NCBI GenBank assembly: GCA_016793505.1
Contig: JAEULW010000096.1
Span: 1 to 39,233, forward strand
Reading direction: 5' to 3'
DNA: 39,233 bases
Source: Methylobacteriaceae bacterium
GTDB lineage: Bacteria; Pseudomonadota; Alphaproteobacteria; Rhizobiales; Beijerinckiaceae
The notes beneath the pieces were generated by a model. It made no database searches. It saw only the letters and a list, made by a program, of their open reading frames with translations, and was not told the origin of the DNA. Below, in pieces: positions 1 to 39,233 of this stretch (positions within the stretch are counted from its first letter, which is position 1; each line of letters begins with the position of its first letter). The translations under genes were made by a program, and so were the position numbers.

Positions 1-1053
1 GGCGGCGCGCAGGCCCTGCGGCGCGCCGCGCGCCGCGGTTTCGCGCATCAACTTGTCGAGCGCGGCGTCGACGTCGGCCGGCGTCGAGCCGGTGGCGAGG
101 ATGGTCGGCCGTCCGCCTTCGACGGCGGGCAGCACCGCAAGACGCGGGCCGCCGGGATCGGCGAGCGTCTCGAGACCGGCGACGCGGCGCAACTCGTCCC
201 AGCGCCCGACGGCGAGGTTGACGCCATAGGCGTCGGCGGCGAGCGTCGTCTCGACATCGACCAGAACCTGCTCGAAGCGGCCGTTGACGGCGATCGCCTG
301 CGCGGCGCGCAACACGCGGTCGACGGCGCCGATCTCGGTGTTCTCCGGGATCAGCGCGCGCACCTGCATCGCGCCCTGCGGATTGGGCGGCAGGGCCGGC
401 AGATCCTCGATGGCGGCGACGCCCGCATCGTCGGCGGCGAACAGGAAGCCGGTCTGCGCCGGATCGATCTGCGCCCACAATTCGTAGGTCGCCTGCAGCG
501 AGCAGTCGACGCGATGGCGCTGCTGCACCGAGATGCGCAGCGCGTTGAAGCCGGGCTTCACCGCGTCCGCCGGCACGTCGAAGGTCAGCACCGAGACCGA
601 ATGCGGCGCCTTGATCGGCGCGGCGCCGATAGTCACCTCGTTGATCTGCACGGTCAGCGTCGAGGCCTCGGGCATCACCGAGACGGCCGACAGATAACCG
701 AGCTGGAAGCGCAGCGGCGCGGCGGCCTGCGCGGCGGTCAGATAGATCGGCCATTCCGAGGCGCCGATCTCGCCGGCGAGGCGATAGCCCTGCGCATTGT
801 TGTGGAGATGGCGAAGGCGCGGGCCGGCAGGCGCGGCGGGCGGCGGCGGCGCGACGACGGGCTTCGCCGACGCGTCGGTTCTGGCCGGCGCCTCGATGCG
901 CGGGGGCGACTCCAATTTGACGGGCGCGGCGGCGGCTGGGCGCGGCGCGGCCGGCGCCTCGATGCGCGTCATCGGCGCGGCCTGGAACAGCGAAGGCTGC
1001 GCCGATGCGGCCGAGGCGAAGAGGGCGAGGATGAGGGCGAGGCTGGCGCGCAT
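1..1053 (-). CDS. bcsB: BcsB, cellulose synthase periplasmic subunit (N-terminal 351 codons)
   Basis: BcsB is the periplasmic, membrane-anchored partner of BcsA and guides the nascent glucan across the periplasm. The frame begins at ATG 1053-1051 and runs off the left edge without a stop. About 351 codons are present, while the family usually has 700-800 residues. Residues 1-19 form a signal peptide (MRASLALILALFASAASA, then Gln). An Ala/Pro-rich linker follows to about residue 70, then a BcsB-like region with segments such as YLTAAQAAAPLRFQLGY and LRISVQQRHRVDC. Position directly after bcsA on the same strand supports the call. No strong Shine-Dalgarno precedes the ATG; the expected bcsA stop (TGA 1061-1059) is five bases upstream, so translational coupling is likely. 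The frame also stays open upstream of this ATG, so an in-frame GTG at 1062-1060 is possible, but the signal peptide fits the chosen start. Identity rests on recognition of the sequence and on context. Confidence 0.85.
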   Translation of the reverse strand, partial: MRASLALILALFASAASAQPSLFQAAPMTRIEAPAAPRPAAAAPVKLESPPRIEAPARTDASAKPVVAPPPPAAPAGPRLRHLHNNAQGYRLAGEIGASEWPIYLTAAQAAAPLRFQLGYLSAVSVMPEASTLTVQINEVTIGAAPIKAPHSVSVLTFDVPADAVKPGFNALRISVQQRHRVDCSLQATYELWAQIDPAQTGFLFAADDAGVAAIEDLPALPPNPQGAMQVRALIPENTEIGAVDRVLRAAQAIAVNGRFEQVLVDVETTLAADAYGVNLAVGRWDELRRVAGLETLADPGGPRLAVLPAVEGGRPTILATGSTPADVDAALDKLMRETAARGAPQGLRAA

Positions 1054-1058
1054 GGCGG

Positions 1059-3658
1059 TCACGCGGCCCGGATCGACGATTTGCCGGAGGGGGCGCGCGC
1101 TCCAGCAGGCGTCGCAGATTGACGACGGGATCATCCGACTCCGGCTCGGCCGGCGCGGCGTGGGTGGGCGCCAGGCGCCCGATCGCGGCCTCGTTCTCGC
1201 GTCCGACCGGGGCGGCCGGCGGCGTGACGGCGGACGGGCCGATGGCGGCGCCGGGCCGGGCGCCGCGCGCGGCGGCGGCCAGAATGTCGGCGCCGGCGAT
1301 GGCGCGGCGATGCGGGGCGAGCCGCAGCTCGACGGCGCGCTGCAACGCCTCGACCGGCTGCGCCTCGTCGGGCGCAGGCGCCTCGACGGAAGTCTCGACC
1401 GGCGCGACGGCCGGCGCGGCGATGACGGCGGGCGTCTGCGCGGCGGCGACGGGCGCGGCCTCGGCCGGCGTCGCCGTTTCAACGGCGCCGCGCGCCCGCC
1501 ATTTGGCGCGCAGTTCGATCGCCAGATAGGACAGCGAACGGAACGGCTCGAGCAGGCCCCATTTGAGGAACTGCGCGCTGCCGCGGAAGATGTCCTGAAA
1601 ATTGCGGCGGCTGGCGAGGAAGCTCGGCAGGGCGTCTGAATCGCCGTACATCAGATCGGCGAGTTCGTAATATTCGAGACCCTTCAGTTCGGGAAACTCG
1701 AAGGCGAGCTTGAGCGTCTTGCCGTCGTCCTCGATGCGGCGCAGCAGCAGCGGCAGCGGCGTCGCGCCGCCATACGGACCCATGGGGACGACGCTCAGCG
1801 CGGCGCGCGCGCCGTCGGCGAGCTTCGCCAGCGCGTCGTCATGGGCGAGGCGCACCGAGCAGCCGCCGGCCGAAACGTCGAGCACGTCGACATCGAACGT
1901 GCGTCCGTCGATCGCCAGCGCGCCCTTGCGCGTCACGCCGAGGCGGGGATGGCGATCGGGCTGGGCGCGCTCGGACACCGCGCCGAGCGCGGCGCCGGCG
2001 ATCACCATGTTGAAGGTGTTCCACAGGCAGACGACCAGCATCAGATTGTTGACGCCGGGCTCGAACATGTAGCGCAGGCCCGCGGTGACGCCGCCAGCCA
2101 GCAGCAGGCCGTAGATGACGAAGAAGGGCCAGGCGAGTTCGGACAGGTGATCGTTGTCGAGCGTCAGGCCCTTGGCGGTGACGTTGAAGGTCGGCTTGCG
2201 CGGATTGGCGACGACGGTGACGATCGCCTTGGCGAGGAAGACGCCCTGCACATACTCGTACAGTTCCGACACCCAGGGCCAGCGAACGCGGCCGTACATG
2301 TAGTTCTGGATCATGACGTTCACGATCAGATACATGAGCGTGTAGGCGATCGTCTCCTGGATGTTCGAGACGAAAATCTTGATGTCGAAGAAGATGTAGA
2401 GCAGCGGCGAGAGCATGAAGATCAGCCGCGGCACGGGGAAGAACCAGAACGTCATGCTGGAGAGATAGGCGACGCGCTGGACGAGGCTGAGGCCCTTCTT
2501 GAGCGCCGGATTCTTCAGGATCATGATCTGGAACATGCCCTGGCACCAGCGCGAGCGCTGGCCGATGAAGCTCGTGAACGTCTCGGGCTGCAGGCCGGCG
2601 ATCAGCGGCTTGTCGACATAGGCCGAATGCCAGCCCGAAGCATGCAGCTCGAAGGCGGTCTCGCAGTCCTCCGTGATGGTGATGCCGGAAAAGCCGCCGG
2701 TCGTCTCGAGCGCGCTGCGGCGCAGGATCGCCGCCGAGCCGCAGAAGAACGAGCCGTCCCACTTGTCGAGGCCGCGCTGCGTCACCGAGTAGAACATCTC
2801 GTTCTCGGACGGCATGCGGTCGAAGGTCTTGAGGTTCTTCTCGATCGGATCGGGATTGAGGAAGACGTGCGGCGTCTGCACGAGAAACAGTTTCGGGTCC
2901 TTCAGGAAGTGGCCGACGGTCTCGCGCAGGAACATGCGGAAGGGGGCGTGATCGGCGTCGAAGACGACGATCAGCTCGCCGTTCGAATCCTTCAGGCAGG
3001 CGTTCATGTTGCCGGCCTTGGCGTGGAGGTTCTTCTCGCGCGTGTGGTATTTCGCGCCGAGCTGCTCGCACAACGCCATCAGGCTGCGCCGTCTTTCCTG
3101 CGCAGCCGCCGCCTTCTCCGGATTCTTGTCGTTGCACTTCTGGTCCGTGCCGCCGTCGTCGCACAGCCAGACAGTCAGCTTGTCGGGCGGATAGTGCATC
3201 GATTTCGCCGCCGCGATGGTGGTGGCGAGAATGTATTCGTCCTCGTTGTAGGTCGGGATGTAGACGTCGACGGTCGGCAGATCCTCGTCCGGCGTCTCCT
3301 CGAGGCGCGGGCGGTGCAGCGGATCGACGTTGATGATCAGGCTGATCGCCAGAATGCCGAAACAGTACATCTCGGCGAGGTAGAGGATGAAGCCGGGCAC
3401 GAAGTCGACCAGCTCGGTCACCGGCGGCAGCGTCTGCGTGGTGCGCCAGTAGACGTAGCGCAGCACCACCAGCGAGCCGAGCGCGAGCAGCACCTGACGC
3501 ACCCAGGGTCCGCGGCCGAACACCCAGATCGTCACCATGGAGACAATGACGGCGACGGAAAGCGACAGTTGCGCCTGGACGCTGACGGGTTGCGTCACCA
3601 GCGCAACCGCCGCGAGCCCGGAAAGGCCCCACGCCATCCATCGAAGCGCAGCGATCAT
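1059..3658 (-). CDS. bcsA: BcsA, cellulose synthase catalytic subunit (frame interrupted near its 3' end)
   Basis: BcsA is the processive inner-membrane GT2 glycosyltransferase that polymerises UDP-glucose to cellulose and exports it. Catalytic motifs are all present: DDG (residues 167-169), DAD (234-236), TED (329-331) and QRSRW (367-371), between N- and C-terminal membrane segments. A PilZ domain follows at about residues 560-690, with DVSAGG at 594-599. The usual RxxxR motif reads D568-R-H-P-R572. The last 150 or so residues are an Ala/Pro-rich tail. Start ATG 3658 has an AGGGCAGG-like ribosome site; an in-frame ATG at 3706 lacks one. The frame has no stop down to base 1. Shifting -1 at the five-G run 1089-1093 gives a tail ending in GKSSIRAA and TGA 1061-1059, five bases before bcsB, for about 866 residues. 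The end given here assumes that shift, which may be a sequencing error or a real mutation. Confidence 0.9.
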
Positions 3659-3787
3659 GCCTGCCCTGGATTCCCCTGCGTCAAATCTTGACGCTTGGGA
3701 AACCATCGGACGGCGCCAGTTAACGCAGCGATAGCGCCGGCGCGCGCGTCCGGCGGCGTAGTCAACACCTGGTAAACAGCTTGTCTC

Positions 3788-3810
3788 GAATGCGCCGTTT
3801 CGGCGCATTC
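3788..3810 (-). terminator. Hairpin downstream of the M20 hydrolase gene
   Basis: There is a perfect 9-bp inverted repeat, GAATGCGCC (3788-3796) and GGCGCATTC (3802-3810), with a five-base loop. It lies 28 bases beyond the stop of the minus-strand M20 gene, in the gap before bcsA. No clear T tract follows on either strand, so it may stop transcription weakly or protect the 3' end. The rest of the 3659-3838 gap shows no gene; the bcsA promoter should lie in it but no convincing -35/-10 pair was found. Confidence 0.45.
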
Positions 3811-3838
3811 GTCGATGAAGGCTGCGGCGGGCCGTCGA

Positions 3839-5029
3839 TCAGGCGGCGGCGAGTTCGGCGGCGACGCCGGGCAGGCGCATCACCGACAGCGCCAGCGCCT
3901 GGGCGCAGGGGACGAGCGAGGCGACCTCCATGAACTCCTCGGGCGTGTGGCCGCCCCCGCCCGCCGGGCCGACCGAACAGAGCGTCGGGCAGCCGACCGC
4001 CGCGGTGTAGCCGGAATCGGCGCAGCCCCCGGTGAACTCGGCGGTGACCTCGAAGCCCATGTCGCGGGCGGCGGCGCGATAGGTCTCGAACATGGCGCGG
4101 CCGCCTGCGCTCTCCTCGAGCGGCAGGAATTCGCCGGAGATGGTCAGGCGCGCGCTCGCGCCGGGCACGGAGCAGGTCTCGACGATGGCGCGGATCGCCT
4201 CGATCGCCGGGGCGCGGTCCTCAGCCTTGACATAGCGCAGGTCGATCTCGGCGCGGCAGGACGGGGCGACGGTGTTGACGGTCTGGCCGCCATGGATCGT
4301 GCCGACGTTGAGCGTGATTCCCCTGGCATAGTCGGTCAGCGCGTGAATGCGCGGGATCTTGCGGGCGATCTCCTCGATCGCCGAGACGCCCTTGTCGTGA
4401 TTGGCGCCGGAATGGGCGGCCTTGCCGGTCACCTCCATCGCCATGAAGACGCCGCCCTTGCGGCCCTTGGTGATGCGGTGCGGGCCGGCGCGCGAGGGCT
4501 CGGAATTGAACACGCAGCGCGCCGCGCGCGCCTCGCGCTCGATGACGGCGCGCGAGAAGGGCGAGGCGATCTCCTCGTCGCTCGTCACCAGCGCGACGAT
4601 CGGGGCGGGGTGGCCGCCGCAGGCGGCGAAGGCGGCGGCGACGAAGGCGTTCATGACGAGGCCCGACTTCATGTCGGCGACGCCCGGGCCCCAGGCGCGG
4701 CCCGCCTCGATGCGGAAGGGCCGGCGCGTCGGTTCGCCCTTCGGGAACACCGTGTCGCGATGGCCCATCAGGATGATCGGGCGCCGGTCGTTGGCCATGG
4801 GCTGGGCGAGTTCGGCGCGGATCGCCTCGCCGAAGCGGGCGTCGGGATCGGTCGTCACCGTCATGCCGGCTTTCTCGAAGAAGGCCTTCAGCGGTTCGCC
4901 GGCGGCGTCGACGCCGGCCTTGTCCCAGGTGCCGCTGTCGACGTTCACCAGCGTCTCGAGCAAGGCCAGCATGTCGCCTTCGCGCGCAGCGAGCCAGTCG
5001 ACGATCTTGCGTTCGGCTTCAGTGAGCAT
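3839..5029 (-). CDS. M20 family metallohydrolase, carboxypeptidase G2-like
   Basis: This 396-residue protein belongs to the M20 di-zinc hydrolases and is closest in look to glutamate carboxypeptidase (CPG2), which removes C-terminal Glu from N-acyl or folate-like substrates. Expected metal and catalytic residues are visible: H90 and D92 in GHRDTVFP, D119 in GVADMKSG, E152/E153 in SDEE, E177 in NSEPS and H361 in GGHTPEEF. A dimerisation (lid) domain occupies roughly residues 190-300. No signal peptide is seen, so it probably acts in the cytoplasm, unlike the exported Pseudomonas CPG2. It diverges from the IclR regulator across a 129-bp gap and is probably controlled with the hydantoinase/transporter operon on the other side. 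The family call is firm. The substrate is not known; aminoacylase, peptidase and N-carbamoyl amino-acid hydrolase are alternatives. Confidence 0.88.
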   Translation of the reverse strand: MLTEAERKIVDWLAAREGDMLALLETLVNVDSGTWDKAGVDAAGEPLKAFFEKAGMTVTTDPDARFGEAIRAELAQPMANDRRPIILMGHRDTVFPKGEPTRRPFRIEAGRAWGPGVADMKSGLVMNAFVAAAFAACGGHPAPIVALVTSDEEIASPFSRAVIEREARAARCVFNSEPSRAGPHRITKGRKGGVFMAMEVTGKAAHSGANHDKGVSAIEEIARKIPRIHALTDYARGITLNVGTIHGGQTVNTVAPSCRAEIDLRYVKAEDRAPAIEAIRAIVETCSVPGASARLTISGEFLPLEESAGGRAMFETYRAAARDMGFEVTAEFTGGCADSGYTAAVGCPTLCSVGPAGGGGHTPEEFMEVASLVPCAQALALSVMRLPGVAAELAAA

Positions 5030-5078
5030 GCGGGTCCTCGCAGCGATGGCCCATGGCGCGGGCGAGGCGCAAATTCCG

Positions 5079-5100
5079 GCAAGGCGGGCGCTTGCGCAAG
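5079..5100. promoter_or_regulatory. Candidate IclR-type operator in the divergent gap
   Basis: Three copies of one half-site sit together: GCAAG (5079-5083), its inverse CTTGC (5091-5095) and GCAAG again (5096-5100). The last two form the perfect palindrome CTTGCGCAAG. They lie between the divergent M20 and IclR genes, where an IclR regulator normally binds. This is inferred from position and symmetry only; in a GC-rich genome such short palindromes also arise by chance. Confidence 0.3.
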
Positions 5101-5158
5101 GCGGCGGAGCGGCCTAGCCTCGCCAATATTCGCAACCTCTGTTCCGGTTTTTGGCACA

Positions 5159-5941
5159 ATGACGACCTTGTCGAGCGCCGCGGCGGTGCTGCGCTGCTAT
5201 TCGGCGGATCGCTGCGATCTCACCGTCACGCAGGTGTCGGGGCTGCTCGGCATGCCCAAGAGCAACGCCTCGCGGCTGTTGCGGGCGATGGCGGCCTGCG
5301 GCCTGCTGGAGCCGGTCGGCGCCTCGAAACGCTATCGCCCCGGCCTGCTGCTGCACGAGGCGGGGGCGGTGTTCCGCACCTCCTCGGCGCTGACGCAGCG
5401 GGCCGACGAGGTGGTGGCGCGCGTGGCGGCGGCGAGCGGCCATACCGGCTATGTCAGCCGGCGCGACGGCGTCGAGATGGTGGCCGTCACCGATCATCCG
5501 GGCATGCATGCGCTGCGCGTCGCCTCCTCGATCGGCCGCCGGCTGAACGCGGGGGCGAGCGCCACCGGCCGCAGCCTGCTGGCCCGCCTGCCGGACGCCG
5601 AGATCCGGGCGCTGTTCACGCCGTTCCCGACGCCGCCCTCGGCCAATGCGCCTTCGAACGCCGACGAACTGCTGCGCCGCGTCGAGGCGGTGCGGCGGCG
5701 CGGCTTCGCCTGCGCCATCGACGAGGCCAATCGCGGCGTCGGCGCGGTGGCGGTGGCGGTCGGCGATCCGCAGACGCAGAGCGAGGTTTCGCTGTGCATC
5801 ACCTTCCCCGCCGCGCTGATGAACGAGGCCGAGCGCATCGAGCTGGCGCGTGAGCTGCACGAAGGCGCCGCGGCCATCGCGGCGCTGACCGGCGATGCGC
5901 GCTTTCCCGCCGCGTTCCGGGCCGAGGCGGGCGCGGCATGA
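5159..5941 (+). CDS. IclR family transcriptional regulator
   Basis: This 260-residue protein has the IclR layout: an N-terminal winged helix-turn-helix (about residues 8-65, including LTVTQVSGLLGMPKSNASRLLRAM) and a C-terminal ligand-binding domain (about 80-250). The latter holds the family-like segments GASATGRSLLARLP and FACAIDEANRGVGAVAVAV. IclR proteins usually control adjacent catabolic genes in response to a pathway metabolite. ATG 5159 was chosen because it gives the normal family N terminus; the frame is open far upstream only as antisense of the M20 gene. No clear Shine-Dalgarno precedes this ATG, so the message may be leaderless or weakly initiated. Its stop overlaps the start of the hydantoinase gene (ATGA, 5938-5941), so regulator and enzyme are co-transcribed. 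It probably regulates both this operon and the divergent M20 gene. Confidence 0.9.
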   Translation: MTTLSSAAAVLRCYSADRCDLTVTQVSGLLGMPKSNASRLLRAMAACGLLEPVGASKRYRPGLLLHEAGAVFRTSSALTQRADEVVARVAAASGHTGYVSRRDGVEMVAVTDHPGMHALRVASSIGRRLNAGASATGRSLLARLPDAEIRALFTPFPTPPSANAPSNADELLRRVEAVRRRGFACAIDEANRGVGAVAVAVGDPQTQSEVSLCITFPAALMNEAERIELARELHEGAAAIAALTGDARFPAAFRAEAGAA

Positions 5942-8900
5942 GCAACGCGGCGGCGCGCTGGCGCATCGGCTTCGACATCGGCGGCACGTTCACCGATTTC
6001 ATTCTCTACGACGGCGACAAGCGGGCCGTGACGCTGCACAAGCGGCTGACGACGCCGCATGATCCGTCCGAGGCGGCGCTGGCGGGCCTCGCCGAACTGA
6101 CGGCGATGGCCTCGATCACGCTGGCCGATGTCGGCGAGATCGTGCATGGCACGACGCTGGTCACCAATGCGGTGATCGAGCGGCGCGGGGCGAGGCTCGG
6201 TCTGTTGACGACGCAGGGCTTCCGCGACGCGCTCGAGATGGGCGCCGAGCAGCGCTACGACATCTACGATCTGTTCCTCGCCTTCCCCGAGCCGCTGGCG
6301 CCGCGACGCTGGCGGCGCGAGGCGGTCGAGCGCGTCGATCGCGACGGACGCATCGTCACGCCGTTCGATCTCGATCAGGCGCGGGCGGAGCTGACGCGCC
6401 TCGTCGCCGAGGGCTGCGAGGCGGTGGCGGTGTGCTTTCTGCATTCGCATCGCAATCCCGCGCATGAGCGGGCGGTGGGCGACCTCATCCGCACGGCGTT
6501 TCCGCAGCTCGCCGTCTCGCTCAGTCATGAAGTCGTCGGCGAGATCGGCGAATACCAGCGCTTCGCCACGACGGCGGCGAACGCCTATGTGCAGCCGCTC
6601 GCCGAAAAATACCTGACCGCGCTGGAGCGCGAATTGCGGGCGCGCGGTTTCCGCGGCGCGTTGCGGCTGATGCATTCGGCGGGCGGGCTGGTCTCGGTCG
6701 AGACGGCGCGCGCCTTTCCGATCCGGCTGCTGGAATCGGGCCCGGCCGGCGGCGGCCTCGCCACGGCGCTGTTCGGCGCGCTCGCCGGGCAGCGCGACGT
6801 CATCTCCTTCGACATGGGCGGCACGACCGCGAAAGCCTGTCTGATCGAGGAGGGTCGCGCCGACGTCGCGCCGATGATGGAGGCGGGCCGCGTCCATCGC
6901 TTCAAGAAGGGATCGGGCCTGCCGATCAAGGCGCCGGTGATCGACATGATCGAGATCGGCGCCGGCGGCGGCTCGATCGCCTCGATCGACGAGGTCGGGC
7001 TCCTGCGCGTCGGGCCGCGCTCGGCCGGGTCCGATCCGGGGCCGGCCTGCTACGGCCTCGGCGGCCTCGAGCCGACCGTCACGGACGCTGCGGTCGTGCT
7101 CGGCTACTACGATCCCGGCTTCTTCCTCGGCGGACGCATGGCGCTCGACGTCGCGGCGGCGCGGCGGGCGGTGGCCCGCGTCGCCGAGCCGCTCGGCCTG
7201 TCGATCGAGGCGGCGGCGGCGGGCATCCATCAGGTCGTCATCGACGCCATGGCCTCGGCGGCGCGCGTGCATCTGGTCGAGAAGGGCAAGGACCCGCGCG
7301 GCTACGCCATGGTCGGCTTCGGCGGCGCGGGGCCGGCGCATGCGGTGGAGGTGGCGCGGGCGCTCGGCGTCGCAGAGGTGATCATTCCGCCGGCCTCGGG
7401 CGCGGCCTCGGCGCTCGGTTTTCTCGCCGCGCCGCTGTCCTTCGAACGGGCGCGCTCGCTGCCGCTGCGGCTGGAGCCGGGCTTCGACGCCGCCGGGCTC
7501 GCCGAAGCGCTCGCCGAGCTGGAGCGCGACGGGCGGGCGCGCCTCGCCGCCGCCGGCGTCGCGGCTGAGGACATGCGCGTCGAGCGCAGCGCCGACATGC
7601 GGCTCGTCGGCCAGATGCACGACATCGCCGTGCCGCTGCCGGACGGGCCGGTCGACGAAAGCCGGCTGGAGGCGATCCGCGCCGCCTTCGTCGCCGCCTA
7701 TACCCGCCGCTATGCGCCGCCGCCCGAGGGGGCGCGCGTCGAGGCGATCAATTTCCGGGTGCGCGTCGTCGGGCCGACGCCGGCGCTGTCGCTCGACGGC
7801 GCGGTCGGCGGCGGCGGCGGCGTCAAATGCAAGGGGACGCGGCGCGCCTGGTTCGACGGCGGCTTCGTCGAAGCCTCGGTGTGGGACCGCTATGCGCTCG
7901 CCCCGGGCGACGTCGTCGAGGGGCCGGCGATCATCGAGGAGCGCGAGGCGACGACGCTCGCGCCGCCGGGCGACCGGGCCCGGATCGACGCGGCGCTCAA
8001 TATCCGCATCGAGGTGGCGCGGCGCGCGGCGGCGCAGACGCTGATTCCGGCCGGGCTCGACAGGGCCGCGGCCGCCGCGCTGATCGAGTCCGATCCGATC
8101 GCGCTCGAGATCATGTGGAGCCGCCTCGTCACCGTCGTCGAGGAGATGTGGCTGACGGTGATCCGCACCGCCTTCTCGCTGGTGATCTCGGAGGCGCAGG
8201 ACTTCGCCTGCGAGCTGCTCGATCCGGAAGGCGAGACGCTGGCGCATTCGCCGCGGGCGATGCCGGTCTTCAACCTCACCTTGCCGCGCGCGGTGAAGGC
8301 GCTGATCGAGCGCTATCCGCCGCACACGCTGCAGCCCGGCGACGTGCTCATCACCAACGATCCGTGGCTGTGCGCCGGACATCTGTTCGACATCGCGGTG
8401 GTGACGCCGGTGTTCCGCGAGGGCCGGCTGGTCGCCCTGATGGGCACGGTCGGCCATGTCTCGGACATCGGCGGCACCAAGGATTCGCTGTCGGCGCGCG
8501 AGATCTACGAGGAAGGCTTCCAGATCCCGCCGATGAAGCTCTACGAGGCGGGAAAGCCGAACGAGACGCTGTTCCGCCTGCTCGCCGAAAACGTCCGCAA
8601 CGGCGATCAGGTGATCGGCGACGTGCAGAGCTTCGTCGCGGCCAACGCGCTCGGCGCGGAGCGGCTGTCGGCCTTCATGACCGACTACGGCATGGCCGAT
8701 CTCAGGGCGCTGGCGCAGGTGGTGCAGGAGCGTTCGGAAAAGGCGATGCGGGAGGCGATCGCGGCGCTGCCCGACGGGGTCTACCGCTCCGAGGTCTGGA
8801 ACAATCCGCTCGGCGCGCCGATGCGCTATCCGCTCGAGCTGACCGTCGCCGGCGACGAGATCACGCTCGATTTCGCCGGCGCGCCGGCGCAGCCGCCGCG

Positions 8901-9780
8901 CGGCGGCCTGAACTGCACGCTGAACTACACCGCCGCGCACGCCACCTATCCGCTCAAATGCATGCTGACGCCGGCGGTGCGCGGCAACGCCGGCTGCTAC
9001 CGGCCGTTCACGGTCAAGGCGCCGGAAGGCTCGATCCTCAACGCGACGCGGCCGATGGCGGTCAACCTGCGCACCCGCACCGGCTGGTACATCGCGCCGA
9101 ACATCTTTTCGGCGCTGGCCGAGGCCGCGCCAGACCGCGTCCAGGCGGCGACCGGCCTGCCCGTCGCCGCCTCGGTCTACGGCCGCGACAGTGAAGGCCG
9201 CATCTATTCGGACCTCCTGTTCATGGGCGGGGGGCAGGGCGCCTCCTCGGCGCGGGACGGCAAGTCCGGGCTGCTGTGGCCGACCTCGGCGGCCAACACC
9301 TCGGTCGAGATGTTCGAGACGCGCGCCCCCGTGCTGGTGCTCGAAAAGGCCTATGTGACCGATTCCGGCGGGCCGGGACGGCAGCGCGGCGGCCTCGGCC
9401 AGCAGGTCCGGCTGCGCAAGCTCGTCGACGACGGGCAGGCGACGCTGGTCTCGGTCTATCCCGAGGGCGTCGGCACGCCGGCGCCGGGCCTGGCCGGCGG
9501 CGAGCCGGGCGCGACGGCGCAGGGGCTCGTCACCGACGCGCGCGGCGAGGCGCTGCGCGATTGCGGCACGGGCGAACTCGTCACGCTGACCGGAACGGAC
9601 CGCATCGTCGCCATCGTGCTCGCCGGCGGCGCCGGCTATGGTCCGGCGGCGACACGCGATCGTGAGGCGGCGGCGCGCGACGTGGCGGACGAAAAGGTTT
9701 CACCCGCAGCCGCGAGGCTGCATTATGGTTTCGACGCCGGCAGCCCGGCGGAAGCGGCGCAGCGCATGAGGGGAGCATGA
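5938..9780 (+). CDS. Fused HyuA-HyuB hydantoinase/5-oxoprolinase
   Basis: This 1,280-residue protein joins both subunits of the ATP-dependent hydantoinase/5-oxoprolinase family, enzymes that open five-membered lactam or imide rings. The HyuA part (about 8-690) has an actin-like ATP fold with GFDIGGTFTDF, GTTLVTNAVIERRG, DMGGTTAKACLI, GAGGGSIASID and GSDPGPACYG. The HyuB part (about 715-1245) starts at DPIALEIMWSRL and has NDPWLCAGHLFD, GHVSDIGGTKD and RGGLNCTLNYTAAH. In most bacteria these are two genes; the fused order resembles eukaryotic 5-oxoprolinase. Whether the substrate is 5-oxoproline, a hydantoin, an N-methylhydantoin or something else cannot be told. Its start overlaps the IclR stop and its stop overlaps the next start (ATGA, 9777-9780). 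The adjoining transporter suggests that the substrate, or a precursor, is imported. Confidence 0.9.
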   Translation: MSNAAARWRIGFDIGGTFTDFILYDGDKRAVTLHKRLTTPHDPSEAALAGLAELTAMASITLADVGEIVHGTTLVTNAVIERRGARLGLLTTQGFRDALEMGAEQRYDIYDLFLAFPEPLAPRRWRREAVERVDRDGRIVTPFDLDQARAELTRLVAEGCEAVAVCFLHSHRNPAHERAVGDLIRTAFPQLAVSLSHEVVGEIGEYQRFATTAANAYVQPLAEKYLTALERELRARGFRGALRLMHSAGGLVSVETARAFPIRLLESGPAGGGLATALFGALAGQRDVISFDMGGTTAKACLIEEGRADVAPMMEAGRVHRFKKGSGLPIKAPVIDMIEIGAGGGSIASIDEVGLLRVGPRSAGSDPGPACYGLGGLEPTVTDAAVVLGYYDPGFFLGGRMALDVAAARRAVARVAEPLGLSIEAAAAGIHQVVIDAMASAARVHLVEKGKDPRGYAMVGFGGAGPAHAVEVARALGVAEVIIPPASGAASALGFLAAPLSFERARSLPLRLEPGFDAAGLAEALAELERDGRARLAAAGVAAEDMRVERSADMRLVGQMHDIAVPLPDGPVDESRLEAIRAAFVAAYTRRYAPPPEGARVEAINFRVRVVGPTPALSLDGAVGGGGGVKCKGTRRAWFDGGFVEASVWDRYALAPGDVVEGPAIIEEREATTLAPPGDRARIDAALNIRIEVARRAAAQTLIPAGLDRAAAAALIESDPIALEIMWSRLVTVVEEMWLTVIRTAFSLVISEAQDFACELLDPEGETLAHSPRAMPVFNLTLPRAVKALIERYPPHTLQPGDVLITNDPWLCAGHLFDIAVVTPVFREGRLVALMGTVGHVSDIGGTKDSLSAREIYEEGFQIPPMKLYEAGKPNETLFRLLAENVRNGDQVIGDVQSFVAANALGAERLSAFMTDYGMADLRALAQVVQERSEKAMREAIAALPDGVYRSEVWNNPLGAPMRYPLELTVAGDEITLDFAGAPAQPPRGGLNCTLNYTAAHATYPLKCMLTPAVRGNAGCYRPFTVKAPEGSILNATRPMAVNLRTRTGWYIAPNIFSALAEAAPDRVQAATGLPVAASVYGRDSEGRIYSDLLFMGGGQGASSARDGKSGLLWPTSAANTSVEMFETRAPVLVLEKAYVTDSGGPGRQRGGLGQQVRLRKLVDDGQATLVSVYPEGVGTPAPGLAGGEPGATAQGLVTDARGEALRDCGTGELVTLTGTDRIVAIVLAGGAGYGPAATRDREAAARDVADEKVSPAAARLHYGFDAGSPAEAAQRMRGA

Positions 9781-11345
9781 TGTTCAATCGCAGGATCTCG
9801 CGCAGGGTCTCGCTGCTGGCGGCGGCGGCCGCGGTCGCCGTCTCAGGCTTCGTCCCGGCGCTGGCGCAGGCGCCGCGCAAGACGCTGATCGTCGCCTCCA
9901 ACCAGGACATCCCGAATTTCGATCCGCATGTGGCGACGGGCTATTCCGCCTCGATGCTGCTGCGCAACGTCTACGACTCGCTGGTGCGCGTCGAAGGCAA
10001 TCCGCCGCAGGTGATCCCGCATCTGGCGCAGTCCTGGACGGTCTCGCCCGACGGCATGGTCTACACGTTCAAGCTCGACCCGGCGGCGAAGTTCCATTCC
10101 GGCGCGCCGGTGACGGCGGAGGCGGTGAAATATTCGATCGACCGGCTGATGCGCCTCGCCAAGGGCAACGCCTGGATGCTGGCCGGCATCGTCGGACCCA
10201 ACAGCGTCGAGGCGGTCGACGCGCAGACGGTGAAGATCACGCTGCTGAAACCCTTCGCCGCCTTCCTGCAGGTGCTGCCCTGGGCGTGGATCGTCGATCA
10301 CAAGCAGGTCGAGGCGAACAAGGGCGCCGACGACGGGCAGACCTGGATGCGCAACCATCTCGTCGGCTCGGGCGCCTTCACCGTGCGCCGCGCCGAGCCC
10401 GGCACGCTCTACGAATTCGAGCGCGTCGCCGACGGCTGGCGCAAGGGCGGCGGCAATCTGACCGGCGCGATCTGGCGCATCGTGCGCGAGACCGCCTCGC
10501 AGCGTCTGATGGTGCAGCGCGGCGAAGCGCATATCGCCGTCGATCTGACCAGCGAGGACATGGACGCGCTGAAGGACAAGGCCGGCGTCGTCTCGGTGAT
10601 CGAGCCGGAATTCCGCACCTTCTCGATCAAGATGAACACCGAAAACGGGCCGCTGGCCGATCCGGCGCTGAGGCGCGCGGTGTCCTACGCCTTCGACTAC
10701 AACGCCATGCTGGCCTCTGCCGGCTATGCGCAGCTGATGGTCGGGCCGCTGCCGCACGGCATTCTCGGCCACGATCCGAACCTGCCCGTCTATCGCACCG
10801 ATCTCGACAAGGCGAAGGCCGAACTCGCCAAGTCGAAGACGCCGAACGGCGGCGTCAAGCTGACCATGGTCTATGTCAACGGTCTCGAGCAGCAGCGGCG
10901 CTGGGCGCTCGTCCTGCTCGACGCGCTGAAGAAGCTCAACATCGAGCTCGATATCAAGCCGATGGCCTGGCCGGACATGGTGGCCTCGACCAAGACGCCG
11001 CAATCGGCGCCGGACTTCTTCCCTGTCTACCAGACCGCCAATTACGGCGATCCCGACAACATCGCCTTCGCCGCCTATCATTCCTCGCGCAACGGCAACT
11101 GGCAGAACATGGTCTACAAGAGCGCCAAGGTCGACGGGCTGATCGAGGCGGGCCGCGCGGAGACCAATGTCGACAAGCGCAAGGCGATCTATCTCGACTT
11201 CCAGAAGCAGGTGGTCGAGGACGCGCCCGACATCTTCGGCGTGCTGGAGAAGCGCAAGCTGGCGATGCGCGAGGATGTGACCGGCTTCAAGTTCACGCCG
11301 GTCGCCAGCAACGCGATCGAATATTTCGGGCTGTCGCTGAAGTGA
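9777..11345 (+). CDS. Peptide-type ABC transporter substrate-binding protein (SBP family 5)
   Basis: This 522-residue exported binding protein belongs to the DppA/OppA/NikA group and captures its ligand in the periplasm for the permease and ATPases downstream. The N terminus has an Arg-rich n-region (NRRISRRVSLL), a hydrophobic stretch and a likely cut after VPALA. The paired arginines before the core make Tat export possible, but the SRRVSLL match is imperfect. The mature part has family-typical segments: NFDPHVATGYSASMLLRNVYDSLVR near its start, then AQSWTVSPDGMVYTFKL and RRAVSYAFDYNAM. ATG 9777 overlaps the hydantoinase stop and follows AGGGGAGC, a good ribosome site; ATG 9780 is an equal alternative. 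Ligands of this family include di- and oligopeptides, nickel, opines and glutathione. Here an amino-acid-derived cyclic or acylated compound is inferred from the neighbours. Confidence 0.93.
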   Translation: MMFNRRISRRVSLLAAAAAVAVSGFVPALAQAPRKTLIVASNQDIPNFDPHVATGYSASMLLRNVYDSLVRVEGNPPQVIPHLAQSWTVSPDGMVYTFKLDPAAKFHSGAPVTAEAVKYSIDRLMRLAKGNAWMLAGIVGPNSVEAVDAQTVKITLLKPFAAFLQVLPWAWIVDHKQVEANKGADDGQTWMRNHLVGSGAFTVRRAEPGTLYEFERVADGWRKGGGNLTGAIWRIVRETASQRLMVQRGEAHIAVDLTSEDMDALKDKAGVVSVIEPEFRTFSIKMNTENGPLADPALRRAVSYAFDYNAMLASAGYAQLMVGPLPHGILGHDPNLPVYRTDLDKAKAELAKSKTPNGGVKLTMVYVNGLEQQRRWALVLLDALKKLNIELDIKPMAWPDMVASTKTPQSAPDFFPVYQTANYGDPDNIAFAAYHSSRNGNWQNMVYKSAKVDGLIEAGRAETNVDKRKAIYLDFQKQVVEDAPDIFGVLEKRKLAMREDVTGFKFTPVASNAIEYFGLSLK

Positions 11346-11372
11346 GAGGCGGCGGGACCGTTCTCCCGCCGG

Positions 11373-11462
11373 CGTCATTGCGAGCGAAGCGAAGCAATCC
11401 ATCGGTCAAAGGGCGCGTCTGCGCGGCTGGATTGCTTCGTCGCTTCGCTCCTCGCAACGACG
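11373..11462. repeat. REP-like palindromic element inside the transporter operon
   Basis: Two related arms face each other: CGTCATTGCGAGCGAAGCGA extended by AGCAATCCA (11373-11401), and an inverted copy at 11428-11462 that differs by two 2-base insertions and one substitution. About 26 bases separate them, so the transcript can fold into a long hairpin. Similar CGTCATTGCGAGCGAAGCGA elements recur in intergenic regions of many alphaproteobacterial genomes (recalled, not searched). It fills most of the 163-bp gap between the binding-protein and permease genes, a common place for such elements, where they stabilise upstream mRNA or lower downstream expression. A second copy cannot be shown inside this window. 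Confidence 0.75.
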
Positions 11463-11508
11463 GGGCGCGAGTGGCGGCGACCGCCGATTGCGTTCTCGCG
11501 ACTCTTCC

Positions 11509-12516
11509 ATGCTGACCTACGCGCTGCGCCGCATCGTGCTGCTTCTGCCCGTGCTCGTCGGGCTGTCGATCATCGTCTTCGCCATCGCGCGATTGCTGCC
11601 CGGCGATCCGGTGCAGCTCGCCGCCGGGCCGCAGGCGACCAAGGAGGAGATCGAGGCGCTCGCCCGCGAACTCGGGCTCGACCGGCCGCTGATCGCGCAA
11701 TACTGGAGCTACGCGACGGGGCTCTTGCAGGGCGACTGGGGCCAGTCGATCCTGACGCGTCGGCCGGTGTGGGAAGATCTGCGCATCTATCTGCCGGCGA
11801 CGCTCGAGCTCGTCTTCGCGGCGATGGCGATCGCCGTGGCGATCGGCCTGCCGGCGGGGCTGCTGTCCGCGGCCTACGCCAACCGCTGGCCGGACTATCT
11901 GTCGCGCACGCTGTCGCTCGGCGCGATCTCGATGCCGCGCTTCTTCCTCGGCCTGTTGATGCAGCTGTTCTTCGTCATGCAGATGGGCTGGCTGCCGCTC
12001 GGCGGGCGCTTTCCGCTGGTCGAAATTCCGCCCCCGGCGGTGACCGGCCTGATCACGCTCGACGCGCTGATCGCGCGCGACGGCGGCGCCTTCCTGACTG
12101 CGCTGAAACATCTCGCCATGCCGGCGGCGGCGATGTCGCTGTCGCCGCTCGCCACCATCACCCGGATGATGCGGGCGACGACGCTGGAGGCGATGTCGCA
12201 GGATTACGTCACGACGGCGCGGGCGCTCGGCCTGTCGCGCGGCAAGATCCTGTTCAAATATGTCGCCAGGAACGCCGCCTCGGCGACGCTGACGGTGATC
12301 GGCCTGTATTTCGGCTGGCTGCTCGCCGGCACGGTGCTGGTCGAGACGGTGTTCGACTGGCCGGGCGTCGGCCTCTACGCGACCAAGGCGATCGCCACGC
12401 AGGACTTCATGCCGCTGATGGGCGTGACGCTGGTGATCGGCGCGCTGTTCGTGATCGTCAATCTGATCGTCGATCTCGCCTACGGCCTGATCAACCCGAA
12501 GGCGCGCTACGCATGA
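11509..12516 (+). CDS. Peptide-type ABC transporter permease (DppB-like)
   Basis: This 335-residue inner-membrane permease has the DppB/OppB layout. Its first helix, YALRRIVLLLPVLVGLSIIVF, is followed by the typical LLPGDPVQLAAGPQAT loop and a periplasmic segment. The binding-protein-dependent transport domain comes next, with helices near residues 100-125, 140-160, 200-220, 255-285 and 305-325. The EAA-type loop that contacts the ATPase reads roughly QDYVTTARALGLSRGKILFKYVARNA. ATG 11509 gives the conserved start MLTYALRR; an in-frame ATG at 11488 would add seven charged residues. Its stop overlaps the next start (ATGA, 12513-12516), so it is translationally coupled to the second permease. 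It pairs with the binding protein upstream. Confidence 0.93.
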   Translation: MLTYALRRIVLLLPVLVGLSIIVFAIARLLPGDPVQLAAGPQATKEEIEALARELGLDRPLIAQYWSYATGLLQGDWGQSILTRRPVWEDLRIYLPATLELVFAAMAIAVAIGLPAGLLSAAYANRWPDYLSRTLSLGAISMPRFFLGLLMQLFFVMQMGWLPLGGRFPLVEIPPPAVTGLITLDALIARDGGAFLTALKHLAMPAAAMSLSPLATITRMMRATTLEAMSQDYVTTARALGLSRGKILFKYVARNAASATLTVIGLYFGWLLAGTVLVETVFDWPGVGLYATKAIATQDFMPLMGVTLVIGALFVIVNLIVDLAYGLINPKARYA

Positions 12517-13397
12517 GCGCGGCGGCGCCGACGATGGCGAGCGCGCGCGGCGAGGCGCTGAAGCGCGGCTTCTATCGCTTCCGCCAGAGCTGGCTGTCGC
12601 TGGTCGGCCTCGCCATCGTCGTCGCGCTGGCCGGGCTGGCGCTGCTCGCGCCGTGGATCGCGCCGCATCCCGAGCATGCGGCGGGCGGCTTCGCCATGAA
12701 CGCGCGTTTCGCGCCGCCCTCGCGCGTGGCGTGGTTCGGCACGAACGAGCTCGGGCAGGACGTGCTGACGCTGGTGCTGATGGGGGCGCGCGTGTCGCTG
12801 TTCGCCGGCGTCGCCGTGGTGGCGATGGCGGCGGCGCTCGGGGCGGCGGTCGGCGCCGTCGCCGGCTTCTTCGGCCGATGGGTCGACGAGGCGCTGATGC
12901 GCCTCACCGATCTGTGGCTGACGCTGCCCGGCCTCATTCTGGCGATGGCGATCGCGGCGGCGATGGGCCCGGGCGTCGGCAACATGATCTTCGCCATCAC
13001 GCTGACCTGGTGGCCGGGCTATGCGCGGCTGGTGCGCGGCGAGGTGATGGCGCGCAAGGAGGAGGTCTATGTGCAGGCGGCGCGCGCCCTCGGCGCCTCG
13101 CCGGCGCGGCTGATCCTGCGCCACATCCTGCCCAACGTCGTCTCGCCGATCATCGTCAAGATGTCGCTCGACGTCGGCTTCGCCATTCTCACTGTCGCCT
13201 CGCTCGGCTTCGTCGGCATCGGCGTCAAGCCGCCGACGCCGGAATGGGGCTCGCTGCTGTCGAATGCGCGCGGCTATCTGCCGGACTACTGGTGGACGGC
13301 GATCTTTCCGGGCCTCGCCATCTTCCTCTCCGTGTTCGGCTTCAATCTGCTCGGCGACGGGCTGCGCGACGTGCTCGATCCGCGCGCGAGGCGATGA
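12513..13397 (+). CDS. Peptide-type ABC transporter permease (DppC-like)
   Basis: This 294-residue permease is the second membrane subunit. The short cytoplasmic N terminus and first helix (WLSLVGLAIVVALAGLALLAP) are followed by a periplasmic loop with FGTNELGQDVLTLVLMGARVS, the DppC/OppC signature (usually GTDxxGRD; here GTNELGQD). The EAA loop reads VYVQAARALGASPARLILRHILPN. The C-terminal motif TPEWGSLLSNARGYL and the closing FNLLGDGLRDVLDPR are typical of the family. It overlaps its neighbours by four bases on each side (ATGA at 12513-12516 and 13394-13397). The Asn and Gln changes in the GTDxxGRD motif are conservative and no loss of function is suggested. Confidence 0.93.
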   Translation: MSAAAPTMASARGEALKRGFYRFRQSWLSLVGLAIVVALAGLALLAPWIAPHPEHAAGGFAMNARFAPPSRVAWFGTNELGQDVLTLVLMGARVSLFAGVAVVAMAAALGAAVGAVAGFFGRWVDEALMRLTDLWLTLPGLILAMAIAAAMGPGVGNMIFAITLTWWPGYARLVRGEVMARKEEVYVQAARALGASPARLILRHILPNVVSPIIVKMSLDVGFAILTVASLGFVGIGVKPPTPEWGSLLSNARGYLPDYWWTAIFPGLAIFLSVFGFNLLGDGLRDVLDPRARR

Positions 13398-14413
13398 TGG
13401 CGCTGGTCGAGATCGACGAACTGCATCTGACGATGACGAGCTATGACGGCGCGGCGCATGTGCTCGCCGGCGTGTCGCTGTCGCTGGAGCGCGGCGAAAT
13501 CTGGGGCCTCGTCGGCGAGACGGGCTGCGGCAAGTCGCTCACCGGTCTGACCCTGTCGCGGCTGGTGGCGAGCCCGCCGGCGCGCTACCTCAGCGGGGCG
13601 GTGCGCTTCGACGGGCGCGATCTGCTCGCCGCCGACGAGGAGACGATGCGCGATCTGCGCGGGCGCAGGATCGGCATGATCTTCCAGGACCCGACGACCA
13701 ATCTCAATCCGGCCTTCCGCGTCGGCACGCAGATGATCGACGTGGCGCTGCATGCGGGCCGCGTCGATCCGTCGATCCTCGGTCTTGCCGCCGGCGCGTC
13801 GCGCGGGGCGCGCCGGCGCGCGGCGCGTGATCTCGCCGTGTCGATGCTCGATCGCGTCGGCATCGTCGACGCCGCGCGCCGCATCGACGACTATCCGCAC
13901 CAGTTCTCCGGCGGCATGCGCCAGCGCGTGCTGATCGCCATGGCGCTGATCGGCAGGCCCGACCTGATCATCGCCGACGAGCCGACGACGGCGCTCGACG
14001 TCTCGGTGCAGGCGCAGATTCTGGCGCTGCTGCATCGCCTCGCCGCCGAGGACGGGCTGGCGATCCTCCTGATCACGCACAATCTCGGCGTCGTGGCGCA
14101 GATCGCCTCGCATGTGGCGGTGATGTATGCCGGCGCCGTTGTCGAGGCGGGCGATGTGCGCGCCGTGCTGAAGAGCCCGCGGCATCCCTATACGCAGGCG
14201 CTGATCGCGGCGCTGCCGCGCGCCGACGTCAAGCGCGGCGCGCTCGCCGGCCTGCCGGGCGTCGTGCCGGATCTGCTGACGCCGCCGCCGGGCTGTCGTT
14301 TCCTGCCGCGCTGTCCGATCGGCGCGGCGGATTGCGCGCGCGCCGCGCCGGGGCTGGCGCCGGTCGATACGGGCCAGCGCGTCGCCTGCTTCAGGGCGGA
14401 GCGCGCGGCGTGA
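13394..14413 (+). CDS. Peptide-type ABC transporter ATPase (DppD-like)
   Basis: This 339-residue ATPase powers transport. Walker A is GETGCGKS (41-48), the Q-loop is FQDP (97-100), the signature is FSGGMRQR (171-178) and Walker B is LIIADEP (191-197). An H-loop His lies in ITHN. The C-terminal oligopeptide/dipeptide extension (about 262-339) carries C301, C307, C314 and C332, the four-cysteine pattern that binds an iron-sulphur cluster in DppD-type subunits. The stretch at about residues 120-145 (after VALHAGRVD) is longer and more Ala/Arg-rich than usual, a minor insertion. ATG 13394 overlaps the DppC stop; ATG 13397 is an equally good start. It forms a heterodimer with the next gene product. 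Confidence 0.93.
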
Positions 14414-15234
14414 GCGCGCTGCTGCAGCTCGAGAACGTGACGCGCGTCTATCGCGGCGGCGGGCCGTTCTCGCAGGGCGCCGAGATCGTCGCGCTCGACG
14501 ACGTCAGCTTGTCGGTTGCGCGCGGCTCGTGCTTCGGCGTCGTCGGCGAATCGGGCTCGGGCAAGACGACGCTGACGCGCATCGCGCTCGGCCTCGAGGC
14601 GCCGACGCGCGGGCGCGTCACGTTCGACGGGGTCGACGTCGCCGGGCTGCGCGGCGCGGCGCGCAAGCGCCTGCGCCGGCGCGTTCAGATCGTCTTCCAG
14701 GATCCTTACGCCTCGCTCGATCCGCGCATGAGCGTTCACGACATCGTCGCCGAGGGCATGGTGATCCATCGCGATTCGCTCGGCCTCGACGCGCGGGCGC
14801 GCACGGCGCGCGTCGTCGAACTGCTCGGCCTCGTCGGCCTCGGGGCGCAGCATCTCAACCGCTATCCGCACGAGTTTTCCGGCGGCCAGCGCCAGCGCAT
14901 CTGCATCGCGCGGGCGCTGGCGGTCGAGCCGGAATTGCTGATCCTCGACGAGCCGACCTCGGCGCTCGACGTGTCGGTGCAGGCGCAGGTGCTGGCGCTG
15001 TTCGAGGAATTGAAGGCGCGGCTCGATCTGACCTATGTGTTCATCAGTCATGATCTCGGCGTCGTGCGCTATGTCTGCGACCGCGTGGCGGTGATCCATC
15101 GTGGCCGCATCGTCGAGGAGAACGAGGCGACGCGCCTGTTCGCGGCGCCGCAGAGCGCGCATGCGCGCGAATTGATCGCCGCCATGCCCGATCCCGATCC
15201 CGATCGCTCGCCGTTCCGCCGCGCCGTCTTGTAA
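14410..15234 (+). CDS. Peptide-type ABC transporter ATPase (DppF-like)
   Basis: This 274-residue ATPase is the partner of the preceding one. Walker A is GESGSGKT (46-53), the Q-loop is FQDP, the signature is FSGGQRQR (156-163), Walker B is LLILDEP (176-182) and the H-loop is ISHD. The start is GTG 14410, overlapping the upstream stop as GTGA. No ATG in a suitable place competes. Unlike many DppF proteins it ends soon after the nucleotide-binding domain, with only a short tail (ELIAAMPDPDPDRSP), and lacks the cysteine-bearing extension. It is the last gene of the island; the next plus-strand gene starts 90 bp on with its own ribosome site. Confidence 0.93.
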   Translation: MSALLQLENVTRVYRGGGPFSQGAEIVALDDVSLSVARGSCFGVVGESGSGKTTLTRIALGLEAPTRGRVTFDGVDVAGLRGAARKRLRRRVQIVFQDPYASLDPRMSVHDIVAEGMVIHRDSLGLDARARTARVVELLGLVGLGAQHLNRYPHEFSGGQRQRICIARALAVEPELLILDEPTSALDVSVQAQVLALFEELKARLDLTYVFISHDLGVVRYVCDRVAVIHRGRIVEENEATRLFAAPQSAHARELIAAMPDPDPDRSPFRRAVL

Positions 15235-15323
15235 GCGTCGCCTCGCGCCGGCTAGTCTGGCCCCAGCGTCGGATTCGCGCCCGGCCGGACGCGCCGGGCC
15301 GGCGAACGGAAGGAGGCGTCGCC

Positions 15324-15857
15324 ATGCCCCGTCTCTTCACCGGGCTGGAAATCCCGTCTGATCTGGCGCGCGAACTGGCGATGCTGCGCGGCGGGCTGTC
15401 GGGGGCGCGCTGGATCGACGAGGAGAATTATCACATCACGCTGCGCTTCATCGGCGACATCGACGGGGCGACGGCGCGCGACGTGGCGCAGTCGCTCGGC
15501 GACATCCGCAAGCGGCCGTTCATGGTGACGCTGGACGGGCTCGACGTGTTCGGCGGCGACAAGCCGCGCGCCATCGTGGCGCGGGCGAAGCCGGCGCCGG
15601 CGCTGGTCGAGCTGCAATCGAAACACGAGCAGATGCTGCGCCGCCTCGGCCTTGCGCCGGAGCCGCGCAAGTTCACGCCGCATGTCACGCTGGCGCGGCT
15701 GAAGCAGGCCTCGCAGATGGCGGTCGCCGACTATCTGTCGGCGCGCGGCTATTTCCTGTCGCGCGCCTTCGAGGCGACGCGCTTCGTGCTCTTCTCCTCG
15801 CGCGATTCGGTCGGCGGCGGGCCGTACGTGGTCGAGGCGGCCTATCCGCTGGCGTGA
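15324..15857 (+). CDS. thpR: RNA 2',3'-cyclic phosphodiesterase ThpR (2H family)
   Basis: This 177-residue protein hydrolyses 2',3'-cyclic phosphate ends of RNA and was first described as a 2'-5' RNA ligase (LigT). The two H-x-T catalytic motifs of the 2H phosphoesterase fold are H37-I-T39 and H120-V-T122. The opening PRLFTGLEIP matches the usual RLFxAlxlP start. The length is normal for the family. A strong ribosome site, AAGGAGG (15310-15316), lies seven bases before ATG 15324. The gene has no functional link to the transporter operon upstream and ends three bases from the stop of the convergent DUF1287 gene. Confidence 0.93.
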   Translation: MPRLFTGLEIPSDLARELAMLRGGLSGARWIDEENYHITLRFIGDIDGATARDVAQSLGDIRKRPFMVTLDGLDVFGGDKPRAIVARAKPAPALVELQSKHEQMLRRLGLAPEPRKFTPHVTLARLKQASQMAVADYLSARGYFLSRAFEATRFVLFSSRDSVGGGPYVVEAAYPLA

Positions 15858-15860
15858 GCC

Positions 15861-16463
15861 TCAGCGCGCCGCGAGCGGGCCGAAGCGGTAACGCCCGGTG
15901 ATCGGAAAGGCGAAGAGCGTATCCTCCATCCGCGCCCCGGCGCCGATGTTGTGGATGACGAGCGGTCGCCGACCATCGGCGCTGCGCTGGCGCGCGACGA
16001 TGGCGATGTGCGGCAGATGGCCGGGCAGCATCTGGGTGACGAGATCGCCCGGCGCGTAGGCGGCGGGATCGGCGCTGACCGGCAGGACGCGGCCGTGGCG
16101 GGCGAAGAAGGTCTGCAGGTTGGGCACGCGGCGATGGTCGATATTCGGATCCGGCGCGGCGAGGCCCCAGCGGCGGGGATAGGCGGCGAAGGCCCGGCCC
16201 ATGTCCTCGCGCAGGCTCTTCTGCAGATCGAGGCCGAAGGCGTCGCGATAGGCGCGCACGATCACGTCCGTGCAGACGCCGACCTCGCGCGGCGGGTCGC
16301 CGCCGGGATAGGCGAGGCGGCGATAGGCCGGGTCGTAGCGGGTCGTGACGCCGATCTGCGCGGCGGCGGCGGCGAGGAGCGCGTCGACGGGCGAGTCCGG
16401 CGCGGCGCGGGCCGGCGCGACGGCGAGCAGGGCGAGCAGGGCGAGGGCGGGGAGGATGCGCAT
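15861..16463 (-). CDS. Exported DUF1287 family protein
   Basis: This 200-residue protein starts with a clear signal peptide (MRILPALALLALLAVAPARA, residues 1-20), so it is exported. The mature part matches the DUF1287 family, whose function is uncertain. Cys64 in GVCTDVIVRAY, His152 in PHIAIV and His171 in IHNIG are spaced like the Cys-His-His set of NlpC/P60-type papain-like hydrolases, which cleave cell-wall peptides or amide bonds. That functional reading is inference. Residues 108-120 (IDHRRVPNLQTFF) are also family-typical. It diverges from the SNase-like gene across a 126-bp gap and converges on thpR. Confidence 0.82.
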   Translation of the reverse strand: MRILPALALLALLAVAPARAAPDSPVDALLAAAAAQIGVTTRYDPAYRRLAYPGGDPPREVGVCTDVIVRAYRDAFGLDLQKSLREDMGRAFAAYPRRWGLAAPDPNIDHRRVPNLQTFFARHGRVLPVSADPAAYAPGDLVTQMLPGHLPHIAIVARQRSADGRRPLVIHNIGAGARMEDTLFAFPITGRYRFGPLAAR

Positions 16464-16589
16464 CGGCGCAGACTCGTGGCCGGAGGCGGCGGAATCGCGG
16501 CCGGGCGGGGGTGACGCAGCGTAAGTATTCGATCCTGTGATAGGAATTTAGACCTTGACTCCGCCGACCCGCCAGGTCAGACTCGGGCC

Positions 16590-17276
16590 ATGCTCCCTGC
16601 CTTCGCCCCCGGCCGGCTGTTTTCCGGCGTCGTCGCGCTGCTGGCGCTGGCGGCGGCCTTCGCGCTCGGCGCGGCGGCCGAGCGGCGCGCGAGCGGCCTG
16701 TTCGCGGCCGCCCCTCGCGGCCCGGCGGTTCTGGCGCCCGGCCGGGTCTTCGACGGGCCGTTCGAGGCGCGGGTCGTGCGCATCGTCGACGGCGATACGT
16801 TCGCGGCGCGGCTGACGATCTGGTTCGGGCAGGAGATCGAGACGCTCATCCGGCTGCGCGGCGTCGATGCGCCGGAGATCGGCGGGCGTTGCGCCCCGGA
16901 GCGGACGCAGGCGGCGGCGGCGCGCGACAGTCTCGGCCAGGTGCTGGAGAGCGGCCGGGTGATGATCAGCCGGGTCGGCGGCGACAAATATTTCGGCCGG
17001 GTGACGGCGGATGTCGCGGTGGTCGCGCCGGACGGGGCCTTTCCACCGGTCGACGTCGCCGCGCTCCTGCAGGCGGAGGGGCTGGCGCGGCCCTATGCCG
17101 GCAAGGGCCGCGGCGGCTGGTGCGAGCTTGCGGCGGCGCCGGCGCTCAGGGCCGCAGCGCCGCCTTCGCCTTGTCGCGATGCTCGGGCCGGATCGCGCCG
17201 GCGACGGTGCGCAGGGCGAGGGCCAGAACCGCGGCGTCGTCGCCGAAGCCGATCAGCGGCGCGATGTCGGGAATGA
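16590..17276 (+). CDS. Membrane-anchored thermonuclease (SNase-like) family protein with a long tail
   Basis: This 228-residue reading has an N-terminal hydrophobic segment (LFSGVVALLALAAAFALGAAA, about 10-30) acting as a signal or anchor, then an SNase-like domain (about 55-178). Domain motifs are RIVDGDTF, RLRGVDAPEI, KYFGRVTADV and YAGKGRGGWC. In Staphylococcus nuclease the Arg-Asp-Arg/Glu set in such motifs binds calcium and cuts nucleic acid; equivalents seem present, but activity is not certain. The domain normally ends soon after GGWC (residues 175-178). Here the frame runs about 50 more residues of Arg/Ala-rich sequence, 131 bases of which are antisense to the convergent YkvA gene. 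That tail looks like unselected sequence, so the stop may have been lost by mutation or a frameshift. A weak TTGACT (16554-16559) upstream could be a -35 element. Confidence 0.75.
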   Translation: MLPAFAPGRLFSGVVALLALAAAFALGAAAERRASGLFAAAPRGPAVLAPGRVFDGPFEARVVRIVDGDTFAARLTIWFGQEIETLIRLRGVDAPEIGGRCAPERTQAAAARDSLGQVLESGRVMISRVGGDKYFGRVTADVAVVAPDGAFPPVDVAALLQAEGLARPYAGKGRGGWCELAAAPALRAAAPPSPCRDARAGSRRRRCAGRGPEPRRRRRSRSAARCRE

Positions 17277-17526
17277 TGTCGATCGGCAGGATGAAATAGG
17301 CGAGCGCGCCGAACAGCGTGGCGCGGACCTTCAGGTCGGTCGTCGGGTCGGTGGCGCAATAGAAGGCGGCGACCAGATCCTCGGCGAAGGGCAGGTTGCG
17401 GGCGATGCGCTTCAGCGACTCCCAGAAGCGCTCGCGCACCCGCTGCTCGTCGCGCGCGGATTTGCGCATCGTCTCCATCTCCGCCTTGGAGAGCGGCTTC
17501 TTCCAGTCCTCGGCGAGGTCCGCCAT
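17146..17526 (-). CDS. YkvA family (DUF1232) small membrane protein
   Basis: This 126-residue protein has the DUF1232 core near residues 75-110: LFGALAYFILPIDIIPDIAPLIGFGDDAAVL. The LPIDIIPD motif is the family hallmark. A charged N-terminal helix (MADLAEDWKKPLSKAEMETM) precedes it. The core is hydrophobic and may sit in or on the membrane. The role of the family is not established. ATG 17526 was chosen as the family-like start; the frame is open much further upstream only as antisense of purH. The stop lies inside the 3' end of the convergent SNase-like gene. Confidence 0.83.
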   Translation of the reverse strand: MADLAEDWKKPLSKAEMETMRKSARDEQRVRERFWESLKRIARNLPFAEDLVAAFYCATDPTTDLKVRATLFGALAYFILPIDIIPDIAPLIGFGDDAAVLALALRTVAGAIRPEHRDKAKAALRP

Positions 17527-17682
17527 GGCTTCCTCCGGCGCGCGGGCCGCCCGATGATATGGGAAGCTTCGCCGCCCGCCGCAAGCGCCTCCGCCGGCGC
17601 GCTGATTTTGCGGCGCAGCAAAACATGCTAAGCGCCGCCCCGGCGGACGCCTCGGCGGCGTCCGATGCTCTTGGGGGCCTCG

Positions 17683-19275
17683 ATGCCGGGTCAACTCCGC
17701 CGCGTCTCGCGCGCGCTGCTTTCCGTGTCGGACAAGACCGGTCTGATCGATTTCGCCCGCGCGCTGGCGGGGCGCGGGATCGAACTCGTCTCCACCGGCG
17801 GCACGCGCAAGGCGATCGCCGAGGCCGGTCTGCCGGTGATCGACGTCGCTGATCTCACCGGCTTTCCGGAGATGATGGACGGGCGCCTCAAGACGCTGCA
17901 TCCCAAGGTGCATGGCGGGCTGCTCGCCATCCGCGAGAACCCCGAGCACGAGGCGGCGATGCTGGCGCATGGCATCGCGCCGATCGATTTGTTGGCCGTC
18001 AATCTCTATCCGTTCGAGGCGACGGTCGCGAAGGGCGGCAGCTACGCCGACTGCGTCGAGAACATCGACATCGGCGGGCCGGCGATGATCCGCGCCGCCG
18101 CCAAGAACCATGACGACGTGACGGTGGTCGTCGAGCCGGCCGACTATGCCCGCGTGCTCGCCGATCTCGACGCGCGGGGCGGGGCGACGACGCGGGCGCT
18201 GCGCCGGGCGCTGGCGCAGAAGGCCTATGCGCGCACGGCCGCCTATGACGCGGCGATCTCCAACTGGTTCGCCGCGCAGCTCGGCGAGGCGACGCCCGCC
18301 TTCCGCGCGGTCGGCGGGACGCTGGCCGAGGCGATGCGCTATGGCGAGAATCCGCACCAGTCCGCCGGTTTCTACGTCACGGGCGAGACGCGCTCCGGCG
18401 TCGCCACGGCGCGCCAGACGCAGGGCAAGCAGCTCTCCTACAACAACGTCAACGACACGGACGCCGCCTATGAATGCGTCGCCGAGTTCGATCCGGCGCG
18501 CACGGCGGCGGTCGTCATCGTCAAACACGCCAATCCATGCGGCGCCGCGGAAGGGGCGAGCCTCGCCGAGGCCTATGAAAAGGCGCTGCGCTGCGATCCG
18601 GTGTCGGCCTTCGGCGGCATCGTCGCGGTCAACCGCCGGCTCGACGCGGCGGCGGCGCGCGAGATCGTCAAGATCTTCACCGAGGTGATCATCGCGCCGG
18701 AGGCGGACGAGGAGGCGATCGCGCTGGTCGCGGCGAAGAAGAATTTGCGCCTGCTGATCGCCGGCGGCCTGCCCGATCCGCGCGCGCCGGGCCTTTCGGT
18801 GCGCACGGTGGCGGGCGGACTGCTTGCGCAGGGGCGCGACAATGCGTGCGTCGACGACATGGATCTGCGCGTCGTCACCAGACGCGCGCCGACGGCGCAG
18901 GAGCTGGCGGACATGCGATTCGCCTTCCGCGTCGCCAAGCATGTGAAGTCGAACGCCATCGTCTATGCGAAAGACGGCGCGACCGTCGGAATCGGCGCCG
19001 GGCAGATGAGCCGGGTCGATTCCTCGCGCATCGCGGCGTGGAAGGCGGCGGAGGCGGCCAAGGCGGCGGGTCTGCCCGAATCGCTGGCCAAAGGCGCGGT
19101 CGTCGCCTCGGACGCCTTCTTCCCCTTCGCCGACGGGCTGCTGGCGGCGGCCGAGGCGGGGGCGACGGCGGTGATCCAGCCCGGCGGCTCGATGCGCGAC
19201 GACGAGGTGATCGCGGCGGCCGACGCGGCCGGGCTCGCCATGGTCTTCACCGGCGTGCGGCACTTCCGTCACTGA
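17683..19275 (+). CDS. purH: PurH, bifunctional AICAR formyltransferase / IMP cyclohydrolase
   Basis: PurH carries out the last two steps of de novo purine synthesis in the cytoplasm: formylation of AICAR from 10-formyl-THF, then ring closure to IMP. The N-terminal MGS-like cyclohydrolase domain (about 5-195) has [45 protein letters not shown] and NLYPFE. The C-terminal AICAR transformylase domain (about 200-530) has [33 protein letters not shown] with its Lys-His pair, and [10 protein letters not shown]. The length, 530 residues from ATG 17683, is normal. An in-frame ATG at 17665 would add six residues; 17683 was preferred for the GGGG-containing leader. In many Rhizobiales purH follows rsmB and the heparinase gene. 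Here those lie 3-6 kb away on the opposite strand. Confidence 0.96.
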
Positions 19276-19318
19276 AGCGGACGACTGGCCGCGGGGTGTG
19301 AGTCTTCCGCCTTAACCA

Positions 19319-19786
19319 TTGCTTTTCCTTACTTATTTGCTTGTCGCTGGCGTCAGCGGCGGCGGTCGCCTGATCTATACCGACTGGCGGCAGGCGGGCC
19401 TCGATGGCGCCGTGTTCACCGGCGGCGTCAACGAGACCTCGCTGACGCTCGGCCTGCTGTTCGGCGCCGGCATCGTCAGCCCGCTCGCGGTGACCAATCC
19501 GGGCTGGGGCACGTTCTCGATGGGCCTGGCGGCGGGACCGGGCGCGATCGTCGCGGCCACCTTCGGCAATGGTCAGGGCGCCATCGTCGTCGGCTCCAGC
19601 GGACGCACGATCGTCAACGGCTTCCTGTCCGACACGGTCGCCTCGCAACAACTCTATGCGAACGAGATCAACTACATGCTCTCCAGCGGCGTGCCCGAGC
19701 CGTCGACCTGGGCGATGATGCTGATCGGCTTCGCCGGCCTCGGCCTCGCCGCGCGCAAGCGCCGCCGCGAAGAAGCGATGGCCTGA
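19319..19786 (+). pseudogene. PEP-CTERM sorting-domain protein, N-terminally truncated
   Basis: The 155-residue frame ends with a clear PEP-CTERM signal (residues 131-150): VPEPSTWAMM, a hydrophobic helix (LIGFAGLGLAA) and a basic KRRR end. Exosortase cuts such tails after export. The body (GGRLIYTDWRQAG, NPGWGTFSMGL, GGSGRT-like VGSSGRTIVNGF and LYANEINYML) looks like the C-terminal half of a longer exported protein. The frame is closed by TAA at 19313-19315, and the first usable codon is TTG 19319, so no proper signal peptide or ribosome site exists. The purH stop is only 43 bases upstream, leaving no room for the missing half. It is most likely a remnant; a short expressed protein from TTG is possible. 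No exosortase gene is in the window. Confidence 0.65.
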
Positions 19787-19816
19787 TCCGTCTTCCGGAG
19801 TCTGGTGAACCTGTCG

Positions 19817-19840
19817 CCGGCGCCGCTCTTGCGGCGCCGG
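19817..19840 (+). terminator. Strong GC hairpin after the PEP-CTERM frame
   Basis: This is a perfect 10-bp stem, CCGGCGCCGC (19817-19826) and GCGGCGCCGG (19831-19840), with a TCTT loop, followed by TTGCGTTTC. It is 31 bases past the PEP-CTERM stop and about 100 bases before the next gene. The T tract is broken, so intrinsic termination may be partial. Its survival fits the end of a once intact gene. Confidence 0.6.
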
Positions 19841-19937
19841 TTGCGTTTCAGGGCGCCGTTCGCGCCGTGCGCCGGATCACCGACGGAACGGGCGCGGCAG
19901 GCCATCCTGCGTCGCGAGCCTTCGCAAGGAGCGCGTC

Positions 19938-20306
19938 ATGGCCTGGTTCGACGATCTCAAGGCGGCGCTGCCCGCCTACTATCCCGGCGGCGGAAACATC
20001 GTCGGCTATCTGCGCGGCTCGGGCAGTCCGACCGTCTGGCGACAGATGGAGCGTTCGTCGGGGCAGATGATCATACTCGGCTCGAAACGGCCGACGAAGG
20101 AGGAGTGGGACGCCGCCGGCGTCGGCCAGCGCGGCGAGGAGCAGACGATCACGCTCGACAAGCTTTCGAGCTTCATCATCCTCTATGGCGGCTTCATGTA
20201 TCGGCCGTGGGGCCACATCCACAGCCTGACGCCGCAGACGCAGGCGACCTTCACCAACTCGTCGCTGGCGAGCTGGAAGCGCAACTACATGAAACCGCGG
20301 CCCTGA
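19938..20306 (+). CDS. Unrecognised 122-residue protein
   Basis: No family was recognised. The reading is nevertheless convincing: AAGGAG (19926-19931) lies six bases before ATG 19938, and the composition is protein-like, with Trp, Tyr and Met spread through it. It has no signal peptide or membrane helix. The opening MAWFDDLKAALPAYYPGGG may be an amphipathic start. Notable segments are WRQMERSSGQMIILG, DKLSSFIILYGGFMYRPWG and SLASWKRNYMKPRP, with five Trp residues in all. The gene sits alone between the PEP-CTERM remnant and the convergent HtrA-like gene, whose stop is three bases away. The 151-base stretch before it contains the hairpin at 19817-19840. Function cannot be suggested. Confidence 0.7.
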   Translation: MAWFDDLKAALPAYYPGGGNIVGYLRGSGSPTVWRQMERSSGQMIILGSKRPTKEEWDAAGVGQRGEEQTITLDKLSSFIILYGGFMYRPWGHIHSLTPQTQATFTNSSLASWKRNYMKPRP

Positions 20307-20309
20307 GCC

Positions 20310-21380
20310 TCAGCGTCCGCCATCGCCGACGCGCACGGCGACCTCGCGCGTCGCGCCGCCGCGTTCGATCCTGAGGGTCGCGGTCCCGCCGACGCCCTTG
20401 GCCTCGAGGCCGGCGGCGAGATCGGCGACGCTGCGGGTCGGGCGCCCGTCGATGGCGACGATGACGTCGCCGAGCGTCCCGGCGGCGCGATCGACGCCGC
20501 GCAGGCCCGCCTCGGCCGCCGGCCCGCCGGGCGCGACGTCGATGACGACGAGCCCGTCGACGCCGGCGCGGGCGGCGGCCTCGGGACTCGCCAGACGCAC
20601 GCCGATCACCGGATTGGGGGCGCGGCCGTTGCGGATCAGCTGCGGCGCGATGCGGTTCACCGTATCGACGGGAATGGCGAAGCCGATGCCGGCCGAGGCG
20701 CCGGAGGGCGAATAGATCGCCGTGTTGACGCCGATCAGCCGGCCGGCGCTGTCGACCAGCGGGCCGCCGGAATTGCCGGGATTGATGGCGGCGTCGGTCT
20801 GGATCACGTCGACGAGTTCGCGGCCCTGTTCGGTCGGCAGACGACGCTTCAGCGCCGAGACGACGCCGGTGGTCAGCGTCTGGTCGAGGCCGAAGGGATT
20901 GCCGATGGCGAACACCGCCTGGCCGACCTGCAGATCGGCCGAGGAGCCGATGGCGATCGGCGGCGGCAGGCTGGCGCGATCGACGCGCAGCACGGCGAGG
21001 TCGTGATTGGGCGAGCGGCCGACGAGGCGGGCGCTCGACGTCACGCCGTCGGCGAAGCGCACGCGCAGCGATCCGCCGCTCTGGGCGACGACGTGATCAT
21101 TGGTGACGACATGGCCGCCGGCGTCCCAGACGAAGCCGGCGCCGCTCGCCGCGCCGTCCTCGTCCGAAAAGCGGCTCGCCGCGCCCGAGATCACATGCAC
21201 GACGGAGGGCGACACGGCGCGGAACAGCGCAATCGTGTGTCGCTCCGATTCGGCGAGTTCGCCGCGCGCGACGACGGTGCGCGGCGCCTGTTCGGCGAAC
21301 AGCGCGGCCCGCAGGCTCGGCCAGGCGAGCCAGGCCGCGCCGAGCGCCAGCGCCGCAAAGACGAGCGCGCGCCCGTTCAT
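20310..21380 (-). CDS. HtrA/DegP-like trypsin-family serine protease with one PDZ domain
   Basis: This 356-residue envelope protease starts with an N-terminal hydrophobic segment (ALVFAALALGAAWLAW, about 5-20) that anchors or exports it. A trypsin-like domain follows (about 45-240) with an intact catalytic triad: H96 in TNDHVV, D127 in NHDLAVL and S204 in PGNSGGPLV. One PDZ domain (about 255-350) follows, with APGGPAAEAGLRGVD and LGDVIVAIDGRP. One PDZ and a membrane segment match the DegS type more than DegP, which has two. Such proteases degrade or sense misfolded envelope proteins. ATG 21380 lies eight bases after the SDR stop, so the two genes are coupled. It is the last gene of the htpX-rsmB-heparinase-SDR run, all read from the minus strand. 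Confidence 0.9.
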   Translation of the reverse strand: MNGRALVFAALALGAAWLAWPSLRAALFAEQAPRTVVARGELAESERHTIALFRAVSPSVVHVISGAASRFSDEDGAASGAGFVWDAGGHVVTNDHVVAQSGGSLRVRFADGVTSSARLVGRSPNHDLAVLRVDRASLPPPIAIGSSADLQVGQAVFAIGNPFGLDQTLTTGVVSALKRRLPTEQGRELVDVIQTDAAINPGNSGGPLVDSAGRLIGVNTAIYSPSGASAGIGFAIPVDTVNRIAPQLIRNGRAPNPVIGVRLASPEAAARAGVDGLVVIDVAPGGPAAEAGLRGVDRAAGTLGDVIVAIDGRPTRSVADLAAGLEAKGVGGTATLRIERGGATREVAVRVGDGGR

Positions 21381-21388
21381 CGGCGCGC

Positions 21389-22174
21389 TCAGCGCGGGGC
21401 GAGGCGGATCGCGCCGTCGAGGCGGATGCCGACGCCGTTCAGCATGTCGTTGTCGACGATCGACAGGACGAGCCGGGCATATTCGTCGGCGCGGCCGAGA
21501 CGGGAGGGGAAGGGCACGCTTTTCGCCAGCGAGGCGCGCGATTCCTCGGGCAGGCCGTCGAACATCGGGGTGTGGAACAGGCCGGGCAGAATGGTGCAGA
21601 CGCGCACGCCGTATTGCGCCAGATCGCGGGCGAGCGGCAGAGTCATGCCGAGCACGCCGGCCTTCGAGGCGGCGTAGGTCGCCTGGCCGATCTGGCCGTC
21701 CTCGGCGGCGACGGAGGCGGTGGAGACGACGACGCCGCGCTGGCCGTCGGCGTCGAGCGGGGCGAGAGAGGCCATCGCGGTGGCGCATCTGGCGATCATC
21801 GCGAAGGTGCCGGTGAGATTGATCGCCACGCCGCGGGCGAAGCTCGCGACGTCATGGGCGACGAGCTCGCCGGTGTCGCGCTTCTTCGAGATCAGTCGTT
21901 TCGCCGGCGCGACGCCGGCGCAATTCACCAAGATGCGCTCGATCCCGTGTGCGGCGCGGGCTTTGGCGAGGCCGGCGTCGATCGAGGCCTCGTCGGTCAC
22001 GTCGACCTTGCAGAACAGACCGCCGATGGCGGCGGCGACGGCCTCGCCCTTGTCCTGCTGCATGTCGAAGATCGCCACTTTCGCGCCGGCGGCGGCGAGG
22101 CCGCGCGCCGTCGCCTCGCCGAGACCGGACGCGCCGCCCGTGACGATGGCGGCGATCGTGGCGTCGAGTTTCAT
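21389..22174 (-). CDS. SDR oxidoreductase, 3-hydroxyacyl-CoA dehydrogenase type-2-like
   Basis: This 261-residue classical short-chain dehydrogenase has the nucleotide-binding motif TGGASGLG (12-19), D37 at the end of beta 2 (IFD, pointing to NAD rather than NADP), NCAG (84-87), N119, S154 and the pair Y167-x3-K171. The pattern VTGGASGLGEATARGL and the long insert around residues 90-110 resemble human HSD17B10 and bacterial type-2 3-hydroxyacyl-CoA dehydrogenases of fatty-acid and isoleucine breakdown. The exact substrate is an inference from this resemblance. It lies between the heparinase-like gene (81 bp upstream) and the HtrA-like gene (8 bp downstream) and is probably co-transcribed with both. 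Confidence 0.88.
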   Translation of the reverse strand: MKLDATIAAIVTGGASGLGEATARGLAAAGAKVAIFDMQQDKGEAVAAAIGGLFCKVDVTDEASIDAGLAKARAAHGIERILVNCAGVAPAKRLISKKRDTGELVAHDVASFARGVAINLTGTFAMIARCATAMASLAPLDADGQRGVVVSTASVAAEDGQIGQATYAASKAGVLGMTLPLARDLAQYGVRVCTILPGLFHTPMFDGLPEESRASLAKSVPFPSRLGRADEYARLVLSIVDNDMLNGVGIRLDGAIRLAPR

Positions 22175-22255
22175 CGGCGTGTCTCCGGGTTGCGGAAAGG
22201 CTCTGCGACGCTTCGTTCCTAGCCGAGCGTCCTGCGGCCGTCGAGCGTCCCGCCG

Positions 22256-23992
22256 TCACGCCCGGCGCAGCGACCAGCGCACCGGCCTGAGCGCGCCGTC
22301 GTCGACGGACACGACGATCTGCGCGCAGGGGCGCGGCCCGTCGGGGGCGGCGAAATGCACGCTCTCCTCGATGCGCGCCGCGACGTCGCAGGCGAAGAGC
22401 CAGGCCGCGCCCGAGGGCGGCGTCAGCAGCACGCCATAGCCGTCCGGCCCCGGCGCGACCGTGACGGCGGGATGCAGATGAAAGCGCAACGCCCAGGGCG
22501 CCGGCGGCGCGTCGGTCCGCGGCTTGCCGACGCGCTGGAGCTCGTCCTCGCCCTCGAGCGCGTCGGGCGTCAGCGCGAGGCGACGGCGATGGCGCAGGCC
22601 GAAGCGGCGCACATAGCCGTCATGGATCGCCGTCATCGAGCGTCCGTCGGCGCCGCGCTCGACCTCGAGGCGGCGCGGCCCGGCGATGATCTGCGCATCG
22701 AGCCAGGCGGACAGGGCGGTGGTCGGCGCAAAGCGGCAGGACGAAGTGTCGGCGACGACGAGCGTCGAATGCGCCGCGGTCTGGCGCGAGGCCTCGCGCA
22801 GCGCCGGACGGTTGGGCGCGGGCGCGCCGCAATTGCCGATCAGCCGCTCGCCGGCGACGGAAAATTCGAAGGACAGGCAGCCGGCATGCGCCTCGGCGGA
22901 GAAGTCGCGCGGCGGCGCGGCGCCGACATCGACGATGGCGAGCGCGTCCTCGGCCTGCAGGCGCAAATAGCCGGAATGCGTCGCATGGGCGAGGCCGGCG
23001 CCGGCGCCGTCGTCATAGGCGAGCAGCGTCGCCAGCGCCTCGGGGCGCGTCACGCCCATGCCGTTGAACAGCGCCAGCGCGCCGTCGCCATGGCGCAGCA
23101 GGCGCAGCATCGGCAGCATGCGATCGACGGCGTTGAGCAGCTGCTGCGGCGGCTCCTGACCGCGGGCGGCGTAGGCCTGACGCAGCGGCAGCAGATCGAG
23201 CAGCAGATCGACCAGCGCGGCCGGATTGCGGCCGATATGGCCGCCGTCGGGCAGAATCTGCGCGTCGAGTTCGGCCGCCAGATAGCGCTGCGCGCGGCGG
23301 CGCAGGGCGTCGAGCCCGTCGGCGCAGAGCGTCAGCTCGGCCAGCGCCACGGCGGCGAGCAGGCGGGCATGGCCGGTCAGTCCGCCCTGCAGCGCCAGCG
23401 CAAGCCAGGCCGCCTGGCGGCCGACGCTTTTCATGAAGCGGCGGTAGAAGGGGCGATCGGCGCCTTCGAGAATCAGCGGCGACTGGCTGATCCACGACAT
23501 CAGCCGGCGGGCGGTGACGGCGGCGTCCCAACCCGCCTCGTGCGCCTGCCGGCCGCCGGGATCGCTCGCCGGCGGGCGACCGCACAGCGCAATCCAGTCA
23601 TCGACGAGGGCGCGGGCGTTGGCGCGGGCGATCGCGGTCTCGGCGGCGCGCAGATGACGCAACCAGGCAAAGCCCATCAGCGCTTGCGTCCAGGCCGGGG
23701 CCGGCGAGGCGACGAGAAAGGGCGACTCGCCTTTCGTGTTCACCGCCTTGCCGTAGAAGACGAAGTAGCCGCCGTAGATGTCGTCGGCGATGGTCGGGTC
23801 GGCGGTGCGCAGATCCTGCGGCGCGATGACGAGGCGCTCGGGCGCGCGGGCGCGCCACACCGCCATCAGCCGCGCCGGCGCCGAAAGGCCGCGCCGCAAA
23901 CGTCGCGCGCTCTGACCGAGAACGAGACCGGCGAGCGACATGCGATCGGCGAAGCCGGTCCTGGCCAAAGTCACTCCCGCAGCTACGCGCAC
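22256..23992 (-). CDS. Heparinase II/III family protein
   Basis: This 578-residue protein has the two-part layout of the family: an alpha-helical toroid-like N-terminal region (about 100-330, with GYFVFYGKAVNTKG, GWDAAVTARRLMSWI and ILPDGGHIGRNPA) and a beta-rich C-terminal heparinase II/III domain (about 350-560, with FNGMGVTRPEALATLLAYDD, SGYLRLQAEDALAIVDVGA and EAHAGCLSFEFSV). Heparinases II and III are polysaccharide lyases. Members found beside rsmB in alphaproteobacteria have no proven substrate, and a role with envelope or extracellular polysaccharide is inferred. No classical signal peptide is evident. The gene follows rsmB by 70 bp on the same strand. ATG 23992 was taken; ATG 23941 (MSLAGLVLGQ) is an alternative. 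Confidence 0.85.
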   Translation of the reverse strand: MRVAAGVTLARTGFADRMSLAGLVLGQSARRLRRGLSAPARLMAVWRARAPERLVIAPQDLRTADPTIADDIYGGYFVFYGKAVNTKGESPFLVASPAPAWTQALMGFAWLRHLRAAETAIARANARALVDDWIALCGRPPASDPGGRQAHEAGWDAAVTARRLMSWISQSPLILEGADRPFYRRFMKSVGRQAAWLALALQGGLTGHARLLAAVALAELTLCADGLDALRRRAQRYLAAELDAQILPDGGHIGRNPAALVDLLLDLLPLRQAYAARGQEPPQQLLNAVDRMLPMLRLLRHGDGALALFNGMGVTRPEALATLLAYDDGAGAGLAHATHSGYLRLQAEDALAIVDVGAAPPRDFSAEAHAGCLSFEFSVAGERLIGNCGAPAPNRPALREASRQTAAHSTLVVADTSSCRFAPTTALSAWLDAQIIAGPRRLEVERGADGRSMTAIHDGYVRRFGLRHRRRLALTPDALEGEDELQRVGKPRTDAPPAPWALRFHLHPAVTVAPGPDGYGVLLTPPSGAAWLFACDVAARIEESVHFAAPDGPRPCAQIVVSVDDGALRPVRWSLRRA

Positions 23993-24062
23993 GCGACGAA
24001 TCGCTTTCGATTCAAAATAGGCGTGGCGGCGAAGGCCAGCAATGGCGCCGGGCGTCGTCGAT

Positions 24063-25436
24063 CTATGCGCCGCGCGCCAGACGCGCCGCGAAGAAACCGT
24101 CGAGCCCGGACAGGCGCGCCGATTCTGCAGGCAGATGATGTGGAAATGTCCGGAGATCGCCAGCCGGAGTCACACAATCCTCGAGTCCCGGCAATTCCTC
24201 GGGCCGGATGGGAATGCGGCGCATGTCGGGGTCGCGGCGCAGCAGCGCCTCGATCTGCTCGATTCCTTCTTCGGGCTCGAGCGAACAGGTGCAGTAGACG
24301 AGGCGGCCGGCGCGCTTCAGCAACTGCGCGGCGCGGGTCAGCAGGCGCGTCTGCAAGGCGGCGAGCGCGGCGACGTCGGCCGGCCGCTTGGTCCAGCCGA
24401 CATCGGGATGGCGACGCAACGTGCCGGTGGAGGAGCAGGGCGCGTCGAGCAGGATGGCGTCGAAGGGCGGGGCGTCGAGACCGGTGGCGTCGACGACCTG
24501 CGTCTCGGCCGAGAAGCCGAGCCGCGCCAGATTCTCGGTGAGGCGCTTCAGGCGCTCGGCGGAACGGTCGACGGCGACGACGTCGGCGCCGGCGGCGCAG
24601 AGCTGCGCCGTCTTGCCGCCGGGGGCGGCGCAGAGATCGGCGACGCGTTCATGCGGGGCGACGGCGAGCAGGCGGGCCGGCAACGCGGCGGCGGCGTCCT
24701 GCACCCACCAGGCGCCGTCCGCATAGCCCTCGAGCTCGACGATCGGCGCATGAGTGACGAGCCGCACGGAGCCGGTCGGCAGCACGACGCCGCCGAGTCG
24801 CTCGGCCCAGCCCTGCGGATCGGACTTCACGGTCAGATCGAGCGGCGGCTCGTCGCGATGGGCGGCGGCGATGGCGCGCGCCAGCGGCTCGCCATAGACG
24901 CGCCGCCAGCGCGCCGCCAGCCAGGGCGGGGCGTCGTCGTCGAGCGGATCGCTGGCGGCGAGGATGGCGTCGCGTTCGCGCGCCACGCCGCGCAGCACGG
25001 CATTGGCGAGGGCGGCGAAGGGCGCCGATCGCGGATCGCGCTTGACCGAGCGGATGGCGAGGTCGACGGCGGCGTGATCGGGCACGTCCATGAACAGGAG
25101 CTGCGCGGCGCCGACGATCAGCGCCCATTCGAGGCCGCCCGACTTCTTCGGCCAGCCGCGCTCGAGCCTTGCGTTGAGGGCCTTGCGCAGCGTGCCGAGG
25201 CGGCGCGCGGCGACGGTGGCGATCGAGCGGGCGAGGCCGCGGTCGCGCGCATCGAGCCCGACCAGCGTCGGCGCCAGACTGCCGGGGGCGAAGAAATCGT
25301 CGAGGGCGCGGCCGACGCCGGCCATCTCGGTCAGCGCCGCCTCCGCGGCGAGGCGCGCGGCGAGCCCCGGCGCCAGCGGCGGCGGCTCCGCGCCGGCGCG
25401 CGGCCTGCCGAACGTGCCGCGTGGGCGGGTGTTCAT
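24063..25436 (-). CDS. rsmB: RsmB-like 16S rRNA (cytosine-5) methyltransferase
   Basis: This 457-residue RNA m5C methyltransferase probably methylates C967 of 16S rRNA using S-adenosylmethionine. A NusB-like RNA-binding domain spans about residues 25-165. The Rossmann methyltransferase domain follows with the SAM motif DLCAAPGGKTAQL (268-280) and VVAVDRS. The two cysteines of the RsmB/NOL1 mechanism are C334 in DAPCSSTG and C384 in YCTCS. The NusB domain separates it from RsmF- and YebU-type enzymes. ATG 25436 gives a normal family start; an open extension upstream reaches into the htpX 3' end and was not used. It is 58 bp downstream of htpX and 70 bp upstream of the heparinase-like gene in one run. 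Which cytosine it modifies here is inferred. Confidence 0.92.
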   Translation of the reverse strand: MNTRPRGTFGRPRAGAEPPPLAPGLAARLAAEAALTEMAGVGRALDDFFAPGSLAPTLVGLDARDRGLARSIATVAARRLGTLRKALNARLERGWPKKSGGLEWALIVGAAQLLFMDVPDHAAVDLAIRSVKRDPRSAPFAALANAVLRGVARERDAILAASDPLDDDAPPWLAARWRRVYGEPLARAIAAAHRDEPPLDLTVKSDPQGWAERLGGVVLPTGSVRLVTHAPIVELEGYADGAWWVQDAAAALPARLLAVAPHERVADLCAAPGGKTAQLCAAGADVVAVDRSAERLKRLTENLARLGFSAETQVVDATGLDAPPFDAILLDAPCSSTGTLRRHPDVGWTKRPADVAALAALQTRLLTRAAQLLKRAGRLVYCTCSLEPEEGIEQIEALLRRDPDMRRIPIRPEELPGLEDCVTPAGDLRTFPHHLPAESARLSGLDGFFAARLARGA

Positions 25437-25494
25437 CGCCGCGCCGCCGCTGCGAGACAGATCATGCGAGGTCCGATCGCTCCCGGACCGCGAC

Positions 25495-26427
25495 TCACCC
25501 CCAGGGGCCGCGCGGCCTTTCCGCCCCGGCGCTACCATGCGGGCGCATCGGACGCCAAGCGCCAGACGCTGCGGCGGAAGCGCCGGCCGGCATCTGCGCG
25601 GCGAGCTGCTGCAGCGCGGCGATGCGGTTGTTCACGTCGGGATGGGTCGAGAACAGGTTGTCGACGCCGCCGCCGGTGAGCGGATTGACGATGAACATGT
25701 GCGCCATCGCCGGATGGCGCTCGGCCGCCTCGTTCGGGATGGCCGCGGCGCCGCCGGAAATCTTGGCCAGCGCCGAGGCGAGCTGCATCGGTTCGCCGAG
25801 AATCAGGCCGCCGTCGCGATCGGCGACATATTCGCGCGTGCGGCTGATCGCCATCTGGATGATCATCGCCGCGAGCGGGGCGAGAATCGCCATGGCGATC
25901 GCGCCGATCGGCCCGAGCCCGCGCTCGCGCGAGCCGCCGAAGAACATGCCGAACTGGGCGATCGAGGAGATCGCGCCGGCGACCGTGGCGGCGATCGTCA
26001 TGATCAGCGTGTCGCGGTTCTTGATGTGGGCGAGCTCGTGGGCGATGACGCCGGCAAGTTCGCCGCGCGTCAGCATGTTCATCAGGCCGGTGTTGACGGC
26101 GACGGCGCCGTGCTCGGGGTCGCGGCCGGTGGCGAAGGCGTTGGGCTGGTCGCTCTCGATGACGTAGACGCGCGGCATGGGGATGCCGGCGCGGCCGGCG
26201 AGTTCGCGCACCATGGCGACGAGTTCGGGCGCGCTCTGGTCGTCGACCTCGATCGCATTGTTGGCGGAAAGCGCCATACGGTCGGAATTCCACCAGGCGA
26301 ACATGTTGGTTCCGACGGCGACGACGAGCGCGATCATCGCGCCGCCCTGGCCGCCGAGCGCATAGCCGACCACCATGAACAGCGCCGTCAGCGCCGCCAG
26401 CAGCAGTCCCGTGCGCACCAGATTCAT
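25495..26427 (-). CDS. htpX: HtpX, membrane zinc metalloprotease
   Basis: HtpX is an inner-membrane M48 protease that helps remove misfolded membrane proteins in stress. The 310-residue protein has two N-terminal helices (about 5-23 and 28-46), the zinc site H130-E131-L-A-H134 with third ligand E199 in [11 protein letters not shown], and two more hydrophobic segments (about 140-160 and 172-195). [14 protein letters not shown] is a family hallmark. The C-terminal 25 residues are a Pro/Gly/Ala-rich tail without clear homology. ATG 26427 follows GGGGAG and gives the usual MN(L)xRT start; the open frame upstream was not used. A heat-shock-like promoter lies about 35 bp upstream. It is the first gene of a five-gene minus-strand run. 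Confidence 0.95.
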
Positions 26428-26466
26428 GCGACTCTCCCCGCGCTCCACACAGGGCGCATTCGGCCC

Positions 26467-26497
26467 TATATGGTGGGCGCGGCGGGCCGACGACAAG
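26467..26497 (-). promoter_or_regulatory. Candidate RpoH-type promoter of htpX
   Basis: Read on the minus strand, CTTGTCG (26497-26491) is followed after 18 bases by CATATA (26472-26467), within the run ACCATATA. This resembles the sigma-32 pattern CTTGAAA with CCCATNTA. The predicted start point is about 33 bases before the htpX ATG. HtpX is a known heat-shock gene in other bacteria, which supports the reading; no other promoter was visible in the gap. Confidence 0.5.
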
Positions 26498-26522
26498 GGC
26501 GCGCCGGAAAGGACCCGACGCG

Positions 26523-26726
26523 ATGCCGGACGACACGCCTGCTCCCCCGACGCCGCGCCCACCGCCCAGCGCCGCCGCGCAGCGGGCATTGGCCGAGGCG
26601 GCCGAGCGCCGCGCCCGGGCCGAGGCCGGGCGCAAGGCGCAGGAGCAGGAAGTCGGCGGCCGCGGCGGGCCGGAGCCGGCCCGCTACGGCGACTGGGAAA
26701 TCAAGGGCATCGCCTGCGACTTCTGA
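26523..26726 (+). CDS. SDHAF4-like protein (DUF1674), succinate dehydrogenase assembly factor
   Basis: This 67-residue protein has a charged, Ala/Glu/Arg-rich helix (about 18-45) and the conserved ending [20 protein letters not shown], the signature of the DUF1674/SDHAF4 family. The mitochondrial member binds the flavinylated SdhA subunit and protects it before assembly. A similar role in the bacterial cytoplasm is inferred. Start ATG 26523 has an AAAGGA ribosome site (26508-26513). It diverges from htpX, and its stop TGA (26724-26726) touches the stop of the convergent glutamate dehydrogenase gene. Confidence 0.9.
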
Positions 26727-29700
26727 TCAGCCGCGGGTCAGATCGCCGATCAGGCCGGCGGCCACCACCAGTTTCGACACGCTGGCGCCGGAGGCGGTGA
26801 GTTCGGCGATCTGGTCGCGCAGGCGGGCGATGTCGTCGCCGCGCCCGGCGAGCCAGGCGGCCACCGCCTCGCGGCCGCCGCCCGCGCCGGCGGCCACCGC
26901 CTCGCTGGTCATGGCGCGACGGGCGGCGGCGATGCGGTCGAGCGCGCGGTCGAGCGCCAGACGATCATAGTGATCGACGATGCGGATGGTCTGCGCCTGC
27001 GCGGCGAGGCGGTCCAGCCCGAACTCGGCGTCGACCGCGTAGAAGACGCGCGCGACGTCGGCGATCGGCGCGCCGGAGCGGGCGGCGACGAGCGTCACGT
27101 CGGTGGCCGCGGCGAGCGCGTCGAGCGCGGCGACGCGCGCGGCGAGCGGCGCCGGCGCGCCGCGTGCGACGAGCTGGTCGGCGCGCTTCTTCAGGGCCAG
27201 CGCGCCATGCTGGGGCAGCAACTGGTCGAGCGCGGCGGCGATCTCCTCGACGCCGGCCCGATAGCGGCGCGTCACCGCCTCGAGCCCTTCGGAAAAATCG
27301 ACGTTGCGGATGAACCAGACCATGCGCGAATGCAGGAGCTGCTGCACGGCGGCGTAGAGTTCGAGCTGCGCCTCGCCGGCGATGCGGGCGTCGAGCGCGT
27401 CGATCTCGCCATTGAGCTGCGTCAGCGAAAAGGCGTCGCGCACCGCGGCGAAGGCGTAGGCCGTCGCCGCCGCGTCGGCGCCCGTCTCGTCGGCGATACG
27501 CGTGACGATCGCCGGGCCGGCGCGGTTGACGATGGCGTTGGAGAGCGCCGTCGCGACGATCTCGCGACGCAGCCGATGCGAGGCGACCGCCTCGGGAAAA
27601 CGTTCGGTCAGGGCGCGCGGAAAATAGCGGGCGAGTTCGCGGCCGAGATAGGCGTCGTCGGGCACGCGGCTCGCCAGCAGCGCGTCGTAGAGCGAGAGCT
27701 TGGCGTAGGCGAGGAGCACGGCGAGTTCGGGCCGCGTCAGGCCGCGGCCGGCGCGGTCGCGGTCGGCGATGGCGTGATCGTCGGGCAGGAATTCGACGGC
27801 GCGGTCGAGCCGGCCGTCGCGCTCCAGCGCCTGCATCAGGCGGCGGGCGAAACCGTTGCCGGAGGCGCCGCGCCGTTCGGCGAGGGAGAGGGCGAGCGTC
27901 TGCTGGTAGTTGTTGCGCAGCACGATCTGCGCCACGTCGTCGGTCATCGCGGCGAGCAGCTCGTTGCGGCCGGCCTCGGTGAGGCGCTGCTCGCGCACCG
28001 GCGTCGACAGCGCGATCTTGACGTTGACCTCGACGTCGGAGGTGTTGACTCCGGCCGAATTGTCGATCGCGTCGGTGTTGAGGCGCACGCCGTTCTGCGC
28101 CGCCTCGACGCGGCCGAGCTGGGTCATGCCGAGATTGGCGCCCTCGCCGACGACGCGGGCGCGAATCTGCGCGCCCGTGATGCGGATCGCGTCGTTGGCG
28201 CGGTCGCCGGCCTTCTCGTCGGTTTCGGAAGCGGCGCGCACATAGGTGCCGATGCCGCCGAACCAGAGCAGATCGACATCGGCCTTGAGGATCGCCGACA
28301 TCACCTCCTGCGGCGTCGCCGTCGGCGCCTCGAGGCCGAGCGCGCGGCGCGCCGGCTCGGACAGAGCGATCGACTTGGCGCTGCGCGGGAAGACGCCGCC
28401 GCCGGCCGAGATCAGCGCCTTGTCGTAGTCCTGCCAGCTCGAGCGCGGCAGCGCGAAGAGGCGGGCGCGCTCGGCCCAGCTCGCGCCCGGATCGGGATCG
28501 GGATCGATGAAGATGTCGCGATGATCGAAAGCGGCGATCAGCCGCGTCTCTTTCGACAACAGCATGCCGTTGCCGAACACGTCGCCCGACATGTCGCCGA
28601 CGCCGACGCAGGAGAAGGGCGTCGTCTGGATGTCGACGTCCATCTCGCGGAAGTGACGCTTGACCGCCTCCCAGGCGCCGCGCGCCGTGATGCCCATCTT
28701 CTTGTGGTCGTAACCGACCGAACCGCCGGAGGCGAAGGCGTCGCCGAGCCAGTGGCCATGCTCGAGCGACAGCGCGTTGGCGATGTCGGAGAAAGTCGCC
28801 GTGCCCTTGTCGGCGGCGACGACGAGATAGGGATCGTCGCCGTCATGGCGCACCGTGTCGGCGGGCGCGATCAGCACGTCGATGTCGAGATTGTCGGTGA
28901 GGTCGAGCAGGCTCTGGATGAAGATCTTGTAGGCGGCGATTCCCTCCGCCATCCAGGCGTCGCGGTTGGTCGGCGGCGGCAGGCGCTTGGGCACGAAGCC
29001 GCCCTTGGCGCCGACCGGCACGATGACGGCGTTCTTGACCTGCTGCGCCTTGACGAGGCCGAGCACCTCGGTGCGGAAATCCTGCGGCCTGTCCGACCAG
29101 CGGATGCCGCCGCGCGCCACCTTGCCGAAGCGCAGATGCACGCCCTCGACGCGCGGCGAATAGAGGCTGATCTCGTAGAGCGGCAAGGGCAGCGGCAGGC
29201 TGGCGACGCGGCGGCTCTCGAACTTGAACGAGATGACCTCGCGCGGCGCGCCGTCCTTGCCGGTCTGGAAGTAGTTGGCGCGCACCGCGGCGAGAAGGAG
29301 ATTGAGGAAACGGCGCAGGATGCGGTCCTCGTCGAGGCTGGCGACCTGGCCCAGCATGGTCTCGATCTCGGCGACGACGGCGGCCTGCGTCGTTTCGCGA
29401 TCCGCCATCGCGTCGAACATGCGCGGGTCGAAGCGGACGTAGAACAGATCGACCAGCTTGCGCGCGATGGCGGGATAGGCCGCCATGGTGCGCCACATGT
29501 AGTCCTGCGAGAAACCGATGCGCGCCTGGCGCAGATAGCGCGACAGGGCGCGCAGCATGGCGATGTCGCGCCAGCCGAGCCCGGCCTCGATGACGAGCGC
29601 GTTGTAGCCGTCGCTCTCGATCGCGTCGCGGAACAGCGCGTCGAGCATCGCCTCGATCTGAGGCTTCAGCGCCGCCACGTCGAGCGCGCCGGGCCGGGCG

Positions 29701-31514
29701 CGGGCGAGCAGCATGTCGTGCAGCCAGGTGCGCTCGTCGCCTTGCGGGGCGATCTCGAAGGTGTCCTCGGAGATGACGCGGAAGCCCATGTCCTCGAACA
29801 GCGGCACGCGTTCCGACAACGGCATCGGCCGGCCGCGCGAAAACACCTTGAGCCGCGCCTGTTCGGGGGCGTCGGATTCGATGCGGTAGAAGACGCTGTC
29901 GCGCGCTCGCTCGCCGGTCAGGCGGTCGACGACGGCGATGTCGTCGATCGCGTCGGTGGCGGGGAAGGAGTCGCGATAGGCGGCCGAAAAGGCCTCGCCG
30001 TAGCGCTGGGCGACGGCGCGGCCGGCGTCGCCATGGCGGCGGGCGAGCGCCTCGCGCAGCGCGTCGGGCCAGGTCGTGACGATGGCGGCGACGGCGCTTT
30101 CGAGCTCGCTCTGGGCGATGCGCGGCGTCTCGCCCTCGTCGCGGCCGATGATGTAGTGGACGCGCACCAGCGGCCCTTCGGGATAGAAGGGATAGACCGC
30201 CGAGACGCGCCCCTTGTAGACGCGCGCCAGATAGTCGCCGACGCGCTGGCGCACGCGCGTGTCGTAGCGATCGCGCGGCACGTAGCAGAGCACGGAGACG
30301 AAGCGATCGAAGCGATCGACACGGGCGAGCACGCGCAGGCGCGGACGTTCGTAGAGCAGCACGGTCTGGCGGGCGAAGTCGGCGAGGGTCGCGGCGTCGA
30401 CTTGGAAAAGCTCGTCGCGCGGATAGCTCTCCAGCACGTTGGCGAGCACCTTGCCCGAATGGCTGGCGGGATCGAAGCCGGCCTGGCGCACGACGCGCGA
30501 GACCTTGTGACGGATGTAGGGGATGGTCTGCGTCGAACGGGTGTAGGCGGTGGCGGTGAATAGGCCGACGAGGCGCAACTCGCCCTGCAACGCGCCGCTC
30601 TTCGAGAACAGCTTGACGCCGACATAATCCATGTGCGCGCGGCGGTGAACGCGCGAGCGCACATTGGCCTTGGCGATGATCAGCGCATGCGGCTCGCGCA
30701 GGAACTCCATCACTTCCGGCGTGACGGTGACGAGCTCGGCGCCGCGGCGCAGGACCTTCACTTCGGGATCGCGCAGGATGCCGAGACCGGGACCGCCGAT
30801 CGCGTCGAGCGGGGCGCGGGCGGCGGCGGCCGCCTTCAGCTGGCTCTCGGCGAAGCGGTATTCGCGCAGGCCGAGGAAGGTGAAATTGTCCGCCGCCAGC
30901 CATTCGAGGAACTGCACGGCCTCGGCGATCTCGTCGACCGGCAGGGGCGGCGGGTCGCTCTTGTAGGCGGCGGCCGCCTGCGCGACGCGCTCGCGCATGG
31001 CGCGCCAGTCGGCGACGGCGACGCGCGCATCGGCGTAGACCTTGTCCAGACCCTCGACGAGACGGGCGCGGCGCGCGGCGTCGACGATGCGGCCGACATG
31101 GATGTGGATCAGGCTTTCGCGCGGCGCCTCGGGATCGTCCTGCGGCGGGCGCGCCGATTGCAGCCGGCCCTCGGCGTCGCGCCGCACCGCCAGGATCGGA
31201 TGGGCGACGAGACGCAGGTCGAGGCCATGCTCGCCGAGTTCGGCGAGCGTTGAATCGAGCAGGAAGGGCATGTCGTCGTTGACGACCTCGAGGATCGTCG
31301 CCGCAGCGAGGCCGGGATCCTCGTTCGCCGGATCGACGAGGCGGATGCGGCCGCGGCCCGGCGCGCGCGGGGCGGCCAGATGCGCCCAGGCCGCGCGGGC
31401 GAGCGCGGCGAGCGATTCGGGGCGCAGCTGCGCGCGGTCCTCCTGAGCGGTGCGGCCGAACAGGGCGTCGGCGAAAGCCGGCGGCGCAACGGGCTCGGGA
31501 GCGGCGTCGTTCAT
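26727..31514 (-). CDS. gdhB: NAD-specific glutamate dehydrogenase, large type
   Basis: This 1,595-residue enzyme belongs to the large NAD-dependent glutamate dehydrogenases that convert glutamate to 2-oxoglutarate and ammonia, a catabolic role. The N-terminal half carries ACT-like regulatory segments (for example NDDMPFLLDSTLAELGEHGLDLRL near residue 80, and LVRVHYIIGRDEGETPRI). The catalytic core has KFGKV-like LRFGKVARGGIRWSDRPQDFRTEVLGLVKAQ (read in two blocks) around residue 800, then GAKGGFVPKRLPP near 840. The NAD-binding part has CVGVGDMSGDVFGNGMLLS (near 970) and VVGEGANLGMTQLGR (near 1120). Length and order match the family of about 1,600 residues. ATG 31514 was chosen because the sequence upstream lacks family features. 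It diverges from the AhpD-like gene across 109 bp. The gene name is by family, not proven orthology. Confidence 0.95.
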   Translation of the reverse strand: MNDAAPEPVAPPAFADALFGRTAQEDRAQLRPESLAALARAAWAHLAAPRAPGRGRIRLVDPANEDPGLAAATILEVVNDDMPFLLDSTLAELGEHGLDLRLVAHPILAVRRDAEGRLQSARPPQDDPEAPRESLIHIHVGRIVDAARRARLVEGLDKVYADARVAVADWRAMRERVAQAAAAYKSDPPPLPVDEIAEAVQFLEWLAADNFTFLGLREYRFAESQLKAAAAARAPLDAIGGPGLGILRDPEVKVLRRGAELVTVTPEVMEFLREPHALIIAKANVRSRVHRRAHMDYVGVKLFSKSGALQGELRLVGLFTATAYTRSTQTIPYIRHKVSRVVRQAGFDPASHSGKVLANVLESYPRDELFQVDAATLADFARQTVLLYERPRLRVLARVDRFDRFVSVLCYVPRDRYDTRVRQRVGDYLARVYKGRVSAVYPFYPEGPLVRVHYIIGRDEGETPRIAQSELESAVAAIVTTWPDALREALARRHGDAGRAVAQRYGEAFSAAYRDSFPATDAIDDIAVVDRLTGERARDSVFYRIESDAPEQARLKVFSRGRPMPLSERVPLFEDMGFRVISEDTFEIAPQGDERTWLHDMLLARARPGALDVAALKPQIEAMLDALFRDAIESDGYNALVIEAGLGWRDIAMLRALSRYLRQARIGFSQDYMWRTMAAYPAIARKLVDLFYVRFDPRMFDAMADRETTQAAVVAEIETMLGQVASLDEDRILRRFLNLLLAAVRANYFQTGKDGAPREVISFKFESRRVASLPLPLPLYEISLYSPRVEGVHLRFGKVARGGIRWSDRPQDFRTEVLGLVKAQQVKNAVIVPVGAKGGFVPKRLPPPTNRDAWMAEGIAAYKIFIQSLLDLTDNLDIDVLIAPADTVRHDGDDPYLVVAADKGTATFSDIANALSLEHGHWLGDAFASGGSVGYDHKKMGITARGAWEAVKRHFREMDVDIQTTPFSCVGVGDMSGDVFGNGMLLSKETRLIAAFDHRDIFIDPDPDPGASWAERARLFALPRSSWQDYDKALISAGGGVFPRSAKSIALSEPARRALGLEAPTATPQEVMSAILKADVDLLWFGGIGTYVRAASETDEKAGDRANDAIRITGAQIRARVVGEGANLGMTQLGRVEAAQNGVRLNTDAIDNSAGVNTSDVEVNVKIALSTPVREQRLTEAGRNELLAAMTDDVAQIVLRNNYQQTLALSLAERRGASGNGFARRLMQALERDGRLDRAVEFLPDDHAIADRDRAGRGLTRPELAVLLAYAKLSLYDALLASRVPDDAYLGRELARYFPRALTERFPEAVASHRLRREIVATALSNAIVNRAGPAIVTRIADETGADAAATAYAFAAVRDAFSLTQLNGEIDALDARIAGEAQLELYAAVQQLLHSRMVWFIRNVDFSEGLEAVTRRYRAGVEEIAAALDQLLPQHGALALKKRADQLVARGAPAPLAARVAALDALAAATDVTLVAARSGAPIADVARVFYAVDAEFGLDRLAAQAQTIRIVDHYDRLALDRALDRIAAARRAMTSEAVAAGAGGGREAVAAWLAGRGDDIARLRDQIAELTASGASVSKLVVAAGLIGDLTRG

Positions 31515-31623
31515 TGCGGCGGTTCCTCGCGTCGGACGTGGCGCGCCATTCTTGCGCGGCGCGGACCCGGATGCATGATAGCCGCGCGCCGCAACAGTGT
31601 CGCGCGAAGATGGAGTCGAGCTG

Positions 31624-32205
31624 ATGACGGGCGAGGCAGCGGCGATGCTGGGCGCCATGGCGCTCGATCTGGCGCCGGCGGCGCCGACGCCGGAGATGGC
31701 GGCCTATTTCGACAAGTGCCGCGAAAAGATCGGCTTCGTGCCCAATGTGCTGGTCGCCTATTCGCACGACATGGCCAAGCTGGCCGCCTTCGCGGCCTTC
31801 TACAACGACCTGATGCTGGCGCCGTCGGGCCTGAGCAAGCTCGAGCGCGAGATGATCGCGGTGGCGGTGTCGGCCGAGAACCGCTGCCACTATTGCCTTG
31901 TCGCGCACGGGGCGGCGGTGCGCCAGCTCTCCGGCGATCCGGTGCTGGGCGAGCAGCTCGTCACCAACTACCGGGCCGCGGCGCTGACGCCGCGGCAGCG
32001 GGCGATGCTCGATTTTTCGGTCAAGCTCACCCGCGAGAGCTACGCCGTCGAGGAGGACGACCGCGCGCGGCTCAGGGCGGCGGGCTTTTCCGAGCGCGAC
32101 ATCTGGGACATCGCGGCGGTCGCCGCCTTCTTCAACATGTCGAACCGCATGGCGAGCGCCGTCGACATGCGGCCGAACGCCGAATACCACGGCCAGGCCC
32201 GTTGA
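31624..32205 (+). CDS. Carboxymuconolactone decarboxylase-family (AhpD-like) peroxidase-related protein
   Basis: This 193-residue protein belongs to the AhpD-like peroxidase-related group. The active-site motif is ENRCHYCLVAHG, with a CxxC pair and the following His, as in AhpD, where the cysteines act as a disulphide reductase. The segments KIGFVPNVLVAYSHDMAKL, GLSKLEREMIAVAVSAENRC and DIAAVAAFFNMSNRMAS are typical. It is cytoplasmic, with no signal peptide. ATG 31624 was chosen for GGAG eight bases upstream; a GTG at 31597 would add nine residues. A role in peroxide defence is inferred from the family and the partner reductant is unknown. A GC-rich inverted repeat (GGCGCC at 32208-32213 and 32221-32226) right after the stop may mark the transcript end. 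Confidence 0.88.
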   Translation: MTGEAAAMLGAMALDLAPAAPTPEMAAYFDKCREKIGFVPNVLVAYSHDMAKLAAFAAFYNDLMLAPSGLSKLEREMIAVAVSAENRCHYCLVAHGAAVRQLSGDPVLGEQLVTNYRAAALTPRQRAMLDFSVKLTRESYAVEEDDRARLRAAGFSERDIWDIAAVAAFFNMSNRMASAVDMRPNAEYHGQAR

Positions 32206-32229
32206 AAGGCGCCCGCGGGCGGCGCCGCA

Positions 32230-32280
32230 GCGTGATGTGTGTGTTACATTAAATGTTTGTTTTGGTTTGAATCCTAATGT
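32230..32280 (+). promoter_or_regulatory. AT-rich control region before the GGDEF-EAL gene
   Basis: This stretch is far richer in A and T than anything nearby. It contains the perfect interrupted palindrome ACATT-A-AATGT (32246-32256) and several TTG/TAAT-like promoter elements, but no single -35/-10 pair stands out. It lies 61-111 bases before the TTG start of the GGDEF-EAL gene, leaving a leader of about 60-90 bases. A promoter with an operator is the simplest reading. Confidence 0.4.
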
Positions 32281-32340
32281 TTCGGCCAGAATTGCGATCG
32301 GATCGAGAGGACATCCGACAGGCCGGGCATCGAGGGCGAC

Positions 32341-34641
32341 TTGAAGGGCAGCGCGAACGTCGTGAATCTCGACGAACTGGTGGAGGTCGAGCAGCTCGAC
32401 ATCGCCGCCAGGCTCGCGCCGCTGAGCGTCGTCACGTCGGTGGCGGTGACGCAGGTCATCATCTGGCTGACCTGGACGCACGGCGTCCAGATTTACCTTG
32501 TTTTTCTTGAACTTGCGACGATCGGCGTGTCCGGTCTGGCGCTTGCCGGGACGATCCGCTGGCGCGCCGAGCCGAAGCCGGCGCGAATCGATCCGACGCG
32601 GCTGTTCCTGTACCGGGCGGCCGCCCTGGCCGGCGGCGTGACGCTCGGCACGATCCCGATGACGCTGTTCGCCGACGCCGACCAGCAGGTCCGCTCGGCG
32701 ATCATGGCGACCTGCGCCGGGCTGATCGCCACCGGCATGAGCCTGTCGGCGATGCCGCGGCTGGCCTTCCTGTTTTCCGGGCCGATCGTCATCGGCTCCT
32801 TCATCGGCCTGGCGACGACGGGCGACGGCTTCTACATCTCCGTGGCGATCCTGCTCGTCGTCTACGCCTTCTTCCTGTCCTTCCTGACGGTGCAGCTGGC
32901 GCGGCTGATCACCAAGCGCGTCGTCGACCGGATCGAGCTCGAGCGCGAACGCGCGCTGACGGCGCAGCTCCTGCAGGATTTCGAGGCGAACGCCGACGAC
33001 TGGCTGTGGGAGACCGATTCCGCCTTCCGTCTGGCGCATGTCTCGGATCGCCTCGCCGAAGCATTCGGCTGCGCCAGGAGCCATCTGCAGGGCGCCAATT
33101 TCCTGCAGCTGCTCGAGCGTCACGTCGTCGAGGGGTCGCGGGCGACGCTCGTCAAGCTGCGCGAGAAGATCGAGGCGGGCGAGGCCTTCCGCGACGCGAT
33201 GCTGCGGGTCAGGCTGGCGGGCGGCGACAGGTGGTGGCGCCTCGCCGGCAAGCCGGTGGTGATCGGCGCCGACGTGTTCTCGGGCTATCGCGGCGTCGGC
33301 TCGGACGTCACCGAAAAGCGCGAGGCGGACGATCGGGTGGCGCATCTGGCGACGCATGACGCGCTGACCAATCTGCCCAACCGCGTCTCCTTCCAGAACC
33401 GGCTCGACCTGGCGATCGAAGGTCTGGCGCGCGGCGAGCGTTTCGCCGTGCTGTGTCTCGATCTCGACGATTTCAAAGCGGTCAACGACAGCTTCGGTCA
33501 CGGCGTCGGCGACGCGCTGCTGAAGCTGGCGGCGGCGCGGATGCGCACGCTGCTTTCGCCGCGCGACTTTCTGGTGCGCCTCGCCGGCGACGAATTCGTC
33601 ATCCTGCGCACGGGGCCGGGCGCCGGCGACCGCGCGACGATCGCGGCGCTCGGGGCGCGGATCATCGCCTCGATCGGCGAGCCTTTCCCGCTCGACGGCA
33701 TCTCGGCGCATATCGGCGTCAGCATCGGCGTCGCGCTGGCGCCGGAGGACGGGACGCGCGAAACCCTGCGTCGCGCCGATCTGGCGCTCTACCAGAGCAA
33801 GCGCCTCGGCAAGAACAGTCTGCATTTCTATCATGCGGACATGGACGAGCTGGTGTCGCAGCGCCGGGCGCTCGCCGCCGATCTGCGCAATGCGCTCGCC
33901 CACGAGGAGTTCTCGCTCGTCTTCCAGCCGCAGGTGAACGCCGCGACGCACGCCGTGCAGGGCTTCGAGGCGCTGTTGCGCTGGAACCACAAGACGCGCG
34001 GGCTGGTCTCGCCCGTCGAGTTCATCCCTCTGGCCGAGGAGACCGGCGCGATCATCCCGATCGGCGAATGGGCGCTGCGCGAGGCCTGTCGCACCGCCGC
34101 GCAATGGCCGCGCGGCATCAAGGTCGCGGTCAACGTTTCGCCGATCCAGTTCCGCTTCTCGGAGCTGCCCAAGATGGTCGAGAAGGCGCTGGCCGACAGC
34201 GGCCTCGAGGCGCATCGGCTGGAGCTCGAGCTGACCGAATCGGCGCTGCTCGAGAATTCCCATCAGACGCAATCGACGCTGCACGCCCTGCGCGCGCTCG
34301 GCGTCAGGCTGTCGCTCGACGATTTCGGCACCGGCTATTCGTCGCTGAGCTATCTGCGCCAGATCCCGTTCGATCGCGTCAAGATCGATCGCTGCTTCGT
34401 GCAGGACCTGCCGCAGAACGCCCGCGACCTGTCGATCGTGCGGGCGATCGTCGACATCGCCACGGCGATGGGCATGTCGATCACCGCCGAGGGCGTCGAG
34501 ACCGAGGAGCAGAGCCGCTGTCTGCTGCAGCAGGGCTGTCACCAGCTGCAGGGCTATCTGTTCAGCAAGCCGGTCAGCACGGCCGCCGCCGCGGAACTCG
34601 TCGGCGGAGCGACGGCCGGCCAGCGCCAGAGCGCCGCCTGA
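32341..34641 (+). CDS. Membrane PAS-GGDEF-EAL protein, c-di-GMP turnover
   Basis: This 766-residue protein has six N-terminal membrane helices (about 25-45, 51-74, 88-111, 118-137, 139-160 and 163-186), a PAS-like domain (about 215-325, with DDWLWETDSAFRLAHVSD), a GGDEF domain (about 340-490) and an EAL domain (about 515-755). The cyclase motif reads RLAGDEF (A415), a variant of GGDEF, and the inhibitory RxxD site reads SPRD, so feedback inhibition is unlikely. The phosphodiesterase residues look complete: E543-A-L, NVSPIQF, ELTES, D660-D661, KIDRCF and E717-GVET. Net activity is probably c-di-GMP hydrolysis, tuned by the PAS or membrane domain. The start is TTG 32341 with GAGGG just before it; no ATG is available, and GTG 32362 is the alternative. 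Its stop is 15 bp from the convergent htpG stop. Confidence 0.92.
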   Translation: MKGSANVVNLDELVEVEQLDIAARLAPLSVVTSVAVTQVIIWLTWTHGVQIYLVFLELATIGVSGLALAGTIRWRAEPKPARIDPTRLFLYRAAALAGGVTLGTIPMTLFADADQQVRSAIMATCAGLIATGMSLSAMPRLAFLFSGPIVIGSFIGLATTGDGFYISVAILLVVYAFFLSFLTVQLARLITKRVVDRIELERERALTAQLLQDFEANADDWLWETDSAFRLAHVSDRLAEAFGCARSHLQGANFLQLLERHVVEGSRATLVKLREKIEAGEAFRDAMLRVRLAGGDRWWRLAGKPVVIGADVFSGYRGVGSDVTEKREADDRVAHLATHDALTNLPNRVSFQNRLDLAIEGLARGERFAVLCLDLDDFKAVNDSFGHGVGDALLKLAAARMRTLLSPRDFLVRLAGDEFVILRTGPGAGDRATIAALGARIIASIGEPFPLDGISAHIGVSIGVALAPEDGTRETLRRADLALYQSKRLGKNSLHFYHADMDELVSQRRALAADLRNALAHEEFSLVFQPQVNAATHAVQGFEALLRWNHKTRGLVSPVEFIPLAEETGAIIPIGEWALREACRTAAQWPRGIKVAVNVSPIQFRFSELPKMVEKALADSGLEAHRLELELTESALLENSHQTQSTLHALRALGVRLSLDDFGTGYSSLSYLRQIPFDRVKIDRCFVQDLPQNARDLSIVRAIVDIATAMGMSITAEGVETEEQSRCLLQQGCHQLQGYLFSKPVSTAAAAELVGGATAGQRQSAA

Positions 34642-34656
34642 ACGGCGCCCGTCGCG

Positions 34657-36567
34657 TCAACCCAGCGCCTTCGACATGACGCGGCCGAGCCGATCGGCGA
34701 AGGCCGCCGCATCGACCGGGGGCTCGCCGTCGCGCAGGCGCGCCTCGTCGAGCAGCAGCCAGGCGGCGTCGGCGATCTCGGCGCGAGCGTCCCGATCGGC
34801 GAAACGCGCCGCGAGCCGCGCGACCAGCGCATGACCGGCGTTGATCTCGAGGATCGCTCTGGCGGCCGGCGGCGCCTGTCCGCCCATGGCGAGCAGGCGC
34901 TCGAGCCGCCGGTCGAGCCCGTGCTCGGCGGCGACGAGGCAGGCGGCGCTGGTCGCCAGACGGTCGGAGGCGCGCACGTCGGCCACCGCCTCGCCGAGCG
35001 TCTCCTTGAAGAAGGCGATGAGCGTGGCGGCCGCCGCGTCGACCTCGGCGGCGGGGATCGCCGCGCCGTCGACGCGCGCGATGGCGGCGATGTCGGCCGT
35101 TCCCTGCGTCACCGAGCGGAACGGCTTGCCGTCAAAGCCGAGCGCGGTCGTCACCCAGAAGGCGTCGATCGGATCGGACAGCAGCAGAACCTCGACGCCG
35201 CGGGCGCGGAATCCTTCGAGCTGCGGCGAGGCGGCGAGGCGGCGCGCGTCGTCGCCGGTCAGATAGTAGATCGCGGTCTGGTTCTCGCGCAGGTCCTTGA
35301 CGTAGTCGGCGAGCGAGCGGCCGCCGTCGGGATGGGCCGTCGAGCGGAAGCGGGCGATCTTCAGCAGATCGTCGCGCTTCTCGGGCGCCTCGTAGAGGCC
35401 CTCCTTCAGGACCGCGCCGAAATTCTCCCAGATCTTCGCCCAGCTCTCCGGCTGCTTGTCGGCGAGGCGCACGAGATCGGCGAGAATGCGGTTGGCGACG
35501 CCGGTGCGGATGGCGCCGAACACCGGGCTCTGCTGCGCCATCTCGCGCGAGACGTTGAGCGGCAGGTCGGCGGAATCGACGACGAGACGGACGAAGCGCA
35601 GCCAGCCGGGCAGGAGGTCGGCGTCGTCGGTGATCAACACGCGGCGGACATAGAGCTTGCCGCGGCCCTTGCGCTGGGGATCGAACAGATCGAGCGGGCG
35701 AGAGCCGGGGACGAAGGCGAGCGCGTGATATTCGTGCCGGCCCTCGGCGCGCCAGTGCGCGGTCATCGCCGGTTCATCGAACTGGCCGGACAGGCCGCGG
35801 TAGAACTCGGCGTATTGCTCTGTCGAAATGTCGCTCTTCGGCCGCGCCCAGAGGGCGGCGCCGTCGGCGATGCGGCGCGGCGAGGCGCCGGGGGACTCGG
35901 CGAGATCGATCGGCACGGCGACGCCGCCGGAGTGCTCGCGCAGGATCTGCTCGACGCGATGGGGCGCGGCGTAGTCCTTCGCCGCCTCGGTCAGATGCAG
36001 GATGACGCGCGTCCCGCGCGCCGGCGCGGCGTCGGGCGGCAGCGGCGCGATCGCGTAGTCGCCCTTGCCTTCCGACTCCCAGCGCCAGGCCTGGCTCTGG
36101 CCGGCGCGGCGGGTCTCGACGACGACGCGGCCCGCCACCATGAACGCGGAGTAGAAGCCGACGCCGAACTGGCCGATCAGCGATTCGGCCTGCTTCGCGC
36201 CGGCCTCGCCGAGCTTCTCGACGAAGCTGCGCGTGCCCGAGCGGGCGATCGTGCCGAGCGCCTCGACGAGATCGCCCTCGCTCATGCCGAGGCCGTTGTC
36301 CTCGACGACGAGGCGACCGTTCGCCTCGTCGCAGACGACGCGGATGGCGAAGGCGGCGTCCTCGCCGAGGAGGGCGGGATCGGCGAGCGCCTCGTAGCGC
36401 AGGCGCTCGCAGGCGTCCGCGGCGTTGGCGACGAGTTCGCGCAGGAAGACGTCGCGGTCGGAATAGACCGAATGCACCATCAGCTGGAGAAGGCGGGCGA
36501 CGTCCGCCTCGAAGACGTGGGTGCGGCTGGCGGGGGCGGCGTCGGCCGCCGTGTCGGCGCTGGTCAC
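34657..36567 (-). CDS. htpG: HtpG, Hsp90-type chaperone
   Basis: HtpG is the bacterial Hsp90, a cytoplasmic ATP-dependent chaperone. The 636-residue protein has the GHKL ATPase motifs in order: ELVANAADACERLR (usual ELISNASDA), VEDNGLGMS, GTIARSGTRSF and GQFGVGFYSAFMV. The middle domain has LYVRRVLITDDADLLPGWLRFVRLVVDS (in two blocks) and LPLNVSREMAQQ, whose Arg contacts ATP. The C-terminal dimer domain follows from about residue 500. The C-terminal part is shorter and more Ala-rich than in E. coli. ATG 36567 was chosen from the family start; a heat-shock-like promoter lies about 55-85 bases upstream. It diverges from the tRNA deacylase gene. Confidence 0.95.
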   Translation of the reverse strand: MTSADTAADAAPASRTHVFEADVARLLQLMVHSVYSDRDVFLRELVANAADACERLRYEALADPALLGEDAAFAIRVVCDEANGRLVVEDNGLGMSEGDLVEALGTIARSGTRSFVEKLGEAGAKQAESLIGQFGVGFYSAFMVAGRVVVETRRAGQSQAWRWESEGKGDYAIAPLPPDAAPARGTRVILHLTEAAKDYAAPHRVEQILREHSGGVAVPIDLAESPGASPRRIADGAALWARPKSDISTEQYAEFYRGLSGQFDEPAMTAHWRAEGRHEYHALAFVPGSRPLDLFDPQRKGRGKLYVRRVLITDDADLLPGWLRFVRLVVDSADLPLNVSREMAQQSPVFGAIRTGVANRILADLVRLADKQPESWAKIWENFGAVLKEGLYEAPEKRDDLLKIARFRSTAHPDGGRSLADYVKDLRENQTAIYYLTGDDARRLAASPQLEGFRARGVEVLLLSDPIDAFWVTTALGFDGKPFRSVTQGTADIAAIARVDGAAIPAAEVDAAAATLIAFFKETLGEAVADVRASDRLATSAACLVAAEHGLDRRLERLLAMGGQAPPAARAILEINAGHALVARLAARFADRDARAEIADAAWLLLDEARLRDGEPPVDAAAFADRLGRVMSKALG

Positions 36568-36622
36568 GGCTGTCCTCAGATGTGATCGACTGTAACGGCG
36601 GCGCGGCGGCCGTCCGCGGCCG

Positions 36623-36651
36623 ATATCGGTCCGCGCCGCGGCCGAATCAAG
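36623..36651 (-). promoter_or_regulatory. Candidate RpoH-type promoter of htpG
   Basis: On the minus strand, CTTGATT (36651-36645) and CCGATAT (36629-36623) are separated by 15 bases, giving a 17-base spacer between TTGATT and GATATC. This is close to the sigma-32 pattern CTTGAAA with CCCATNT. The predicted start lies about 50 bases before the ATG. HtpG is a classic heat-shock gene. Confidence 0.5.
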
Positions 36652-36725
36652 AGCGCCGACGCGCTTGTCCGGGCGCGGCGCGCGGCCTAGAAGGCGCGCG
36701 GCCGCAATCTGAGACGAGGACGTTC

Positions 36726-37226
36726 ATGCCTGCTGCGCCGGAGGATCTGTTCGCTTTTCTCGACCGGCTCGGCATCGCGCACGAGACGGTGTCTCACCCG
36801 CCGCTGTTCACGGTCGAGGAGTCGCGGGCGCTGCGCGGGCAGATTCCCGGCGGCCACACGAAAAATCTGTTCGTCAAGGACAAGAAGAGCCGCCTGTTCC
36901 TGATCACGGCGCTGGAGGATGCGACGATCGACCTGAAACGCGTCCACGAGGCGATCGGCGGGCAGGGCCGGGTGTCGTTCGGCTCGGGCGAACTGCTCGA
37001 GGAGGTGTGGGGCGTCAAGCCGGGCGCGGTGACGCCGTTCGGGGCGATCAACGATCGCGACGGGCGCGTCACGGTCGTGCTCGAGGCGGCGATGATGCGG
37101 CAGGCGCGGCTGAACTTCCATCCGCTGGTCAACACGCGCACGACCGGGCTCGCCGGCGCCGATCTGGTCCGCTTCCTCGAGGCGACGGGTCATACGCCGC
37201 TGGTCGTCGCGCTGGCGCAGGGCTGA
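36726..37226 (+). CDS. YbaK/ProXp-ala-type aminoacyl-tRNA deacylase
   Basis: This 166-residue free-standing editing enzyme belongs to the YbaK/prolyl-tRNA synthetase INS-domain family. These proteins remove wrongly attached amino acids, often Ala from tRNA-Pro. Family features are the start DLFAFLDRLGIAHETVSHPPLFTVEES, read in two blocks; GGHTKNLFVKDKK with the conserved Lys; the GSGELLEEVWGVKPGAVTPFG segment; and HPLVNTRTTGL near the end. The ProXp-ala subgroup is the best match by eye; YbaK or ProXp-y are alternatives. ATG 36726 follows GAGGA by five bases. The gene diverges from htpG and ends at a bidirectional terminator. Confidence 0.9.
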   Translation: MPAAPEDLFAFLDRLGIAHETVSHPPLFTVEESRALRGQIPGGHTKNLFVKDKKSRLFLITALEDATIDLKRVHEAIGGQGRVSFGSGELLEEVWGVKPGAVTPFGAINDRDGRVTVVLEAAMMRQARLNFHPLVNTRTTGLAGADLVRFLEATGHTPLVVALAQG

Positions 37227-37247
37227 GTCGGCGGCGGCAAAAGAAAA

Positions 37248-37265
37248 GGCCGCCTGCGGGCGGCC
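37248..37265. terminator. Bidirectional intrinsic terminator
   Basis: This is a perfect 7-bp stem, GGCCGCC (37248-37254) and GGCGGCC (37259-37265), with a TGCG loop. AAAAGAAAA lies directly to the left and TCGTCGATTTT to the right. It sits in the 65-bp gap between the convergent deacylase and DUF4167 genes and can end both transcripts, best for the minus-strand one, which would have the longer U run. Confidence 0.8.
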
Positions 37266-37291
37266 TCGTCGATTTTCCGCGCGCCTTCGCC

Positions 37292-38254
37292 TCACTCGCC
37301 GACGGGCGCGTCTCCCGGCTCGCGCTCGGGCGCCTCGGCGCCGCCCTCCTCGCCGGACGGGCGACGACGGCGACGACGGGCGCGCAGCGGGAAACGCGCC
37401 GCCTCCATCGCCGGATCGTCGGCGCCGGGGAACGTCGTCTCCTCGCCGGGCGCCGGGCCGGCGCTTTCGGGCTGCGGATCGGCGGCGGGCGGGGCGACGC
37501 GCACCGGCGCGGTGATGAAGGCCGGCAGGCTCGGCTGTTCGCCGGCGGGCTGCGGCGGCGCCTCGCGCAGGTAGGGCTGGCTCTGATCGCGCGGTCCGCG
37601 ATCGAAGCGCTGGTCGCCGCGGTCGCGCGGCGGGAAGCGCTGGTCGCGCGGCGGGCGATTGTCGCGCGGTCGGTCAAAACCGCGATCCGGACGCGGCCCG
37701 CGCTCCTGATTGGGTCCGCCCTGATGCTGCGGCCGCTCGCCCTGCGGGCGTTCGCCACGCTCGTGCTGCGGCTGCTGCGGACGCGGCGGCTGGTCGCCGC
37801 GGTCCTGATAGGGCGGACGGTCGCCGAAGGGCTGCGGCGCGGGCTGCGGCTGGCCGCCGAAATTCTGCTGCGGCTGATAGGGCGGCTGCTGCGGAAAGCG
37901 TTCGGCGGGCGAAGCGAAACGGTCCGGCACGCCGCCGGTCTCGTCGTCGTCCAACTCGTCCGCATCCGCCTCGCCGGGCGGGCGCTGATAACCCTGCTGG
38001 GCCTGCAACTGGGCCTGCTGGGCGGCCGCGATCAGGCGGAAATAGTGTTCAGCGTGCTGCAGATAGCTCTCGGCCATGACGGGATCGCCGGAGGAATGCG
38101 CGTCGCGGGCGAGTTGCAGATACTTCTCGGCGATGTGGTGGGCTGTGCCGCGGATCTTCACGTCCGGGCCGTTCGATTCGTAGGAGCGGGTGAGAGGATT
38201 GGGGCCCTTCCGCCCGTTGCGGCCGCGCATACGCTTGTTCTGACCAGGGCGCAT
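37292..38254 (-). CDS. DUF4167 protein with long disordered Arg/Gln/Pro tail
   Basis: This 320-residue protein has a basic start (MRPGQNKRMRGRNGRK) and the compact DUF4167 domain (about 15-85) with SNGPDVKIRGTAHHIAEKY, LQLARDAHSSGDPVMAESYL and QHAEHYFRLIAAA. The helix pair resembles a short TPR-like hairpin. The rest is low complexity: a Gln/Pro-rich part (about 130-190), an Arg/Asp/Pro/Gln-rich part (about 175-240) with repeated RDxR and DRGxR elements, and a basic RARRRRRR cluster near residue 300. Such composition suggests RNA binding, but this is inference; the family has no agreed function and is largely alphaproteobacterial. ATG 38254 begins the conserved MRPGQNxR start. It lies downstream of prmC on the same strand, a common alphaproteobacterial neighbourhood. 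Confidence 0.87.
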   Translation of the reverse strand: MRPGQNKRMRGRNGRKGPNPLTRSYESNGPDVKIRGTAHHIAEKYLQLARDAHSSGDPVMAESYLQHAEHYFRLIAAAQQAQLQAQQGYQRPPGEADADELDDDETGGVPDRFASPAERFPQQPPYQPQQNFGGQPQPAPQPFGDRPPYQDRGDQPPRPQQPQHERGERPQGERPQHQGGPNQERGPRPDRGFDRPRDNRPPRDQRFPPRDRGDQRFDRGPRDQSQPYLREAPPQPAGEQPSLPAFITAPVRVAPPAADPQPESAGPAPGEETTFPGADDPAMEAARFPLRARRRRRRPSGEEGGAEAPEREPGDAPVGE

Positions 38255-38640
38255 CGATTGTCCTTGCTTCGATCCTCGGGTGACGCCGGCGACAGGCCGC
38301 GACGATCCGCCTCGCGCGCCGGCGCGGGCCGGAGACGCGAGGTCCGTTGCGGTATGTGGCGGGCGCGTAGCCTTCTTCCGCTTTCTCGCTTGTGCGGGAC
38401 GCCATCCGCCGTCCCCCATGCGCGGCGGATATGCGACAATCAAGCCTGCGGGTTTTTCGCGCCGATTCTGCTTCGATCCGGAGTTGGCCGGATTGCGCAT
38501 CGCGCAATCCCTGTGGCCGCCCTCGACAGACCCGAAACGGGCCCGCTTCGAAAACACGCGAGGCTCACTGGCGGCAACCTAGTCCTTTTCCGACCGTTCG
38601 CCAAGACCTTTCCGCGACTTTCCCCGGCTGCGCCGGGTTC
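38255..38640. other. 386-bp non-coding gap with two hairpins between prmC and DUF4167
   Basis: No gene was supported here, although the DUF4167 frame stays open upstream to about 38557. Two stem-loops are visible. One is GGATTGCGC/GCGCAATCC (38490-38498 and 38502-38510) with a three-base loop. The other is CCCGGC/GCCGGG (38623-38628 and 38632-38637), immediately past the prmC stop. The second may help end the prmC transcript, though a T tract is lacking on that strand. The DUF4167 promoter and leader presumably lie here. Confidence 0.5.
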
Positions 38641-39233
38641 TCAGCCTCCGGGCGCGCGGGCGATGGCGACGCGCTCGCGGCCGGCGAGATCGCGCGCCGG
38701 GGCGGCCGGCGACAGGCCGGCGGCGGCGAGCAGCGCCGCGACCGCCGGCGCCTGACCCGCCCCGACCTCGAACAGGACGAGCCCGCCGGGGGCGAGCAGC
38801 CGCGCCGCCGCCGGGGCCAGACGCCGATAGGCGTCGAGCCCGTCCGGCCCGCCGTCGAGGGCGAGGCGCGGATCGTGCAGCCGCACCTCCGGCGCGAGGC
38901 CGGCGATGTCGCCAGCCGGGATGTAGGGCGGATTGGAGACGACGAGATCGAAACCGCCGGCGAGGGCGGCGTCCCAGTCGCCGACCAGCACAGCGGCGCG
39001 GTCGGCGAGGCCGTTGCGGCGCAGATTGTCGCGCGCCAGCCGGGCGGCGGCCGGCGCGCGGTCGAGCGCCACGGCGAAGGCGGCGGGCAGTTCGGCGAGC
39101 AGCGCGGCGGCGACGGCGCCTGATCCGGTTCCGAAATCGACCAGGCGCAGGGGCTCGCCGCGGCGCGGGCCGAGCGCGGCCAGCGCCGCCTCGACCAGCG
39201 TCTCGGTGTCGGGGCGCGGGTCCAGCACGTCGG
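38641..39233 (-). CDS. prmC: PrmC, release factor glutamine methyltransferase (3' part)
   Basis: PrmC methylates the Gln of the GGQ motif in release factors RF1 and RF2 using S-adenosylmethionine. The window holds about 197 C-terminal codons; the gene runs past the right edge, so the N-terminal helical domain is missing. The visible part opens with DVLDPRPDTETLVEAAL (usual IPRPDTE), then the SAM motif VDFGTGSGAVAAALLAELP, the catalytic VVSNPPYIP, and LALDGGPDGLDAYRRL and PGGLVLFEVGAGQ near the end. In many alphaproteobacteria prfA lies just upstream of prmC and DUF4167 follows; the second holds here. The NPPY motif makes the call firm. Confidence 0.93.
   Translation of the reverse strand, partial: DVLDPRPDTETLVEAALAALGPRRGEPLRLVDFGTGSGAVAAALLAELPAAFAVALDRAPAAARLARDNLRRNGLADRAAVLVGDWDAALAGGFDLVVSNPPYIPAGDIAGLAPEVRLHDPRLALDGGPDGLDAYRRLAPAAARLLAPGGLVLFEVGAGQAPAVAALLAAAGLSPAAPARDLAGRERVAIARAPGG

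Follow-up and report, generated by a model that had tools for sequence, protein, structure and literature searches.

The BcsA cellulose synthase encoded in the window (the whole stretch of DNA analysed here, 39,233 nucleotides) has an aspartate in place of the first arginine of the RxxxR motif in its PilZ domain, and an acidic residue in this column is the rule throughout a clade of related enzymes. Our favoured reading, held with a little more belief than doubt, is that this is a normal BcsA-BcsB synthase in which the residue equivalent to R580 of Rhodobacter sphaeroides became acidic in the ancestor of the clade, with loss of autoinhibition and activity free of c-di-GMP. BcsA is a textbook c-di-GMP effector, and BcsAs that bear a PilZ domain are generally annotated as c-di-GMP-activated. 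What the alignments add to this known system is a lineage-wide natural variant; no published description of PilZ loss in Methylobacterium BcsA, or of a variant of this kind across a lineage, was found in the open-access literature.

Identity of the BcsA gene and its PilZ motif

The gene lies on the minus strand at the left end of the window (1062..3706; ATG 3706, alternative ATG 3658), which is a contig end in a 4.1 Mb genome of 352 contigs. It encodes a genuine cellulose synthase catalytic subunit: the product scores 846.5 bits against TIGR03030 (curated cut-off 699.1), contains GT2 domains in addition to PilZ, and carries the GT2 motifs DDG (183-185), DAD (250-252), TED (345-347) and QRSRW (383-387). 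The gating-loop motif FxVTxK is present as FNVTAK (residues 507-512; 2171..2188, minus strand), and most of the GT2 and FxVTxK columns were invariant across 66 sequences. Translation and alignments also place Glu375 (2582..2584, minus strand) on E371 of R. sphaeroides, hence the salt-bridge partner is kept. The closest relatives are BcsAs of Rhodoblastus (76% identity over the best segment), followed by those of Beijerinckiaceae, Methylocystis, Bosea-like bacteria and Methylobacterium. AlphaFold2 predicts the complete BcsA fold (mean pLDDT 91.7), and the model matches R. sphaeroides 4p00 with a Z of 47.1 and an rmsd of 2.0 over 718 residues; 4p00 is the c-di-GMP-bound form, and its rank as the best match of the model was not taken as evidence of state.

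The minus-strand translation from ATG 3706 contains ...AVSERAQPDRHPRLGVTRKG..., within which QPDRHPR forms residues 582-588 (window 1963-1943), with the Asp codon GAT at 1957-1955. The RxxxR site, D584-R-H-P-R588 (R. sphaeroides R580...R584), spans 1943..1957 on the minus strand, and the PilZ domain was detected as PF07238 at residues 585-676 (1679..1954, minus strand; 22.7 bits, cut-off 22.5). Modelling of this domain, a check suggested by an earlier sequence-only reading, predicted the six-stranded barrel of the PilZ fold with confidence. In phmmer alignments QPDRHPR was matched without gaps to QRRAAPR of R. sphaeroides BcsA and QVRRSHR of E. coli BcsA, pairing Asp584 with Arg580, Pro583 with Arg579 and Arg588 with Arg584 of R. 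sphaeroides (in literature numbering, which 4hg6 follows, the 4p00 chain being one higher). As the alignments are gap-free, a misaligned motif is ruled out; so is an Arg shifted to position 581, a column that varies among Ala, Lys and Arg and is Ala in the window. Of the two signatures of a c-di-GMP-binding PilZ receptor, RxxxR is broken (DRHPR) and (D/N)x(S/A)xxG is intact (DVSAGG, residues 610-615; 1862..1879, minus strand), while the R580-E371 pair is reduced to its glutamate.

The sequence-only reading had already named the replacement of the first Arg by Asp and the retention of the second Arg and DVSAGG, all of which are borne out by the alignments and translation, and no Arg stands four residues before R588. 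Its numbering needs adjusting, as the span 1940-1960 overlaps the motif but covers P583-L589, and its D568, correct as a residue, takes the second ATG (residue 17) as the start; from ATG 3706 this is D584, R572 is R588, and 594-599 are 610-615.

Spread of the acidic residue across the BcsA tree

BcsA sequences were gathered from named genomes and from a sampling of genomes at the levels of family, order, class and phylum, and 236 of them were aligned. A tree of 209 rows was built on residues 60-575, so that neither the PilZ domain nor the E371 column contributed to it. The window BcsA falls in a single clade of 80 rows (Rhodoblastus, Methylocystis, Bosea-like, Methylobacterium) with a FastTree support of 100, and the clade was also present in an IQ-TREE mixture-model tree of 59 rows (SH-aLRT 99). 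Alignment with many BcsAs, as the earlier reading had proposed, gave a column that is Arg in most BcsAs outside this clade (Arg 111, Gln 11, Ala 3, gap 4; acidic in 0 of 129) and Asp or Glu in 77 of the 80 rows inside it (Glu 44, Asp 33, with Ala, Thr and Arg once each). This near-fixation, taken with the recurrence of QPDRHPR in L008/L037, the nearest relative, and in assemblies made independently, indicates that the Asp was inherited and is not a product of chance or assembly error. A likely one-base frame anomaly nearby (1089-1093) would be in keeping with a sequencing or assembly error at Asp584 in this many-contig draft. Such an error is refuted by cultured strains, which have D or E at the column, and by independent assemblies with the same motif, numbering in the dozens; we give it practically no weight.

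The E371 column is Glu or Asp in 76 of the 80 clade rows and FxVTxK is kept in all acidic sequences. In the 80-row alignment no clade-diagnostic column showed a basic change able to pair with the new acid, which speaks against a charge swap (a basic residue at E371, or a new Lys or Arg elsewhere). PilZ identity in the clade fell below that of canonical BcsAs in one matched band and did not differ from it in another, which gives no clear sign of faster, relaxed evolution of the domain.

Within the acidic clade, L011/L050 has an Arg at the R580 position (EPRRHPR) and is a useful comparison enzyme. L011 is placed inside the D group or at its edge; its Arg is possibly a natural reversion, and given this nested Arg-bearing member the acidic change may represent reversible tuning.

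Two grades of PilZ site within the clade

The 33 Asp-bearing (D-type) rows, including the window, retain most of the c-di-GMP site. The Arg584 column is Arg (query R588) in 97% of them, the Ser and Gly of DxSxxG (query S612, G615) are present in 100%, with mostly D or N at the first position, and R580, Q582 and R593 (query numbering) are invariant. Methylobacterium, a model for methylotrophy and leaf colonisation, has a Glu-bearing (E-type) form in which Arg584 is replaced by Ser (36/36 rows), the Asp of DxSxxG by Arg (36/36) and its Gly often by Ala; these 36 rows were chosen by their Ser and Arg states, and among all 60 Glu-bearing sequences the Ser was found in 52 and the Arg in 50. A possible stand-in for the missing Arg is its neighbour Arg585, retained by 97% of D-type rows and 78% of E-type rows. 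Judging by these residues, c-di-GMP binding is likely to have been lost in Methylobacterium. In the D type of the window its loss is possible and may not be assumed, because the remaining site is so well kept; indeed, this conservation suggests that a ligand is still bound. Both the clade-wide fixation and the full erosion of the c-di-GMP motif in Methylobacterium had been overlooked in the sequence-only reading.

Probable consequences for control by c-di-GMP

The passages of PMC5567048 that treat R. sphaeroides BcsA describe an R580-E371 salt bridge that holds the gating loop shut, a first RxxxR Arg that touches both c-di-GMP and E371, and, citing Morgan et al. 2014, an R580A variant that is constitutively active without c-di-GMP. 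The precedent invoked by the earlier reading, that loss of the first Arg makes the enzyme constitutive, agrees with those passages. The aligned residues say that a tether of the R. sphaeroides type cannot form in the window BcsA, nor in nearly all other members of its clade. In our favoured reading, an acidic residue would have replaced Arg580 in the ancestor of the Beijerinckiaceae/Methylobacterium clade, the R580-E371 tether of the gating loop would be unable to form, and an Asp facing Glu375 would repel it if anything, leaving a synthase substantially active without c-di-GMP. In the D type, where the second Arg and (D/N)xSxxG survive, c-di-GMP may still bind, more weakly or in another way, and modulate activity; in Methylobacterium, with the c-di-GMP site gone, control would be transcriptional or via other partners. 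The window synthase is thus read as probably one without c-di-GMP-released autoinhibition and with basal activity, and its most likely description is the one suggested earlier, an enzyme poorly responsive to c-di-GMP or always on. More tentatively, and at somewhat less than even chances, a lineage of family rank may have lost enzyme-level coupling to c-di-GMP once, via the acidic residue, after which the Methylobacterium PilZ domain would have stopped binding c-di-GMP.

The good state of the D-type site would also suit a switch that was rewired, in which the PilZ domain binds c-di-GMP via R588, (D/N)xSxxG and Arg585/Arg580 (query numbering), a different tether holds the gating loop, and the enzyme is still controlled. 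The retention of DRHPR, (D/N)VSAGG and the invariant query residues across the D-type rows points this way, as does an Asp that is fixed in its column and not drifting. However, we regard this as rather unlikely, given that the lost Arg contacts both c-di-GMP and E371 in the R. sphaeroides account, that a compensating charge change is absent from the clade alignment, and that the sister E-type dismantled its site, as expected had regulation already gone. Neutral erosion, with PilZ control unneeded, the motif decaying and only regulation lost, seems improbable. The R584, D609 and G614 columns are altered in Methylobacterium, and R580 was lost in other lineages by deletion or to Gln or Ala, both of which would accord with decay; drift would, however, yield many different residues and not an acidic one in nearly every row of a deep clade, the E-type columns are fixed for their new residues (Ser 100%, Arg 100%), and conservation persists in the barrel and C-terminal helices.

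The first Arg of RxxxR is retained by all five other PilZ domains of the genome, which also encodes about 15 GGDEF domains, one of them in the window beside an EAL domain. The change is therefore confined to BcsA in a genome that has c-di-GMP signalling, and a genome-wide loss of the system is ruled out. No BcsE-type second c-di-GMP sensor was found in the genome (about 95% complete).

Comparison with known systems and other losses of the salt-bridge residues

The window BcsA resembles that of R. sphaeroides (4hg6, 4p00, 4p02) in its whole-length fold, catalytic motifs, FxVTxK, Glu371 equivalent, PilZ barrel and BcsB, and differs in its c-di-GMP motif, where Arg580 is replaced by Asp and Arg579 by Pro. 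Like the R. sphaeroides R580A laboratory mutant, the window variant lacks the arginine of the autoinhibitory salt bridge, but it is natural, acidic instead of Ala and fixed in a clade. Methylobacterium/Methylorubrum BcsAs belong to the same clade and are acidic at the same column, but with Glu instead of Asp and with the second Arg and DxSxxG also lost. BgsA of Sinorhizobium meliloti, a mixed-linkage glucan synthase, is likewise a Rhizobiales GT2 enzyme without a canonical PilZ RxxxR; it lacks a PilZ domain, c-di-GMP being bound by another C-terminal domain (PMC5567048), whereas the window protein retains the PilZ barrel and is identified as BcsA by its score. Clumping is seen in ordinary shaken cultures of wild-type M. 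extorquens AM1 and PA1 and disappears once the cel genes are deleted (PMC3639900). M. extorquens relatives carry the E/S form of the BcsA PilZ motif. The clumping fits a switched-on synthase, although it does not show independence from c-di-GMP.

Elsewhere in the order, a separate BcsA group (L016, L153, L155, L194, and the damaged L014) has a four-residue deletion at RxxxR, through which the first Arg was lost independently. In Rhizobium-type BcsAs (L223, L222, L219, L240, L246, L235, L178 and others) E371 is mostly Ala and R580 often Gln or Ala, and the tether seems to have been dismantled from both sides. The R580-E371 pair (with E or D at 371) is intact in 97 of 238 aligned rows, in a sample that is centred on the clade and in which a few rows copy the window sequence; comparison of R580 loss with E371 loss across the tree gave five independent pairs, a small number. 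G014 and G101 (deletion group) and G124 (acidic clade; L157, Thr) each carry a second, canonical bcsA in addition to the one whose motif is damaged.

The acidic clade forms a natural mutant set, graded from an intact site to full loss and including one Arg-bearing member, with which to test whether the R580-E371 tether makes BcsA c-di-GMP dependent, and whether Methylobacterium cellulose is under c-di-GMP control at all. If the more tentative reading of a lineage-wide uncoupling holds, cellulose in these environmental and plant-associated bacteria would come from synthases that do not answer to c-di-GMP. The clade would also be a source of synthases unlocked by nature for use in making cellulose.

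Neighbouring genes

The gene for the BcsA partner, bcsB (1..1053, minus strand; ATG 1053-1051), adjoins bcsA here, as it does in relatives L037 and L057; it is truncated by the contig end and was identified by PF03170 (2.6e-20, at 31-798). No stop interrupts the bcsA frame before the contig is cut off; the likely one, TGA 1061-1059, just before the bcsB ATG, is in another frame. A run of five C (1089-1093, minus strand) lies shortly upstream of this TGA, and there is probably a one-base assembly length error near the bcsA 3′ end, or a real frameshift. About 29 kb from bcsA, the window encodes a GGDEF-EAL protein of about 766 aa (32341-34641, plus strand). Upstream of bcsA, positions 3839-9780 hold an M20 peptidase gene (minus strand) and a fused hydantoinase A/B gene (oxoprolinase-like, plus strand), neither with an apparent tie to cellulose.
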